A DNA stretch of 64,000 nt from Mucilaginibacter aquatilis (GTDB lineage: Bacteria; Bacteroidota; Bacteroidia; Sphingobacteriales; Sphingobacteriaceae), in the NCBI RefSeq assembly GCF_009755275.1, contig NZ_WQLA01000001.1, positions 186,001-250,000 on the forward strand, read 5' to 3'. This document shows, in pieces, positions 1 through 64,000 of this stretch. A program made the position numbers and the translations under genes. The notes under the pieces were generated by a model, which was given only the letters and a program-made list of their open reading frames with translations, was not told where the DNA came from and searched no databases. Numbering within the stretch: position 1 is the stretch's first letter; every line of letters starts with the position of its first letter.

Positions 1-274
1 AAGATTTTTCAACAAGCTGAATTATTGACAGCGCTTTACTCACTTCCATAGCACGCTCCTCCTGTTGGCCCTCAGGTTCCCATAACTGCACCACAACCTC
101 TGTCCAGGCATTAAGTACGCCACCGCAATCAACCGAATTGACCAATGTGCGCTTAATTTCCGTAATATGATAAGAAGCATCAACCCACTTATCGTCGGCA
201 TACTTAAACTGTAACGTAAGCTGAGGATTAGCCAGCAATTCATTTTTGAAATCTTTCCAGTTCATCATTTCCAT
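1..274 (-). CDS. DUF6428 family protein, C-terminally cut by the window edge
   Basis: A minus-strand reading frame starts with ATG at 274 and runs open to base 1, about 91 residues. The N-terminus reads MEMMNWKDFKNELL and the body contains a VDCGG segment and a VQLWEPE segment, which match my memory of the small DUF6428 proteins found beside arsR in Bacteroidota. Alternative in-frame ATGs lie at 268 and 265. It is downstream of arsR on the same strand, with a palindromic operator in the gap, so it is probably controlled by that ArsR. The molecular role of DUF6428 is not known to me. The 3' end is outside the window. Confidence 0.65.
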   Translation of the reverse strand, partial: MEMMNWKDFKNELLANPQLTLQFKYADDKWVDASYHITEIKRTLVNSVDCGGVLNAWTEVVVQLWEPEGQQEERAMEVSKALSIIQLVEKS

Positions 275-288
275 AATCTTAAATTTAA

Positions 289-304
289 ATCGTAATATTA
301 CGAT
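289..304. promoter_or_regulatory. Perfect 16-bp palindrome, probable ArsR operator in front of the DUF6428 gene
   Basis: ATCGTAATATTACGAT is perfectly self-complementary. It lies 18 bases after the arsR stop codon and 14 bases before the DUF6428 ATG. A near-copy (ATCGCAATATTACGAT) sits just upstream of arsR at 655-670. Two copies of one palindrome flanking an ArsR-family gene are what an autoregulated repressor would use. Binding is inferred, not shown. Confidence 0.7.
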
Positions 305-322
305 TGATTTGAATAATTTTTT

Positions 323-652
323 TTAACAGCAGGTTGTTGGCTGCTTGTATGAAGCAAATAAGCCGTCCACCTGTACGGCAAGTATATTCCATGCTTTGGG
401 CTCAATGCAATAACAAATACTTACTCCATCAATTGTGCCCTGTATAATACCGGCATTTTTCAACTCTTTTAAATGCTGTGAAACTGTTGCCTGTGCCAGT
501 CCCAGCTCATCAACCAAGTGGCCGCAAACACATGCATTCGCTTTTATAATGTGCTGCAAAATTGCAATACGGGCCGGGTGAGCTAATGCTTTAAGCATAC
601 TAGCTAATTGATTTTGTTCATTGGTAAATATTTCGGTTTTACTAGCGCCCAT
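323..652 (-). CDS. ArsR/SmtB-family winged-helix repressor
   Basis: This 109-residue protein is a typical single-domain ArsR regulator. After an N-terminal helix it has the LKALAHPARIAIL segment, then a CVCGHLVDELGLAQATVSQHL helix-turn-helix covering roughly residues 42-62. The CVC pair occupies the position of the metal/metalloid-binding ELCVCDL motif of classical ArsR proteins, and the protein ends with a second CC pair. It would repress its own promoter and the downstream DUF6428 gene through the palindromes at 655-670 and 289-304. The inducer could be arsenite/antimonite or another thiophilic ion; no ars transport gene is visible in the window to decide. Orientation is divergent from nothing: the RND operon upstream is separated by a terminator. 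Confidence 0.88.
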   Translation of the reverse strand: MGASKTEIFTNEQNQLASMLKALAHPARIAILQHIIKANACVCGHLVDELGLAQATVSQHLKELKNAGIIQGTIDGVSICYCIEPKAWNILAVQVDGLFASYKQPTTCC

Positions 653-654
653 CT

Positions 655-670
655 ATCGCAATATTACGAT
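655..670. promoter_or_regulatory. Near-perfect palindrome upstream of arsR, probable autoregulatory operator
   Basis: ATCGCAATATTACGAT differs from the perfect palindrome at 289-304 at a single base. It begins two bases upstream of the arsR ATG (650-652 on the minus strand), so a bound dimer would block initiation or very early elongation. The short distance also implies a short or absent leader. Confidence 0.7.
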
Positions 671-682
671 TAATTTTTTATC

Positions 683-719
683 AAAAAAAGGAGCTTCAAT
701 GATTGAAGCTCCTTTTTTA
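683..719. terminator. Bidirectional rho-independent terminator between the RND operon and arsR
   Basis: An 11-bp perfect stem (690-700 pairs with 702-712, GGAGCTTCAAT/ATTGAAGCTCC) is flanked by A7 on the left and T7 on the right. It lies just after the stop of the minus-strand RND gene, so it should end that transcript before arsR. Confidence 0.9.
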
Positions 720-723
720 TTTC

Positions 724-3700
724 TTAATGATGTTCTTGACCGTCATCCTTACGGTTTTGCTCTAGTTCGGCAAGTTTCTTTTCGCCGTATGCAAAGTGTG
801 TAATAATGTAAAATAGTACCGGCACTACAAACACAGCCAGTGAGGTTGCTGCGAGCATACCACCAAACACTGTCCAACCAATGGTTTTACGAGCTTCGGC
901 ACCTGCTCCTGACGCAATCATAAGCGGAACTACACCTAATATAAAGGCAAGCGAGGTCATGATAATTGGCCGTAAACGCAACCTAACGGCTTCCAATACC
1001 GATTTTTCCAGCCCATGGCCGGCATCTAACCTTTCCTTAGCAAACTCCACAATCAGGATGGCGTTTTTAGCCGAGAGACCAATGAGCGTAATTAAACCAA
1101 TTTGCGCGTATACGTTGTTGGTAAGCTTTGGTAAAAAGGTAAGGAATAGAATTGCACCAAATGCTCCCAATGGTACAGCCAGCATAACCGAGAACGGTAC
1201 CGACCAGCTTTCATACAATGCTGCAAGGAACAAGAATACGAAACCAATTGATAACGCAAATATGTAAACAGTTTTCGAACCAGATAGCATTTCCTCGCGA
1301 CTTAGACCCGAAAATTCGTAGCCATACCCCTCCGGTAAATACTGCGCGGCAGTTTCCTGTAAGGCTTTGATTGCATCACCGCTACTGTAACCCGGTGCAG
1401 GACTACCGTTAATTTCGGCAGAGCGGAATAAGTTGTAATGTGATATAAGCGGTGCGTTCTCAATAACTTTGTAAGAAGTAACCGTACTAAGGGGCACCAT
1501 AGTACCTGATGAATTGCGAACAAAGAATTGTCCCAGGTTTTGTATGCTGGTACGGTAAGATGTATCGGCCTGTGCTACCACACGGAAGTTGCGACCGTAA
1601 ATAGTAAAGTCGTTAATGTAGGCACTACCCAAATAGGTTTGCAGGGCATTATTAATATCTGAAATCTGCACCCCCAGGCGTTTTGCCTTCTCACGGTCAA
1701 CAGTAAGCTGGTAGGCCGGTGTACGGGCAGTAAAGAAGGAGAACGAACGTGATATTTCTTTACGTTGACCCAATGCGGCAATAAAGCCTTGCAAGGTTTT
1801 TTCAAATGTTTTGATGTCGCCGCCTGCCTGCTTCTCTTCAAATATAAATGAGAAACCAGCAGTATTACCCAAACCAGGGATTGCCGGCGGCTGAATTACC
1901 ACCACGCTAGCTTCCTTGTAGCGGGCTAGCCGTTGTTGTAATTTTGCAACTATACCTGCAGCATCTTCACCATCGCCTTTACGTTCGGCCCAGGGCTTAA
2001 GCTGCACGAATACTGTAGCACTGTTTGATTTACTTGCAAAGTTAACTGCGTTCAAACCTCCTAATGCTGCATAGTGGCCAATGCCCGGTATGCTGTCAAT
2101 GGTGGCCATCATATTTTTCAGTACGCCAACGGTACGTTCAGTTGATGAACCTTCGGGCAAATCATAAGTCACAAAAATACGGCCTTCATCCTCGATAGGT
2201 AAAAAGCCTGATGGCTTACCTTTAAACAGGAACATAGTACCAACTATGATAGAAATTAGCAATATGACTACAAACCGCGAAGCTTTGATACTGCGATGTA
2301 CGCCATTGCCATATTTCTCGGTTACGCGTGCAAACCAATTATTAAACTTGAAAAAGAACCTGTCGAGCCAGCCTTTTGAATTTTCATCAATTTTGTGAGG
2401 CTTAAGCATAATGGTACACAATGCCGGGGTAAGTGATAAAGCCACAAAAGCCGATATAAGCACCGAGATTGCAATGGTGATTGCAAACTGTTGGTACAAC
2501 CTGCCCACAATCCCCGGAACGAAACCTACCGGCACAAATACCGCTGCCAAAATAAGCGCAATGGCAATTACCGGTGCCGATATATCACGCATGGCGTGTT
2601 CTGTAGCTTCCCGGGGCGACATGCCCTCCTCGTCCATATAGTGCTGTACAGCTTCCACCACCACAATGGCATCATCCACCACAATACCTATAGCCAGTAC
2701 AAAACCAAATAGTGTAAGGGTATTTATGGTAAAGCCTAGTGGTATAAAGAAGATGAACGTGCCGATAATTGAAACAGGGATAGCTAAAACAGGTATTAAG
2801 GTTGCCCTCCAGCTTTGCAGGAACAGGAACACTACCAATACAACCAATGCCAGCGCTTCAACCAAAGTATGTATAACCTCTTCTACCGATACCTTTACTA
2901 CCGTTACCGATTCAAACGGTACAACGTAGTCGACATCAGCAGGGAACGTTTTCTTAAGCTGCTCCATTGTGGCATACACCCCCTCAGCAGTCTCAAGTGA
3001 GTTACTGTTAGGTGCCTGGTATACCAACAGGTATGAGGCGCGTTTACCATCAACAAACGAGTTACCTGTATAGTTAAATTTACCTAATTGAACACGAGCT
3101 ACATCTCGTAAGTGCACTAAGGCGCCGGTGTTTGGCTGAGTACGTACAATGATGTTTTCAAACTCCTCGGGCTTAACTAAACGGCCTTTGGTAAGTACAG
3201 TATATTCAAATGTTTGCCCTTTAAGTTGCGGCGGCGCTCCTACGGTACCGGCAGCTACCTGCACGTTTTGTTCCTGCAGGGCCGCTGTAACCTCGGCAGC
3301 AGTCATACCATAAGAGGCCAGTTTATCGGGCTTAAGCCAAATACGCATACTGAAATCATCGGCACGGGTAAACACATCACCTACACCCTTGGTACGCAAT
3401 AAAGCATCCCTGATAAATACGTTGGTATAGTTGTCAATATAGGTAACATCGTGGGTGCCTTTAGGCGAGTACATGGCCACAAGCATTAAAATACTTGGGT
3501 TACGCTTACGCACGGTTAAACCTAAACGCTGCACTTCCTGCGGTAATGTTGGTTGGGCAATACTTACACGGTTTTGTACATCGAGCGCGGCAATGTTAAT
3601 GTCAGTGCCTACTTCAAAGTTAACCGTCATACTCATTTGACCGTTGCTGGTACTGTTACTTTGCAGGTAGGTCATACCCGGGGTACCGTTCACCTGCACC

Positions 3701-3900
3701 TCTACAGGGGTAGCAACCGTTTGCTCAACGGTGAGCGCATCGGCACCGGTATAGTTACCCGTTACCTGTACCGTTGGCGGTGTAATATCAGGGTACTGTC
3801 CTATAGCCAAACTGGTTATAGATAATATACCAACTACCACAATTACTATTGAGATAACAATAGCAGTAACCGGTCTTTTTATAAATACATCTGCAATCAT
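724..3900 (-). CDS. RND multidrug efflux permease, HAE1 (AcrB/MexB) family
   Basis: The 1058-residue protein is an inner-membrane proton/drug antiporter of the AcrB type, close to the usual 1030-1060 residues. It begins MIADVFIKRPVTAIV, the standard first transmembrane helix, followed by the GQYPDITPPTVQV porter-domain start. The fourth transmembrane helix carries GIVVDDAIVVVE with the paired aspartates of the proton relay near residues 405-410, and GLSAKNAILIVEFAKE supplies the relay lysine in TM10. The duplicated 12-helix layout and two large periplasmic loops are visible. It is the third gene of a minus-strand operon behind a TolC-like channel and an adaptor; 136 bases separate it from the adaptor gene. 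Substrates cannot be read from sequence. No dedicated regulator adjoins the operon. Confidence 0.95.
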   Translation of the reverse strand: MIADVFIKRPVTAIVISIVIVVVGILSITSLAIGQYPDITPPTVQVTGNYTGADALTVEQTVATPVEVQVNGTPGMTYLQSNSTSNGQMSMTVNFEVGTDINIAALDVQNRVSIAQPTLPQEVQRLGLTVRKRNPSILMLVAMYSPKGTHDVTYIDNYTNVFIRDALLRTKGVGDVFTRADDFSMRIWLKPDKLASYGMTAAEVTAALQEQNVQVAAGTVGAPPQLKGQTFEYTVLTKGRLVKPEEFENIIVRTQPNTGALVHLRDVARVQLGKFNYTGNSFVDGKRASYLLVYQAPNSNSLETAEGVYATMEQLKKTFPADVDYVVPFESVTVVKVSVEEVIHTLVEALALVVLVVFLFLQSWRATLIPVLAIPVSIIGTFIFFIPLGFTINTLTLFGFVLAIGIVVDDAIVVVEAVQHYMDEEGMSPREATEHAMRDISAPVIAIALILAAVFVPVGFVPGIVGRLYQQFAITIAISVLISAFVALSLTPALCTIMLKPHKIDENSKGWLDRFFFKFNNWFARVTEKYGNGVHRSIKASRFVVILLISIIVGTMFLFKGKPSGFLPIEDEGRIFVTYDLPEGSSTERTVGVLKNMMATIDSIPGIGHYAALGGLNAVNFASKSNSATVFVQLKPWAERKGDGEDAAGIVAKLQQRLARYKEASVVVIQPPAIPGLGNTAGFSFIFEEKQAGGDIKTFEKTLQGFIAALGQRKEISRSFSFFTARTPAYQLTVDREKAKRLGVQISDINNALQTYLGSAYINDFTIYGRNFRVVAQADTSYRTSIQNLGQFFVRNSSGTMVPLSTVTSYKVIENAPLISHYNLFRSAEINGSPAPGYSSGDAIKALQETAAQYLPEGYGYEFSGLSREEMLSGSKTVYIFALSIGFVFLFLAALYESWSVPFSVMLAVPLGAFGAILFLTFLPKLTNNVYAQIGLITLIGLSAKNAILIVEFAKERLDAGHGLEKSVLEAVRLRLRPIIMTSLAFILGVVPLMIASGAGAEARKTIGWTVFGGMLAATSLAVFVVPVLFYIITHFAYGEKKLAELEQNRKDDGQEHH

Positions 3901-4036
3901 TGTATAATTATTAACCCAAGTGCCCCCTAAAACAAGGAATGGCTTTTGGGATATTTTCTGTATTTTGAATAAGGCTTTTATACCTTAATTTGCATTATTG
4001 CAAAGCTCTCTGCCTTAAACAGCGCGTTGCAGGCAG

Positions 4037-5236
4037 CTATTTCTTTTTTTCCTCGGCCTTGCCACCACCTGCAGCACCGCCTCCCTGGGCTCCACCGGCA
4101 GGTGCACCTGTACCGCCCTGAGCTCCTTGCGCCGGCGGCATGCCAATGGTAATTTTACCACCATCGCGCAAACGCTGAAAACCTTCGGTTATTACCTTCT
4201 GGCCTTCTTTCACACCATCCATTACCACAACGTTTTCGCCAATACGCGGGCCTAAAATTATTTTCTGCTGCTTGGCAACAGTATCGGCCTGTAAGAAAAC
4301 AAAGTACTCTCCCATTTGCTCGGTAACGGCTTTATAAGGTATTTGCACTCGCTCGCCCGACTGATCATTCAATACATTCAGTACACCGCTCATACCATCG
4401 CGCAAACTATCTTGAGGATTTGGAAACTGCACTCTTACTTTAACAGAGCCTGTTAAACTGTTAACGCCCCTATCAATAGCGTAGATGCGCCCCTTTTGGT
4501 TATACATAGAGCCGGTACTAAGTTTCAGCCGGAAAGTTGAATCGGTAGTATGTTTTTGCAAATCATAAAAACGATCTACCGACTGCTCATTAATCACTAT
4601 ATCAACACCAATGGGGTTTTCACTCGATATGGTGTTCAATAAGGTAGTTCCTGGCGTTACCTGAGCTCCAAGCCTTACCTGTGAAATACCAATACGACCG
4701 GTAAACGGAGCAACAATGCGTGAATAAGACAAATTTGTAAGGGCTGTTGATACACCTGCTTTTGATGATGCTACCTGTGCCTGCGCAGTAGCCAGAGTAG
4801 CCACCGCCTGGTCATAGGTTTGGCGCGCAACCGCATCCTGTTTAAGCAGGAATGAGTAACGGTCGGCATCCTTTTTTGCACGAACCAGGTTTGCTTCTGA
4901 GCTGGCTAAACTCGCTTTTGCCTGCTGATAAGCGGCTTCATAGTTACGGCGGTCAATTTCATAAAGCAACTTTCCCTTAGGTACTACTTCACCTTCTTTG
5001 AAGAATATACCGGTAATGTAACCCGTAACCTGCGCACGCAGTTCAACGCTGCTTAAAGCGGTTACTGTACCCTGATATTGATCATAATAAACCGAATTTA
5101 ACCTTTGAGCTTCGGTTACATTAACAGGAGTTGCTGGCGGAGCAGCAGCGGCTGCACTCTTATCATCTTTATTTTTGCAGCCCGTCCATAAAAGCAAGGC
5201 TAATGGAATGGCTGATAAGGTATATATTGTTTTCAT
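4037..5236 (-). CDS. RND periplasmic adaptor (membrane fusion) lipoprotein, AcrA family
   Basis: This 399-residue protein links the inner-membrane pump to the outer-membrane channel. The signal peptide ends in a lipobox (LLWTGC, Cys19), so it is a lipid-anchored adaptor. A lipoyl/barrel-sandwich segment is seen around residues 60-105 (VELRAQVTGYITGIFFKEGE), followed by an alanine-rich helical hairpin around 110-165 and a second lipoyl half (RIVAPFTGRIGISQVRLG). The C-terminus from about residue 365 is a Gly/Ala-rich low-complexity tail ending EEKKK. The gene lies 21 bases after the TolC-like gene and upstream of the RND permease, so the three should be co-transcribed. Confidence 0.94.
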   Translation of the reverse strand: MKTIYTLSAIPLALLLWTGCKNKDDKSAAAAAPPATPVNVTEAQRLNSVYYDQYQGTVTALSSVELRAQVTGYITGIFFKEGEVVPKGKLLYEIDRRNYEAAYQQAKASLASSEANLVRAKKDADRYSFLLKQDAVARQTYDQAVATLATAQAQVASSKAGVSTALTNLSYSRIVAPFTGRIGISQVRLGAQVTPGTTLLNTISSENPIGVDIVINEQSVDRFYDLQKHTTDSTFRLKLSTGSMYNQKGRIYAIDRGVNSLTGSVKVRVQFPNPQDSLRDGMSGVLNVLNDQSGERVQIPYKAVTEQMGEYFVFLQADTVAKQQKIILGPRIGENVVVMDGVKEGQKVITEGFQRLRDGGKITIGMPPAQGAQGGTGAPAGGAQGGGAAGGGKAEEKKK

Positions 5237-5257
5237 ATAATCAGTTTAGTCTAAAAT

Positions 5258-6700
5258 TTATCGTACAGGTAGAGTTCCCAGTGCCCGCTGTACATCAACT
5301 TTACTTGATAGCAGCTGGAACAACGCGTTGTAATAATTAAGTGAAGCTGTGCGTAAATCAGTTTGCGCAACAATAAGGTCAAGGTAGGTTTTAATGCCCT
5401 CCCTGTACTGCAGGCTTACAATGTTATATACATCCTTTGCCAATTCAACGTTTTGTCGTAGCGTGTTGTAGTTAGTATAGTTGCTTTTATAGTTTGCAAT
5501 AGCCTGGGTAAACTCTGTATTTATTGCATTACGTGTGTTTTCCAAATCAAGATCGGTACGCTTAACCTGCAGGCGTGCCTTACTTAGGTTTTGCAAGCGT
5601 TTGGTCCCCTGAAATATCGGTATAGCAATATTCAGCCCTACAAGAGAAGTTGGAAAAGCATCTTTATACAATCCGGATAAGCTACTGTTGAAGTATAACA
5701 AGTTGTATGATCCCACTGCCGATAACGAAGGAAGGAAACCGTATTTATAATAGCTTACACGTACATTGTTTAAATTCTTTTGCGTTTCGAGCAAGCTGTA
5801 CTCAATGCGGTTATTTACGTTGAGCACCTGGTTGGTATCAATCAGCGTTTCGCGTTCAAGGCGTACCGAATCATAAGTAACGGTAAGCGGCCTTTGAGGC
5901 GTATATCCCATTAGCTGCTTTAAATAAGCAGTACGACTATTTACTGACTCCTGTAATTGCTTGCGCGTTGCTAAAGAGTTATTTAAACCAATAGTGGCTT
6001 GCTTAGCATCAATTTTATCAACCACTCCGGCTTGGTAACGGGCATTGGCATCTTTTAAATTACGCTGCAGGCGGGCAATATCCTGATTAATAATATCAAG
6101 CTGGCGTTGCGACAACAACAAATCATAAAAGGCTTTACTTACGTTTGATACCACATCAATTTTAGCGCTTTGAGTGTTTTGCTTATAATACTGTCTCGAA
6201 AACTTAGAAGCTTTTGATGCCTGCAAAACATCGTTGTTGTAAATAACCTGACTGGCTGATAAACCAAGGTTTGATACATTATTGGCAATGGCTAATTGCT
6301 GACCGCCTACTGCACCACCACCTGCACCTACACCTGTACCGTTGCCGGTACCACCAGTGCCACCGGTACCACCAGTGCCTGTTCCGGCTCCTGCGCCGCC
6401 AGCGCTTGTTCCTCCCCCTGTGGATGCAGCAAAGGCATTGAAGCGCTGTAAATAATGTTGAAAACTACCCGTTGAATTAACCTGTGGCAGCCAATCAGCC
6501 AAACTGATGCGAATGTCCTTTTCGTTAATTTCTTCATCAATGTTAGCTTGCCTAACTGCGGGTTGGTTACGTAACGCAAAATCAATACACTGCTCTAAGG
6601 TTAGCTTGCTCGCAAGCGTATCTTTTGCTGTTTGCGCCAAAATAATGGATGGCGCAGCCAATAAAATTGTGATTAATAAAAGCCGATAAAAATTTTTCAT
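5258..6700 (-). CDS. TolC-family outer-membrane efflux channel with a Gly-rich loop
   Basis: The 480-residue precursor has a signal peptide (cleavage after SIILA) and the TolC/OEP repeat architecture: an N-terminal helix (LTLEQCIDFALRNQPAV), paired beta segments, and long coiled-coil helices with heptad character around residues 190-260 and 400-460. It would form the trimeric exit duct for the pump encoded downstream. Between the first two outer-membrane beta strands (…SFQHYLQRFNAF and LGLSASQVIYNN) there is an unusual 42-residue Gly/Thr/Ala stretch at residues 93-134. By TolC topology this loop should face outside the cell. First gene of the efflux operon; a 363-base gap separates it from the divergent ceramide operon. 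Confidence 0.94.
   Translation of the reverse strand: MKNFYRLLLITILLAAPSIILAQTAKDTLASKLTLEQCIDFALRNQPAVRQANIDEEINEKDIRISLADWLPQVNSTGSFQHYLQRFNAFAASTGGGTSAGGAGAGTGTGGTGGTGGTGNGTGVGAGGGAVGGQQLAIANNVSNLGLSASQVIYNNDVLQASKASKFSRQYYKQNTQSAKIDVVSNVSKAFYDLLLSQRQLDIINQDIARLQRNLKDANARYQAGVVDKIDAKQATIGLNNSLATRKQLQESVNSRTAYLKQLMGYTPQRPLTVTYDSVRLERETLIDTNQVLNVNNRIEYSLLETQKNLNNVRVSYYKYGFLPSLSAVGSYNLLYFNSSLSGLYKDAFPTSLVGLNIAIPIFQGTKRLQNLSKARLQVKRTDLDLENTRNAINTEFTQAIANYKSNYTNYNTLRQNVELAKDVYNIVSLQYREGIKTYLDLIVAQTDLRTASLNYYNALFQLLSSKVDVQRALGTLPVR
6299..6424. repeat. Degenerate tandem repeat coding a Gly/Thr-rich loop inside the TolC-like gene
   Basis: The minus strand repeats variants of GGTGGCACTGGTGGTACC, giving GTGGTGG-type peptide. 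The repetition at DNA level (for example 6342-6385) is the sort of tract that can change length by slippage. Length variation is inferred only. Confidence 0.7.
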
Positions 6701-7063
6701 AGAGTAATGGCACCGTGCTTGTGCAGAACATACAACACGGGCATAAGTTTTATATTAGAGACTAATTAGAGGAGCGGCAATATTGCACAATAATTAAAGC
6801 AAAAAGGTAACCCTAATTGAAATTTTACATTAATGAAGCATTAAGACACTATATCGTTTCAAAAATGTAATTTTTTAAAACAATTTTAAAAAGCGTAATA
6901 CGGATATCTAAAATTTTTGATTACTTTGCCAGATAGATAGCATGGGTTAATGCATACTATTAATATTGCCCTAACCCATATCATTAAAAAAATTTACATA
7001 TCAAGTATAAGTTTTAAGCTTTTTGATTGGTATTTTTACAAAAAATTTAAGCAGGGTTAATAA
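6701..7063. other. Divergent intergenic region between the efflux operon and the ceramide operon
   Basis: This 363-base AT-rich stretch must hold the promoters of both the minus-strand tolC-type gene and the plus-strand spt operon. I see a TTACTTTG segment at 6921-6928 resembling a degenerate -7 box and an A/T inverted repeat (TTTTTAAAA…TTTTAAAAA, 6872-6892). Neither is strong enough for a promoter call. No open frame of note. Confidence 0.5.
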
Positions 7064-9377
<2,314 letters not shown>

Positions 9378-9381
<4 letters not shown>

Positions 9382-10361
9382 GAGAACGTGTACTGATTAC
9401 CGGTGCAAGTGGCTTTGTAGGTTATCATTTAGTTGAAGCAGCTTTAAAAGCCAACCTTGATGTTTTCGCAGCGGTACGTAAAAGCAGTAAAGTAGATCAT
9501 TTAAAAGAATTTGATATACAATACGCTTATACGAACTTTAATGATATCGACGCTTTAAGTAAAGAAATTGCAGAAAATCAATATGATTACATCATTCACG
9601 CCGCAGGTGTAACTAAAGCAAATTCTGCAGCCGAATACGATGCAGTTAATACCGGCTACGCGGTAAACCTTGCTAAGGCAGCGGTTAAAAGTAAACGTAT
9701 TAAAAAGTTTGTTTTTGTAAGCAGCTTAGCCGCAGTGGGACCTTTGAATACAACTGAAGGTTGCCTTACTGAAAATAGCATACAAGCGCCGGTTACCGCT
9801 TACGGTAACAGTAAAAAACGTGCTGAAGAAGCGTTTAAACAAATTGAAGGTTTAAATTACGTTATACTAAGACCAACTGCTGTATACGGCCCGCGTGATA
9901 AGGATATATTGATAGTACTTAAACAATTTGCAGGTGGCTTTGAACCGTACATAGGCCGTATAGACCAATACTTAAGCTTTATATATGTTAAAGACTTGGC
10001 CCAGGCATGTGTTTTGGGTTTAACACACGGACATAACAGCGCTTATTTGCTTTCTGACGGAAAACGTTATGACCGTTATGAATTAGCAAATATTACAAAA
10101 CGCTTACTTAGCGTTAAAACATTTAAAATACATTTGCCGGTGCCTGTAATAAGGGTTGTGGCTGGTATTGCCGAAGGCGTAAGCCGGATTACAAAAAAAG
10201 CATCAGCCTTAAATGTAGAAAAGCTGAATGAGCTGACTGCAGTAAGCTGGATTTGCAGTATTGATAAAGCACAGCAAGAATTAAATTTTGCACCGCAGTA
10301 CGATCTTGAGCGCGGGTTAGCCGAAACGCTTTCCTGGTATAAAGAAAATAAGTGGTTATAA
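9378..10361 (+). CDS. cerR: Extended SDR/epimerase-like reductase, probable ceramide reductase
   Basis: This 327-residue protein has the Rossmann start VLITGASGFVGYH, a SSLAAVGP catalytic-serine strand and a YGNSK active-site Tyr-Lys pair around residue 138-142, i.e. an NAD(P)-dependent extended short-chain dehydrogenase. In bacterial ceramide gene sets an epimerase-annotated protein, CerR, reduces the 3-keto group of the sphingoid intermediate. Position as third gene of an overlapping spt-GNAT-epimerase operon supports that role. A 23-bp perfect inverted repeat starts at its stop codon. A sugar epimerase is the alternative, but no sugar genes adjoin it. Confidence 0.8.
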
Positions 10362-10409
10362 AGTAAAATTATATCCCTTATCATTATGATAAGGGATATA
10401 ATTTTACTT
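10361..10409. repeat. 23-bp perfect inverted repeat at the 3' end of the ceramide operon
   Basis: Bases 10361-10383 are the exact reverse complement of 10387-10409 with a 3-base loop (TTA). The repeat begins on the last base of the cerR stop codon. The stem is AT-rich at its base with a CCCTTATC core and has no T-tract after it, so it may act as an mRNA 3'-end stabiliser or weak terminator between cerR and the inositol-phosphate synthase gene. Confidence 0.85.
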
Positions 10410-10524
10410 AATTACGAAATCGATTAAGTAAATAAATTTTGGCTTTTGCTTGCAATTGTCAAACAGACAACAAATATAAACAGCTACGGCTTTATATTAT
10501 ATTAAAATACAATAGAAAAAGAAG

Positions 10525-11847
10525 ATGGAAAACAACGTTAAACCTGCAAATGGCAAGCTAGGTATACTGATTCCGGGATTAGGTGCAGTAGCTACTACGC
10601 TTATTGCCGGTGTTGAAGCAGTAAACAAAGGCTTATCTAAACCAATTGGCGCCCTTACACAAATGGGTAACATCCGCCTTGGTAAAAGAACTGAAAATCG
10701 CTATCCGAAAATTAAAGAATTTGTTCCTTTAGCCAACCTTACAGACATTGTTTGGGGTGGTTGGGACGTATACTCAGATAACGTGTACGAAGCTGCTGTT
10801 AACGCTGAGGTGTTAGAAAGAAGCTTACTTGATTCGGTTAAAGCCGAGTTAGAGTCGGTTAAACCTATGACCGCTGCTTTTGATAAAAACTATGCTAAAA
10901 ACTTAGACGGTACGCACGTTAAAACCGGTACCCGTTTAGATATGGCTAATGAACTGATGGAAGATATTAAAAACTTTCAGGAGCAAAATGGCTTGGATCG
11001 CGTAGTTGTACTATGGTGTGGCTCTACCGAGGTTTACTTTGAAGAGTCACAAGTACACCAAAGCGTTGTTGCATTTGAGCAAGGTTTAGCTAATGATGAT
11101 AAACTGATTGCACCAAGCATGCTTTACGCGTACGCAGCATTAAAATTAGGTATTCCATTTGTTAACGGCGCTCCTAACTTAACTGTTGATATTCCTGCTT
11201 TAGTGGAGTTAGCAAAATATACCGAAACTCCAATTGCCGGTAAAGACTTTAAAACAGGCCAAACTTTAATGAAAACTATAGTTGCACCTGGTTTAGCAGC
11301 ACGTGCGTTAGGTGTAAACGGTTGGTTCTCTACTAATATTTTAGGTAACCGTGATGGCTATGTATTAGACGATCCGGATAACTTCAAAACCAAAGAGGTA
11401 TCTAAACTGAGCGTTCTTGAAGAAATTTTCAAGCCGGAGATTAACCAGGATTTGTATGGCGATATGTACCACAAAGTACGTATCAACTACTACCCTCCTC
11501 ACGGCGATGCAAAAGAAAGCTGGGATAACATTGACATTTTTGGTTGGTTAGGCTACAAAATGCAAATCAAAATTAACTTCCTTTGCCGCGATTCAATTCT
11601 TGCTGCACCTGTTGCACTAGACTTAGCTTTATTTAGCGATTTAGCTAAACGTGCAGGTATGAGTGGTGTTCAAGAGTGGTTATCATTCTACCTTAAATCG
11701 CCGCAAACTGCACCAGGCTTAGCTCCTGAGCACGATATATTTAAACAGTTAACCAAGTTGCAAAACACCCTGCGCCACATGATGGGCGAAGACTTAATTA
11801 CACATTTAGGTCTTGATTACTACCAGGATGTAGTTGACGCTATGTAA
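10525..11847 (+). CDS. ino1: myo-Inositol-1-phosphate synthase
   Basis: The 440-residue protein converts glucose 6-phosphate to myo-inositol 1-phosphate using NAD. It shows the N-terminal dinucleotide-binding segment (GILIPGLGAVATTLIAG), the VVLWCGSTEVY strand, the NGAPNLTVD segment, a GQTLMKT/IVAPGLAARALGV region with the active-site lysine, and the KINFLCRDSILAAP segment, all familiar from bacterial MIPS enzymes including those of Bacteroides. It follows the ceramide operon by 163 bases on the same strand, behind a hairpin, and may have its own promoter. In Bacteroides the homologous enzyme feeds inositol into inositol-phosphoceramide and inositol lipids, so this placement suggests the same use here. 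A purine-rich GAAAAAGAAG precedes the ATG. Confidence 0.92.
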   Translation: MENNVKPANGKLGILIPGLGAVATTLIAGVEAVNKGLSKPIGALTQMGNIRLGKRTENRYPKIKEFVPLANLTDIVWGGWDVYSDNVYEAAVNAEVLERSLLDSVKAELESVKPMTAAFDKNYAKNLDGTHVKTGTRLDMANELMEDIKNFQEQNGLDRVVVLWCGSTEVYFEESQVHQSVVAFEQGLANDDKLIAPSMLYAYAALKLGIPFVNGAPNLTVDIPALVELAKYTETPIAGKDFKTGQTLMKTIVAPGLAARALGVNGWFSTNILGNRDGYVLDDPDNFKTKEVSKLSVLEEIFKPEINQDLYGDMYHKVRINYYPPHGDAKESWDNIDIFGWLGYKMQIKINFLCRDSILAAPVALDLALFSDLAKRAGMSGVQEWLSFYLKSPQTAPGLAPEHDIFKQLTKLQNTLRHMMGEDLITHLGLDYYQDVVDAM

Positions 11848-11871
11848 TATTCCCTAAACCTTATCACACTC

Positions 11872-11901
11872 AAGGCCGCCTCAAAAGGGCAGCCTTTTTT
11901 T
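11872..11901 (+). terminator. Rho-independent terminator after inositol-phosphate synthase
   Basis: AAGGCCGCC…GGGCAGCCTT forms a stem with one mismatch, followed by T7. It starts about 24 bases after the stop codon. Confidence 0.85.
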
Positions 11902-12050
11902 ATGGCATTAATTATAGCGTCTGACAATTTGAGTCACTTAAACCTCCCTTTATTCGCTGAATTGAATTGGTTTCCAAATCCAACTTGCTCTTATTGACTT
12001 ATTTTCTTGAAGACAAAAGCCTCATGAATTCAACGCATAGAGAAATGCGC

Positions 12051-12078
12051 AAAAAAAAGCCGCCTTCAACAGGCAGCT
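12051..12078 (-). terminator. Rho-independent terminator after fabF
   Basis: On the minus strand AGCTGCC-tgttgaa-GGCGGCT is followed by T8. It lies 23 bases past the fabF stop. The roughly 150 bases between this and the terminator at 11872-11901 show no feature. Confidence 0.85.
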
Positions 12079-12100
12079 CTTCACTTATAAACTTCAATAA

Positions 12101-13345
12101 TTAAATCTTTTTGAACACTGCAACAGCGTTGTGGCCACCAAAACCAAAGGTATTACTCATGGCTACGTTTACAGTTTTTTCGATAGCCGAACCGGTAACG
12201 ATGTGCAAATCATGCGGTAATTGCGGGTCGAACTCTGTTGTATTAATTGTTGGTGGGACAACGTTATCAGTTACTGCTTTAACAGATATAATGGCTTCTA
12301 TAGCCCCTGCTGCACCCAATAGGTGCCCAGTCATTGACTTAGTAGCACTTACTGATAAACGTGCATTGTTGTTACTAAAAGCTGCGTGAATAGCTTTTGC
12401 TTCGCTTATATCACCCACCGGGGTTGATGTGGCATGAGCATTCATATAATCCACATCGGCATGGTTGAGGCCAGCGTCCAGTAAAGCTAATTCCATTGCT
12501 TTGATAGCACCTTTACCTTCTGGATGAGTTGCGGTTATATGGTAAGCGTCACCTGTCATGGCAGCACCACTTATTTCAGCATAGATAGTTGCGCCGCGCT
12601 GTACGGCATGTTCATATTCTTCAAGCACTAATACACCTGCGCCCTCGCCCATTACAAAGCCATCGCGCTCCACATCAAACGGCCTCGATGCTGCCTGAGG
12701 GTCTGTATTACGCGTTGATAAAGCTTTGAGTGCATTGTAGCCACCTATTGAGGCTTCGGTAATAGGTGCATCAGCTCCACCCGTAACAATAATTTTGGCT
12801 TTACCCCAGCGTATATAGTTAAGCGCATCCATAATGGCTGTATTGGCGCTTGCGCAGGCCGTTACGGTAGTAAAGTTAATTCCCATAAAACCATACTTAA
12901 TTGAAATTAAGCCTGCAGCCATATTTACCAGCGTTTTAGGTATAAAAAATGGATTAAAATGCGGCTCGTGGTCTGTAGCAACGTACTCGCGCACCTGCTG
13001 CTCAAAGGTTTCCATACCACCTTGCGCCGAACCAAATATTACACCCACATCATAAGGCGACATTGCCGATACATCAAAACCCGAATCTTCGATAGCCTGC
13101 TTAGCTGCTATTAACGCATATTGCGTGTACAAATCGTTGCGCTTAACTTCGTTCCGATCTAAAAATTGCAATGCGCTAAAATCATTTGGCAGTTGCGCTG
13201 CAAACTGCGTTTTGAATTTAGTTGCATCAAAACGGGTAATTGCTTTAGCTCCGCTACGACCGTTTTTAATATTATCCCAAAAGGTTGCTACATCGGTACC
13301 CAGGGCCGATACTACACCCATTCCGGTTATTACTACTCTTTTCAT
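12101..13345 (-). CDS. fabF: Beta-ketoacyl-ACP synthase II
   Basis: This 414-residue thiolase-fold enzyme elongates acyl-ACP with malonyl-ACP. It has the KAS N-terminus (KRVVITGMGVVSALG), the nucleophile Cys164 in TACASA, and the histidines His304 in HATSTP and His341 in GHLLGAAG; the C-terminus has SNTFGFGGHN. It is monocistronic, with its own terminator and no adjacent acpP, unlike the usual acpP-fabF pair, so it may be a second copy. Lying between the ceramide operon and a head-group enzyme, it could supply the long or branched acyl chains of sphingolipids, but that is inference from position only. Confidence 0.93.
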   Translation of the reverse strand: MKRVVITGMGVVSALGTDVATFWDNIKNGRSGAKAITRFDATKFKTQFAAQLPNDFSALQFLDRNEVKRNDLYTQYALIAAKQAIEDSGFDVSAMSPYDVGVIFGSAQGGMETFEQQVREYVATDHEPHFNPFFIPKTLVNMAAGLISIKYGFMGINFTTVTACASANTAIMDALNYIRWGKAKIIVTGGADAPITEASIGGYNALKALSTRNTDPQAASRPFDVERDGFVMGEGAGVLVLEEYEHAVQRGATIYAEISGAAMTGDAYHITATHPEGKGAIKAMELALLDAGLNHADVDYMNAHATSTPVGDISEAKAIHAAFSNNNARLSVSATKSMTGHLLGAAGAIEAIISVKAVTDNVVPPTINTTEFDPQLPHDLHIVTGSAIEKTVNVAMSNTFGFGGHNAVAVFKKI

Positions 13346-13522
13346 TTTTATGTTAAATTACACCGATTAAAAAATGATATTACCGATGCTTTTAAATTTA
13401 TGCGGTGATTTTACTGACTGTATTACACCTACAGTTTAGTTATTGTTACTTTTAATTAGAACGGTCGTTATTCTTTCAAAATCGTTGGAATCACTCTTCC
13501 CATTAGCGAAATTAAACAAGAG

Positions 13523-14476
13523 TTACTTCAATAATACCTTTGTTGCGCCGTAACCAAACTTCTCTTTACGGGCATCTAAAAACGTTTGTACTTTTTGATG
13601 CTTGCTCAATTGCTTGTGCAGTTCATGCCGTAATATGCCGTTGCCAGCACCATGTATAAATGTAATCTCGGGCAATTGGTGAACTATTGCTGCATCAAGC
13701 GCTTTTTTAAACTGCTCGAGCTGGATGCGCAGAATATCATGACTGCTAATAAACTGGTAATCATTCCGCAGCTTTTCTATATGCAAATCTACCTCCGACT
13801 GTGGTTTTTCTATTTCTTGCTTTTCTGCCGCAGGCTTAAAAAAACTTTCTTTTAATTTTTGTGCATCTATTACCATTTCCGGCTCGTCAAGTCTTATAAG
13901 CCAGCCCTGCTGATTAACTACCGGAACAGACTTTTTACTTCCTGAAAAGTCTTTAGCCTTAAACTTTTCACTAAAAGTGAGCGGTTGTTGCGGCTCAAAA
14001 TCTTGTCGGGTAAAAAACAACACCTGTAAGTTAAACTTTGGCCAAAGTTGTATATCAGCCAATTGTGCAGAGTATACCGGCACCCCTGTTCCAGGCGCAA
14101 TTATGCCCAGGTATTCGCCTTTAAACTGCTTACCTTCTGTTGTAAGCGTTACCAGCAATTGGTACGATGTATCATTAACCAAGTTAAAATGCACCACAGA
14201 TGCGGCTTTGTTATCACTAACTACACCTAAATATATGCCATGCTTTTTAAATTCAGCAGCAGGCACTACAGCTTCGGCCCCTGCCTGGGTACCGGTAGAC
14301 TGCCCTTTTGCTACGTGCCCGTGCACAGTGGTTACCTTACTGGCTAGTACAGGTATCTCAAAATCGTCTTCCCCGGTAACGCCAATCATCTGATCATCAA
14401 AAATGCGGGTAACGTATCCCTCCATCTTCTCATCCACAAAGCGTACAAAATCACCCAACTTGTATTTCATATTCAA
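13523..14476 (-). CDS. DUF2027 protein with C-terminal Smr domain
   Basis: The 317-residue protein starts with a small beta domain (YKLGDFVRFVDEKMEGYVTRI), then DUF2027 beta segments, and ends in an Smr domain: VDLHIEKL at about residue 228 is the LDxH motif and IHGAGNGIL at about 274 is the HGxGxG motif. Smr domains act as nucleases or nucleic-acid binders (as at the end of MutS2 or in ribosome-rescue factors). The in-frame second codon pair MNMKYK leaves ATG at 14476 or 14470 as start. It is typical of Bacteroidota; cellular role here is unknown. No operon partner; 135 bases separate it from the divergent PAP2_C gene. Confidence 0.85.
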   Translation of the reverse strand: MNMKYKLGDFVRFVDEKMEGYVTRIFDDQMIGVTGEDDFEIPVLASKVTTVHGHVAKGQSTGTQAGAEAVVPAAEFKKHGIYLGVVSDNKAASVVHFNLVNDTSYQLLVTLTTEGKQFKGEYLGIIAPGTGVPVYSAQLADIQLWPKFNLQVLFFTRQDFEPQQPLTFSEKFKAKDFSGSKKSVPVVNQQGWLIRLDEPEMVIDAQKLKESFFKPAAEKQEIEKPQSEVDLHIEKLRNDYQFISSHDILRIQLEQFKKALDAAIVHQLPEITFIHGAGNGILRHELHKQLSKHQKVQTFLDARKEKFGYGATKVLLK

Positions 14477-14577
14477 AAAATTAGCGGCGCAAAGTTAACT
14501 ATTAAACCTAATTATAGTCACACCTAACATCACATTCATATTCGCATAAAAATTATTTAACATTATGCAAAAACACT

Positions 14578-14585
14578 TATTTTTG
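14578..14585 (+). promoter_or_regulatory. Bacteroidota-type -7 box (TATTTTTG) for the PAP2_C gene
   Basis: TATTTTTG matches the TAnnTTTG consensus exactly and lies 26 bases upstream of the TTG start at 14612. No clear TTTG -33 element is seen. Confidence 0.45.
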
Positions 14586-14611
14586 CAAACCCATATTAGT
14601 TTAGTAATAAA

Positions 14612-15280
14612 TTGAACCGGAATACAAGCATATCGTTTAAGCAAAATTGGAAAGCTACCTGGAATTGCACTTCGCAGCGTTCACTCATGATCATTGGGTC
14701 TGTACTGGTTGCGCTCGTTCTTTCAGGAATGCCCATGTTTTTTCAGCACATTGAGCAACGCCCAGGTGTGCAGTTACATGATTATGTATTGGCACGCATA
14801 CCCAGCCATGATGTATCGCTATATATATTTTTGATTGAATGGGGAATGGGCCTTTTAACACTCATAAGGGCTATTAAAAACCCTGCCATCTATGTGCGTT
14901 ATGTATGGCTTTATGTTGCAATTAGCCTTACCCGGTTAATTACCATTACCCTTGTACCGCTTGCAGCACCGGCCAATTTAGTTGAATTGGTTGACCCTGT
15001 TACCGGCATATTTTATGGTCATGCGGTAATTACCAAAGATCTTTTCTACTCAGGCCATACATCAACACTGGTAGCCATGTATTTTTGCCTTCCCCGTAAA
15101 AGTGATCGTAAATTAGTTGTTGTTGCTACAATAGCTATGGCGTGCTTGTTGCTGGTACAGCACGTTCATTATACCATTGATATATTAGCTGCACCTGTGT
15201 TTGTGTTTTTGCTTAACCGTATCATGCAGTCAACCTTATTTTCTAACGTAAGGATAGATCAGGAAGTAGTAGAGTGCTAA
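14612..15280 (+). CDS. PAP2_C (sphingomyelin/IPC synthase-like) integral membrane phosphotransferase
   Basis: A 222-residue, roughly six-helix membrane protein. Its C-terminal half has FYSGHTST (His149) and HYTIDILAAP (His186, Asp190). These are the two catalytic motifs of the sphingomyelin-synthase/PAP2_C family (SGHT… and HYTxD), where a His-His-Asp triad moves a phospho-head-group onto ceramide; the spacing (His to His 37, His to Asp 4) resembles that family. The ordinary PAP2 signature KxxxxxxRP is not seen. Start is a TTG, the only start before an in-frame ATG at 14687; the frame opens at 14600. Its closeness to the ceramide genes and ino1 suggests an inositol-phosphoceramide or ceramide-phosphoethanolamine synthase, but a simple lipid phosphatase is possible. 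Confidence 0.8.
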   Translation: MNRNTSISFKQNWKATWNCTSQRSLMIIGSVLVALVLSGMPMFFQHIEQRPGVQLHDYVLARIPSHDVSLYIFLIEWGMGLLTLIRAIKNPAIYVRYVWLYVAISLTRLITITLVPLAAPANLVELVDPVTGIFYGHAVITKDLFYSGHTSTLVAMYFCLPRKSDRKLVVVATIAMACLLLVQHVHYTIDILAAPVFVFLLNRIMQSTLFSNVRIDQEVVEC

Positions 15281-15313
15281 AAAATCAATCACTACCTTAT
15301 TAGCCTATTTTAG

Positions 15314-15673
15314 TTACTGGCCGCTGGTGCGTTTAAGAGTAGTTTGATATTCCCCACCTTGATAGCTAATTTTGAGGTTAATTGAATCTGCAAAGGTATG
15401 CCCCGTAAATACTGCTTTTGAGCCATTCAAATCAACTTTAAAGTTAATTTGGTCTCGCTCAACCTTACCTTCTTCTATTGCGCTTGCACCAAGCGGAGTT
15501 TCTGTGGTTCCAGTAAGTTTTTCACCTTCAGTTTTAAAATTGAAGGCCATGGGTACCAAGCTACCGTTGTAATCAACATAACCCGTCCATTTGCCGTTAA
15601 TATCGGCTACAATAATCCAGAATAATATACCGCAAATTGCCAGTACAAGCGAATTGATAATCTTGGTATTCAT
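15314..15673 (-). CDS. Small membrane-anchored or secreted beta-sheet protein, function unknown
   Basis: This 119-residue protein has one N-terminal hydrophobic segment (residues about 8-25), then a beta-rich domain starting ADINGKWTGYVD and containing TGTTETPLG and GHTFADSINLKISYQG. The pattern 'GKWxG…LTGT…' is common in small Bacteroidota extracytoplasmic proteins, sometimes annotated as glycoside-hydrolase-like, but no catalytic motif is visible. It is convergent with the PAP2_C gene (33 bases between stops). I do not recognise a function. Confidence 0.75.
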   Translation of the reverse strand: MNTKIINSLVLAICGILFWIIVADINGKWTGYVDYNGSLVPMAFNFKTEGEKLTGTTETPLGASAIEEGKVERDQINFKVDLNGSKAVFTGHTFADSINLKISYQGGEYQTTLKRTSGQ

Positions 15674-15827
15674 AGGTAAAAAATTGGTAGGGAATTAAAG
15701 GTAAGTTTAATAATATCAAATACATAACTTTATTTTATCGAAATCACATACCTGAGTAAATGATTATATAAGTTGATGATTTAAGGTGTTTAAAAAAGAA
15801 AAATTGCATCGCTCCTTAACTGATTAT

Positions 15828-15835
15828 TACATTTG
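15828..15835 (+). promoter_or_regulatory. TAnnTTTG box directly before a lipoprotein start codon
   Basis: TACATTTG, four bases before the ATG at 15840. If used, transcription would begin at or next to the start codon. No -33 element is evident. Confidence 0.35.
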
Positions 15836-15839
15836 GCAG

Positions 15840-16376
15840 ATGCCTCGTAAGTACGTTTTAATAACAGTTGCCGCCTTAGCTATGTTAATGCAGTATTGCC
15901 AAAATAAGCCTAAAGAGCAAACAATACAACGATATGAGCCTGCCCCTGCCGATACTACCATTGTGTACAACGAGTTAAGCAGCAAAGTATTGGGACGCAT
16001 ATTAGCGGCAGATACCAACCGCATCAAAAAGCGCTTTACCGTACCTGTTAAAATAAGCGTTGAAGAAAAAAAGGAAAATAGAACCGAGCCCTATTACTTT
16101 TATACTTTTAGCAGCCCCGGTAATAAAATAACCTTGTTTTACAAGCCATCTGAAGGATTTTATATTGAAAACGGCTTAATTACAAGAGCAGGTGTAACGC
16201 TTAACAAAGATGTTGTAATTGGAATGGATAAGGCTGCGTTTTTACAATTACTCGAACTTAAAAAATCAAAGTTTAACTTGTTTCACATTGTGAACGACGA
16301 CTCTACGGTGCAGTGCAGCTACTATTTCAAGAATAACTTATTAAGTTCGGTTAAGCTCACTCAAACCATTGAATAA
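15840..16376 (+). CDS. Small lipoprotein of unknown function
   Basis: From ATG at 15840 the 178-residue product starts MPRKYVLITVAALAMLMQYC, a clear SPII signal with Cys20. A longer frame from GTG at 15786 would bury this signal, so I prefer 15840. A TACATTTG box (15828-15835) ends only four bases before this ATG, which fits a leaderless transcript from it. The mature part is mixed alpha/beta without a motif I know. It abuts the convergent epimerase gene (two bases between stops). Confidence 0.7.
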   Translation: MPRKYVLITVAALAMLMQYCQNKPKEQTIQRYEPAPADTTIVYNELSSKVLGRILAADTNRIKKRFTVPVKISVEEKKENRTEPYYFYTFSSPGNKITLFYKPSEGFYIENGLITRAGVTLNKDVVIGMDKAAFLQLLELKKSKFNLFHIVNDDSTVQCSYYFKNNLLSSVKLTQTIE

Positions 16377-16378
16377 AC

Positions 16379-17431
16379 TTATACCTTATAAAAATCTTTA
16401 AACCAGGCAACAAACCGGCCAATACCATCCTGTATATTAGTTTGAGGCTGGTAGTTAAACTCCGTTTCCAAGTCATTCATATCAGCATCTGTACTCAGCA
16501 CATCTCCTGCTTGCATAGGTAAAAAGTTAATCAATGCCTTTTTACCTATCGAGTTTTCTAACGCTTCTATAAATTTCATCAGCTTAACAGGCTGCGAGTT
16601 GCCAATGTTGTATAAACGGTATGGAGCGCTTGAAGTTGCTGGGTCGGGGTGCCCGCTGTTCCATGCAGGATTTGACTGTGCAGGCTTATCCAGTACCCGA
16701 ATAATTCCTTCAACAATGTCATCAACGTAGGTAAAATCGCGCTGCATGTCGCCGTTATTGTAAACATCAATCGGGTCGCCCTTAATAATGGCATCAGCAA
16801 ATTTAAAGTAAGCCATATCGGGCCTGCCCCAAGGGCCGTAAACGGTGAAAAAGCGTAGTCCGGTGGTGGGTATCTGGTACAAATGGCTGTAACTATGAGC
16901 CATCATTTCGTTACTTTTTTTGCTGGCCGCATACAGGCTAACCGGGTGCGCCGCTCCATGGTGCACCGAAAATGGTGTATTGCTGTTTAAACCATAAACA
17001 CTTGAGCTACTGGCATAAACCAGGTGCTTTACTTTAATGGTCCGGCAGCCCTCCAATATATTTAAGAAACCTGAAAGGTTGCTCAGTGCATAGTCATGAG
17101 GATTAGTAATGGAATAGCGTACACCGGCCTGTGCTGCCAAATGGCAAACTACATCAAATTTATAGGTTGCAAACAGGTTTTCCATTTGTGCCCTGTCAGA
17201 TATATCCAACTTTATAAAGCTGTAGTTAGCATAAACAGTGCTGTTAACGGGCTGGTTATCTTTCAGCGCATTGGTTTCGATACCCGATGCCCGCAACCTG
17301 CCGTGCTTTAACTCGGTATCGTAATAAGTGTTAATGTTATCTACGCCAATAACTTCAAAACCCAACTTTGCAAGTCTTTGAGCTACATAAAAACCAATAA
17401 AACCAGCGGTACCGGTAACTAAAATCTTCAT
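16379..17431 (-). CDS. NAD-dependent epimerase, probable UDP-glucuronate 4-epimerase
   Basis: The 350-residue extended SDR converts UDP-glucuronate to UDP-galacturonate or a close relative. From ATG at 17431 it begins MKILVTGTAGFIGFYVAQRL, the GxxGxxG NAD site; a 14-residue upstream extension to 17473 is unlikely. Further family marks are HLAAQAGVRYSI, ASSSSVYG, YAASKKSNE (Tyr-Lys pair), LRFFTVYGPWGRPDM and RDFTYVDDIVEGI, spelled as in the CapI/LspL/GAE group. It supplies uronic-acid sugar nucleotide for envelope polysaccharides or possibly glycolipids. No glycosyltransferase adjoins it. Confidence 0.88.
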   Translation of the reverse strand: MKILVTGTAGFIGFYVAQRLAKLGFEVIGVDNINTYYDTELKHGRLRASGIETNALKDNQPVNSTVYANYSFIKLDISDRAQMENLFATYKFDVVCHLAAQAGVRYSITNPHDYALSNLSGFLNILEGCRTIKVKHLVYASSSSVYGLNSNTPFSVHHGAAHPVSLYAASKKSNEMMAHSYSHLYQIPTTGLRFFTVYGPWGRPDMAYFKFADAIIKGDPIDVYNNGDMQRDFTYVDDIVEGIIRVLDKPAQSNPAWNSGHPDPATSSAPYRLYNIGNSQPVKLMKFIEALENSIGKKALINFLPMQAGDVLSTDADMNDLETEFNYQPQTNIQDGIGRFVAWFKDFYKV

Positions 17432-17732
17432 ATACGTTAAAACACTGTTACCCTTACAATAACAAGGCTGCAAAAGTAATTAATTTACCCAATTAGCTGC
17501 CTTAAGCAGTAACATAGATTTGTAAACGTAAAACAAGTGACAAGCAATATAAGAAGCCGAATATTTGTTGATTTAAACTCGCTCCCCTAGCGGCGTAAAC
17601 GAATTAACCCTCATGCCAAACTCATTTGCTAACGCAATTATTTTCAATAAATAATCAATATAATTAGCAAAAAGTATATACACTGCTGCTGTTCGTCAGT
17701 ACCTTAGCTTTGTGTAACAAACCAATTACCGT
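17432..17732. other. Intergenic region upstream of cydA
   Basis: About 300 bases between the divergent epimerase and cydA genes. The only signal I support is a TAGCTTTG -7-type box at 17705-17712; no clear operator, hairpin or ORF. Confidence 0.5.
17705..17712 (+). promoter_or_regulatory. -7 box (TAGCTTTG) of the cydAB operon
   Basis: Exact TAnnTTTG match 20 bases before the cydA ATG, giving a leader of about 10-15 bases. No -33 TTTG is obvious. Confidence 0.45.
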
Positions 17733-19070
17733 ATGGATAATTTTTTGGCTGCCCGTTCGCAAATGGCCCTTTCGCTGGGGTTTCATATTATATATGCCTG
17801 CATTGGCATGGTGATGCCTTTTTTTATGGCTGTAGCCCACTACCGCTGGCTAAAAACTAAAGACATCGCCCATAAAAATATTGCCAAAGCCTGGAGCAAA
17901 GGCGTTGCTATATTCTTTGCTACAGGGGCCGTATCGGGCACAATGCTATCATTTGAATTGGGGCTTTTATGGCCAAATTTCATGAAGCATGCCGGGCCAA
18001 TATTTGGTATGCCATTCTCGTTAGAAGGTACGGCGTTTTTTATAGAAGCTATAGCCCTTGGCTTCTTTTTGTACGGTTGGGAGCGCCTTAACCCCTACTT
18101 TCACTGGTTTACAGGTGTTGTGGTTGGCATCAGCGGATTGGCATCGGGCATATTGGTAGTTGCTGCTAACTCTTGGATGAACAGCCCGGCAGGGTTTGAC
18201 TACGTAAATGGGCAATATCTAAACATTGACCCTATGAAAGCCATGTTTAATGAAGCCTGGTTTTCAGAAGCCCTGCACATGACTATTGCTGCATTCGCAT
18301 CTACAGGGTTTGCCGTAGCAGGCGTACATGCACTTATGATTGTACGCCGGCAAAATGTGCACTTCCACCAGCAGGCGTTTAAAATTGCTGCAGGTTTTGC
18401 AGCAGTAGCAGCACTGTTACAACCTATTGCTGGCGATATTGCTGCTAAAAGCGTAGCTAAGCGACAACCAGCCAAACTGGCAGCAATGGAAGCTTACTTT
18501 CATACCAAACCCTACTCGCCGCTTGTTTTAGGTGGTATACCCGATGTGAAAACCCAGGAGGTGCATTACGGACTGGAAATTCCGGGCTTGCTGAGCTTTT
18601 TAGTGTATGATGATTTTAAGACGCCAGTTGAAGCGCTTGATCAAATCCCTGTTGAAAATCAACCGCCCGTGGCCATAACGCACTACTCGTTTCAGGTTAT
18701 GGTGGGTTTAGGCATGTTTATGATGCTTATTTCGGTATTGTATTTAATTGCTATTTGGTTTAAAAAGCATTGGATTTACAGCAACTGGCTGCTTAAACTA
18801 TTCATTATAGCTGTGCCTACAGGCTTTATTGCTGTGGAGGCCGGATGGATGGTGACTGAAATCGGACGGCAACCCTGGATAATACAGGGCGTAATGCGCA
18901 CAGCTGACGCCGTTACCCCTATGCCTGGCATAGCATGGTCGTTTTACTTATTTACAGGTATTTATATATCGTTAAGCATAGTGGTGGTGTTTTTACTTTA
19001 CAGGCAAATATTAATGGTACCGAAGCTTTATGACAAACCACAAGATAATTTAACCTTAAGCCAGGCATAA
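17733..19070 (+). CDS. cydA: Cytochrome bd-type (CIO) quinol oxidase subunit I
   Basis: The 445-residue, nine-helix subunit carries the haems and quinol site of a bd-type terminal oxidase. His18 in LGFHIIYA is the conserved haem ligand; SLEGTAFFIEAI holds the acidic residues near the di-haem site; the GRQPW motif is at residue 378. The periplasmic Q-loop between helices 6 and 7 is short, as in the cyanide-insensitive CioA branch and in contrast to the long E. coli loop. It overlaps in expression with cydB, two bases downstream. No cydX-like small ORF or cydCD is seen. Confidence 0.95.
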   Translation: MDNFLAARSQMALSLGFHIIYACIGMVMPFFMAVAHYRWLKTKDIAHKNIAKAWSKGVAIFFATGAVSGTMLSFELGLLWPNFMKHAGPIFGMPFSLEGTAFFIEAIALGFFLYGWERLNPYFHWFTGVVVGISGLASGILVVAANSWMNSPAGFDYVNGQYLNIDPMKAMFNEAWFSEALHMTIAAFASTGFAVAGVHALMIVRRQNVHFHQQAFKIAAGFAAVAALLQPIAGDIAAKSVAKRQPAKLAAMEAYFHTKPYSPLVLGGIPDVKTQEVHYGLEIPGLLSFLVYDDFKTPVEALDQIPVENQPPVAITHYSFQVMVGLGMFMMLISVLYLIAIWFKKHWIYSNWLLKLFIIAVPTGFIAVEAGWMVTEIGRQPWIIQGVMRTADAVTPMPGIAWSFYLFTGIYISLSIVVVFLLYRQILMVPKLYDKPQDNLTLSQA

Positions 19071-19072
19071 TT

Positions 19073-20098
19073 ATGGAGTACATTATCATTGGTTTTTTAT
19101 GGCTTTCAATACTACTTTATCTTGTTTTGGGAGGTGCTGATTTTGGCGCAGGTATCATTGAGCTTTTTACCTCAAAACGGCATCGCTATCGCACACGTAA
19201 TACTGCCTACCACGCCATAGGCCCTATTTGGGAGGCCAACCATATGTGGCTTATTATTGCTGTAGTTATACTTTTTGTTGGCTTCCCGGTTATTTATAGT
19301 ACCATGTCTGTTTACCTGCATATTCCGCTGGTGGCTATGCTGCTGGGCATTACAGCGCGCGGTACGGCTTTTGTATTTAGAAATTATGACGCCGTAATTG
19401 ATAACATGCAACGCGTTTACAACCGCATTTTCCTGATTTCGAGCTTTATAACACCTTTGTTTTTAGGAATGATTGCCGGCGGTGTTATAGCAGGAAAAAT
19501 CAACCCCGACACCAACGATTTTTTAACAGCTTATGTTTGGCCCTGGTTTAACTGGTTTTCATTCACCATTGGGCTATTTACCGTTGCCTTATGCGGCTTC
19601 CTTGCATCAGTATATTTAATTGGCGAAGCCCCCTCGGGCGATGACAGGAACAGCTTTATACGCAAAGCCAAGCAATGGAATGTTATTGCCGTATTTTGCG
19701 GCGCATTGGTATTCATAGCGTCACTTGTTGAAAGTATACCACTCATGCAATGGATATTTGGCAACCCGGTTGGGGCAACAGCTGTAATTGCTGCATCAAT
19801 TTCTTTGTTGGTATTATGGCTGCTAATAAACAAAGGCAAAACTGTAGTTCCGCGTATTTTGGCAGGCTTTCAGGCAAGTATGATTTTATTGGCGGTTAGC
19901 TATGCTCACTTCCCCAACTTTGTGATTTTAAGCAACGGGCAACACCTCTCGCTATTTGAACATCAGGCACCAGCAGCTACAATGACTGCCTTAGCCTGGG
20001 CGCTTATCATTGGCAGTTTATTTATACTGCCGTCGTTGTTTTATCTGTATTATAGCTTCCAGAAAGACAGGCACAAGGGTAGTTTTGTAGAGCATTAA
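19073..20098 (+). CDS. cydB: Cytochrome bd-type quinol oxidase subunit II
   Basis: This 341-residue membrane protein begins with the family signature helix ending LVLGGADFGAGIIELF and has about eight to nine hydrophobic helices, including GPIWEANHMWLI. It pairs with CydA to form the oxidase core. The two-base gap after cydA indicates one transcript. The C-terminus ends in a short charged tail. Confidence 0.94.
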   Translation: MEYIIIGFLWLSILLYLVLGGADFGAGIIELFTSKRHRYRTRNTAYHAIGPIWEANHMWLIIAVVILFVGFPVIYSTMSVYLHIPLVAMLLGITARGTAFVFRNYDAVIDNMQRVYNRIFLISSFITPLFLGMIAGGVIAGKINPDTNDFLTAYVWPWFNWFSFTIGLFTVALCGFLASVYLIGEAPSGDDRNSFIRKAKQWNVIAVFCGALVFIASLVESIPLMQWIFGNPVGATAVIAASISLLVLWLLINKGKTVVPRILAGFQASMILLAVSYAHFPNFVILSNGQHLSLFEHQAPAATMTALAWALIIGSLFILPSLFYLYYSFQKDRHKGSFVEH

Positions 20099-20295
20099 GA
20101 GGCTGAATAGCGGCAATAGACAAGAGCCAGGTAGTTGCAGCGCCCTGTTATATCGAATTTAGTTCGGAACGTCACCAGATAATAAGGTTCATGCTTGGCT
20201 GTTCCATAGTTAAGGATATGGGGTGCTAAAACAAGTTCAGCGTAACATCGTGATAGCGTATATCTTCGAAATGCCAGTGTCCGGCAAGTTTCAAC

Positions 20296-20325
20296 AAAAA
20301 ATGTCACCCTACTAATAGGATGACA
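20296..20325 (-). terminator. Probable terminator of mqo
   Basis: On the minus strand TGTCATCCT-attagt-AGGGTGACA followed by T6 forms a hairpin with one mismatch, 45 bases after the mqo stop. The remaining bases of the 271-base cydB-mqo gap show nothing else. Confidence 0.75.
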
Positions 20326-20369
20326 TTGCCTTTTATATTTTCATTCACCTTTTTAAAAAAAAGTGGTGC

Positions 20370-21866
20370 TTACAATTCTAACACCTTTGTAGTACGTTCT
20401 CTTGTCTCGTTAGCAAGCTGTGCATTTTTAGCCATAGACTGACCGTATGACGGTATCATGCCTTTTAATTTGGCTTGCCACTCGGCCGATTGCGCCTGGC
20501 CTTTAAAGCAACGCTCAATCAACTGCACCATAATTGACACGGAGGTTGACGCTCCCGGCGATGCTCCCAATAAGGCGGCAATACTGCCATCAGCTGCTGC
20601 CACCACTTCGGTACCGAATTCAAGAACGCCGCCACGCTTAGGGTCTTTTTTAATAACCTGTACACGTTGTCCGGCAATGTCCAACTGCCAGTCTTCGGAT
20701 TTAGCGTTAGGGAAGTAATCCTTTAACGCTGCCAGACGATCGTCTGCCGATTGCGTTACCTGGCTAATAAGGTATTTTGTTAACGGAATATTGTCGATAC
20801 CGGCTTTCATCATCGGGAAGATATTACCGGCATTGATAGAGGTAAACAAATCAGTTAATGAGCCATTCTTTAGAAAACGGGTTGAAAAGCCTGCGTAAGG
20901 GCCAAACAGTAAAGCTTTTTTGCCATTAATCATACGGGTATCCAAATGCGGTACCGACATTGGCGGCGAACCTACCGATGCCTTGCCGTATACTTTAGCC
21001 TGGTGGCGTTCAATAACATCGGGGTTATTACAAACCAGCCATTGCCCGCTCACCGGGAACCCACCGAAACCACGGCTTTCAGGAATATCAGATTTTTGAA
21101 GCAAATGTAAAGCTCCGCCACCGGCACCAACAAATACAAACCTGGCTTTCAATTTTACTTTGTTGCCACTGGCTGTATCTTTTACACGCACGCGCCATGA
21201 TCCGTCTTTGTCGCGCTTTAAGTCACGCACTTCGTGCTGCAGGTGAAGGTTTACCCCGGGCTGCTGCTTAAGATAGTTGAAAAGGCTATTGGTTAACGCG
21301 CCAAAATTAACGTCGGTACCCAGGTCCATGCGGTTTGCAGACACTTTTTCATCAGCATTGCGGCCTTCCATTACTAACGGCATCCAGTTTTGCAGTTGAG
21401 CAGCATCTTCTGAGTAAGCCATATCGGCAAAAAAGTGATGTTTTACTAATGCCTCATAACGCTTGCGCAAATAGGTTACATTCTCTTCGCCCCAAACAAA
21501 GCTCATATGCGGCACGGCCGATATAAATGACTTGGGCGAATCGATGATCTTGTTTTCAATTAAAAACGACCAAAACTCCTTTGAAACCTCAAACTGCTCC
21601 GCAATTTTAATAGCTTTTGATATATCAACTGTACCATCGCCAAGCTGCGGGGTATAATTTAGCTCGCAAAAGGCAGAGTGGCCGGTACCTGCATTGTTCA
21701 TAGCATCCGAACTTTCGGCAGCCATTACATCCAGGCGTTCAAATATCTCAATTGTAAGATCAGGTTGAAGCTGTTTTAACATGAGGCCTAAAGTGGCGCT
21801 CATAATTCCGGCTCCAATCAGCACAACATCAGTTACGGGTTTCTGGGTATATTCGGTGTTAGTCAT
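20370..21866 (-). CDS. mqo: Malate:quinone oxidoreductase
   Basis: The 498-residue FAD enzyme oxidises L-malate to oxaloacetate and passes electrons to the quinone pool at the membrane face. The N-terminal FAD-binding fold is VVLIGAGIMSATLGLML, followed by NNAGTGHSAFCELNYTP, then VFVGAGGGALHLLQKSDIPE and GGFPVSGQWLVC, and near the C-terminus LLGASPGASTSVSIM, all as in E. coli-type Mqo of about 500-550 residues. It is monocistronic and converges on cydAB, whose product would re-oxidise the same quinones. Confidence 0.96.
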   Translation of the reverse strand: MTNTEYTQKPVTDVVLIGAGIMSATLGLMLKQLQPDLTIEIFERLDVMAAESSDAMNNAGTGHSAFCELNYTPQLGDGTVDISKAIKIAEQFEVSKEFWSFLIENKIIDSPKSFISAVPHMSFVWGEENVTYLRKRYEALVKHHFFADMAYSEDAAQLQNWMPLVMEGRNADEKVSANRMDLGTDVNFGALTNSLFNYLKQQPGVNLHLQHEVRDLKRDKDGSWRVRVKDTASGNKVKLKARFVFVGAGGGALHLLQKSDIPESRGFGGFPVSGQWLVCNNPDVIERHQAKVYGKASVGSPPMSVPHLDTRMINGKKALLFGPYAGFSTRFLKNGSLTDLFTSINAGNIFPMMKAGIDNIPLTKYLISQVTQSADDRLAALKDYFPNAKSEDWQLDIAGQRVQVIKKDPKRGGVLEFGTEVVAAADGSIAALLGASPGASTSVSIMVQLIERCFKGQAQSAEWQAKLKGMIPSYGQSMAKNAQLANETRERTTKVLEL

Positions 21867-22266
21867 TTTCGATTTTCGGACGGTACAAATGCGTGCGCAA
21901 TTTACAATGTACGTGATAAAAACGGCGTGATATTACGATTTTTAATCATAAAATTTACAATTAATATGATATTGAACAACGTTTCGATGTGTATATCAAA
22001 CCAAACCACCTCATTGTAAAATCCTTTAATGAAAGTATTCTTTTACCTTTTTGTTTTCAAAAGCACGAGGTATCTGATTTACAGGGTGCAATAAGTAAGT
22101 TCCTCAATAACTCAACTAAGTGGTTTTTGCCTTTACACTGCTCAGTTATGCAACTTCAAGGATACTATGACCCCTTTACAACTATGCATTGTAGCTTATA
22201 AAGCAACAATATTAACGCCCAACTGTAACTTTTAATACAAAAATTTATTCAAAAATTAATTTACTT
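21867..22266. other. 400-base intergenic region between mqo and the alpha/beta hydrolase gene
   Basis: AT-rich stretch holding both divergent promoters. A 70-codon plus-strand frame at 21989-22201 lacks a recognisable start context or motif and I do not call it. No terminator or clear operator. Confidence 0.4.
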
Positions 22267-23076
22267 ATGAAAGGCACTATCATTTTTATACACGGCATGT
22301 TTCAGAACGCTAAAAGCTGGAATAATTGGGTTGAACATTTTACCGCTAAAGGGTACAATTGCATAGCAGAATCATGGCCGCTACATGAAGGCGAACCTGC
22401 TGAGCTTAGAGCAAACGTACCAAACGGCTTGGGCGAGTTACGTTTAGCAACAATTACTGACAAATACCGCCAGCTTGCCGCCGCACAAACTGAAAAGCCA
22501 ATAATTATTGGCCACTCTGTAGGTGGCCTTATTACTCAAATACTTGTTAACGAGGGTTTAGCTAAACTTGGAGTACCGGTAAGTACAGTAGCACCCAATG
22601 CAATGATATCATTTGATTGGGGCTTTGTAAAAAACAGCGCGCTTATAACAAACCCACTCAAAGGCGATGATGCATTTATAATGGATGCAGAAAGCTTTCA
22701 TGGCTCATTCGCCAATACCATGAGCGAAGAGGCTGCTAAGCAGGCATGGCAAGATACAGCCACCAATGATAGCCGCAACGTACTACGCGATTGCTTGGGC
22801 GAAGATGGTAAAGTTGACCTTGATTTACCGCACGTGCCTATGCTGTTTATTGCTGGTGAAGAAGATCAGATTATCCCTTACGAGCTATGCGAAAAAAACG
22901 CAAAAGCTTACACAGATGAAATTAGTTTTACTGACCATAAAACGTTTGCAAACCGTAGTCATTTCATTTGCAATGAACCTGGTTGGGAAGAGGTTTTACA
23001 AACCGTATCAAGCTGGATTGACGAAAAAGAAAATGCACCGACGTACAATGCCCAGCCAATTGACATCGAATCTTAA
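22267..23076 (+). CDS. Alpha/beta hydrolase, probable esterase or lipase-like
   Basis: A 269-residue cytosolic alpha/beta hydrolase. It starts with the oxyanion strand TIIFIHGMFQNAKSW, has nucleophile Ser84 in the elbow GHSVGG, an acidic residue in AGEEDQIIP around residue 199-202 and a catalytic histidine in ANRSHF about residue 238. There is no signal peptide. Substrate cannot be told; it lies 164 bases before the desaturase on the same strand but behind a probable terminator, so functional linkage is not implied. Start ATG at 22267 fits the first beta strand. Confidence 0.88.
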   Translation: MKGTIIFIHGMFQNAKSWNNWVEHFTAKGYNCIAESWPLHEGEPAELRANVPNGLGELRLATITDKYRQLAAAQTEKPIIIGHSVGGLITQILVNEGLAKLGVPVSTVAPNAMISFDWGFVKNSALITNPLKGDDAFIMDAESFHGSFANTMSEEAAKQAWQDTATNDSRNVLRDCLGEDGKVDLDLPHVPMLFIAGEEDQIIPYELCEKNAKAYTDEISFTDHKTFANRSHFICNEPGWEEVLQTVSSWIDEKENAPTYNAQPIDIES

Positions 23077-23100
23077 TTAATTCTTAATATTTGTGCAATT

Positions 23101-23144
23101 AAGCCTCACACCCAACGTTATAGACTCGGTGATGGGGCTTTTTA
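23101..23144 (+). terminator. Possible terminator after the hydrolase gene
   Basis: AAGCC-TCAC pairs with GTGA-tgg-GGCTT with a bulge, followed by T5. Imperfect but well placed, about 25 bases after the stop. Confidence 0.5.
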
Positions 23145-23240
23145 CTTATCAGCGACTTTATAAATATAAATTTTTAGCAAATCTTAAATTTATTTACCTT
23201 TATTATCTTTACAAACATAAATTAAGTTACCACATTAAGT

Positions 23241-24245
23241 ATGAAGAAAAAAAGTTTTAGATGGTCTGATGAGAGCGAACCGCACAAACACAGGACGAAG
23301 ACCATTATTAAAGAACATCCGGAATTGCGCACCCTTATAGGTCGTAATCCGTATACTTTTTTAGTTATATCACTTTGTGTTGGGGTACAAATTGCCGCTG
23401 CTTATTTTCTTAAAGATGCAGCATGGTACTGGATTGCACTGGCTGCTTATTGCATAGGTGCCTTTGCCTGTCATACCCTGTTTGTGTGCATTCATGAATG
23501 TGCCCACAACTTAATTTTTAAAAATAAGACTGCTAATACATGGGCAGGCATCTTTGCCAATTTGCCTACATTGCTGCCAAGCTCTGTATCGTTCCAAAAA
23601 TATCACTTAAAGCATCACTCATTTCAGGGCGTTGAAGCTTTAGATGCGGACATGCCTTTTCGCTGGGAAGCTAAACTTATTAATAATTCAACTTTTGGTA
23701 AAGCAATATGGTTGCTGTTCTACCCTATTTTCCAAGCTTTACGTCCATTCCGTTTAAAAGAAATTAACTTAGTTGACGGCTGGACTGCAGTTAACTGGTT
23801 GGTACAAATTGCCTTTACCGGTGCAGTGATTTACTTTTTAGGCTGGAAAGCTGTATTGTATCTTGTTTTAAGTTTCTTCTTCTCGGTTGGCTTGCATCCG
23901 CTGGGTGCACGTTGGGTTCAGGAGCATTTCTTAACACACGGCGAACAGGAAACAAAAAGTTATTACGGCAGGCTGAACGGGCCAAACCTTAACGTTGGCT
24001 TTCATAACGAGCACCATGATTTTCCTTCAATTCCATGGAACAATCTTCCAAAAGTTAAGGCAATTGCAGGCAAGCATTACGAGGATTTAGGTTACCATAC
24101 ATCGTACACCCGCTTACTGTTTGAATTTTTATTTGACCGCGAACTATCTGTGTTTTCACGTACAGCCCGCATTAACCGCGGCAAAATAGCGGCTCCTAAA
24201 GCTAAAACACTTGATGCTACCGAACCTGAGGTAAGTGTAGCTTAA
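23241..24245 (+). CDS. Membrane fatty-acyl desaturase resembling sphingolipid delta-4 desaturase (DES1)
   Basis: A 334-residue di-iron desaturase with three histidine boxes: HECAH at residues 85-89, HLKHH at 122-126 and HNEHHDFP at 255-262. Around them the wording tracks eukaryotic dihydroceramide delta-4 desaturase DES1 rather than ordinary bacterial acyl-lipid desaturases: an N-terminal PHKHRTKTIIKEHPEL like the DES1 'PHxxRRxxIxxxYPEI', FANLPTLLP, SVSFQKYHLKHHSFQG, GLHPLGARWVQEHF, and NVGFHNEHHDFPSIPWNNLP. Box positions and length (DES1 about 323) agree. I compared from memory, so homology level is unquantified. The genome makes ceramides (spt operon 13 kb away), so a substrate is plausible. 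It would introduce a trans double bond in the sphingoid base; hydroxylase activity is also possible. Confidence 0.82.
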   Translation: MKKKSFRWSDESEPHKHRTKTIIKEHPELRTLIGRNPYTFLVISLCVGVQIAAAYFLKDAAWYWIALAAYCIGAFACHTLFVCIHECAHNLIFKNKTANTWAGIFANLPTLLPSSVSFQKYHLKHHSFQGVEALDADMPFRWEAKLINNSTFGKAIWLLFYPIFQALRPFRLKEINLVDGWTAVNWLVQIAFTGAVIYFLGWKAVLYLVLSFFFSVGLHPLGARWVQEHFLTHGEQETKSYYGRLNGPNLNVGFHNEHHDFPSIPWNNLPKVKAIAGKHYEDLGYHTSYTRLLFEFLFDRELSVFSRTARINRGKIAAPKAKTLDATEPEVSVA

Positions 24246-24259
24246 GCTTAAACGTCATA

Positions 24260-24299
24260 AAAAAAGAAAGGGGATGCTACCGCATCCCCTTTCTTTTTT
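24260..24299. terminator. Bidirectional terminator between the desaturase and dsbA-like genes
   Basis: A perfect 18-bp stem (24260-24277 with 24282-24299, core GGGGATGC/GCATCCCC) flanked by A- and T-runs serves the two convergent genes. Confidence 0.93.
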
Positions 24300-24310
24300 A
24301 TAATAAATTA

Positions 24311-25009
24311 TCAGCAGTTACCATCAGTATCGCAACTTGCACCCTCGTCACCGTTATTGGTATAACCGGGCTGTTGATACTCAGCATACGCGCTTATTAG
24401 TGTGTTTAAGAAAACTTCCGTTGCCTGTGCTCCTGATACAGCATAGCGGTCATTCACTACGAAAAACGGCACTCCTCTTATGCCAAGCTGTGCCGCTTCA
24501 TCTATATCAATGCTAACATCGTGCTTGTAAGCATCACTGTTAAGCATAGCTTTTACCTCTTCGCTGTCAATACCAATGGCTTCACCCAAAGATGCCAGTG
24601 TATCATCATCATCAATATTTTGACCGCCAGTAAAGTAAGCATTGAATAGCTGCTCTTCAGCCGCATCGCTCTTATTGTATTTTTTTGCCAGGTGAGTAAA
24701 GCGGTGGGCATTAAAACTGTTAGCAACAACTGCATTATCAAAATTATAACTTAAGCCAACCTGGTCGGCCATTTCGGTTACTTGCTGGCCAACTTGCTTT
24801 GCGTAATCTATTGTCCAGCCTTTGGCATCGGCAAGGTACTGGTGTATACTGATATTAGGGTTGGTTTCAAGAGCTGGATTAAGCTGAAAGCTCTTCCATT
24901 CAATTTGCACATCGTCTTTAAACTCAAAAGCGTTTAAGGCTTGCTCAAACCGCCGTTTGCCAATGTAGCAGAACGGACACATTACATCCGACCATATTTT
25001 TATTTTCAT
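24311..25009 (-). CDS. DsbA-family oxidoreductase, FrnE-like
   Basis: From ATG at 25009 the 232-residue protein begins MKIKIWSDVMCPFCYIGKRR, a thioredoxin-fold active site CPFC (Cys11, Cys14) of the FrnE/2-hydroxychromene-isomerase-like DsbA group. RGVPFFVVNDRYAVSGAQ near residue 180 is the cis-Pro region. No signal peptide, so it is cytosolic; the 11-residue upstream extension to 25042 is not needed. The C-terminus has an extra pair of cysteines (SCDTDGNC). Likely role is thiol-disulfide exchange under oxidative stress. It is 86 bases downstream of the next minus-strand gene. Confidence 0.9.
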   Translation of the reverse strand: MKIKIWSDVMCPFCYIGKRRFEQALNAFEFKDDVQIEWKSFQLNPALETNPNISIHQYLADAKGWTIDYAKQVGQQVTEMADQVGLSYNFDNAVVANSFNAHRFTHLAKKYNKSDAAEEQLFNAYFTGGQNIDDDDTLASLGEAIGIDSEEVKAMLNSDAYKHDVSIDIDEAAQLGIRGVPFFVVNDRYAVSGAQATEVFLNTLISAYAEYQQPGYTNNGDEGASCDTDGNC

Positions 25010-25095
25010 AGCAATAACAATAAAGCCAAATGTAGTAAGCATTATATATGCTTAGCTGCACTACCCGTAGGTATTACGATTGAATGACAGCTTAA

Positions 25096-26010
25096 TTACT
25101 TTTTGGGAACTGCATAATGGAATATAGGCTGCTTCATACCTTCACTTACGGTATAATAGCTGCGTCCGTTTGCGGCAAAACCTATGGCTTCACCCAAACG
25201 CTCCTGCTCATAGGCAGGCTGTTGTGGCTTGCGCTGCAGTGTTTGCCATATGGGTTCGTTGCCCTCTCTTTTCCAATAGTAAATACGGCTATAACTTTTT
25301 AAAACTACCTGTTTAGCATCTTTTGATATATCACCGCTAACAATCCATTTAAAAGGCTGCAAACCTCTAAAGTGCAGGTCGGCACGTTTGGTTAAAGTTA
25401 CCGTATCATTATTATTGAATAGTAAAGGAGCCGTATACACGCTTACTGATTTATGACGCTTGGTAACTATGTAAAGTAGCTTTTCCAGCGGATCAATCAT
25501 CAGTGTTTCGGCATCATGAGGTCCATCCGGGTATTTTAACGTTAAATTGGCATGCTTTACTCGCACGGTGCTGTCGGCCTTTGAGTAAAGGTCAGGCTCT
25601 TCGGCACGGTAAATATTTATGTTTGGGTAATTTTCGCCGTTATCGCCTATGTCACCAACGTAAACATAACTTTTTGTTGAATCAGGCCCTGGTCCAACGG
25701 CAATATCTTCACAATCGCGCACACCGTAGCCGGGCGCATCATCTGCTGAGTATTTGAATATTCCCATGAGCGCTCCATCAGGGCTTATAGCAAAAAATCG
25801 CCCTTCATCGCCGCTATCATTATGTATATAAAATATGTTCTGATGTTTTGATGAAGCGGCAATGCCCGAGGTTTCATTGTTAAGCTCGCTTTTTAGTTTA
25901 CCGGCAACGTAATTTTTATCGTCTTTTCTGTTTTGCGCATAGGCTGCCAGTTCGAGCGCTAAAATTAGCACCGGCCACAAAAACTTCCATCTGCGCGGGC
26001 GTGTTATCAT
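25096..26010 (-). CDS. Secreted beta-propeller-like protein of unknown function
   Basis: The 304-residue precursor has a signal peptide (cleavage near LAAYA-QN) after a basic N-terminus. The body has repeated short beta segments, with ETSGIAAS, FYIHNDSGDEGRFFAIS, DCEDIAVGPG, YVYVGDIGDNG and PHDAETLMIDP, the Asp/Glu-rich blade pattern of a six- or seven-blade propeller; similar Bacteroidota proteins are annotated only as hypothetical or PE-PGRS-like. Likely exported; ligand unknown. Probably transcribed alone or with the downstream dsbA-like gene. Confidence 0.8.
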   Translation of the reverse strand: MITRPRRWKFLWPVLILALELAAYAQNRKDDKNYVAGKLKSELNNETSGIAASSKHQNIFYIHNDSGDEGRFFAISPDGALMGIFKYSADDAPGYGVRDCEDIAVGPGPDSTKSYVYVGDIGDNGENYPNINIYRAEEPDLYSKADSTVRVKHANLTLKYPDGPHDAETLMIDPLEKLLYIVTKRHKSVSVYTAPLLFNNNDTVTLTKRADLHFRGLQPFKWIVSGDISKDAKQVVLKSYSRIYYWKREGNEPIWQTLQRKPQQPAYEQERLGEAIGFAANGRSYYTVSEGMKQPIFHYAVPKK

Positions 26011-26221
26011 CCAAATTAAAACGCAAACTTAAGCTAAAAGTTACAATTAAAATAATACACGAGTGGCTCCGTTAATAAAGTATCAATAATAGCATCTTAA
26101 ACATATGAACTTGTAAAAGTTAGAAATGTTTAAGAATGCGCTAAGCAATCAGAACTCCTTTCGATTTAGTTTGTTATACCCATGTATTTGCCTTTGATAT
26201 AAACCATATAACTTAAGTACT

Positions 26222-26419
26222 ATGGAAACGCCTGTAAAACATTATAAGTTTATTAATAGCCGAACAGACAACGTAATTTTCTACTACTCGTTAGATGCCG
26301 GCCTAAGTGATGAGCAGCGCAAAGAAAAGCTAGAAGCAGTAAAGGCCGACGTAGCCAGCAAAAACGGCGTTTTTTTGAATACCGTTTATTGGGAAGAAGT
26401 TAAAGAAAACGAGGATTAA
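26222..26419 (+). CDS. Small conserved-looking protein, 65 residues
   Basis: Starts METPVKHYKF and is rich in charged residues with a predicted helix (LSDEQRKEKLEAVKADVASKN). Codon use is like the neighbours and the frame is clean. No motif, signal or membrane segment. It precedes the DUF3810 gene by 62 bases on the same strand. Function unknown. Confidence 0.6.
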   Translation: METPVKHYKFINSRTDNVIFYYSLDAGLSDEQRKEKLEAVKADVASKNGVFLNTVYWEEVKENED

Positions 26420-26481
26420 TAAACACCTACATATTTTGCTGGTTGATTTGCTATTCAAATGGTGCAACATTATTTTGCACC

Positions 26482-27582
26482 ATGTTTAGCTCAGCGGGCA
26501 ATTCCAAAAAAAATCACAACGTACTTTTTATTATAACCGGCCTGACGGCTGCGTTGTTCCTGCTGTTTATAGCAGGCTGCTACCCTTATTTTGTAGAATC
26601 GTATTACACTAACGGTTTTTATCAGGGTATAAGCCTTGTATTGCACCTGGTATTTGGTTGGCTTCCCGTAAGCATAGGCGACCTTTTATATATGCTTTTA
26701 ATTGCAGCATTAGCATATTCCATCATCAGTATTGTTAAGTATTTACTCCTTAAAAATTATTCGGCTTTAAAAGGTGGTTCATTAAGGCTTATTATAGGTT
26801 TACAAACGTTCGCTGTAGTCTTTTACTTATTTTGGGGATTGAATTATTCGCGCCCACCTGCTGCTCAAATTTTGAATTTAACAGACAGCGTTTACACATT
26901 AACCGAACTTAAGGCCGCAACCGCTTTACTTATAGATAGCACGAACGCAACAAGAGCAAGGCTTACTGTAAAAGATTTATCGGTAACCAATACACAAGTG
27001 TATAACCAGGCGGTGAATGCAATAAAAGAGTTGGCTTTCACAAACAAAAATTTCGAAAGTCATTACCCGTCTGTTAAGCCTGCGTTGTTTACACCGCTTA
27101 TAAATTACTTTAGTACAGCGGGGTATTTCAATCCACTTACCGGGGAAGCGCAGGTAAATTACAGCATGCCTAAAACTAACCGCCCGTTTACCTCATGCCA
27201 TGAGCTGGCGCACCAAATTGGTTTTGCACGCGAGGATGAGGCTAACTTTGTAGGATTTTTAGCGGCAAAACAATCACCCCATGCCTTGCTGAAATATTCG
27301 GGTTACTATATGGCTATGCAGGAGTTTATGCATAATATTTACAGGCGAGACAGTGTAGGATTCAAACAGTTGAAAGTCAGGTTATCTCCTAGTGTTAAAC
27401 AGGATCTTAAAGCAGATAACAGGTATTGGGATAAATACGAATCAAAGCTAAATGCAATCAGTGGATTATTTTACGATAACTTCCTTAAGCTTAATAACCA
27501 GCCTGAAGGCATCCATACTTATAACCGGATGATTATTTTAACCATGGCCTATTTAAAAAAAGAAGATATGCTGAATAGATAA
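26482..27582 (+). CDS. DUF3810 membrane protein with HExxH motif
   Basis: This 366-residue protein (ATG at 26482; an earlier TTG at 26443 is less likely) has about three N-terminal transmembrane helices in the first 130 residues and a C-terminal domain with TSCHELAHQIGFAREDEANF. HELAH plus a downstream Glu is a zinc-metalloprotease signature (HExxH…E), although DUF3810 is not biochemically described to my knowledge. The catalytic domain would sit next to the membrane on the periplasmic or cytoplasmic face. Single gene, convergent with the DUF47 gene. Confidence 0.85.
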   Translation: MFSSAGNSKKNHNVLFIITGLTAALFLLFIAGCYPYFVESYYTNGFYQGISLVLHLVFGWLPVSIGDLLYMLLIAALAYSIISIVKYLLLKNYSALKGGSLRLIIGLQTFAVVFYLFWGLNYSRPPAAQILNLTDSVYTLTELKAATALLIDSTNATRARLTVKDLSVTNTQVYNQAVNAIKELAFTNKNFESHYPSVKPALFTPLINYFSTAGYFNPLTGEAQVNYSMPKTNRPFTSCHELAHQIGFAREDEANFVGFLAAKQSPHALLKYSGYYMAMQEFMHNIYRRDSVGFKQLKVRLSPSVKQDLKADNRYWDKYESKLNAISGLFYDNFLKLNNQPEGIHTYNRMIILTMAYLKKEDMLNR

Positions 27583-27604
27583 ATACTAAGCAGGATGTAA
27601 TAGA

Positions 27605-28249
27605 TTAACTGTTTTTTACCAAAATGCTCTCTACAACAAAGGCAATATCCTCAAACTTATCTGTTGTGCGTTCAAGTGCACCCAGAATTTCGCTATGCTT
27701 GATGAGTTGAATTGAGTCGGTTTCATGCGCGTTTAGCTGAGCAAAACCCCTGTCGTACACATCATCTGCATCGTGCTCCAGTTGCTTAATACGGGTACAT
27801 AACGTTGTAATGGCTTCGCGGTCGGATAAGTTCCGAAGTGCCTTTAAACATAGTTGGGCCTGTTGTGCAGCTTCATTAATAATACCGCATAATTCAAGCA
27901 TAGGCGGCGTTATGCTGCTTAACGAGTATAGGTTAATACGCCTCGCCGATGAATCTACATAATCAGATGCAGCGCTAATAGCCGATGCCAGGTCATAAAT
28001 ATCTGTACGTTCAAAAGGTGATACCAGCGCCTTACCGGCCGTGTAATATACCTGACGCTTGATTTCGGCCGAATGTGTTTTAAGACGGCTTATTTGAGCA
28101 AACTCAGTTTTTTGTTCGGGCTCCCATTTACCTTGTACTGCTTCATTTAACAGTTTTGCCATGGTAGCACAGTTGGCAGCAGCGCTGTCAAACAAACCAA
28201 AAAACAATTGATCATTATCAGGAAGGAATTTACTTAATACGCTGCTCAT
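27605..28249 (-). CDS. DUF47/PhoU-like phosphate transport regulator
   Basis: A 214-residue all-helical protein. FDSAAANCATMAKLLNEAV, the long central helices, LEHDADDVYDRGFAQL (EHxxDxxxxx, the PhoU metal-site motif) and KHSEILGALERTTDKFEDIAFVVESILVKNS match DUF47 proteins that modulate Pit phosphate transporters. Usually such a gene sits next to pit; no transporter is adjacent here. Its start is followed upstream by a 138-base divergent gap. Confidence 0.88.
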   Translation of the reverse strand: MSSVLSKFLPDNDQLFFGLFDSAAANCATMAKLLNEAVQGKWEPEQKTEFAQISRLKTHSAEIKRQVYYTAGKALVSPFERTDIYDLASAISAASDYVDSSARRINLYSLSSITPPMLELCGIINEAAQQAQLCLKALRNLSDREAITTLCTRIKQLEHDADDVYDRGFAQLNAHETDSIQLIKHSEILGALERTTDKFEDIAFVVESILVKNS

Positions 28250-28375
28250 AGTACATTATTGGCTATGCAATATACGCCAAACTTCAACAAAATTTAATAT
28301 TTTTTTAAGTATACCACTTAATACGCGGCCGAGTGATTAACAAAATGTTAATATTAGATTATAGAATTGTTAAAG

Positions 28376-28383
28376 TAAATTTG
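28376..28383 (+). promoter_or_regulatory. TAnnTTTG box directly before a small ORF
   Basis: TAAATTTG ends four bases before ATG 28388, the same arrangement as at 15828. It would give an almost leaderless mRNA. Confidence 0.4.
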
Positions 28384-28387
28384 CCGC

Positions 28388-28627
28388 ATGTCAAAAGACA
28401 CGCTCCCTACATACGCTATTGTTGAATTACTTATACGCCTTGCCGATTTCAATGCATCCATAGGCGCCTACAAAGACCATATACCACACGAGTTTGGTGT
28501 AATGGTAAAAACCACAAACGGACACATTAACTTTTCGCGGCAGCTTATATTGCAACAGTTTAACAATCCTGCACTTATTGATGAACCACAGCTAAAAGAG
28601 GTGGCTTTGCTATTTAAAGCTGCCTGA
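28388..28627 (+). CDS. Small hypothetical protein, 79 residues
   Basis: A short soluble protein starting MSKDTLPTYAIVELL with a mixed helix/strand pattern and no cysteine. There is a good -7 box immediately upstream and its stop abuts the convergent SDR gene. I do not recognise the family. Confidence 0.6.
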   Translation: MSKDTLPTYAIVELLIRLADFNASIGAYKDHIPHEFGVMVKTTNGHINFSRQLILQQFNNPALIDEPQLKEVALLFKAA

Positions 28628-29611
28628 TTAGCGCAGCTTTTTAATAACATACAATGCACCGGCTATTACACCGGCTACGCCTGCATATTTACCCAGTTTT
28701 TTGCTGCTTACCTTTTTAGATGTATACCCACCTGAAATTTGGTTATCAGCACCTGTCGGCGTAAAAATACTGCCATTGGTAACGGGTGCAGGTTCGGCTT
28801 TTTTAAGATATAGCTGCATGAACTTGGCCGAACTGAAACGTGTTAGTTTTGGTGACAGCCATTGCCCAAAGCGTGCAAAGTAAGCTGCGCTACCTAACGT
28901 TACCGAATCTTTTGGATTACGCGCCAATGATACAACCGTGTGAGCAACTTTATAAGTTGGCACAACAGGCGGTGCCGGTTTCAACACTTTTCCGGTGTAA
29001 TTAGCGGCATGGCTTGGCCCGGGAGTATCAACAAAACCAGGGAATACATCACATATATGTATGCGCGGGCAATCTTGTAATTCGGCACGTAAGGCCTCCG
29101 AATACCCACGTAATCCAAATTTGCTGGCAGTGTAAGATACCGAGTATGGAAAGGCAACAAACCCGCCTACCGAGTTCAAATTAATAAGCACTCCCCTCTT
29201 TTGTTTTTTAAAATGAGGCAACGCTGCATGAGCTCCGTTTATATAACCCATTAAATTGGTTCGTATAATTTGTTCATGTACTTCAATAGGTATGGTGGTG
29301 AATTCTCCCAGTGCACCTATACCCGCAACGTTTACCCAAACATCCAGGCTTCCGCCAAACAAACAGGCATCTTTAGCTAACTGCACCATAGCTTGTGCGT
29401 CAGTCACATCAGTCACAACTGCTATCGCCTTGCCACCAAGCCGGTCGCAAATGTTTACCATTTCATCCAACACATCTTTTTGGCGGGCAGCCAGTACCAG
29501 TTTTGCTCCATGGCGTGCAAACTCAAGGGCAGTTGCCCTGCCAATGCCGCTTGTAGCACCGGTTATTACAACAGTTTGTTTATTTAAAGGTACTGATGGC
29601 TTTAAGCTCAT
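28628..29611 (-). CDS. Short-chain dehydrogenase with C-terminal membrane anchor
   Basis: The 327-residue classical SDR has the cofactor site TGATSGIGRA, VAGIG in place of NNAG, a catalytic NLNSVGG serine and YTASK Tyr-Lys pair (about residues 157-161). Beyond the SDR core it has a linker and a C-terminal hydrophobic helix (GVAGVIAGALYVI), suggesting membrane attachment. Substrate unknown. An oxidoreductase for lipid or retinoid-like substrates would suit a membrane-bound SDR, but nothing adjacent proves it. Confidence 0.88.
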   Translation of the reverse strand: MSLKPSVPLNKQTVVITGATSGIGRATALEFARHGAKLVLAARQKDVLDEMVNICDRLGGKAIAVVTDVTDAQAMVQLAKDACLFGGSLDVWVNVAGIGALGEFTTIPIEVHEQIIRTNLMGYINGAHAALPHFKKQKRGVLINLNSVGGFVAFPYSVSYTASKFGLRGYSEALRAELQDCPRIHICDVFPGFVDTPGPSHAANYTGKVLKPAPPVVPTYKVAHTVVSLARNPKDSVTLGSAAYFARFGQWLSPKLTRFSSAKFMQLYLKKAEPAPVTNGSIFTPTGADNQISGGYTSKKVSSKKLGKYAGVAGVIAGALYVIKKLR

Positions 29612-29719
29612 AAATAATGTAGTGTATAAAAGTTTAAGTTAATAAAACCCAATTTTGAATTAAAAGTTTCGAAAAAAGAATACCAGGTAAAACAGTGTAT
29701 GTTCAAGTCTTGTAACAAA

Positions 29720-30574
29720 TTAACCGTTCCAGCTGCCAAACTTTCCGCTGCGGTAATCATCGTAGGCTTGCATAATTTCCTCTTCCGTATTCATAACAAA
29801 TGGCCCGTGCGACACTACCGGTTCATTAAACGGCATGGCATGGCCCAACAATAAAACACTGTCGGGTTTGGCTTCAATAACGAGGCTTTTGCCGTCATTG
29901 TTAAACTCAGCAAGGTGCAGTGAACGCACTGCTGTTCCGTTAACAATAAGTTCGCCGGTTATTACGTAAAAAAATATCTGGTGTGCATCTGGTATTTCAA
30001 TTTCGAGCTTTGCCCCCGGTTTAAAATATATGGTACTTAAAAAAATACCGGTTTCTGATTCAAAAGCACCCCTGATGTTTTGCCATTCACCCGATATTAG
30101 GTTAGCCGTTACCTTACCCTCGTCAAACTGCAGTAACGGTATTTCTTCACGCTGTTTACCGATGTAATAGGGTTTAGCCATTTTTAGCCGTACCGGAAGA
30201 TTCACCCAAAGCTGCAAAATTTCAAGTGGTCCGCCTTCATCAACAAATTCTTCTGATGATACTTCGGCATGAATTAAACCGCTGCCCGCGCGCATCCATT
30301 GAACGCCGCCTGCTTTAATAACGCTTTCGTGTCCGCTGCTATCTTTATGAGCTATATCACCTTCCAATATAAAGGTAACGGTTTCCATTCCCCTATGCGG
30401 ATGCGGGCCAAATGGCAGGCCATTGTTATGGGGTGCGTAAACCTGTGGTCCGTGATGATTAAGAAATAAAAACGGATCTATATATTCAACTGATTGTGTT
30501 GGCAATGCTCTGTAAGTTACCAAATCAGCAATAGGCGAGTAAGCTGCCTGATGTATTCTCTTTATGCTTCTCAT
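29720..30574 (-). CDS. Pirin-family cupin protein
   Basis: The 284-residue bicupin shows the pirin metal-site residues His58 and His60 in GPHPHRGMETVTF and His102 and Glu104 in GSGLIHAE, with the C-terminal cupin after about residue 175. Bacterial pirins are iron-binding and some have quercetinase or redox-sensor activity. Length is normal. It is expressed separately, 109 bases from the SDR gene. Confidence 0.92.
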   Translation of the reverse strand: MRSIKRIHQAAYSPIADLVTYRALPTQSVEYIDPFLFLNHHGPQVYAPHNNGLPFGPHPHRGMETVTFILEGDIAHKDSSGHESVIKAGGVQWMRAGSGLIHAEVSSEEFVDEGGPLEILQLWVNLPVRLKMAKPYYIGKQREEIPLLQFDEGKVTANLISGEWQNIRGAFESETGIFLSTIYFKPGAKLEIEIPDAHQIFFYVITGELIVNGTAVRSLHLAEFNNDGKSLVIEAKPDSVLLLGHAMPFNEPVVSHGPFVMNTEEEIMQAYDDYRSGKFGSWNG

Positions 30575-30743
30575 ATATTTAGTAAAAAGCGTTTTAACAG
30601 CTTATGTTTTACCAGGTGCTGTTTAAAATAAACTTACGCAAGTATCACAATAAAAAAGGATATTCGCAGTTTCAGTCCTAATACACTTAAACTGAATTCA
30701 TCAAGCACCAAAATGTAAGCTTTGCGCTGCTGTACTTCAACGC

Positions 30744-33080
30744 ATGCAATATAAATCTACCATCTATCTCCTGCTGCCACTATTATTTTTTTGTTGCTTT
30801 AACGCAGCTGCACAAAAGAAATTTACCATAAGCGGAACAGTTCGTGACGCAGCTACCGGCGAAACTCTTATTGGCGCATCCGTAAAAATTGATGGACCCA
30901 ATGGCAAAGCAGGCACTGCAACTAACGGCTACGGTTTTTACTCACTTACCGTTGCCGAGGGTACTTACACCGTAAATGTCAGCTACGTAAGCTACCAATT
31001 GGTTACTAAAAGCATACAACTATCAAAAAACACCAGCCTCAATTTGGATATGAAGGCCGGAAACGAACTTACAGCAGTTGTTGTAAGTGCCCGCGACCGC
31101 AAAGATCAAAACGTGCGCAGCCCGCAAATGGGCGTTGAACAGCTTGATATGAAATTGCTTGACAATCTCCCCGTTTTGTTTGGTGAAAAAGACGTGCTTA
31201 AAACCATCCAATTGTTGCCTGGCGTAAAATCGGGCGGTGAGGGTAATACCGGTTTTTTTGTACGTGGTGGCGCATCTGATCAAAACCTCATTTTACTTGA
31301 TGAAGCTACAGTTTACAATTCATCACACCTTTTAGGCTTTTTCTCAACCTTTAATGCTGATGCTATAAAGACAGCCGATTTGTATAAAGGCGGCATGCCA
31401 TCACAATACGGCGGGCGTTTATCATCGGTGCTTGATGTGAAGATGAATGATGGCAACAGCAAAAATTTCAGTATGCAGGGCGGGCTTGGTCTTATCTCAT
31501 CGAGGTTAAAGCTGGAAGGGCCGCTCATTAAGGATAAAAGCTCTTTCATGATCAGTGCTCGCCGAACTTATATTGACCTTATATTAAAGGCCGCTCCGGA
31601 TAGTAATATTAAAGGTAATACTTTGAATTTTTACGACCTGAATGCTAAGGTAAATTATAAGTTTGATGACAAAAACACCATCTACCTTTCAGGCTACTTT
31701 GGGCAGGACAACATAGGCATTAAAGACCTTTTTACCAACGATTGGGGTAATACAACCGCTACGCTGCGTTACAATCACATCTTTAACAGCCGGTTATTCT
31801 CAAACACCTCACTTATATATAACAAATACAGCTACAGCGTTGAATTACTCGACGAGGTAAACAATTTCAGGGCTACCTCGCTTATACGTGATTTCAATTT
31901 TAAGCAGGATTTTCAATATTTTAGCAATAAGCACACTTTGCGTTTTGGCGCACAGGCTACGCATCACCGCATTGCACCTTCTGACTTGGCACCGGGGTCA
32001 TCTTCCAGCTTTAATCCGCTATCAATTGAAAATCGCTACGGTCTTGAAAGCTCGGCATACATTTCTGATGAATACAACGTTAGCAACCGCCTTAATTTGC
32101 TTTATGGCTTGCGTGCAAGCTGGTTTAGCCTGCTTGGACCGGGCACTTTCAGCACTTATACTGCTAACGGCGACATAGCAACATCACAAACCTACGAACG
32201 CGGAAAGTTTGTACAAAACTACTTTAATCTGGAGCCAAGGTTTTCGGCAAGCTATACTATAAACGAGCGTAACTCCATTAAGGCATCATACAACCGTAAC
32301 ACGCAAAACATACATATACTATCTAACTCGGGCTCAAGCTCCCCTACCGATCAGTATGTAATGAGCAGCAATAACATCCGCCCCGAAATTGCAGACCAGG
32401 TGGCCTTTGGTTTCTTTAAAAACATAAAAGACAATGCCTATGAGTTTTCGGCCGAAACGTATTATAAGTGGATGCAAAACCAGATTGAGTACAAAGATGC
32501 TGCAAGACTGTTAGCAAACGCCGATGTTGAATCGCAGCTATTATTTGGAAGCGGCCGCGCATATGGGCTTGAACTTTACGCAAAAAAACGCACGGGTAAA
32601 TTAACAGGCTGGATAAGCTACACGCTCTCACGTACCGAACGGAAATTTGCAGGCTTAAATAATGGCAGTTACTTCCCGGCCCGGCAAGACCGTACTCATG
32701 ACCTGGCTGTTGTTGGTATTTACAAGCTAAATAAACGCTGGACTCTTTCAGGTAATTATATTTATAACACAGGTAATGCCGTAACCTACCCTGCCGGCAA
32801 GTATGAAATTGGCGGCGTAACGTCTTTTTTTTACACCCAGCGCAACGCAAGCAGAATGCCCTACACCGGCAGGCTTGATTTAAGCGCAACGTTAGAAGGT
32901 AAAGATACCGGCAAGCGTTTCAGGTCGAGCTGGTCGTTTGGGTTATACAATGCTTTAAACCGCAAAAACCCATATTCTATTGATTTTAGAGACGTACCTA
33001 ATGATCCAACCCGAACAGAAGCCGTGCAAACTGCGTTATTTGGTATAATTCCATCTGTTACCTGGAACTTTAAATTTTAA
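30744..33080 (+). CDS. TonB-dependent receptor with carboxypeptidase-regulatory-like N-domain
   Basis: The 778-residue outer-membrane receptor has a signal peptide (cut after FNAAAQ), a CarboxypepD_reg-like domain (ISGTVRDAATGETLIGASVKI, about residues 29-110), a plug with LPVLFGEKDVLKTIQLLPGV and FFVRGGASDQNLILLDEATVYN (about 140-215), then the 22-strand barrel; it ends in Phe. Unlike SusC it is short and lacks a SusD partner. It is followed by a DUF4249 lipoprotein gene four bases away, a common pair. Substrate is unknown, perhaps a peptide, siderophore or small polymer. Confidence 0.94.
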   Translation: MQYKSTIYLLLPLLFFCCFNAAAQKKFTISGTVRDAATGETLIGASVKIDGPNGKAGTATNGYGFYSLTVAEGTYTVNVSYVSYQLVTKSIQLSKNTSLNLDMKAGNELTAVVVSARDRKDQNVRSPQMGVEQLDMKLLDNLPVLFGEKDVLKTIQLLPGVKSGGEGNTGFFVRGGASDQNLILLDEATVYNSSHLLGFFSTFNADAIKTADLYKGGMPSQYGGRLSSVLDVKMNDGNSKNFSMQGGLGLISSRLKLEGPLIKDKSSFMISARRTYIDLILKAAPDSNIKGNTLNFYDLNAKVNYKFDDKNTIYLSGYFGQDNIGIKDLFTNDWGNTTATLRYNHIFNSRLFSNTSLIYNKYSYSVELLDEVNNFRATSLIRDFNFKQDFQYFSNKHTLRFGAQATHHRIAPSDLAPGSSSSFNPLSIENRYGLESSAYISDEYNVSNRLNLLYGLRASWFSLLGPGTFSTYTANGDIATSQTYERGKFVQNYFNLEPRFSASYTINERNSIKASYNRNTQNIHILSNSGSSSPTDQYVMSSNNIRPEIADQVAFGFFKNIKDNAYEFSAETYYKWMQNQIEYKDAARLLANADVESQLLFGSGRAYGLELYAKKRTGKLTGWISYTLSRTERKFAGLNNGSYFPARQDRTHDLAVVGIYKLNKRWTLSGNYIYNTGNAVTYPAGKYEIGGVTSFFYTQRNASRMPYTGRLDLSATLEGKDTGKRFRSSWSFGLYNALNRKNPYSIDFRDVPNDPTRTEAVQTALFGIIPSVTWNFKF

Positions 33081-33084
33081 CGAA

Positions 33085-33897
33085 ATGAAAAGCCTTTTTT
33101 ATCTGGTTATATTTTTCATTATCGCTGTAGCTGTTACATCGTGCGAAAAGGTTATAGATGTAAAAACCGATACGTCGCCCTCACAACTGGTTATTGAAGG
33201 GAACATCACCAATATACGCCAGCAGCAAACGATAAAAATAAGCAGGTCTGTTGATTATACTAACCCCAACGTTTACCCTGCTGTAAGAGGCGCTTTAGTA
33301 AATGTTAAAGATAACGCAGGCAACAGCTGGAATTTTACAGAAGAAACGCCGGGCGTATACCGTTCGGTAAATATACTCGGACGCCCGGGCCGCACTTACA
33401 CGTTGAATGTTAATGTTGACAATAATGTGTACACGGCAAGCTCTACCATGCCTGCGCAGGTGAGGGCCGATTCAATTACATTAACGGATATTACCTTTGG
33501 CAGCCGCACACGTAAACTGGTTGCCGTACACTACACCGACCCTAAAGGCGTTCCAAATTATTACCGTTATATTTTAAGAATTAACGGCCGCCAAACCAAC
33601 CGCTTATACGTTTACGATGACCGGCTTAAAGACGGCAACTTAAGCAAAAACGAACTTTACCCCGATACGGAGGATGACGACGAGCGCAATGAATTAAAAA
33701 GCGGTGATGTAGCCGAGGTTGAAATGCAGAACATCGACAAAAATATTTTTAACTACTGGTTCACATTACGCCAGCAAAGCCGCGGTGGTCCCGGTGGAGG
33801 AACCACACCCGGAAATCCTCCATCAAACATTAGCAACGGAGCGTTGGGATACTTTAGCGCACATACTTATCAGGCTATATCGATAACGGTTCCATAA
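33085..33897 (+). CDS. DUF4249 lipoprotein, partner of the TonB receptor
   Basis: This 270-residue protein has an SPII signal ending AVAVTSC (Cys20) and the DUF4249 features: SQLVIEGNIT, ITLTDITFG and a long beta-rich body, with a Gly-rich loop near 235-250. It begins four bases after the receptor stop, so it is co-expressed and probably sits on the receptor at the outer membrane as an accessory or lid. No sigma/anti-sigma pair is present. Confidence 0.88.
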   Translation: MKSLFYLVIFFIIAVAVTSCEKVIDVKTDTSPSQLVIEGNITNIRQQQTIKISRSVDYTNPNVYPAVRGALVNVKDNAGNSWNFTEETPGVYRSVNILGRPGRTYTLNVNVDNNVYTASSTMPAQVRADSITLTDITFGSRTRKLVAVHYTDPKGVPNYYRYILRINGRQTNRLYVYDDRLKDGNLSKNELYPDTEDDDERNELKSGDVAEVEMQNIDKNIFNYWFTLRQQSRGGPGGGTTPGNPPSNISNGALGYFSAHTYQAISITVP

Positions 33898-33939
33898 CGT
33901 AAGTGTAATTTTTACACGACAAAACTTCAAGTTGTCAAC

Positions 33940-33966
33940 TTGGCCACTAACAAAAGTGTATTTTTG
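33940..33966 (+). promoter_or_regulatory. Candidate promoter of the MFS carrier gene
   Basis: TATTTTTG (33959-33966) is a perfect -7 box; TTG at 33940-33942 gives a 16-base spacer, slightly shorter than the usual 17-23. The ATG follows 23 bases later. Confidence 0.5.
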
Positions 33967-33989
33967 CATCGAATCCATCCATACACTAC

Positions 33990-35141
33990 ATGAGCGATCA
34001 GGCAGCTTTACTTCCTTTTCCTAAACACTATTTGCGCACTGCAGTTAGCATTGCGTTCTTTTTGCCCGGCCTTATATTTGCCAGCTGGGCATCGCGCATT
34101 GCAACAATCCAGCAAACACTTAACCTTTCTGATGCGGCTTTGGGTGCTATACTATTTTGTATACCTGTTGGCCTTATTGTTTCGTTGCCTGCGGCCGGTT
34201 GGCTTATATCACGTATTGGCAGCCGCAGGCTTGCTTTGGTTGGCATCATATCATACGGTGTTGCCTTAATTGGGCTTGGTGCGGCTATAAGTGTGCCTAT
34301 GCTTATGGGTTGTATGGTTGCCTTTGGCTTTGCCAGCAACAGCGTTAATATTGCAGTGAATACGCAGGCTGTTGCCACCGAAAAGATTTATCAAAAGCCT
34401 ATCATGGCATCTTTTCATGGCTTGTGGAGCCTTGCCGGTTTTACCGGTGCAGGCATTGGTACATTTATGATTGGTAAAAACATTAATCCCTTTTACCATT
34501 TCACCGGCATGGTGGTTATTGTAATAATTGCACTGATAATAACCTACCGCTACTTACTTGACGATAAAGGCCCAGCAGAAGCCCGTCAAGGCTTTGCCAT
34601 GCCCGATAGAGCACTTATTAAACTCGGCATCATTGCGTTTTGCTCACTCATTTGTGAGGGTGCTATGTTTGATTGGAGCGTAATTTATTTTAAAAAGGTA
34701 CTTAACGCACATAACGGATGGATGGGCGCAGGATATACTGCATTTATGTGTACTATGGCTATGGGGCGTTTTATTGCCGATTGGTTTGCTCACCGTTTTG
34801 GGCTTAAACAAACCTTGCAGTTAAGCGGCTTGCTTACAGCAATAGGTTTACTTATTGCAGTTATATTTCCTCGGATACCTACCGCAATGCTTGGTTTCTT
34901 GCTGGTTGGTTTTGGTGTTTCCTCTGTTGTTCCAATGGTTTATAGTGTTGCAGGCAAATCAAAAACCATGTCGGCCGGTATGGCTTTGGCTGCCGTTTCA
35001 ACCATAGGTTTTATAGGCTTTTTGGTAGGCCCGCCGGTAATTGGGTTTGTTGCAGGCATATTCAGCCTCAGGGTAAGCTTTGTGCTTATTGCCGTTATGG
35101 GTCTTTTTGTTACTGCAATTTCAACCAAGGTAAAGCTGTAG
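33990..35141 (+). CDS. Major facilitator superfamily transporter
   Basis: A 383-residue protein with about twelve hydrophobic helices in two six-helix halves. The first half contains GSRRLALVGIIS at the loop 2-3 position (weakly the MFS 'GxxxDRxGRR' motif) and ASFHGLWSLAGFTGAGIG in helix 5. The pattern resembles sugar- or drug-type MFS proteins of the FucP-independent YbjJ-like branch, but I cannot name a substrate. Its own promoter lies just upstream, so it is not clearly part of the receptor operon. Confidence 0.85.
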   Translation: MSDQAALLPFPKHYLRTAVSIAFFLPGLIFASWASRIATIQQTLNLSDAALGAILFCIPVGLIVSLPAAGWLISRIGSRRLALVGIISYGVALIGLGAAISVPMLMGCMVAFGFASNSVNIAVNTQAVATEKIYQKPIMASFHGLWSLAGFTGAGIGTFMIGKNINPFYHFTGMVVIVIIALIITYRYLLDDKGPAEARQGFAMPDRALIKLGIIAFCSLICEGAMFDWSVIYFKKVLNAHNGWMGAGYTAFMCTMAMGRFIADWFAHRFGLKQTLQLSGLLTAIGLLIAVIFPRIPTAMLGFLLVGFGVSSVVPMVYSVAGKSKTMSAGMALAAVSTIGFIGFLVGPPVIGFVAGIFSLRVSFVLIAVMGLFVTAISTKVKL

Positions 35142-35166
35142 CCGCAATTTAAAAATCTAATTACAA

Positions 35167-35445
35167 CTACTTTTTAGACGTATTCAAGTCTTCGTCTGTT
35201 GGGTTGAGTATGTACTCGCGGTGTTCTCCGTTGTGTCTTAAAATAAACTTAAGTCGTTCTCCAGGTATAGTAATATCCAGGGAAAGTGTAGCTATCACGT
35301 CGGGAAGGTTTTCCATAATGGTGTCCATGCTGCTTCCCTGAGGTAAGTCTACAACAATGGCATCATCATCAAGTGGCTTAATTTTCCAGTCTTTAATATT
35401 GGCGCTGTTAAGCACGTTAATCCATTTTTGTTGATAGGCATTCAT
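35167..35445 (-). CDS. Small hypothetical protein, 92 residues
   Basis: From ATG at 35445 it reads MNAYQQKWINVLNSANIKDW and ends in a Lys-rich tail; the frame extends upstream to a TTG at 35487 but that start is unlikely. Mixed alpha/beta, soluble, no signal. It lies 79 bases after the beta-barrel gene on the same strand. Unrecognised. Confidence 0.6.
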   Translation of the reverse strand: MNAYQQKWINVLNSANIKDWKIKPLDDDAIVVDLPQGSSMDTIMENLPDVIATLSLDITIPGERLKFILRHNGEHREYILNPTDEDLNTSKK

Positions 35446-35524
35446 ACTTATATAAAGCCCAAAAGAAGGCTTAATGTTTTGTACCAATGTAACCCGAATA
35501 AATAATGACTGTATGTAAAGGCTT

Positions 35525-36388
35525 TTAATAATAGATTTTTCGCCCTAAAAAGTTGTCTATTTTATAAATAAACGCCACCGAAGCATTTGTGGCTATAGTG
35601 GTGTTACGGCCGGTTATAAATCTGCCTCCGGTTAAAAATATGGAAAAACTATTATTGAAAGTATGCCCGTAACTTAGGCTGACCTGGGTAAATGTAAAAT
35701 CGCGCGCTGTATATATGTTACGGGTGAAAGCTGTAAAATCACTTTTTGATAACACACCTGATACGCTTACTGATAATTGGTCATGAAACTTTTTATCAAG
35801 GGTAATACCAAATGAAGCACTATAACGGTCTTGTATAGGCCCGTTATCTCCAAGGTACTTTCTTACGGCATTTTCAAGGCTTAGCGAGTAAAAGCTTTTA
35901 CCTATGTTGCCTGCGCCCGAAAGTCCAAGACGCAACTCGCCACCTCCCTGCGCAAAACCAAGCCCTTCGGTTTTATATAACGGCACAATGCCTGTTCCCT
36001 GTAAGGTGAAGTAGTATTTGTAGCCTATGTTAGCCAGGTAGTATTTTAATCCAAGCTCCATATCGCCAAAGCCCGATACGCCAAAGCTACGGCCGGTATC
36101 ATCTTTAATATTATAGCTTAAAAATGGCAATGTGCCTATAGCTGCCAGTCGCCGTACAATGCCGTACTCGGCATACAGGCTTACGCTGTGCGACCTGAAG
36201 GTGCCGTTGTTTGGCCTGCTTACTTTACGCCCTACCGAATCCCAGTCTTTATTAGCGGTAAAGTATGAGTACGAAGGCGACAAAATAAGGCGGCGCGGGC
36301 GCGTAGGCCAGCCACAGTAGGCATCAAAACCAAACAGCAAACACAGTAACGATGTGATAAAGAATATTCTTTTAGCCAAAACTTTCAA
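35525..36388 (-). CDS. Probable outer-membrane beta-barrel protein
   Basis: The 287-residue precursor has a signal sequence (FFITSLLCLLFGFDAYC-GW) and about 12-14 amphipathic strands with alternating hydrophobic residues (for example YSLSLENAVRKY, FTFTQVSLSYGHTF), ending FLGRKIYY with C-terminal aromatic residues. No domain name comes to mind. The gene follows the esterase by 11 bases, so the two form an operon; it may transport or bind the carbohydrate product, though that is a guess. Confidence 0.8.
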   Translation of the reverse strand: MKVLAKRIFFITSLLCLLFGFDAYCGWPTRPRRLILSPSYSYFTANKDWDSVGRKVSRPNNGTFRSHSVSLYAEYGIVRRLAAIGTLPFLSYNIKDDTGRSFGVSGFGDMELGLKYYLANIGYKYYFTLQGTGIVPLYKTEGLGFAQGGGELRLGLSGAGNIGKSFYSLSLENAVRKYLGDNGPIQDRYSASFGITLDKKFHDQLSVSVSGVLSKSDFTAFTRNIYTARDFTFTQVSLSYGHTFNNSFSIFLTGGRFITGRNTTIATNASVAFIYKIDNFLGRKIYY

Positions 36389-36399
36389 GTATTACTGAT

Positions 36400-37692
36400 C
36401 TAAAATAACGCAAACGTATCGCGCATCCACCTACCCTCATAATTTTTATAGTACAAGGCAACTTCATGTCCCAGATCTCTGAAAACTATCATATGTTTTT
36501 TACCGGGTATATTGTTGTAGGCTGCGTACTCGTTATCAGGCGGGGCAAGGTGATCAAGCAAACCTATGCCTACCAGTGTAGGGCACTTAATACGTGCTGC
36601 AAAGTTTTTAGTATCAAAGTATGATAAATTATCAAGCAACTTTTCAAGCGTAAGGCCACGGTTAGCTCTTACATAGCGGTTAAAATCGCGTAAAGGCCAG
36701 TTCACCTTTCCGGGCAAAGCTTTAACATCACACAAAATTGGATTTTGTGCCGAGCATAGCTTAACACGGTGATCAAGCGCTGCAGTGGCAATTGACAAAA
36801 AGCCACCCATACTTCCCCCCGAAACCATTATATTATCATGATCAAGCTCATCGCGCGAAAAAATAAAATCTACCATGCGCACGCAATCCATAATAGCGCC
36901 GCGCATAACATAACGGTTCTTATCTTCCAGGCCTGTGAAAATATAGTCGTCGCGCAGGGTTCTGATGCGGTCGCGGCTGTTACCTTGTCCTCTTACATTT
37001 ATTACAACAATGGCCAGGTCTTCATCTGAGCCAAACATAGGCTTTAAATTTACCTGATAACCCGGCAAGCCCAGCAAAACAGGAAAGCGTTTGCGTTTAT
37101 TGGTGGTGTTTGGAATGGTCATCCAACCGCGAACAGTAATATCACCCAACGATTTCATCTCAATGGCAAAAACCCTTCTGTTGTCCTGAGCCGAATCAGG
37201 CATTTCCGTTACCTTGAAATTGCCATTCACTTTAGCCAAATCAGCTAATGTTTTTTCCCAAAAGCTGTCAAAATCGGCCGGAGCGGCATGTTGCGATTTT
37301 ATTTTTTCAGGGTCAACTCCAAAGGTGCGGCGCACGGTATCATCGTACTCGGGAAAGTTGACCATAAACTGTACCTTATAAAACCCGGCCTGCTGCGGAG
37401 GAATGCGCAGTGTTAAGCTTTTGCTGCCTTTACGGCCAATGTTTATGTTCTCGTTTTTTTGAATGATCTCTTTATCATCCATTGCCAAAACCCTGTAGCC
37501 AACTGTGCCTGTTTGCCTGGTGTTGAACGTGTTTTTAAGATCTATTTTATAATTGATGTTGTTGTTAGCGCTGTAAATAGCGTCTTTACTGGCAGGTACT
37601 GCACTTATAGCTATTTCACCATCATCTTCGCTTTCCTGAGCGTAAGCAAAGGTTGTGCACAAGCAAAGTACCAATGCAAACCATTTAAACAT
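36400..37692 (-). CDS. Secreted acetyl-xylan-esterase-type (AXE1) alpha/beta hydrolase
   Basis: From ATG at 37692 the 430-residue precursor starts MFKWFALVLCLCTTFAYAQ, a standard signal peptide; the in-frame extension to 37803 is improbable. An N-terminal beta domain of about 100 residues is followed by an AXE1-type catalytic domain: nucleophile serine in SGGSMGG near residue 294, the acidic residue in GIGLLDHLAPP and histidine in DLGHEV. It would remove acetyl groups from hemicellulose or cephalosporin-like esters in the periplasm. It sits on the minus strand with aldose 1-epimerase and GH26 mannanase genes upstream, fitting acetyl-mannan breakdown. Confidence 0.86.
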   Translation of the reverse strand: MFKWFALVLCLCTTFAYAQESEDDGEIAISAVPASKDAIYSANNNINYKIDLKNTFNTRQTGTVGYRVLAMDDKEIIQKNENINIGRKGSKSLTLRIPPQQAGFYKVQFMVNFPEYDDTVRRTFGVDPEKIKSQHAAPADFDSFWEKTLADLAKVNGNFKVTEMPDSAQDNRRVFAIEMKSLGDITVRGWMTIPNTTNKRKRFPVLLGLPGYQVNLKPMFGSDEDLAIVVINVRGQGNSRDRIRTLRDDYIFTGLEDKNRYVMRGAIMDCVRMVDFIFSRDELDHDNIMVSGGSMGGFLSIATAALDHRVKLCSAQNPILCDVKALPGKVNWPLRDFNRYVRANRGLTLEKLLDNLSYFDTKNFAARIKCPTLVGIGLLDHLAPPDNEYAAYNNIPGKKHMIVFRDLGHEVALYYKNYEGRWMRDTFALF

Positions 37693-37889
37693 GAATGTAC
37701 GTTTTACCAACAAAGCATTTATAAATAATAGCATATATACAACCTTGATAACTGTATAACCGCCAACTGTAATAATGGCAATATTTTGGTTACTAAGATA
37801 CAATATATGCTACAAAAAGCGCTGTATACGAAATGATTTGTAAAGATAATTTCGTTGTATAAGCAAGCATTTCTTCACAGTTAAAAAGC

Positions 37890-37923
37890 AAACGGGCCGC
37901 CTGCAAATGCAGGCGGCCCGTTT
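37890..37923 (-). terminator. Strong terminator after the aldose 1-epimerase gene
   Basis: A perfect 16-bp GC-rich stem, AAACGGGCCGCCTGCA paired with TGCAGGCGGCCCGTTT, with a short loop, 22 bases after the stop; a T-rich run follows on the minus strand. Confidence 0.88.
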
Positions 37924-37945
37924 CAATTCGGTATTACGGGTAATG

Positions 37946-39112
37946 CTACTTAGCCGAAAACTTGTAGATAGTAGTGGTTTTGTATGTTTGACCCGGCTTA
38001 AGCTCCGTTGTAGGGAACGATGGCTTGTTTGGTGAATCAGGGAAATGCTGAGTTTCAAGACAAAGCGCTGTACGGTATTCATCTTTAGCACCGCCTTTAA
38101 AATCAACTTTACCGGCCATAAAGTTGCCGCTGTAAAACTGAATTCCTGGCTCATCGGTAAATACTTTCATTACGATGCCGGTTTTATCGCCTTGTAGCGT
38201 AGCAATAGCAGTTTTTAAATCATGCTTGTTTAATACGAAGTTATGATCATAACCGCCGCCATTTTTAATTTGCTCATCTCCTTCGCCAATGCGTGAACCT
38301 ATTTCGGTAGGTTTTCTAAAATCAAAAGGAGTGTTTTGTACGGGTGCAATTTTTCCGGTTGGAATAAGCTTATCATCAACAGCGGTAATGCCGTCTGCAT
38401 CTATTTGCAAGGTATGTTTTAAAATTTCGCCGCTGCCAACTCCGTTCAAGTTAAAAAACGAGTGATTGGTTAAGTTGATAACGGTAGCCTTATCAGTGGT
38501 AGCGGTGTAGTGAATTTCAACTGCATTATCATCAGTTAATTTAAAAACTACCGTAGTTTTTAGGTTACCAGGGAATCCTTCTTCGCCATCGGCAGAAGTA
38601 TAGTTAAGCTCAACGGTTTGTCCGTCAACTTGCTTTGCGTCCCATACTTTTGCGTTGAAACCATCTTTACCGCCATGTAAGGTGTTTGGTCCGTTGTTAA
38701 CCGGCAGGCTATACTCTTTACCTTCTAAAGTAAATTTAGCACCGCCAATGCGGTTGCCATACCGGCCAATGGTAGCACCAAAAAAGTTAGGTTTTTCTGA
38801 TTGAAAGCCGTCCAGACCAGCCGGACCGGCAATAACGTCAACCATTTTGCCGCTTTTATCGGGCACAAGTAAGCTTACAAGGCGGCCACCATAATTGGTA
38901 ATTGCGGCTTCAACGCCTTTACTGTTTTTAAGCGTAAATAATTTTACTTCTTTTCCGTCAACGGATTTTTCAAAATCTTTGGCCACAGGAAGCTGCGCTG
39001 CAGCGGTACTGTCTGTCATGTTGGTTTCTGTTTTTTGGGTTGATTGATTACAGGCGGCCAAAGATAGTAATCCGGCGGCAAGCATAGCGGCGTAAAAGCC
39101 TTTGTTTTTCAT
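37946..39112 (-). CDS. Galactose mutarotase (aldose 1-epimerase) lipoprotein
   Basis: The 388-residue precursor begins MKNKGFYAAMLAAGLLSLAAC (ATG at 39112; a second ATG at 39121 adds three residues), an SPII signal, so the enzyme is lipid-anchored in the periplasm. Galactose-mutarotase features are AAITNYGGRLVSLLVPDK, FFGATIGRYGNRI, NTLHGGKDGF (His), INLTNHSFFNL (His) and the late Glu-containing LETQHFPDS. It interconverts alpha and beta sugar anomers. It precedes the esterase gene, separated by a terminator, and follows the GH26 gene. Confidence 0.9.
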   Translation of the reverse strand: MKNKGFYAAMLAAGLLSLAACNQSTQKTETNMTDSTAAAQLPVAKDFEKSVDGKEVKLFTLKNSKGVEAAITNYGGRLVSLLVPDKSGKMVDVIAGPAGLDGFQSEKPNFFGATIGRYGNRIGGAKFTLEGKEYSLPVNNGPNTLHGGKDGFNAKVWDAKQVDGQTVELNYTSADGEEGFPGNLKTTVVFKLTDDNAVEIHYTATTDKATVINLTNHSFFNLNGVGSGEILKHTLQIDADGITAVDDKLIPTGKIAPVQNTPFDFRKPTEIGSRIGEGDEQIKNGGGYDHNFVLNKHDLKTAIATLQGDKTGIVMKVFTDEPGIQFYSGNFMAGKVDFKGGAKDEYRTALCLETQHFPDSPNKPSFPTTELKPGQTYKTTTIYKFSAK

Positions 39113-39240
39113 ATTGATCATAACTGGTTTGTTTGGGTTGGTTTAGTTTGATGTATGTTACCTGCACCTGTGCAAGATTTAATATTGCGGCCTAAAGTGT
39201 GCAAAAAAAACAGCATTAGCAATAATGGTCTCATCAACAT

Positions 39241-40392
39241 TTAATCATTTCGTCTCAAATTTTTATTGTACCGCTGCTGGTGCTGCGGGCCATACACAGT
39301 AAGTGGCGTCAGCTTGTCCTGAAACAATACACTATCACTTCTATAAAACTCTAAAAAATCGGATGCACTACCCTGCCCGGGAAAAGGTGCATAATAATGT
39401 TCCGGACCATTATTGCGCCAAATTAAAACGTAAGAAAGCTGCTTGTATTCTGATAGCAAAGGCAACAGTTGCTTTGTCCACCAGGTTGTATCAGGTATAC
39501 CCTGGTAACCGGTTTCGGCAATTGCTGTTAACTTCTTATGCTCAATTGCCGCCTGCTGCATAATATCAAGCTGCCGTTTCATATGGGTTTGATAGGTATC
39601 TGCACTATCAAGCTGGTAGCGGTCAAAACTCAGTATATCTACATATTCATCTCCGGGATAACGGCCCATCATTTCCCAATCGGTGTAAAAATCGGCGGCC
39701 GAGTAAACCGTAATAAGGTTATGCAGATGCTTCTCGTTACGCAAATAATTAACGGTAAATTGCCATAGCAGCGCAAAGTCATCAGGTGTACCATTATCAT
39801 AACCCCACCAAAACCAATTCCCCGTAAGCTCATGAAACGGCCTTAATAATAAAGGTATTGGTTCACCGGCCGAGCCACGCAACGTGCCAAGATATTTGGC
39901 GGCGCGGTTTAACCAGGTTAAATAAACCTCGTGATGGGTGCCGCCCGGTAAAAGTTGTTTTAAAATAACAGCTGATGTATCCCATGATGTTTTTAAGGTA
40001 AAGGGGTTGTTCATGTGCCAGCAAAAAGTGTTTATACCGCCACGTTCGTAAGCCTGGCGCACAAGCCTTGCCTGGGTGGTAAAAGGAATTTGATTAATGT
40101 CCCACAAGCTGTCAAGCTCTATTCCCGACAAGTCCCAGCCGTAAACCGCAGGATAGACGCCCGTTACGTTTTTCACGTCAGAGCTGTCTTTCAGTTTCCA
40201 GTTTACACCGTATGCAGTATCATCATGATGGCCAAACATTACGCCGTTGCCAGCCATTTTTTGCATACTGTTAAACAAGTATTTGGTTTCGGGTGTGGCA
40301 AGTGAGTCAGACGGCATAATGCTTTGTGCCTTAGCTAAATTTAACATACCCATAATCAGCAAAATACCAAAGGCTTGTAGTTTGAAAAACAT
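39241..40392 (-). CDS. GH26 endo-beta-1,4-mannanase, secreted
   Basis: The 383-residue precursor has a signal peptide (cut after LAKAQ). GH26 motifs: HDDTAYG near residue 56-62, WHMNNP at 125-130, RPFHELTGNWFWWG with the acid/base Glu188, and IAETGYQG with the nucleophile Glu293; the TIM-barrel length is right. It would hydrolyse mannan or glucomannan at the cell surface or in the periplasm. No CBM. The mutarotase and acetyl-esterase genes lie downstream on the same strand. Confidence 0.93.
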   Translation of the reverse strand: MFFKLQAFGILLIMGMLNLAKAQSIMPSDSLATPETKYLFNSMQKMAGNGVMFGHHDDTAYGVNWKLKDSSDVKNVTGVYPAVYGWDLSGIELDSLWDINQIPFTTQARLVRQAYERGGINTFCWHMNNPFTLKTSWDTSAVILKQLLPGGTHHEVYLTWLNRAAKYLGTLRGSAGEPIPLLLRPFHELTGNWFWWGYDNGTPDDFALLWQFTVNYLRNEKHLHNLITVYSAADFYTDWEMMGRYPGDEYVDILSFDRYQLDSADTYQTHMKRQLDIMQQAAIEHKKLTAIAETGYQGIPDTTWWTKQLLPLLSEYKQLSYVLIWRNNGPEHYYAPFPGQGSASDFLEFYRSDSVLFQDKLTPLTVYGPQHQQRYNKNLRRND

Positions 40393-40497
40393 TAAATCAA
40401 ATATGGAGTTTTTAAAAAGTTTTTACATTGCCCGAACATAACTTTAGGGCAATTTTTAGGTTAGTTAAAAATATGATGTAATTTTACGGCCTCTTAA

Positions 40498-41307
40498 ATG
40501 GATCAACAAAACAGCACATCTGCCGAGCTACCAAAGGCCGAGCCATCAATTTTTAAAGGATTTAAGCAATTCTTTATTGATGTTTATGATGTATTTCGCT
40601 TCATATTCCGCTTCTTTAAAGAAGTGTTTGCACCGCCGTATGAATTCAGGGAGCTGATAAAACAATGCTGGGAAGTGGGTGTACGCTCCTTACTGCTTAT
40701 AACTGTAACAGGTTTCATTGTAGGCTTAATATTCACTAAACAATCAAGACCATCGTTACTGCAATTTGGTGCAACTTCATGGATTCCGTCTTTGGTTTCC
40801 ATAGCTATTATGCGTGCCCTTGCTCCGTTGGTTACAGCGCTTATCAGCGCCGGACGCGTAGGTTCCAGTATTGGTGCCGAGCTTGGCTCAATGCGCGTAA
40901 CTGAGCAAATTGATGCCATGGAAGTATCAGGAACGCATCCATTTAAATACCTGGTTTGTATGCGTACGCTTGCCACTACAATTGCAATCCCACTGCTATC
41001 GGTATATAATGGTTTAATTGCCATGCTTGGCGGTTATTTGAACGTTTACGTTAACGAGGGTACCAGTTTTACAACTTATGTTCAGCAGTTTTTTCAGCCT
41101 TTAGGATATATCGACTTCTTTTCATCACTAGCTAAAGCAACCATCTTTGGTTTTACCATTGGTATTGTGGGAAGCTATAAGGGCTGGAACTCATCAAGCG
41201 GTACAGCTGGTGTAGGTAAAGCAGCTAACTCCGCAGTGGTAACGGCCATGTTCCTGGTGTTTATTGAGGAAGTAATTATTGTACAAATAACCGGCTGGTT
41301 CCGCTAA
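40498..41307 (+). CDS. mlaE: MlaE-family ABC transporter permease
   Basis: The 269-residue inner-membrane protein has five to six helices and MlaE landmarks: LITVTGFIVGLIFTKQ, PLVTALISAGRVGSSIGAELGSMRVTEQIDAMEV (the conserved cytoplasmic coupling segment, slightly more than quoted here), and the late FLVFIEEVIIVQI. With the next two genes it forms a phospholipid (Mla-type) transporter between outer and inner membranes. Eleven bases separate it from the ATPase gene. A charged Gln/Lys-rich N-terminal tail of about 40 residues precedes the first helix. Confidence 0.94.
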   Translation: MDQQNSTSAELPKAEPSIFKGFKQFFIDVYDVFRFIFRFFKEVFAPPYEFRELIKQCWEVGVRSLLLITVTGFIVGLIFTKQSRPSLLQFGATSWIPSLVSIAIMRALAPLVTALISAGRVGSSIGAELGSMRVTEQIDAMEVSGTHPFKYLVCMRTLATTIAIPLLSVYNGLIAMLGGYLNVYVNEGTSFTTYVQQFFQPLGYIDFFSSLAKATIFGFTIGIVGSYKGWNSSSGTAGVGKAANSAVVTAMFLVFIEEVIIVQITGWFR

Positions 41308-41318
41308 ACAAATAAGAA

Positions 41319-42092
41319 ATGGGAAAGCAACACCACGCCATAGATTACAACGAGAAAGTGATAAGCATAAAGGGTTTAACAAAATCCTTTGGCAGCTATC
41401 ACGTGCTTCGCGGTATAGATCTCGACTTGTTTAAAAACGAAAACCTTGTTGTTTTAGGTCGCTCGGGTACAGGTAAGTCTGTTTTAATTAAAATAATATC
41501 AGGTCTACTTAGGGCCGATGTCGGGCAGGTAAGCGTATTGGGCAACGAAGTGGTTGGCATAAGCACCCGCGATTTGCAGGAACTCAGGCGCCGTATAGGT
41601 TTTTCGTTTCAAAACAGTGCGTTGTATGACAGTATGACTGTGCGCAAAAATCTGGAGTTTCCATTGGTGCGTAACCAAAAGAACTTAAAGCGTAAGGAAA
41701 TTGACAGTATGGTTGAGCGGGTGCTTGAAGCAGTTGGTTTAAAGCAAACCATCAATCAAATGCCTGCGGAGCTATCGGGCGGTCAGCGTAAGCGCATTGG
41801 CATAGCCCGTACCTTAATTTTACGGCCCGAAATAATGCTGTATGATGAGCCTACGGCCGGTCTAGACCCCATCACATCGATGGAAATAAATAATTTAATT
41901 AACAGCGTGCAGGAGCGCTTTAATACATCATCTATCATCATCACCCATGACCTTACCTGCGCTAAGGCGGTTGGCGACAGGGTGGCAATGCTTTTAGATG
42001 GACAGTTTCAGCGCCAGGGTGCGTTTGAAGAGGTTTTTGATACTGATGATGTGCGCGTGAAACAGTTTTACGACTATAACTTTACCGATTGA
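41319..42092 (+). CDS. mlaF: Mla-type ABC transporter ATP-binding protein
   Basis: The 257-residue ATPase has Walker A GRSGTGKS (about residue 49-56), signature LSGGQRKR, Walker B EIMLYDEP and the switch histidine in IITHD. It powers the MlaE permease. Five-base gap to the MCE gene; same operon. Confidence 0.95.
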   Translation: MGKQHHAIDYNEKVISIKGLTKSFGSYHVLRGIDLDLFKNENLVVLGRSGTGKSVLIKIISGLLRADVGQVSVLGNEVVGISTRDLQELRRRIGFSFQNSALYDSMTVRKNLEFPLVRNQKNLKRKEIDSMVERVLEAVGLKQTINQMPAELSGGQRKRIGIARTLILRPEIMLYDEPTAGLDPITSMEINNLINSVQERFNTSSIIITHDLTCAKAVGDRVAMLLDGQFQRQGAFEEVFDTDDVRVKQFYDYNFTD

Positions 42093-42096
42093 TATA

Positions 42097-43089
42097 ATGG
42101 AATTAAAAGAAAATAAGTATGCTTTTTGGGTAGGCCTGTTTATAGCAGCAGGTGTGCTCATTTTTGTTGTAGGCATATTCACTTTAGGCAACCAGCAAAA
42201 AAGCTTTAACGATGGTTTGCACCTGCGTGCCCGTTTTGCAAACGTATCGGGGTTAATAAAAGGTAACAACGTTTGGTTTTCGGGTGTAAAGGTAGGTACT
42301 ATTAAAAAAATCACCTTTAGCGGTATTAACCAGGTTGATGTTGATTTTAATGTAGACCCATCAATTCAGCAATACATTCATAAAGATGCCGTAGCAGAGA
42401 TAAGTTCTGAAGGGTTTATTGGCAACAAAATTATAGCTATTGATGGTGGTACCCCTTCCGCGCCGGTAATTGAAAACGGAACGCTCATGAACTCAAAAGG
42501 TATGCTCAATACCGACGAGATTATGAAGACGTTTCAAAAGAACAATCAAAACCTTGTATCAATTACCACCGACTTTAAAACCCTGGCTAAAAATATGGTT
42601 GAGGGCAAAGGCTTAGCAGGCTCTTTACTGGCCGACTCGGCATTGGCTTTACAATTCAGAACTGTTGTGGCCAACCTGCAAAGCACAACCTTGCGCACGT
42701 CACAAATGGCTAATGAGCTTAACCGCTTTGGGGTAAAAATGAATACCAAAGGTGGCCTTGCCGATAAAATGCTTACCGACACAGCTGTATTTGCCAAACT
42801 ACAGCAATCAGCCAATCAATTGCAGGAAGCAACAGCTAACGCCGGTGTACTTACAGACAATTTAAATAAAGCAAGTGCCAAGCTAAACAGCACTGATAAC
42901 CCTATGGGTGCATTGCTTAACGATCAAAAATCGGCAGAAGAATTAAAAAGCATGCTTCACTATCTTAACGAAAGTTCCATTAAGTTGAATGACGACCTTG
43001 AAGCTGTTCAGCATAACTTTTTGTTGAGAGGCTTTTTCAAAAAACGCGAAAAAGAGGAGAAGAAAGCTCAGGAAGCTCCAAAAAAATAA
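42097..43089 (+). CDS. mlaD: MCE-domain (MlaD) lipid-transport protein
   Basis: The 330-residue protein has one N-terminal transmembrane anchor (YAFWVGLFIAAGVLIFVVGIF) and an MCE domain from about residue 35 to 125 (LHLRARFANVSGLIKGNNVWFSGVKVG and GFIGNKIIAIDGG), then a long helical coil, ending in a Lys/Glu-rich tail. It forms the periplasmic ring that carries lipids to the permease. The long helical extension, beyond a plain MlaD, resembles tunnel-forming MCE proteins. Confidence 0.93.
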   Translation: MELKENKYAFWVGLFIAAGVLIFVVGIFTLGNQQKSFNDGLHLRARFANVSGLIKGNNVWFSGVKVGTIKKITFSGINQVDVDFNVDPSIQQYIHKDAVAEISSEGFIGNKIIAIDGGTPSAPVIENGTLMNSKGMLNTDEIMKTFQKNNQNLVSITTDFKTLAKNMVEGKGLAGSLLADSALALQFRTVVANLQSTTLRTSQMANELNRFGVKMNTKGGLADKMLTDTAVFAKLQQSANQLQEATANAGVLTDNLNKASAKLNSTDNPMGALLNDQKSAEELKSMLHYLNESSIKLNDDLEAVQHNFLLRGFFKKREKEEKKAQEAPKK

Positions 43090-43121
43090 TCAAGAATTTT
43101 GGCTTGCTTAAGCCGTATGTT

Positions 43122-43173
43122 ATAAAGCAATGTTGCATTTTGTTATCTAAATGCAACATTGCTTTATTTTTTG
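43122..43173 (+). terminator. Terminator of the Mla operon
   Basis: A perfect 19-bp stem (43122-43140 with 43149-43167) with an 8-base loop and a T6 tail, 33 bases after the mlaD stop. Confidence 0.93.
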
Positions 43174-43222
43174 CGTATAGGTGAATAAATAATTAACGCA
43201 AAGAAAAAAACAGCATTGAGCC

Positions 43223-43990
43223 ATGTTACTCGATTTTAGTGAGAAAACCGTACTTATAACCGGCGGTTCGCGCGGTATAGGTAAAGCTTGCGCAATGCTG
43301 TTTGCATCGTTAAATGCAGACGTTATAATTACTTATAACAAAAATCTGGATGATGCCGAAAGGACAATCACCCAACTCCCACACCGAGGTAATCACGCAC
43401 TGTACCAGTTAGACCAAAGTAAACCTAAATGCGTACAACGTTTCTTTGATAAATTTTTAGATCATTACCCGCAACTGGATGTGTTGGTGAACAATGCAGG
43501 TATATATCTGGAGCACAAAATAGAAGAAATTGAATTTGATGAATGGCAGCACACCTGGCAAGACACTATAAATACCAACCTAAACGGCGTAGCAAACCTG
43601 TGTTATTTTGCCTCTAGGCAAATGATGCATCAGGGAGGCGGTAAAATAATCAATATATCATCGCGCGGGGCTTTCCGGGGCGAACCAAATCATCCGGCTT
43701 ATGCTGCAAGTAAGGCGGGCCTCAATGCCATGAGCCAGTCTTTAGCAGTTAGCCTTGCGCCAAGTAATATTAGTGTGCACATCATAGCACCAGGCTTTGT
43801 TGAAACAGATATGACAGCTTCCATACTGAATGCAGATGAAGGGGAAGAAATTAAAAAGCAAAGTCCCTTTAACCGCGTGGCCGCAACAGACGAGGTAGCT
43901 CGCCTGGCAGCTGTTTATGCCTCGGAAGGGTTTGAGTTTACAAGTGGCGGTATAATAGATATAAACGGAGCTTCCTATTTAAGAACATAA
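43223..43990 (+). CDS. Short-chain dehydrogenase/reductase, FabG-like
   Basis: The 255-residue SDR has LITGGSRGIGKA, LVNNAGIYLEH, NISSRGAFRG with catalytic Ser and YAASKAGLN with the Tyr-Lys pair near residues 157-161, and a C-terminal substrate loop ending IIDINGASYL. Typical NAD(P)-dependent ketoacyl-reductase-like fold. It has its own terminator-separated transcript and no acyl-carrier context, so substrate is open. Confidence 0.9.
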   Translation: MLLDFSEKTVLITGGSRGIGKACAMLFASLNADVIITYNKNLDDAERTITQLPHRGNHALYQLDQSKPKCVQRFFDKFLDHYPQLDVLVNNAGIYLEHKIEEIEFDEWQHTWQDTINTNLNGVANLCYFASRQMMHQGGGKIINISSRGAFRGEPNHPAYAASKAGLNAMSQSLAVSLAPSNISVHIIAPGFVETDMTASILNADEGEEIKKQSPFNRVAATDEVARLAAVYASEGFEFTSGGIIDINGASYLRT

Positions 43991-44035
43991 AGCACGCACT
44001 TCATCACACCTTCAAAGCATATATACAACCAAGGC

Positions 44036-44575
44036 CTAGCTTATTAGGGAGTGTTTAATACCATCAAATATACTTTCAAAAAACGTAGGGATACTAAGTC
44101 CGTTACTATGATTAAAGTATATAAAAATTATAAGCACTATGGCTGCAATAATAATAAGACGCTTAAACAAGTAGCCAATAAATACAATTGCTAAAGGAAT
44201 AACAACAAGCCACATCCAGCTAATCTTCCATGGGCTTAGCTTTTCCCCTCGTTTAAAAATGTAATAAAGCACCGAGTATGAACCCGACTCATTCCGATGC
44301 TTTACATACATAAAGGTTGATTTTTGAAGCTTTTGGCGATAAAAACCCGTACCATTTTGAAAATTAAGCTCGTACTGGAAGCCGTTGATTGTGAAGGCAA
44401 ACTTACCGTTAACATTTTCCTGTATTTGTTCAAGCGAATCGGTAGCAACAATGGCTACCTCATTTTGCGCAAACGGGTTTTCCTTTACAACAAACTTTTT
44501 GATGCTAACCGTATCAGCTACGGCAACCACCACCGATGTAGTAAGCAAAATAACAGCCAAGAGAAGCTTTTTCAT
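44036..44575 (-). CDS. Small membrane protein of unknown function, 179 residues
   Basis: From ATG at 44575 it reads MKKLLLAVILLTTSVVVAVAD, a signal-like segment, then a beta-rich extracytoplasmic part and two C-terminal transmembrane helices (WLVVIPLAIVFIGYLF, LIIIAAIVLIIFIYF). The longer frame up to 44686 is not favoured. It is 26 bases downstream of the TspO gene on the same strand, so it likely belongs to that operon. Family unknown. Confidence 0.7.
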   Translation of the reverse strand: MKKLLLAVILLTTSVVVAVADTVSIKKFVVKENPFAQNEVAIVATDSLEQIQENVNGKFAFTINGFQYELNFQNGTGFYRQKLQKSTFMYVKHRNESGSYSVLYYIFKRGEKLSPWKISWMWLVVIPLAIVFIGYLFKRLIIIAAIVLIIFIYFNHSNGLSIPTFFESIFDGIKHSLIS

Positions 44576-44601
44576 TTTTAATATGTAAACCTGCAACGGG
44601 T

Positions 44602-45114
44602 TTATGATTGCCCGTTTAGCAGGTAAATATAAAAATTTAATACCGACGCAAAGCTTACCCACAACAAATATGGAAATAAGAGCCACGCAGCCGGTTTACT
44701 AAATTTTAAAAAGTAATACATATTGGCAATGATGCTTAACCACAATAACGCTATTACCACCAAACCACCAAGAATTTGGTGCATACCAAAGAAAACGAAT
44801 GACCAAGAAAAGTTTAAGGCCAATTGAATAACATAAACGAAAACCGCTGTACCAAATGCTTGGTGAAGATGCCGGTTTTTCCAAACTAGCCAGGCTGCAA
44901 TGGCAATAAGCAGGTACAGTGTTGTCCAAACAGGGGCGAACAGCCAGTTGGGTGGATTAAAGGATGGTTTGGTTAGCGTTGCATACCATCCGGATATTTC
45001 GGGCCGGGTAAACATGGAAGCTGTAAAGGCAATACCCTCGGTTATTAAGATGCTTAATATTAAAGCCAGCCATTTACCTGCGCCGGGCTTTTGCTGTACA
45101 TACAAAGTAGCCAT
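44602..45114 (-). CDS. tspO: TspO/MBR family tryptophan-rich sensory protein
   Basis: The 170-residue five-helix membrane protein shows GWYATLTKPSFNPPNW, FAPVWTTLYLL, LNFSWSFVFFG and other Trp-rich helix motifs typical of TspO (about 160 residues). It binds porphyrins or cholesterol-like ligands and is linked to redox or stress signalling. It sits 46 bases downstream of a hybrid histidine kinase gene, in the same orientation, and upstream of a small membrane protein. Confidence 0.92.
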   Translation of the reverse strand: MATLYVQQKPGAGKWLALILSILITEGIAFTASMFTRPEISGWYATLTKPSFNPPNWLFAPVWTTLYLLIAIAAWLVWKNRHLHQAFGTAVFVYVIQLALNFSWSFVFFGMHQILGGLVVIALLWLSIIANMYYFLKFSKPAAWLLFPYLLWVSFASVLNFYIYLLNGQS

Positions 45115-45160
45115 GCACTTTTAACAAACAAACAGCAAATAGGTTGATGGTGATAAAATG

Positions 45161-47359
45161 CTATGATACGCCTGCAAGAGCCTCGTAAAGCTTTTCTATC
45201 TCAATAGGCTTGCGCAAAAAGCCGTTAAAATAGGTATTATACTCTTGATGATGCTCGGCGGTAACATCGGCAGTTAAAGCAAAAATAGGTGTATGTGTAT
45301 TGGGGTTATGATTATTGCGAATATGAATGGTTGCATCAAAACCGTTCATTTCGGGCATGTGTATGTCCATTAAAATAAAATCAAACGTTTTATTAGCCGC
45401 CTTTTCAATAGCATCTACCCCGTTTATAGCGTGCTCAGCAGTAACACCCCAATTTGATAACAGCTTACGTGCTACCATTGCATTAATCATATTATCATCG
45501 GCCAGTAGCGCAACCTTGTTTTGTAAACGGTTTAGCTGCTTGCCCCTATCTGCCTTTTTAATACCGGCTTTTTTTAACCGCAGCTCAAAGTAAAAGCACG
45601 ACCCTTTTCCAACAACGCTGGTGAAGTGAATATTACTTTGATGAAGTTCAACCAGCTTTTTTACTATCGCCAATCCTAAGCCAGATCCTCCCTGCTTGCG
45701 AGTTGTTACGCTTTTGGGTTGGGTAAAACTATTAAACATTTCGTCAAAAAATTCACTTGGTATACCAACACCAGTATCGGTTACTTTAAATTTTATGGTG
45801 TCAAATTCTCCCGTTGAGTTTACCAGCTTTAAATCCACTGAAACCTTGCCTACGTCGGTAAACTTTATAGCATTACTAATAAGGTTATTTATAATCTGCG
45901 ATATTTTTGCCTCATCAAACTCATAAACCTCTGCTATACGGTCATCTACATGCAAACTGGTTTCAATGCCTTTACTACGGGCCATATTATCATACGTATT
46001 ACTCAAGTTTTTTAATAGCTTAAGTAAGTTTGACGGCCGCTGTTCAAGTTGCATCTTACCTGTATCAAGCTTAGTAAAATCAAGTATATCGTTTATAATT
46101 AAAAGCAGATTATTAGCGGCAAACTTTAAAGAATCAAGTAGTTGCTTATCCTCATCATCAACACGTTCGGCCAGTAGGGAGCTAATGGTAATTACAGCAT
46201 TAAGCGGCGTACGAATTTCATGGCTCATGGTTGAGAGAAAATTCTGCTTTATGGAAGCCGCCTCTTCTGCCCGTTGCTGATTTTGTGTTATACGCTCGCG
46301 CTCCTTATCCATTTGCGCCTGCTTCTCGGTTGATTCAATACGGTTTATCAGCTCATAATTTTCAATTACCTTTTGGGTTTGCGCATTAATAACCGTTTCT
46401 TTTTGATGCAGGTATTGCTCTAAATATTCCAGCGAGCGTTGTGTATCGCCTTCCTGTTTATAAATGCGATACAGCTGATATGATGATTTAAAGCTAGTAT
46501 AAATGATATTGTACTTCGTACTAAATCGAAGTGCCCTGTCAAGCAATTTTTTAGCCCGCTCAAACTGCCCGGTTTTTGTATATAAAGAGCCTAATTTGCA
46601 GTAAACCATTGCCAGGCCAAGCCTCTCGCCCATCTGGTAATGTATATCAAGCGCCTTACGGAAATCGATTTCAGCGGCAGACCAATTTTGCTGGGCAGCG
46701 TATACTTTAGCACGGGCGTATAGTGCAAAGGCCAATCCGCGTATATCACCGCTTTTGGTTTTAATGGAGATTGACTTTCCGGCTATTTTCATGGCCAGTT
46801 GTACTTTATCCATTTTCAAATAAATTCCTGAAAGCGGATTGTAAGCATTGGCAATCAGGTCAATATCTTTAACCTTTTTTGCCGCATCAATAGCCCCAGT
46901 GTATGACCGGATGGCATTTTTACGATCGCCAAAATACTCATAAATAGTACCTAACGATTTTTGCGCACGCGCCTCGTTGTGATAGTCGTTGTGTTTACGG
47001 TAAACTCGTAAGCTATCCATCAGGTTAACCAATCCTAAATGATAGTTATCTGTTTTGTAATAAACGCCTGCAATGTTATACTTAGCATCGGCTATACCGC
47101 GTTCATCATCAAGCTGCTCAAAATATTTGATGGCATCTTTAGCCATACGTAAGGAGCGCTTATACTCTCCTCTTATCATATAAAATAATGATAACAGGTT
47201 TAGGCTTTTACCTATTAGTTGCTTATCATCACGTTTGCGGCTTAAAGCAAGGGCCCGGCCGGCAACAACAATGCTTTGCTTTAAATTATGACCACGACTT
47301 GAATATGCGTTATGTAATAATGACATAACATCATGACTACCCATAAACCTGTCGCTCAT
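45161..47359 (-). CDS. Soluble TPR-containing hybrid histidine kinase with receiver
   Basis: A 732-residue signalling protein. Residues about 35-330 are TPR-like helical repeats; 335-370 form a coiled coil; HisKA has MSHEIRTPLN with phospho-accepting His near 379; the ATPase domain shows NLISNAIKFT, DTGVGIP and GGSGLGLAI; a C-terminal receiver has DFILMDIHMPEMNG with the acceptor Asp near 663 and a Lys near 716. No signal peptide or membrane helix is visible, unlike most TPR kinases of this phylum, so it probably senses a cytosolic partner via TPRs. It is followed by TspO. No DNA-binding output is adjacent. Confidence 0.92.
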   Translation of the reverse strand: MSDRFMGSHDVMSLLHNAYSSRGHNLKQSIVVAGRALALSRKRDDKQLIGKSLNLLSLFYMIRGEYKRSLRMAKDAIKYFEQLDDERGIADAKYNIAGVYYKTDNYHLGLVNLMDSLRVYRKHNDYHNEARAQKSLGTIYEYFGDRKNAIRSYTGAIDAAKKVKDIDLIANAYNPLSGIYLKMDKVQLAMKIAGKSISIKTKSGDIRGLAFALYARAKVYAAQQNWSAAEIDFRKALDIHYQMGERLGLAMVYCKLGSLYTKTGQFERAKKLLDRALRFSTKYNIIYTSFKSSYQLYRIYKQEGDTQRSLEYLEQYLHQKETVINAQTQKVIENYELINRIESTEKQAQMDKERERITQNQQRAEEAASIKQNFLSTMSHEIRTPLNAVITISSLLAERVDDEDKQLLDSLKFAANNLLLIINDILDFTKLDTGKMQLEQRPSNLLKLLKNLSNTYDNMARSKGIETSLHVDDRIAEVYEFDEAKISQIINNLISNAIKFTDVGKVSVDLKLVNSTGEFDTIKFKVTDTGVGIPSEFFDEMFNSFTQPKSVTTRKQGGSGLGLAIVKKLVELHQSNIHFTSVVGKGSCFYFELRLKKAGIKKADRGKQLNRLQNKVALLADDNMINAMVARKLLSNWGVTAEHAINGVDAIEKAANKTFDFILMDIHMPEMNGFDATIHIRNNHNPNTHTPIFALTADVTAEHHQEYNTYFNGFLRKPIEIEKLYEALAGVS

Positions 47360-47513
47360 TTGAAAATTAAAAATTTAAGTCTGTGGTTTTCACAGCAATC
47401 AGAATGCTGTTATACCAAAGTAAATAAATAATATATTATAAGATAAATTATTTAATATATATTTTTTGCTCCAACTGCTGAATATGAAATTATCAAACGG
47501 GCAATAATTGTAC

Positions 47514-47521
47514 TAGATTTG
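47514..47521 (+). promoter_or_regulatory. -7 box (TAGATTTG) before truC
   Basis: Exact TAnnTTTG eight bases before ATG 47530, implying a short or absent leader. No -33 element is clear. Confidence 0.45.
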
Positions 47522-47529
47522 CGCCCCTC

Positions 47530-48213
47530 ATGCTAGATGTTTTATACCGGGATAATTACCTCATTGCCATTAATAAACCGCACGACTTGTTGGTACACCG
47601 CTCCTCGATAGCTGCCGATGTGCAGGTGTTTGCTTTGCAACTACTGCGCGACCAGATTGGCCAGCCCGTATACCCGGCACACCGCCTTGACCGTAAAACA
47701 GCAGGCGTATTGCTTTTTGCGTTAGATAAAGATACAGAGGTAGCAATGCAAAAGCAATTTGCAGCCAACGAAGTAAAAAAAACTTACTTAACCGTTTTAC
47801 GCGGTCATTCTTCGCCAAGTGGGGAGATTGACTACGCTTTAAGAAAAGACAACGGCACGCTACAGGATGCCTTTACCCGGTACACAACGCTGGCTCAGGC
47901 TGAGTTACCTGTCGCATTTGGTAAGCATCCTACGTCAAGGTATTCATTGGTCGAAGCATGCCCTCAAACAGGGCGTATGCATCAACTCAGGAAACATTTT
48001 GCGCACATATTTCACCCCATAATTGGCGACCGCACGCATGGCTGTAATAAACAAAACAAGCTATTTACCGAGCAATGGCAAATGAACACCATGCTGTTAC
48101 ATGCGCGGAGCCTTGCATTTAATCATCCAATAACTGGTGAAGCTGTTTATATACAAGCACCTTTGATGCCCGAATTTGAAAAAGTAATGCAACTGATGGG
48201 CTGGCAGTTATAA
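47530..48213 (+). CDS. truC: tRNA pseudouridine synthase C (RluA family)
   Basis: The 227-residue single-domain enzyme isomerises U65 in tRNA. It begins MLDVLYRDNYLIAINKPHDLLVHRS and has the catalytic motif AHRLDRKTAGVL (Asp of HRLDR), then VEACPQTGRMHQLRKH and HPIIGDRTHG. The spelling follows E. coli TruC (for example IAxNKPxxLLVHRS and RMHQLRxHxAHxxHPIIGD) and not the rRNA-specific RluA type with an S4 domain, which is absent. Converges base-to-base with the Nudix gene. Confidence 0.9.
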   Translation: MLDVLYRDNYLIAINKPHDLLVHRSSIAADVQVFALQLLRDQIGQPVYPAHRLDRKTAGVLLFALDKDTEVAMQKQFAANEVKKTYLTVLRGHSSPSGEIDYALRKDNGTLQDAFTRYTTLAQAELPVAFGKHPTSRYSLVEACPQTGRMHQLRKHFAHIFHPIIGDRTHGCNKQNKLFTEQWQMNTMLLHARSLAFNHPITGEAVYIQAPLMPEFEKVMQLMGWQL

Positions 48214-48786
48214 TTACACACCGAAAATTTCAGGGTATCTTAAAGCAGCTTTAAGAATAAAGTTCATAGAGTCGGTTACCCAAATTTCCCCATCTTTTAC
48301 ACGTCGAAGAACCTCTGGGGCAGGCATGGTCAGCACTTCAATATTTTCGGTAACATCAAGCTTTTGCGTTGAATTAAATTCGGCATCAAACATAATATAG
48401 CCATAGGTAATTTGCTTCGTTTTAGTAGGATTATTAGCTATTTTACCTAATGATATCAGCTGACTGGCCTCCGCCTTCACACCTACTTCTTCTTCCAACT
48501 CGTTAAGCGCCGATTGTATAAGCGACTTGTCTTTTTGCTGCATGCCGCCGGGCAGTTCGAGCAATATTTCGCCCAGCGCATGCTTGTACTGGCGTACCAA
48601 TATCACTTCATGTTTTGGTGTGAGCGCCAATACCTGCACCACATCTCCTAAGGGCGAAAAGAAATAATCATCTACTATAAGACCATTAGCCAGCTCAACT
48701 TTATGCTTAAGCATCGGGAACCATGGACTAGGTGAAACGTCAGCTTCTTCCAATACTTTCCATTTTTTTATCTCAGCGTTCATCAT
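48214..48786 (-). CDS. Nudix hydrolase with an altered Nudix box
   Basis: The 190-residue protein has an ADP-ribose-pyrophosphatase-like N-terminal region (DYFFSPLGDVVQVLALTPKHEVILVRQYKH) and a Nudix helix LPGGMQQKDKSLIQSALNELEEEVGV. Read against GX5EX7REUXEEXGU, the first Glu is Lys and the Arg of REU is Asn, while the downstream EEE metal ligands are kept. It could hydrolyse a nucleoside-diphosphate sugar or be a changed-specificity member. Start is one of the doubled ATGs at 48786/48783. Confidence 0.86.
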   Translation of the reverse strand: MMNAEIKKWKVLEEADVSPSPWFPMLKHKVELANGLIVDDYFFSPLGDVVQVLALTPKHEVILVRQYKHALGEILLELPGGMQQKDKSLIQSALNELEEEVGVKAEASQLISLGKIANNPTKTKQITYGYIMFDAEFNSTQKLDVTENIEVLTMPAPEVLRRVKDGEIWVTDSMNFILKAALRYPEIFGV

Positions 48787-49131
48787 TGGCTAAAAGTAGT
48801 AAGTTTATGTATATGTTAACATCATAATATAGCTGCGTGTTCAACTACAATAGCCAAGTTCAAATCATTGCCACTCACCCTACAGGAATTTAGCCATTTA
48901 AATACCCACTCCTATTTGTTTTAGGTGATGTGCTGATTGGGTATAACCCTTTTACTGTTTTCATCGTAAAAAAGGGCAATCTATCTACACAAATGGATTG
49001 CCTATGGGGAATTACTACCACACATTTACTCAACTTCAACAGCCAAGTGTATTGTTTCAGCTATAAATGCACGTTGGAACACCCTTTGCCTAAGGGTATA
49101 CAAACAAATTAGAAATTACACAATAATTTAT
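48787..49131. other. 345-base intergenic region between Nudix and LruC genes
   Basis: No gene. I see two weak stem candidates on the plus strand, CCCTTTTAC…GTAAAAAAGGG around 48950-48975 and GGCAATC…GATTGCC at 48975-49002, possibly parts of a leader or terminator pair. Function unknown. Confidence 0.4.
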
Positions 49132-51231
49132 ATGAAACACCTTTTTACATGTGCCTTATTAGCCGGAGTTGTCAGCTTCTCGGCTTGTAAGAAAGACGCA
49201 TCTCAGCCGGAAGAGACTACTACCAACCCGGTAGCAGGAGCTAAAATTGCTCCGGATGGCTTTAACTTTTCAACCACTAAAAACGTAACATTAAACGTTA
49301 CCCTGCGCGCTGCAAACAATGAGGCTTTAGCCGGTGTAGTAGTGAGCGCTTACCTGCCTGGTGCAACATCACCAATTTTTAAAGGCGTTACCGATAAAAG
49401 CGGTGTGCTTCAAGGCTTGGTTACTATTCCAACTTCGGTAAATAAATTAATTATTGATCCTGCTTATGTTGGCTTAATGCGTAATGCACAGGCAGCAATA
49501 TCAACCAGCAATACCGTTACTGCTTTAATTGGTGGTAAAGATGGTTTTGGCGGCGACATTCAGCCAGAAGAGATAACCGTATCTACTTCAAACGGTACTA
49601 CTGCTACTAAAGGTACAATGGCAATTGGCGGTCCGGTGTTTGCTTACCCAAGCCCTTACACCTCAAGCACCAACGCAACATTCAACACTACTCAGTACCC
49701 ACGCAGCGTTGGCCGTCCGGTTTACCTTGAGGCTACTCCTGATGCTATTGATGCTTCATTATTGTCATACATCAATGCTTCATTACCTGAAGGCTCACCA
49801 CTGCCAACTACTCACCCTGAGTTTTTGACTACCAATGCGGTATCTAACTTAAATATCACAGCTACTTCTGACGTTTGGATCACATTCGTTTCTGAAGGTG
49901 CCGGATATCTTAACACCCTTGCTTACTACACTTACCCAACCAACACCCCTCCTACAAGTGTTGATGATTTGGATAACGCTACGCTTATTTTCCCTAATGC
50001 TTCGGCAAACGGATCGGGCGGTGCTTTAAAACCGGGTGATAAAGTAAAAATCGGTCGTTTTAACGCAGGTACTTCTATAGGCTTTGTATTAATTCAAAAT
50101 GCATGGAATGGTAGCGGCGTATTAACCGGTAACGCTAAATTCTACTCTGACTACAGATTGAACCCTGAAAGCACAGTAGCTAAAAAGAAACACGTAGTTA
50201 CTTTATGGGATGATGTTCACAAATTATTCCTGATGGGCTTTGAAGACATCAACCGTGACAACGGATCTGACCAGGACTTTAATGACCTTGTTGTATATGC
50301 TACCTCAAACCCGGTAACCGGTATTTCAAACAGCGGCGTGCCTGCAATTGACAAAGGTGGAGATACAGATGGCGACGGCGTATTGGACGAATTAGACGCT
50401 TTCCCTGATGATGCTACCAAAGCTTATGTAAGCTACTACCCGTCACAAACAGGTTATGCCAGCATTGCTTTTGAAGATAACTGGCCTAAAAAAGGCGACT
50501 TTGACCTTAACGACTTAGTAGTTAACTACCGCTACACATTTGTAAGCAACGCCAGCAACCAGGTTGTTGAAATGAAAGGTGAATTTACTCCTTTAGCTTC
50601 AGGCGCTTCATTCAAAAATGGTTTTGCGGTTCAATTACCAGTTTCAGCTTCAGCAGTTAGCGCAGTTACCGGTCAAAGAAACATCAGCAACTACATCAGC
50701 TATGCTGCTAATGGTGTTGAAGCTGGCCAATCTAAAGCGGTTATTGTTCCTTTTGACAACCACGAGGCTTTGCTTAGAAACCCTGATGGTGCATTCTTCA
50801 TCAATACACTGATGGACAAAAACAAAGTTACCGGCAGCACAGCTACTGTAAACGTAACCTTTGCTTCACCTGTTGCGGCATCAAACCTACAAGTTGCTAA
50901 TTTCAATCCGTTCCTTATCAGTGATATGCGTCGCGGTTATGAAATACACTTACCTGGCTTTGCACCAACCGATAAAGCTACCAAATCACTTTTCGGTACT
51001 GATGATGATGCTTCGGTATTAAACAGCAACAAAACTTACCTGTCAAAAGAAAACTGGCCATGGGCTATCAGCTTTGTAGGTGAGTACAAATACCCGGTTG
51101 AATTACAACCTGTAAACCAAGCTTACTTACGCTTCTCAGAGTGGGCATTATCTGGCGGCACTTCATATGCTGACTGGTATAGCAACACCGGAGTTGGTTT
51201 CAGAGACGCTTCTAAAATTTACTCTAAATAA
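49132..51231 (+). CDS. LruC-domain calcium-binding-type lipoprotein
   Basis: The 699-residue surface lipoprotein has an SPII signal ending GVVSFSAC (Cys19). An N-terminal domain carries a carboxypeptidase-regulatory-like beta fold (about residues 50-120). Mid-protein GFEDINRDNGSDQDFNDLVVYAT is a DUF4114 element. DTDGDGVLDELDAFPDD near residue 405 is a thrombospondin-type-3/dockerin-like calcium loop. This is followed by the DUF4842/LruC domain (FEDNWPKKGDFDLNDLVVNYRY, ending LWALSGG-like). Likely outer-membrane or exported and calcium-stabilised. A strong terminator follows. Codon use is clean and balanced, consistent with high expression. Confidence 0.92.
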   Translation: MKHLFTCALLAGVVSFSACKKDASQPEETTTNPVAGAKIAPDGFNFSTTKNVTLNVTLRAANNEALAGVVVSAYLPGATSPIFKGVTDKSGVLQGLVTIPTSVNKLIIDPAYVGLMRNAQAAISTSNTVTALIGGKDGFGGDIQPEEITVSTSNGTTATKGTMAIGGPVFAYPSPYTSSTNATFNTTQYPRSVGRPVYLEATPDAIDASLLSYINASLPEGSPLPTTHPEFLTTNAVSNLNITATSDVWITFVSEGAGYLNTLAYYTYPTNTPPTSVDDLDNATLIFPNASANGSGGALKPGDKVKIGRFNAGTSIGFVLIQNAWNGSGVLTGNAKFYSDYRLNPESTVAKKKHVVTLWDDVHKLFLMGFEDINRDNGSDQDFNDLVVYATSNPVTGISNSGVPAIDKGGDTDGDGVLDELDAFPDDATKAYVSYYPSQTGYASIAFEDNWPKKGDFDLNDLVVNYRYTFVSNASNQVVEMKGEFTPLASGASFKNGFAVQLPVSASAVSAVTGQRNISNYISYAANGVEAGQSKAVIVPFDNHEALLRNPDGAFFINTLMDKNKVTGSTATVNVTFASPVAASNLQVANFNPFLISDMRRGYEIHLPGFAPTDKATKSLFGTDDDASVLNSNKTYLSKENWPWAISFVGEYKYPVELQPVNQAYLRFSEWALSGGTSYADWYSNTGVGFRDASKIYSK

Positions 51232-51259
51232 TTTTTTAGCCGATACATAATTAAGTTGT

Positions 51260-51289
51260 AAGGGCCGCCTCCAAAAGGGCGGCCCTTTG
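51260..51289 (+). terminator. Terminator after the LruC gene
   Basis: AAGGGCCGCC…GGCGGCCCTT with a TCCAAAAG loop, then a short TTTG tail; 29 bases after the stop. Confidence 0.88.
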
Positions 51290-51334
51290 TTGTTAACAGG
51301 TATTTGAGTAATTTCACTTATAAACCGTTACTAA

Positions 51335-52086
51335 ATGAAAGACAACTTTTCAACCCAATCAGACAGCTATGCCCGTTACAGGCCCACCTATCCTCCGGAG
51401 TTTTTTGAATACTTATATAGCTTATTACCCGTAAAAAAAATGCCTGGGATTGCGGCACAGGTAACGGACAGGTAGCTTTTGAGTTAGCTAAAAATTTTGA
51501 ACAAGTATTTGCAACCGACATAAGCCAGGCGCAGATAGATAACGCCGGGCAGGCAAATAACATAATTTACAGCGTTCAACCTGCTGAAATAACAGACTTT
51601 AGTGACAACTTTTTTGATTTAATTGTAGTTGCACAAGCCATTCACTGGTTTGATTTTGACAGGTTCTATGCCGAGGTGGAAAGAACTGCAAAAGCTAATG
51701 CACTGTTGTGTGTTACCGGTTATGGGATGATTGAGGTTTCAAAAGAGATTGATGACGTGATAGCACATTTTTACAAAAATGTTATTGGCAGCTATTGGGA
51801 TGCCGAACGTAAGTATATAGACGAGAACTATAAAACCATACCATTCCCTTTTGAAGAGTTGGAAACGCCGCAATTTTACAACACACTGAACTGGACTGCC
51901 GAGCATTTAATTGGCTATTTGAACACATGGTCGGCCGTTAAGCATTTTATTAAGCAAAACGACTATAATCCGGTTGATGAGTTGAAGCCTGAGATTAAAA
52001 AGCTTTGGGGTGGTAATGATACAAGGCAGATTAAATTTCCGGTACTTTTAAGGATAGGTAATGTTAACCCAACGCTTGAACTTTGA
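51335..52086 (+). pseudogene. Class I SAM methyltransferase, frameshifted at an A8 tract
   Basis: ATG at 51335 begins MKDNFSTQSDSYARYRPTYPPE, the normal start of a class I methyltransferase, and ends at TAG 51473-51475 after 46 codons. The continuation in another frame reads NAWDCGTGNGQVAFELA (SAM motif I) then VVAQAIHWFD and on to TTAL-like end PTLEL at 52086. The switch lies in the run of eight A at 51433-51440; one more A (or a -1 slip on A-AAA-AAA) would join the parts. It may be a real pseudogene, a sequencing error in the homopolymer, or a slippage-dependent gene. Confidence 0.8.
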
Positions 52087-52144
52087 TCAATACATACTGT
52101 AACTAATTGTGCGGCCCCCCATCTAAACCTAAACAAACGAAAAT

Positions 52145-52398
52145 ATGAGTGCCTGGACTACCCTTTATGATGGACATAAAATTACCGTAGAAAACAGCTG
52201 GTTTGGCGGCGAACGCCTTTGGGTTAATGGAACTTTGCAAGATGAGCAATTGGGATTTGCTTTGCGCAGCCGTTTGTACGGAAGCCTGAAAGCGCCCGGC
52301 CAGGAAACAAAACGAATCAAAGTATCATTAGGCACCCAACCTTTTCAGTGGAATGCCAGATTTTTGTAGATGATGAGTTGGTGTTCTCGGGAAGGTAG
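52145..52398 (+). pseudogene. Small hypothetical gene, probably frameshifted near its end
   Basis: ATG at 52145 opens a 74-codon frame (MSAWTTLYDGHKITVENSW…) that stops at 52367-52369. From about 52340 a different frame, the same one-base offset as in the gene before, continues with ECQIFVDDELVFSGR to a TAG at 52396-52398, a much more protein-like ending than the direct frame. A single missing base around GGCACCCAACC would account for it. Family not recognised. Confidence 0.55.
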
Positions 52399-52425
52399 TA
52401 TATCAATAGTATTGAGATGCAATCA

Positions 52426-52472
52426 AGCCAATTACCTGTGCTTGTCATAGACAGTAACACAGGCAATTGGCT
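52426..52472. repeat. 15-bp inverted repeat between convergent genes
   Basis: AGCCAATTACCTGTG (52426-52440) pairs with CACAGGCAATTGGCT (52458-52472) with one mismatch and a 17-base loop. It lies between the frameshifted gene and the convergent B-lectin gene. It has no T-tract, so terminator function is uncertain. Confidence 0.6.
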
Positions 52473-52489
52473 GAAACGTTGCATATGAA

Positions 52490-53155
52490 TCAGTATGCTA
52501 AATGAACACCATATGGATCATTCTCATCAAGATCAAAGCGCTTCCAGTACCCTTGGCCTCCAGTACGCACTTGACCATCTTGAGTAAGTGTTGAACCCAA
52601 AACGCCAGTTGTAATGGCATCAGATTCAGCTATAATATGCAGTTCGCCTCTATTGGACAATATTAACCTTGCATTTCTTGGACTTTTACCACCACACTGA
52701 AATACGTAAGTTCCGGCATCCCATATGGCATTATTGTTTCCATCGTACTCCACAAAGTTCATATCCGTCTGTAACACAAACTTTGGGTTTTTATTATAGC
52801 CACGTGTAAGATCCCATAACACTCTTAATCCGCCGTTTGTTCTATCATAAATAACAAGATTACCGTCAGATTGATTATTTAATTCATAATTACCACATGT
52901 CCAAATCTGCTTAGGTAAAACGTAATTAGCGTTAGTTGGAAATGTACCAATCACTGTGTACACTTGATTATAGGGATTATATCCCCACACCCCAGTTCTC
53001 TTGCAACTTGATCCAAGCACTGATTTTTTCACGCTGTCTGGAGCATTAGACTTCATTGAATTGGAAATCTGTGAATCTCCTGATTTTTCTTTAGTGCAAC
53101 CGTACGTCAATGTAAGGGCACAAGCAACTGATGCAATAAAAGTAAAGGTTTTCAT
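52490..53155 (-). CDS. Lipoprotein with bulb-type (B-)lectin domain
   Basis: From ATG at 53155 the 221-residue precursor starts MKTFTFIASVACALTLTYGC, an SPII signal; the extension to 53188 adds eleven non-signal residues. The mature part has two clear copies of the B-lectin pattern QxDxNxVxY (NNQSDGNLVIYD and LQTDMNFVEYD) and a third degenerate one (ILSNRGELHII), plus NAIWDAGT-type W-x-T/S strands, and two cysteines. These folds usually bind mannose-type sugars. Isolated, facing convergent genes and a large AT-rich gap, so it looks like an accessory gene. Confidence 0.82.
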   Translation of the reverse strand: MKTFTFIASVACALTLTYGCTKEKSGDSQISNSMKSNAPDSVKKSVLGSSCKRTGVWGYNPYNQVYTVIGTFPTNANYVLPKQIWTCGNYELNNQSDGNLVIYDRTNGGLRVLWDLTRGYNKNPKFVLQTDMNFVEYDGNNNAIWDAGTYVFQCGGKSPRNARLILSNRGELHIIAESDAITTGVLGSTLTQDGQVRTGGQGYWKRFDLDENDPYGVHLAY

Positions 53156-53188
53156 AATATTTAATTTTAAGCAATATAATAAAAACAA

Positions 53189-53717
53189 ATAATAATTAAA
53201 TCAGTGGTTAATAAAAAGTTTCTCTTTGATTAAATCGACTCTTGCTTGATTTCAGCGCTTACTAGCATTGGGTATTGGGTTAACCAAATAATTATTTAAA
53301 GGCTTGAAGTTTTTAATTTTATATCTCGAACTATCAGATTTGAAAATAATTAATTCATTATCTTATAAGTTAAATAATTACTATTTTACCGCCAAGTTCA
53401 TAGTAATCAGTTCAGTTGATTTTTTGAAATTATAAGTTAGGGGAAGTTACGCAGGCAATTACAACAAACTTTGAGGTTTTCTTAGTAAGTGTTAACAATC
53501 AAAACCACTAAACAACATACATTAATAGTATGCTTGCTATTTGTTTGTCAGGAAAGGATTATCTGGAAATTGTCATTGTTTAAGTATTCATATTGTTATT
53601 ATAAACTACTCCAAAAGGTATAGTTTATAATAACAATATATCTTATTTAATCTGTTTAAAAATTAGATGCCTGTTTTAAGATAATAAACTGCACGTTTCA
53701 AGTTTTTAATTTTCACC
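53189..53717. other. 529-base AT-rich gap between the B-lectin and dnaE genes
   Basis: No ORF of note. Apart from the inverted repeat at 53590-53639, I see only AT-rich sequence. The B-lectin promoter must lie at its left end and the dnaE 3' untranslated region at its right end. Confidence 0.5.
53590..53639. repeat. 19-bp perfect inverted repeat downstream of dnaE
   Basis: ATATTGTTATTATAAACTA (53590-53608) is exactly complementary to 53621-53639, with a 12-base loop. It is 78 bases past the dnaE stop on the minus strand. The AT-only stem lacks a following T-run, so a termination or mRNA-end role is only possible. Confidence 0.8.
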
Positions 53718-56700
53718 CTACTTCAACATAGGCTGCACATTAGTCAAACTATATATTCCGGCAATTAAATCATCGCTTGGGTTAACGCGCATGGTTTTGG
53801 ATGGCAGGTCAATAAACAGGTTATCTTCGCCGTCTTTAATCATGAAACGCAGGGCGCAGTTTTTCACTTCGTATTTTTGATTATTAGCCAGCACCATTTC
53901 ATTAAGGTTGTTAACCATATCATCGTTAAGGCTGTGCAAATGCATACAAATAGTGAGCGATTTAGTCATTTTATCGCGCATTTCTGATAGCAGATTTATG
54001 GAACCAAGGCGCATATCCCAGTTGTCTTTCTGGCGATACTTTTCTTCAACAGTACCTTTCAACTGTACAAAGAAACCATCGCCAAGCAGGTTACGGAACT
54101 TAATATAATCATCGCCAAAAAGGGCAAACTCGTAGCTATCGTAGTAATCTTCAATTACAAATGTGCCAAACGGTTTACCTGTTTTGGTCATTTTGTGCTG
54201 TACGTTAGCCATCAAGCCGCCGATGCTCAGCTCCCCCATTCGACGTAGTTGCGCAAAGCGCTCCACAATATCGGCCGGAGCTTCGCCCCCGCGCATAGTT
54301 ACCAATACTTTTAAGTCAGATACAGTATTCTGGCAATAACGCTCCAGCTCTAACTTATAATTATCTAAAGGGTGACCGGTTAAATAAATACCAATCATAT
54401 CCTTTTCGTACTTCAACTTTTCAATCAGGGCCCATTCTTCGCAAACAGGCATGGCAGGCTCGGGAATATACGCCTCAACCGTACCACCAAACAATGATGA
54501 TTGCGAACTGCTTTGTGTATTTTGATAATCGTTGGAGTATTTAATTAATCGTTCAATTCCGGTTAGCAAGCCATTTTCGGTTTTGGCAAAAAACTGGGCC
54601 CGGTTTAAACCAAAGCTATCGAACGCACCGCTGTACACCAGGTTTTCATAAGCCTTTTTATTTACGTTGCGGGTGTTGCTGCGCTGGGCAAAATCAAAAA
54701 CCGATTTGTAAGGGCCACGCTCATTACGCTCGTCAATTATACTTTCAATAGCCTTTTCGCCCACACCTTTAACACCGGTTAAGCCAAAGCGTACATCTCC
54801 ATTTTTATTTACCGCAAAGGCCATGTCCGATTCGTTAACATCCGGCCCCAATACATTGATACCCATGCGGCGGGTTTCTTCCATAAAGAAAGATATTTTA
54901 TCGATACTGTTTTGATTGTTTAATACCGCCGCCATGTACTCTGAGGGGTAATGCGCCTTTAAGTAAGCCGTTTGGTAGGCTACAAACGCATAACATGTAG
55001 AGTGCGATTTGTTGAAAGCATACTGGGCAAAGGCTTTCCAGTCGGTCCACACCTTGGTAAGTTTATCTTTAGGGTGGCCTTTGGCCATTGCCCCATCCAT
55101 AAACTGCGCCTCCATTTTGTTGAGTACCTCAATTTGCTTTTTACCCATAGCCTTACGCAAAACGTCGGCATCACCTTTACTAAAGCCTGCCAGTTTTTGC
55201 GAAAGAAGCATCACCTGTTCCTGATATACGGTGATACCATAGGTTTCGCCCAGGTATTCCTCCATGTCGGCCAGGTCAAATGTTACATCTTCAAGGCCAT
55301 GTTTACGTTTAATAAAGCTTGGTATATACTCAATAGGTCCTGGCCGGTACAGGGCGTTCATGGCAATCAAATCTTCAAACCTGTCTGGCTTTAACTCACG
55401 CAGGTACATTTGCATACCATCACTCTCAAACTGAAATGTACCGTTGGTATCACCGCGTTGGTACAGTTCGTAGGTTTTCTGGTCGTCTAACGGAATGTAA
55501 TCTATATCAATATCACGGTCATGGTTCTGCTTAATCATGCGCAGTGCATCCTTAATAATGGTTAGGGTTTTCAGGCCCAAAAAGTCCATCTTAATTACAC
55601 CGGCATCCTCAATTACACGCCCGTCATATTGCGTTACGAGCAGGTCAGAGTCCTTGGCAGTGGCTACGGGCACAATGTTCGTCAGGTCGTCAGGCGCAAT
55701 AATAATACCTGCCGCGTGCACACCGGTGTTACGCACCGAACCTTCCAGCTTTTCAGCCTCGCGCAGTACCGTAGCTTTTAAATCGTTACCTTCTTTAATA
55801 GCCTTAAGTTCGGGCACCTGTTCTATTGCCTGTTTAAGGTTGATGCCCAGGGTATCGGGTACCAGTTTTTTAAGCGCGTTTACATCACTTAGCGGCATGT
55901 CCAATACCCGGCCAACATCTTGTATACTGGTGCGGGCAGCCATTGAGCCATAGGTAATAATTTGCGCTACCTGGTTTTTACCATACTTATCAACCACGTA
56001 ATCAATAACCCGTTGCCTACCGGCGTCATCAAAGTCCGTATCAATATCGGGCATTGACTTACGGTCGGGGTTCAGGAAACGTTCAAACAGGAGGTTATAC
56101 TTAATAGGATCTATATTGGTTATACCAGTACAGTACGCCACTACCGAACCTGCTGCCGACCCACGGCCAGGCCCAATAAATACGCCCATATTACGGCCTT
56201 CTTTAATAAAATCGGCCACAATGAGGAAGTAACCCGCAAAGCCCATGGTTTTAATGGTGAACAGCTCAAAGTTAATGCGCTCTTCTACCTCGGGCGTCAT
56301 TTCCTTATAGCGCTCGTAGGCGCCGGTAAAGGTTAAGTGCTTTAAGTACTCCCACTGATTTAGCACGTCAGATTCCGGTCCGTCGTGTATTTTAAATTCA
56401 GGTGGTATGGGGAAGTTGGGTAGCATGATGTCGCGTTTCAGCTTCAACACTTCCACCTTATCAACAATTTCATTCGTATTATCTAATGACTCGGGCAGGT
56501 CATGAAACAGCTTGCCCATTTCAGCTTGAGTTTTAAAGTAAAACTGATCATTAGGAAATCCAAAACGATAGCCCCTGCCGCCCTCATCATCAGTTGCAAT
56601 AGGCGTGCTTTGCATATCGCCCGTGTTAACACACAGTAAAATATCATGTGCATTAGCATCCTGCTGATCTACATAGTGCGAATCATTCGAACAAATAACC

Positions 56701-57302
56701 TTAACGTTAAACTTTTTGGCAAACTTAAGTAAGGTGTTATTAATTATTTCCTGCTCAGGTATTTCATGACGCTGCAACTCAATGTAATAGTCTTCGCCAA
56801 AAAGGTCAAGCCACCATTTAAACTCCGCCTCGGCCTCCTCTTCGGTACCTTTCAAAATAGCTTGTGGCACTGATGCACCTATACAGCAGGTGGTGGCAAT
56901 AAGTCCTTCATAGTATTTAAGTATAAGTTCCTTATCAATACGGGGCCATTTACTGTATAAGCCTTCCATATAACCTAAAGAACATAGCTTAATAAGGTTT
57001 TTATACCCTTGCGGGTTCTTTGCCAAAAACAGCTGATGGTGACGAACGTCTTTCTTCTCTTTGGTAAACTGTTTTTTATGGCGGTCTTCTACCACGTAAA
57101 ACTCACAGCCTACAATGGGCTTTACATTGTGTTTGCCGGCTTCGGCTACAAACTTAAACACGCCAAACATGTTGCCATGGTCTGTAATGGCAAGTGCTTT
57201 CATACCATCAGCAGCTGCCTTTTTATACAGCTTTGATATATCGGCGGCGCCATCTAAAAGTGAAAACTGGGTGTGTACGTGTAAGTGAGAAAAATCGGGC
57301 AT
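53718..57302 (-). CDS. dnaE: DNA polymerase III alpha subunit
   Basis: The 1194-residue replicative polymerase starts with a PHP domain (FSHLHVHTQFSLLDGA) and has the catalytic aspartates in MPDIDTDFDD near residue 420, GPGRGSAAGSVVAYC, the palm and fingers (YQEQVMLLSQKLAGF, FNKSHSTCYAFVAY), helix-hairpin-helix GLTGVKGVGEKAI and a C-terminal OB domain. The size fits the shorter Bacteroidota DnaE. It lies alone on the minus strand. Confidence 0.97.
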   Translation of the reverse strand: MPDFSHLHVHTQFSLLDGAADISKLYKKAAADGMKALAITDHGNMFGVFKFVAEAGKHNVKPIVGCEFYVVEDRHKKQFTKEKKDVRHHQLFLAKNPQGYKNLIKLCSLGYMEGLYSKWPRIDKELILKYYEGLIATTCCIGASVPQAILKGTEEEAEAEFKWWLDLFGEDYYIELQRHEIPEQEIINNTLLKFAKKFNVKVICSNDSHYVDQQDANAHDILLCVNTGDMQSTPIATDDEGGRGYRFGFPNDQFYFKTQAEMGKLFHDLPESLDNTNEIVDKVEVLKLKRDIMLPNFPIPPEFKIHDGPESDVLNQWEYLKHLTFTGAYERYKEMTPEVEERINFELFTIKTMGFAGYFLIVADFIKEGRNMGVFIGPGRGSAAGSVVAYCTGITNIDPIKYNLLFERFLNPDRKSMPDIDTDFDDAGRQRVIDYVVDKYGKNQVAQIITYGSMAARTSIQDVGRVLDMPLSDVNALKKLVPDTLGINLKQAIEQVPELKAIKEGNDLKATVLREAEKLEGSVRNTGVHAAGIIIAPDDLTNIVPVATAKDSDLLVTQYDGRVIEDAGVIKMDFLGLKTLTIIKDALRMIKQNHDRDIDIDYIPLDDQKTYELYQRGDTNGTFQFESDGMQMYLRELKPDRFEDLIAMNALYRPGPIEYIPSFIKRKHGLEDVTFDLADMEEYLGETYGITVYQEQVMLLSQKLAGFSKGDADVLRKAMGKKQIEVLNKMEAQFMDGAMAKGHPKDKLTKVWTDWKAFAQYAFNKSHSTCYAFVAYQTAYLKAHYPSEYMAAVLNNQNSIDKISFFMEETRRMGINVLGPDVNESDMAFAVNKNGDVRFGLTGVKGVGEKAIESIIDERNERGPYKSVFDFAQRSNTRNVNKKAYENLVYSGAFDSFGLNRAQFFAKTENGLLTGIERLIKYSNDYQNTQSSSQSSLFGGTVEAYIPEPAMPVCEEWALIEKLKYEKDMIGIYLTGHPLDNYKLELERYCQNTVSDLKVLVTMRGGEAPADIVERFAQLRRMGELSIGGLMANVQHKMTKTGKPFGTFVIEDYYDSYEFALFGDDYIKFRNLLGDGFFVQLKGTVEEKYRQKDNWDMRLGSINLLSEMRDKMTKSLTICMHLHSLNDDMVNNLNEMVLANNQKYEVKNCALRFMIKDGEDNLFIDLPSKTMRVNPSDDLIAGIYSLTNVQPMLK

Positions 57303-57324
57303 AACAAAATCCTTTCAGCAATTA

Positions 57325-57332
57325 CAAAAGTA
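57325..57332 (-). promoter_or_regulatory. -7 box (TACTTTTG) of dnaE
   Basis: Exact TAnnTTTG on the minus strand, 22 bases upstream of the dnaE ATG. No well-spaced -33 box. Confidence 0.45.
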
Positions 57333-57486
57333 CGAAAAAGCGCTCCCCATTGAGGGTGCAACCGGCAAAAGTTATCTACAATAAACGTAAGTTATTAAGA
57401 TTTACAGCTATAAAAAAAAACATTTCGTGCGGTTCAAAGTTTTATAAGCAATTTGCCGTTGCTCTCGTCAGTTTAGCCACAAAGGC

Positions 57487-60400
57487 ATGTGCTTTGTTGT
57501 ATACCATGCACCACACTATTCTTCATCTACTAAATATAATAAATTGGGAAAATTTGGACGTATAGCTTTAAAAACCATTCTATGGATAGTTGCGAGTGTT
57601 ATATTTCTGGTATTACTTGTAGTAATTCTTATACAGGTGCCCGCTGTACAACAGTTTGCAAAAAACAAAGCCGTTAATTTTTTAGAAGGCAAAATTGGCA
57701 CCAAGGTAGAAATCGGATACATCACCATTGGCTTCCCTAAAATGCTGGTATTGGAAAAGGTTTACTTTGAAGACCAAAAACGCGACACGCTGATTGCAGG
57801 TGATAAGCTGAAGGTTGACATCAGCATGCTTAAATTGCTTAAAAGCCAGGTTGAAGTTAACGAGATAAATCTGCAGGGTATTACGGCTAAGGTTAGCCGT
57901 GGTGCCGACAGTACTTTCAACTTCGATTACATTATAAAAGCCTTTGCAAGCGAAAATAAAAAAGAGCCAAAGCCGGAAGATACCACATCTACCCTCAAAA
58001 TATCACTTGATAAAGTTGTACTCGATAAAATAAACATTGCGTATAAAGATTTAACAACAGGCAACGACGTTAAATTTTTGCTGGGACACTTTGATACACG
58101 CATTAAGGATTTTGATTTGGATAAGATGAAGTTCAGCATCCCTAAAATCAATTTATCAGACGTTAATGCGCGCATCATTCAAACTCCTGCGGGTTCATCA
58201 GTAGCGCAGGCATCTACGGTTGATACTGCTACTACCCCACTTAGCCTTGATTTAGATTTAGGGACTATTGACGTTAACCGGGTTAAAGTTGATTACCGCA
58301 CCAACGAAATGAAAGCCAACGTTAACCTCGGCAAATTCTTGGTGGAGATGAATGATATTGATTTAAAAAATCAGCGCGTTGGCGTTAAAAGCATCACACT
58401 TAATGATACGAAGGCTGGCTTACGCCTGGCCAAACCACAAACAGTGGTTACCGCAGTGGTTGAAACTGCTAAAAAGATTGATACTTTAGTTACGCCGCCA
58501 CAAAGCAACAAGCCTTGGTACGCCACCATTGGTAAAATAAGCCTGGCAAATAATGACATTAAGTTTGACAATGATGCACAGGCACCACTGCGCCGCGGAT
58601 TAGATTTTGGGCACATGGATATTAAAGGCCTGAGTACTGATATAGAAGACCTTTTATACAGCCCCGATACTATTGCCGGTAAGGTAAACCAATTTACCTT
58701 TGCTGATAAAAGCGGCTTCAAGCTTAATGAATTCCGCACCGCATTTATGTATGGTGCTAAAAACGCTTACCTTAAAGACCTGTATGTTGAAACACCAAAT
58801 ACAGTTATTCAGCGTAATGTAGAGGTTGCCTATCCTTCAATAGAGGCAATAACCAAAAACATAGGTTTATTAAGTGTTAATGCCAATGTTGATGGTACAC
58901 GCATTGGCTTGCGTGATGTGTTGCTGCTTATGCCAACAATGGCCTCTATGGAACCATTCCGCAGCACGCCAAACGCATCATTCAGGGTTAACGGCCGTGT
59001 AGCCGGTATGGTGAATGATTTGCGCATATCAAACTTTGAAGTTTGGGGCTTGTCAAATACGCACATTAAAACATCGGCCGTATTAAAAGGCATGCCTGAT
59101 GTTAAAAAGGCTTACTTTGATGTTAACCTTGCCGACTTTACTACCAGCCGACGCGACATTTACCGCTTAGCACCGCGTGGCACCATTCCGCCAAGCGTAA
59201 GCATACCCGAGAGAATGAGCCTTAGCGGTAAATTAAAAGGTAGCATGCAAAATTTGACTACTCAGCTTAATTTACGCTCTAGCTATGGAAACTTGTCTGC
59301 AGCGGCCAATGTAAAAAACGCTATGGACATGAAGCGTATATCTTACGCTGCTAATGTAAAAGCTATTAACCTCAATGCCGGAGCGCTTACCAAACAGCCT
59401 AAAATGGTAGGTCGCCTTACACTAAGTGCCAATGTTAAAGGCGCCGGCGCCGATCCTAAAAATCTTAATGTTGATTTTAGCGCAAACGTTGCAAGCGCAC
59501 AAATACAAGGCTATAACTACCGCAACCTGGTTGCAAAAGGCAGTGCCCGCAATGGCGCCTATGTAGCCAAAGCCACCATGCGCGACCCCAACATTAACTT
59601 CACGCTTGATGCTAAAGCCAACATGAGCAAAAAGTATCCGTCGGTAAATGCAACGCTTTTGGTTGACAGCATAAATTTACAACGCCTCAATTTTGTTAAG
59701 GATGATATGCGCTTCCACGGTAAAATTGTTGCTGATTTGCCAACTGCCGACCCTGATTACTTAAATGGCAGTGTTTTACTTACTGATATGCTGTTGGTAA
59801 ATAAAGGCCAGCGCATACAGTTAGATACAGTTAGCGTTATATCGACAGCTAATGCTGATAGCAGCAGTCTGCGGTTTAAAACACCTTTCTTAACTGCACG
59901 CTTAGGTGGCAAGTATAAGCTTACCGAAATTGGCACTGCACTACAGGATAATATAAACAAGTACTTCAATACAGCTTTGGCCGCAGCACCCACTGTTCAA
60001 AGCAAGGCAAAGCCGGTTAAGTATTCGCCGCAACAGTTTAGTTTTAACTTAAAAATGGTTAAAACGCCATTAATAACGCAGTTTGTGCCCGATTTAAAGC
60101 AGCTTGACCCGGTAATAATAAACGGACGCTTTGATAGTCAGTCGGATTTATTGCTTGTAAATGGCAGCATACCAAAAGTTATTTATGGAACCAATACCAT
60201 TGATAACGGCAAGCTGAACATTAATACTAATAACAATGCTCTTAATTACGGCCTTACATTTGACCAGGTAAAAGTTGGCGAAAGCTTAAAACTGCTGTAC
60301 CCTGGCCTAACCGGTAATGCACAAAATGACAAGCTTAACCTTAGCCTGCAAGTGCGCGATGCAGCACGCAAAGAACGCTACCGCATTGCAGGCGTGTTTA

Positions 60401-62724
60401 GTGTGTTGCCAAATGAATACCAATTCAGCTTTTTACAGGATGGCTTATTGTTAGATTACATGGCTTGGGCGGTAAATCCAAACAATGCATTTCAGTTTGG
60501 CAGCAAAGGAATTTTAGCGCGCGATTTTTCAATTACCAATAGCAATCAGGTACTGAGCGTTACCAGCAATCCGCAACAATTAAATGCACCATTAACGGTT
60601 AACTTTAACAATTTCCATATTGAAACCCTTACGCGCTTGGCGCAGCAAGACTCATTGTTGGTTGGCGGAACTATAAACGGAAACGCCACGGTAAGCAACC
60701 TGCAGGCCTCTCCGGTTTTTGTAGCTGATATGAATGTTGGCGACTTTAACTTTAAAGGTGATACCGTAGGCAACATTGCCATAAAGGTGAATAACCAAAC
60801 CGCTAACGCTTATGCAGCCAATGTAAACATAACCGGCAAAGGTAACCAGGTTGATCTGACCGGCATGTATTACACTGATACGCCTGAAGGCAGGTTAGAC
60901 ATGAACCTGAATATTGTTAACCTAAGCATGAAAAGCATTGAAGGCTTCAGCTTTGGCAGCATCAGGAGAGCAACCGGTAACATCACCGGCGGATTGAAAA
61001 TTACCGGCACTGCCTCGGCGCCAAACGTACGCGGCGATGTAAACTTCAACCAGGTAGGCTTCAATGTTTCGATGTTGAATTCATACTTTACTATGCCAAA
61101 GGAAAGCATCAGCTTTAACAATGAAGGTATACGGTTTAATGACTTTACCATGGTTGATTCCACCGGTAATAAAGCCGTTATAAGCGGAGCAGTTTACACT
61201 AAAACGTATAAAGACTTTAGCTTTGGTTTAGACATTAACGCCAACAACTTCCGTGCGGTAAACTCTACCCGTGCCGATAACAAGTTGTTTTACGGTAAGC
61301 TTTACATCGATACACGCGTAAAAATTCGTGGTGATATGGCTAAACCCGTGGTTGATGCAAGCTTGACCGTTGATCCGCAAACAGATATGACCTTCGTGTT
61401 GCCAACAACCGACCCAAGCATTGAAGACCGTAAAGGCGTTGTTGAATTCATCGATGCCGATGCACCAAAAATTGATTCAATTTTACTGGCTAAGAGACTT
61501 GATTCGCTACGTAAATCAGAACTTACAGGTTTGGACGTTAACGCCACCATCAATGTAAGTAAAGAAGCCAACTTTAACATTGTGATTGATGAGCGCAACG
61601 GCGATGTGGTTCACATTAAAGGTGATGCACAGTTGAGCGCGGGTATTGATCCAAGCGGAAAAATTAACTTAACTGGTACGTACACAGTTAACCAAGGTTC
61701 TTATGAGCTATCATACGGTCCGGTTAATCGCCTGTTTAGGTTTAAACAGGGAAGCACTATTGTTTGGAACGGCGACCCTACCGATGCTAATGTTGACCTT
61801 ACTGCTATTTACGTAGCCAACGTACCTCCTATTGACTTAGTCGAAAATCAATCGGGCGGTACTGATGCGCAAAGTACAGTTTACAAGCAAAAGCTTCCTT
61901 TCAACGTAAACTTAAACATGCAGAACAAATTGCTTACCCCTAAAATTGGGTTTGACATTGTACTGCCTGACAGCAACTACACTGTATCGCAAACGGTAGT
62001 TAATACCGTTAATACTCGCCTTGAGCAAATACGTCGTGACCCTAATGAAATGAACAAGCAGGTACTTGGTGTGCTTGTACTGGGCCATTTTATTGGTGAT
62101 AATCCTTTACAAAGCCAGGGCGGCAGTGCCGGTGTTGAAGGCACCATACGTAACAGCGTAAGCGGGTTGCTTTCAAACCAGTTAAATAAACTTGCCGGTG
62201 ATTTAATTGGAGGCGTTGACCTAAACTTTGATTTGCAATCAGGTCAGGATTATTCTACGGGTACCGAGCAAAACCGAACCGATTTAAACGTTGGCTTATC
62301 TAAACGCTTCCTTAATGATCGTTTAACAGTTACCGTTGGTAATAACTTTATGCTCGAAGGTAAACAACAGCCAGGCCAGCGTACCACCACCATTGCGGGC
62401 AACGTAATGCTTAATTACCGTTTAACTAAAGATGGCCGCTACGCGCTGCGCGCCTACCGCCGCGACCAGTTTATTGTAATACAAGGCCAGGTAATTGAAA
62501 CAGGTGTTGGCTTCTCATTAAATGTTGACTACAACCGCTTCAAAGAAATCTTCTCAAAAACCAGTCGTGAGGAAAGAGCGCTTATACGTGAACGCAAACG
62601 CGAGGAGAAAGAAAAAAAGGAGCAACAAGAACAAAAAGAAAAGGACCAACAACCTGCCGATGAACCTAAAAAAGCAGCAACAGACAGTACCTCAACCGAA
62701 AGCATATCCACATTTGAACTATGA
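57487..62724 (+). CDS. tamB: TamB-family translocation/assembly module protein
   Basis: The 1745-residue protein has one N-terminal inner-membrane anchor (TILWIVASVIFLVLLVVIL, about residues 30-48) followed by an enormous beta-helical body of AsmA/TamB type (repeated 'ITLNDTKAGLRL'-like strands) and a C-terminal DUF490 domain (about 1350-1700), then a charged Arg/Lys/Glu-rich tail and a short end. Such proteins bridge the periplasm for lipid or outer-membrane-protein transport. ATG at 57487 is taken as start, but a TTG nearer the anchor (57538) is also possible. It overlaps the next gene by ATGA. Confidence 0.9.
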   Translation: MCFVVYHAPHYSSSTKYNKLGKFGRIALKTILWIVASVIFLVLLVVILIQVPAVQQFAKNKAVNFLEGKIGTKVEIGYITIGFPKMLVLEKVYFEDQKRDTLIAGDKLKVDISMLKLLKSQVEVNEINLQGITAKVSRGADSTFNFDYIIKAFASENKKEPKPEDTTSTLKISLDKVVLDKINIAYKDLTTGNDVKFLLGHFDTRIKDFDLDKMKFSIPKINLSDVNARIIQTPAGSSVAQASTVDTATTPLSLDLDLGTIDVNRVKVDYRTNEMKANVNLGKFLVEMNDIDLKNQRVGVKSITLNDTKAGLRLAKPQTVVTAVVETAKKIDTLVTPPQSNKPWYATIGKISLANNDIKFDNDAQAPLRRGLDFGHMDIKGLSTDIEDLLYSPDTIAGKVNQFTFADKSGFKLNEFRTAFMYGAKNAYLKDLYVETPNTVIQRNVEVAYPSIEAITKNIGLLSVNANVDGTRIGLRDVLLLMPTMASMEPFRSTPNASFRVNGRVAGMVNDLRISNFEVWGLSNTHIKTSAVLKGMPDVKKAYFDVNLADFTTSRRDIYRLAPRGTIPPSVSIPERMSLSGKLKGSMQNLTTQLNLRSSYGNLSAAANVKNAMDMKRISYAANVKAINLNAGALTKQPKMVGRLTLSANVKGAGADPKNLNVDFSANVASAQIQGYNYRNLVAKGSARNGAYVAKATMRDPNINFTLDAKANMSKKYPSVNATLLVDSINLQRLNFVKDDMRFHGKIVADLPTADPDYLNGSVLLTDMLLVNKGQRIQLDTVSVISTANADSSSLRFKTPFLTARLGGKYKLTEIGTALQDNINKYFNTALAAAPTVQSKAKPVKYSPQQFSFNLKMVKTPLITQFVPDLKQLDPVIINGRFDSQSDLLLVNGSIPKVIYGTNTIDNGKLNINTNNNALNYGLTFDQVKVGESLKLLYPGLTGNAQNDKLNLSLQVRDAARKERYRIAGVFSVLPNEYQFSFLQDGLLLDYMAWAVNPNNAFQFGSKGILARDFSITNSNQVLSVTSNPQQLNAPLTVNFNNFHIETLTRLAQQDSLLVGGTINGNATVSNLQASPVFVADMNVGDFNFKGDTVGNIAIKVNNQTANAYAANVNITGKGNQVDLTGMYYTDTPEGRLDMNLNIVNLSMKSIEGFSFGSIRRATGNITGGLKITGTASAPNVRGDVNFNQVGFNVSMLNSYFTMPKESISFNNEGIRFNDFTMVDSTGNKAVISGAVYTKTYKDFSFGLDINANNFRAVNSTRADNKLFYGKLYIDTRVKIRGDMAKPVVDASLTVDPQTDMTFVLPTTDPSIEDRKGVVEFIDADAPKIDSILLAKRLDSLRKSELTGLDVNATINVSKEANFNIVIDERNGDVVHIKGDAQLSAGIDPSGKINLTGTYTVNQGSYELSYGPVNRLFRFKQGSTIVWNGDPTDANVDLTAIYVANVPPIDLVENQSGGTDAQSTVYKQKLPFNVNLNMQNKLLTPKIGFDIVLPDSNYTVSQTVVNTVNTRLEQIRRDPNEMNKQVLGVLVLGHFIGDNPLQSQGGSAGVEGTIRNSVSGLLSNQLNKLAGDLIGGVDLNFDLQSGQDYSTGTEQNRTDLNVGLSKRFLNDRLTVTVGNNFMLEGKQQPGQRTTTIAGNVMLNYRLTKDGRYALRAYRRDQFIVIQGQVIETGVGFSLNVDYNRFKEIFSKTSREERALIRERKREEKEKKEQQEQKEKDQQPADEPKKAATDSTSTESISTFEL

Positions 62725-64000
62725 TTAAAAAATCAGCATATACACTTCTAACAATCACGGTAATTGCAAGCAGTTGCAGTACCACCAAACAATTACCAGC
62801 CGGACAAAAGCTGTACACCGGTGCTGATATTAATTTTACGGATAAAGACATATCAAAAAAAGAGCAAAGCCTTATTAAAAGCGATTTACAAAGCTTGTTA
62901 AGACCTAAACCAAATGGTAAGATAGGCCCATTCAGATTTAAGTTGTGGGTTTATCAAAAAACACGTACAAACAAAACCAAAGGCTTTAAGCACTGGCTTA
63001 ACACCAAGTTTGGCGAAGCGCCTGTTTTGGTTAGTGCTGTTGATCTTACACAAAACAGCTCCATACTGCAAAACCGTCTTCAAAACCGGAGTTATTTCCA
63101 GGCACAGGTTACTGGCGATACCGTAGGAAAAGAGAAGGTAGCGAAAGCTGTGTATTCTGTTTCGGCCGGACCGTCTTACAAGTACCGTAACATCATATGG
63201 CCGTCAGACAGTAAGGATCCGCTTGATACGGCAATTGCCGGCACCTCAGCTCAAACCATTTTGAAAAAGGGTGAGGCTTACAATTTAGATGCTATAAAGG
63301 CCGAACGACTGCGTATTGACGCACGGGTGAAAGAAAAAGGCTTTTATTACTTTGCACCCGAGAACCTTATTTTACGTGTAGACAGCACAGTTGGCAACCA
63401 TGAAATTGATGGCTATGTTAAGGTTAAAGATGAGGTGAGCGAGCGCGCGCGTAGAATTTACACCATTGATAACATATACATTTACCCTGCTTACAGCCTG
63501 CGAGATACTTCTTTAAGATTACAGGACAAAATACCTTACAACTGGTATAACGTAATAGACAGCAGACGCCGTCGCACCATACGTCCGTATGTATTTAAAA
63601 ACACGGTTTTGTTGCGCCCCGGAGAGGTTTATAACCGTACCGATCATACTAATTCATTAAGCAGGTTTGTGGAATTAGGGCCATATAAATTTGTGAAAAA
63701 CAGGTTTGAAGACGTTTCTGCTGACTCTTCAAAACTGAATGTATTTTACTTCTTGACCCAGTACCCTAAAAAATCATTGTCATTTGATGCGTTGGCACGT
63801 ACTACATCAGCTAACTTTAATGGTACACAGGTAAACGTAAACTGGCGCCATCGCAATGCTTTTTTAGGTGCCGAAGCGCTCACCATCACGTTATTTGGCA
63901 GCACCGACGGACAGATATCAGGAAACGCCGGTGGTGGTAACGCTCTTTACCAATATGGCGCACAAGCTACTTTATCATGGCCGCGCTTCATTAGTCCGTT
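62721..64000 (+). CDS. Lipoprotein-type Omp85/TamA-like outer-membrane protein, cut by the window end
   Basis: Starting in the ATGA overlap with tamB and open to base 64000 (about 426 residues visible), the protein has an SPII signal (LTITVIASSC, Cys19) and then POTRA-like beta-alpha repeats (FFYYFAPENLIL-type, YTIDNIYIYPAY, FVELGPYKFVKNRFE), entering a barrel region (VNVNWRHRNAFLGAEALTITLFG). This is the expected TamA/BamA partner of TamB; BamA proteins are not normally acylated, so the lipobox is notable. The C-terminal half lies outside the window. Confidence 0.85.
   Translation, partial: MIKKSAYTLLTITVIASSCSTTKQLPAGQKLYTGADINFTDKDISKKEQSLIKSDLQSLLRPKPNGKIGPFRFKLWVYQKTRTNKTKGFKHWLNTKFGEAPVLVSAVDLTQNSSILQNRLQNRSYFQAQVTGDTVGKEKVAKAVYSVSAGPSYKYRNIIWPSDSKDPLDTAIAGTSAQTILKKGEAYNLDAIKAERLRIDARVKEKGFYYFAPENLILRVDSTVGNHEIDGYVKVKDEVSERARRIYTIDNIYIYPAYSLRDTSLRLQDKIPYNWYNVIDSRRRRTIRPYVFKNTVLLRPGEVYNRTDHTNSLSRFVELGPYKFVKNRFEDVSADSSKLNVFYFLTQYPKKSLSFDALARTTSANFNGTQVNVNWRHRNAFLGAEALTITLFGSTDGQISGNAGGGNALYQYGAQATLSWPRFISP

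Follow-up and report, generated by a model that had tools for sequence, protein, structure and literature searches.

The Δ4 double bond distinguishes ceramide from dihydroceramide and much of animal sphingolipid signalling depends on it; the sphingosine-like backbone is best known from animals. Membrane desaturases are expected to use a di-metal, O2-dependent mechanism. Unsaturated sulfonolipids occur in some marine bacteria, and the enzyme that starts the synthesis of capnine is CFAT. The closest described relatives of the protein studied here are vertebrate DES1 (DEGS1) and DES2 (DEGS2, a Δ4-desaturase/C4-monooxygenase), and no characterised bacterial DES was found in the literature that we searched, in which the coverage of subscription papers is small. 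In the available text of a 2026 review, DEGS1 is placed among the “early eukaryotic” enzymes (PMC12993136). The inositol-lipid cluster of Bacteroides thetaiotaomicron, as given in the main text of its description, consists of myo-inositol-1-phosphate synthase (MIPS), PgpA, GtrA, a CDP-transferase and an AUR1-like protein, and the word “desaturase” is absent from that main text (PMC9246714). Sphingolipids and sulfonolipids are possibly mutually exclusive, according to the available text of another review (PMC10191378).

The window, a stretch of 64,000 nucleotides from Mucilaginibacter aquatilis, carries a real open reading frame at 23241..24245 (+ strand, start ATG, stop TAA) for a predicted DES-family membrane desaturase of 334 amino acids, as judged from the reading frame, Pfam, alignment and an AlphaFold2 model. 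Residues 3-38 match the DES-specific N-terminal domain Lipid_DES (PF08557; 45.7 bits, cut-off 23; vertebrate DES1 and DES2 score 74 and 77), and residues 63-282 match FA_desaturase (88.1 bits, cut-off 29.7) with three histidine boxes (H85/H89, H122/H125/H126 and H255/H258/H259) plus H229 and N251. In the 35 rows of alignment A3, all of these residues are invariant except H89, which is conserved in at least 90%. The predicted fold (mean pLDDT 85.6, pTM 0.84) is of the right kind for the DES family, and a search of PDB sequences with the protein gave zero matches at E 10. The solved folds nearest to the model (m1ae55464a149) were 8xks_K and 8xqw_M, chains of the chloroplast Orf2971/Ycf2-FtsHi motor complex, which ranked above AlkB and SCD1. 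Downstream of the gene, a GC-rich hairpin with a T run after it (24270..24299, no strand assigned; ggggatgc-tacc-gcatcccc) apparently serves as a terminator that separates the desaturase from the convergent gene at 24311-25042.

The window protein aligned with DES1 of Saimiri over 319 residues (BLASTP, 241 bits, 37% identity), a likeness far above chance, and it contains PHKHR, FANLP, SFQKYHLKHH, GLHPLG and NVGFHNEHHDFP; together with both Pfam domains, this bears out the earlier note, which had reported the wording of DES1 around three histidine boxes. The motifs were counted over four sets, namely 120 window-like, 120 vertebrate and 120 Balneola-like hits and 32 other PF00487 loci of the same phylum (the middle ORFs of L032-L063, with the same gene in at least two). 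SFxxYHxxHH was found in 120/120, 108/120, 112/120 and 0/32 of these, respectively, NVG[YF]H[NM]EHHDFP in 115/120, 107/120, 112/120 and 0/32, and PHxxR in 117/120, 101/120, 120/120 and 1/32, whereas a looser form of FANLP was less specific (119/120, 116/120, 113/120 and 7/32). SFxxYHxxHH and NVG[YF]H[NM]EHHDFP are marks of the DES family. The stretch around GLHPLG, which had also been taken for DES1-like wording, is misleading, being the very point of departure from DES1 (LHPLGARWVQEH in the window protein, LHPISGHFIAEH in DES1). The window protein has HPLGARWVQEH, and the form of its clade is HPLGARWxQEH, as against HPxSGHFxAEH in DES1. The GARW motif is present in all 120 window-like hits and in 76 of the 80 genome loci compared (the best 80 of 551 relatives); the SGHF-type motif HPxSGHFxxEH is present in 105 of the 120 vertebrate hits (14 of the remaining ones are without the stretch) and in all 120 Balneola-like hits.

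A DES tree was built from 54 proteins (the window protein, 31 bacterial ones taken from loci, 13 bacterial ones taken from the database and 9 from vertebrates; the eukaryotes in our DES trees are vertebrates only). Support was 100/98 for the window clade (27 rows), 100/99 for vertebrate DES1/DES2 (9 rows) and 100/97 for the other bacteria, which have the SGHF motif (16 rows). The SGHF bacteria and the vertebrate sequences united at 100/99, two further bacterial rows formed a small group (93/87) on the window-clade side, and a constraint that joined the window clade with the vertebrates against the rest was rejected (p-AU 0.0002). The term “DES1 orthologue” was dropped, because the tree and the AU test join another bacterial clade with the vertebrates; the window protein lies outside the DES1/DES2 subclade as defined by the DES1 side of the split and HPxSGHFxAEH. 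Of the DES1 signature claimed for it, membership of the DES family has therefore stood (Lipid_DES, tree) but the DES1-like form has not. Judged by its sequence, the window protein is a DES-family member in a clade separate from DES1/DES2, and the SGHF bacterial clade is the nearest bacterial kin of DES1 among the sampled sequences. When 9 other PF00487 proteins were added (80 rows), the 71 DES rows were separate from 8 of the 9 outgroup rows (support 80), and the ninth (L033) fell among the window-clade rows with a branch length of 10, a placement that we read as an artefact. The outgroup branches were mostly 7-10 changes per column and rooting failed; owing to these very long branches and the misplaced L033, the root of the DES tree is unsure. 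With this reservation, the phylogeny with DES1, DES2 and other desaturases that had been proposed as a check does not place the protein inside the ordinary acyl-lipid desaturases.

The window protein thus resembles vertebrate DES1 in having the two Pfam domains and the histidine boxes with most of their flanking wording, as well as in length, and differs from it in HPLGARWxQEH, in the absence of the MG start and in its separate clade. DES2, of the same family, is no further off (identity 38.4%, compared to 37.8% for DES1), and the window protein is unlike it in the same points. The SGHF-clade protein P0244 shares with the window protein its bacterial origin and domains, but lies on the vertebrate side of the tree (49% identical to DES1, 42% to the window protein); its matches include records of Balneolaceae, Ignavibacteria and Saprospiraceae.

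Upstream of the desaturase, the window contains a sphingolipid operon at 7064-11847. It begins with a serine palmitoyltransferase (SPT; 7064..8269, +, 401 aa; NF047600 747 bits, cut-off 640; 623 bits to the SPT of PDB 8guh/3a2b), which is followed by a GNAT-like protein, by its position likely the ceramide-forming N-acyltransferase (8266..9381, +; Acetyltransf_1 29.3 bits, cut-off 20.7), a protein of NAD(P)-dependent epimerase/dehydratase type, likewise by position a likely keto-ceramide or keto-sphinganine reductase like the bacterial reductase CerR (9378..10361, +; PF01370 120.9 bits), and MIPS (10525..11847, +; PF07994 333 bits, PF01658 110 bits). SPT and the GNAT-like gene, and the latter and the reductase gene, overlap by 4 bases at each junction. 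A PAP2_C membrane protein (14612..15280, +; PF14360 32.7 bits, cut-off 27) is a possible ceramide head-group transferase. Elsewhere in the window (40498-43990), an MlaE permease, an ABC ATPase, an MlaD protein and a short-chain dehydrogenase stand in a row, a lipid-transport set in the window that also has the sphingolipid genes.

The genome loci of the best 80 of 551 relatives were divided into type I (66% identity or more to the window protein, 32 loci) and type II (58-62%, 48 loci), the limit of 66% having been set post hoc, once the values were known. The desaturase starts 11.4 kb past the end of the SPT operon. This spacing was dropped as proof of a link since it is not kept within the genus: in 8 of the 12 other type I genomes of the host genus (G588, G481, G591, G516, G558, G519, G672 and G491), 268 kb or more separate DES from SPT along a shared contig, and in 4 the two lie on different contigs, so that the spacing in the window may be accidental.

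The operons of relatives elsewhere were more informative. One locus (L066, “uncultured Mucilaginibacter sp.”) encodes a protein 99% identical to the window desaturase and has the neighbourhood in common. Two type I contigs (L072 and L079) have a DES 72-73% identical to that of the window as the eleventh of 13 tightly packed genes on one strand, with gaps of -50 to +48 bases, in the order SPT, GNAT, SDR, MIPS, PgpA, GtrA, DUF5686, CDP-alcohol transferase, DUF4833, FA_hydroxylase, DES, PAP2_3 and TetR (Pfam was run on the L079 genes, the GNAT of which is slightly under its cut-off). SPT, GNAT, SDR and MIPS of the operon are 45-73% identical to the window genes, and the genes of L072 and L079 are 42-86% identical to each other, hence the gene order has been kept across real divergence. 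The FA_hydroxylase resembles the yeast ceramide hydroxylase SCS7 (107 bits) and the PAP2 gene is of AUR1 type. Compared to BT_1522-1526 of B. thetaiotaomicron, as presented in the main text of PMC9246714, the L079 operon has genes of the same kinds (MIPS, PgpA, GtrA, CDP-alcohol transferase and PAP2_3), and L079 and L072 have beyond these SPT, N-acyltransferase, reductase, FA_hydroxylase and DES. The third SPT-linked contig (L074) is not independent because it is a near copy of L072 (DES 98.2% identical). Linkage to SPT was thus seen in 3 of the 32 type I loci (L072, L074 and L079, of which the first two are near copies), and in the remaining 29 the SPT, acyltransferase, reductase and MIPS of the window were unmatched within up to 10 kb per side (both among the best 80 of 551 relatives). 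Within the same 80 loci, a different FA_hydroxylase follows DES on the same strand in 9 of the 48 type II loci (two of them Pfam-checked). The operon of L072 and L079 is the best functional evidence for the window desaturase, and because close relatives share an operon with genes for ceramide-type lipids the enzyme probably enables the host to make sphingosine-like lipids. That the genome is a ceramide-making one, as the earlier note had supposed, agrees with its SPT over the curated cut-off and with this ceramide/inositol-ceramide operon. L072 and L074 are titled “uncultured Bacteroides sp.” and “Azovibrio restrictus”, and their operon is collinear with that of a contig titled Flavipsychrobacter; the titles are probably mis-binned or mis-named.

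The DES gene was found in 76 of 301 genomes of the host family, i.e., in 71 of 73 genomes of the host genus and in 5 others, and is therefore a near-fixed trait of the genus and no oddity. DES clades in bacteria contrast with the “early eukaryotic” placing of DEGS1 in the available text of PMC12993136. Of 6061 candidates in the protein database, 4712 were homologues at E 1e-3, and several bear the name “sphingolipid delta-4 desaturase” from their source. The label for such proteins is already in databases, by homology; hence the supposed novelty does not extend to rarity, and it holds insofar as our literature search yielded no characterised bacterial DES. What is new is a bacterial clade, as yet uncharacterised, that has a distinct motif and an operon suggestive of its pathway. 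A scan of IMG/VR with A2 gave 32 pattern matches with no relatives among them, and a tblastn search of plasmids for DES gave zero matches at E 1e-30.

Within the host family, SPT over the cut-off was present in 75 of the 76 DES-containing genomes (the exception is G434), and DES in 75 of 210 genomes with SPT and in 1 of 91 without it (Fisher p 7.5e-13, genomes treated as independent). This is weak evidence, because the genomes were taken as independent and only 4 of 22 genera have DES (three of the four in SPT-containing genomes); the co-occurrence at the family level is mostly that of one genus. In a phylum sample of 392 genomes (DES being scored by Lipid_DES over its cut-off), DES was found in 41 and SPT over the cut-off in 19, with 9 in common, and the 32 of 41 DES-containing genomes without SPT over the curated cut-off argue against a strict tie of DES to this type of SPT. 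A CFAT match (E 1e-90) was found in 24 of the 41 (15/15 in the host class, 9/26 outside it), and 17 of the 41 lacked both SPT over the cut-off and a CFAT match at E 1e-90, which slightly lowers our confidence in the C4-C5 reading. The four DES-containing genomes examined outside the class (G191, G236, G051 and G365; L144-L147) have an AOS-family enzyme with 490-500 bits to the SPT model (cut-off 640); that of G191, which also matches CFAT, scored 419 bits to SPT 8guh/3a2b, compared to 286 bits to the best KBL/BioF-type entry in the PDB. The other three belong to the 17, and each has an SPT-like enzyme of about 490 bits. Matches of about 490-500 bits to the SPT model were found in most genomes of the sample outside the class, with DES present or not. 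The host genome has CFAT and SPT together, and 12 of the 19 genomes with SPT over the cut-off in the 392-genome sample also match CFAT, despite the possible mutual exclusion suggested in PMC10191378.

Most likely, the window desaturase modifies C4 of the ceramide backbone, the predicted reaction being Δ4-desaturation; that it introduces the C4-C5 double bond into bacterial dihydroceramide, giving sphingosine-type ceramides, we consider slightly more probable than its negation. SPT, the GNAT-like acyltransferase and the reductase would make dihydroceramide, and the desaturase, presumably by the di-metal, O2-dependent mechanism of other membrane desaturases, would oxidise C4-C5 of the sphinganine backbone in N-acylated sphinganine, the putative substrate, to a Δ4, sphingosine-type product, be it before, alongside or after the addition of inositol-phosphate or another head group. 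The Δ4 reading is based on family membership, the conserved histidines, the predicted fold, the SPT operon in the window and the operon membership of the 72-73% identical relatives; the loss of the SGHF stretch of DES1 in the window clade counts against it.

The same fold family and boxes are found in DES2, to which the protein is as close as to DES1, and the FA_hydroxylase-family neighbour suggests hydroxylated products in the pathway, so a mainly C4-hydroxylating enzyme that yields phytoceramide-type bases, as DES2 does by its second activity, was considered; as the operon already has a separate FA_hydroxylase, and none of the residue rules tested splits the two activities, we regard this as improbable. 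An acyl-lipid desaturase acting on phospholipid or amide-linked fatty acyl chains, for which the width of the PF00487 superfamily and the many DES-containing genomes that lack SPT over the cut-off (in 17 of 41 a CFAT match is absent too) might speak, appears equally improbable in view of Lipid_DES, the separation of the protein in the tree from 8 of 9 other PF00487 proteins (the ninth, L033, on its branch of length 10), the lack of the diagnostic wording in 32/32 other PF00487 loci, and the operon context. It also scored far below the acyl-lipid desaturase model DesA (NF052548, 23.1 bits, cut-off 500), as below every NCBIfam model, the top one being the arginine hydroxylase GntB (NF041365, 33.3 bits, cut-off 380).

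A sulfonolipid is an alternative substrate since the host genome encodes a CFAT orthologue (G000:C1:693026-694246; L181, 10009-11250, -; 599.5 bits, 65% identical to L156, which itself scores 611 bits against PDB 7u7h and 577 bits against PDB 28eh, both entered as cysteate-C-fatty acyltransferase). Capnine, to which sphinganine is structurally analogous, might be desaturated or hydroxylated instead of or besides dihydroceramide, and seven host-class genomes that have DES but no SPT over the cut-off (G146, G150, G249, G355, G367, G370 and G434) all match CFAT with at least 560 bits; in the phylum sample, 24 of the 41 match CFAT at E 1e-90. However, CFAT was found in all but 7 of the same-family and same-class genomes of the sample, so its presence there is uninformative; the 15/15 host-class genomes were dropped as proof for this reason, and CFAT inside the class shows merely that a sphinganine-like backbone is available. 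Furthermore, G405 has a type I DES and no CFAT match, and the type I operon contains SPT, with CFAT not seen there. Action on capnine is therefore held to be unlikely, if somewhat less so than the hydroxylase and acyl-lipid readings. Returning to Δ4-desaturation of ceramides, a wider picture is conceivable, though doubtful as a whole, in which Mucilaginibacter and Flavipsychrobacter make Δ4 inositol-phosphoceramides (in Flavipsychrobacter from one operon), the DES family is an old bacterial one that has two or more branches in bacteria, including the one nearest to DES1, and the branch of the window protein acts on capnine too, so that a single enzyme unsaturates sphingolipids and sulfonolipids alike.

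Should the activity prove real, there are bacteria whose ceramide backbones are like those of a host, sphingosine found in a mixed sample can no longer be safely attributed to eukaryotes, and to ask where DES1 came from is to ask about bacteria. Among the 71 DES-containing genomes of the genus, type I was found in 13, type II in 58 and, in this search, both in none, a pattern that resembles displacement. Six genomes of the genus (L169/G678, L170/G576, L171/G666, G633, G459 and G657) have a second, divergent DES-family gene, the product of which is 36-38% identical to the window protein, and the second copy of L171 retains Lipid_DES (40.7 bits).
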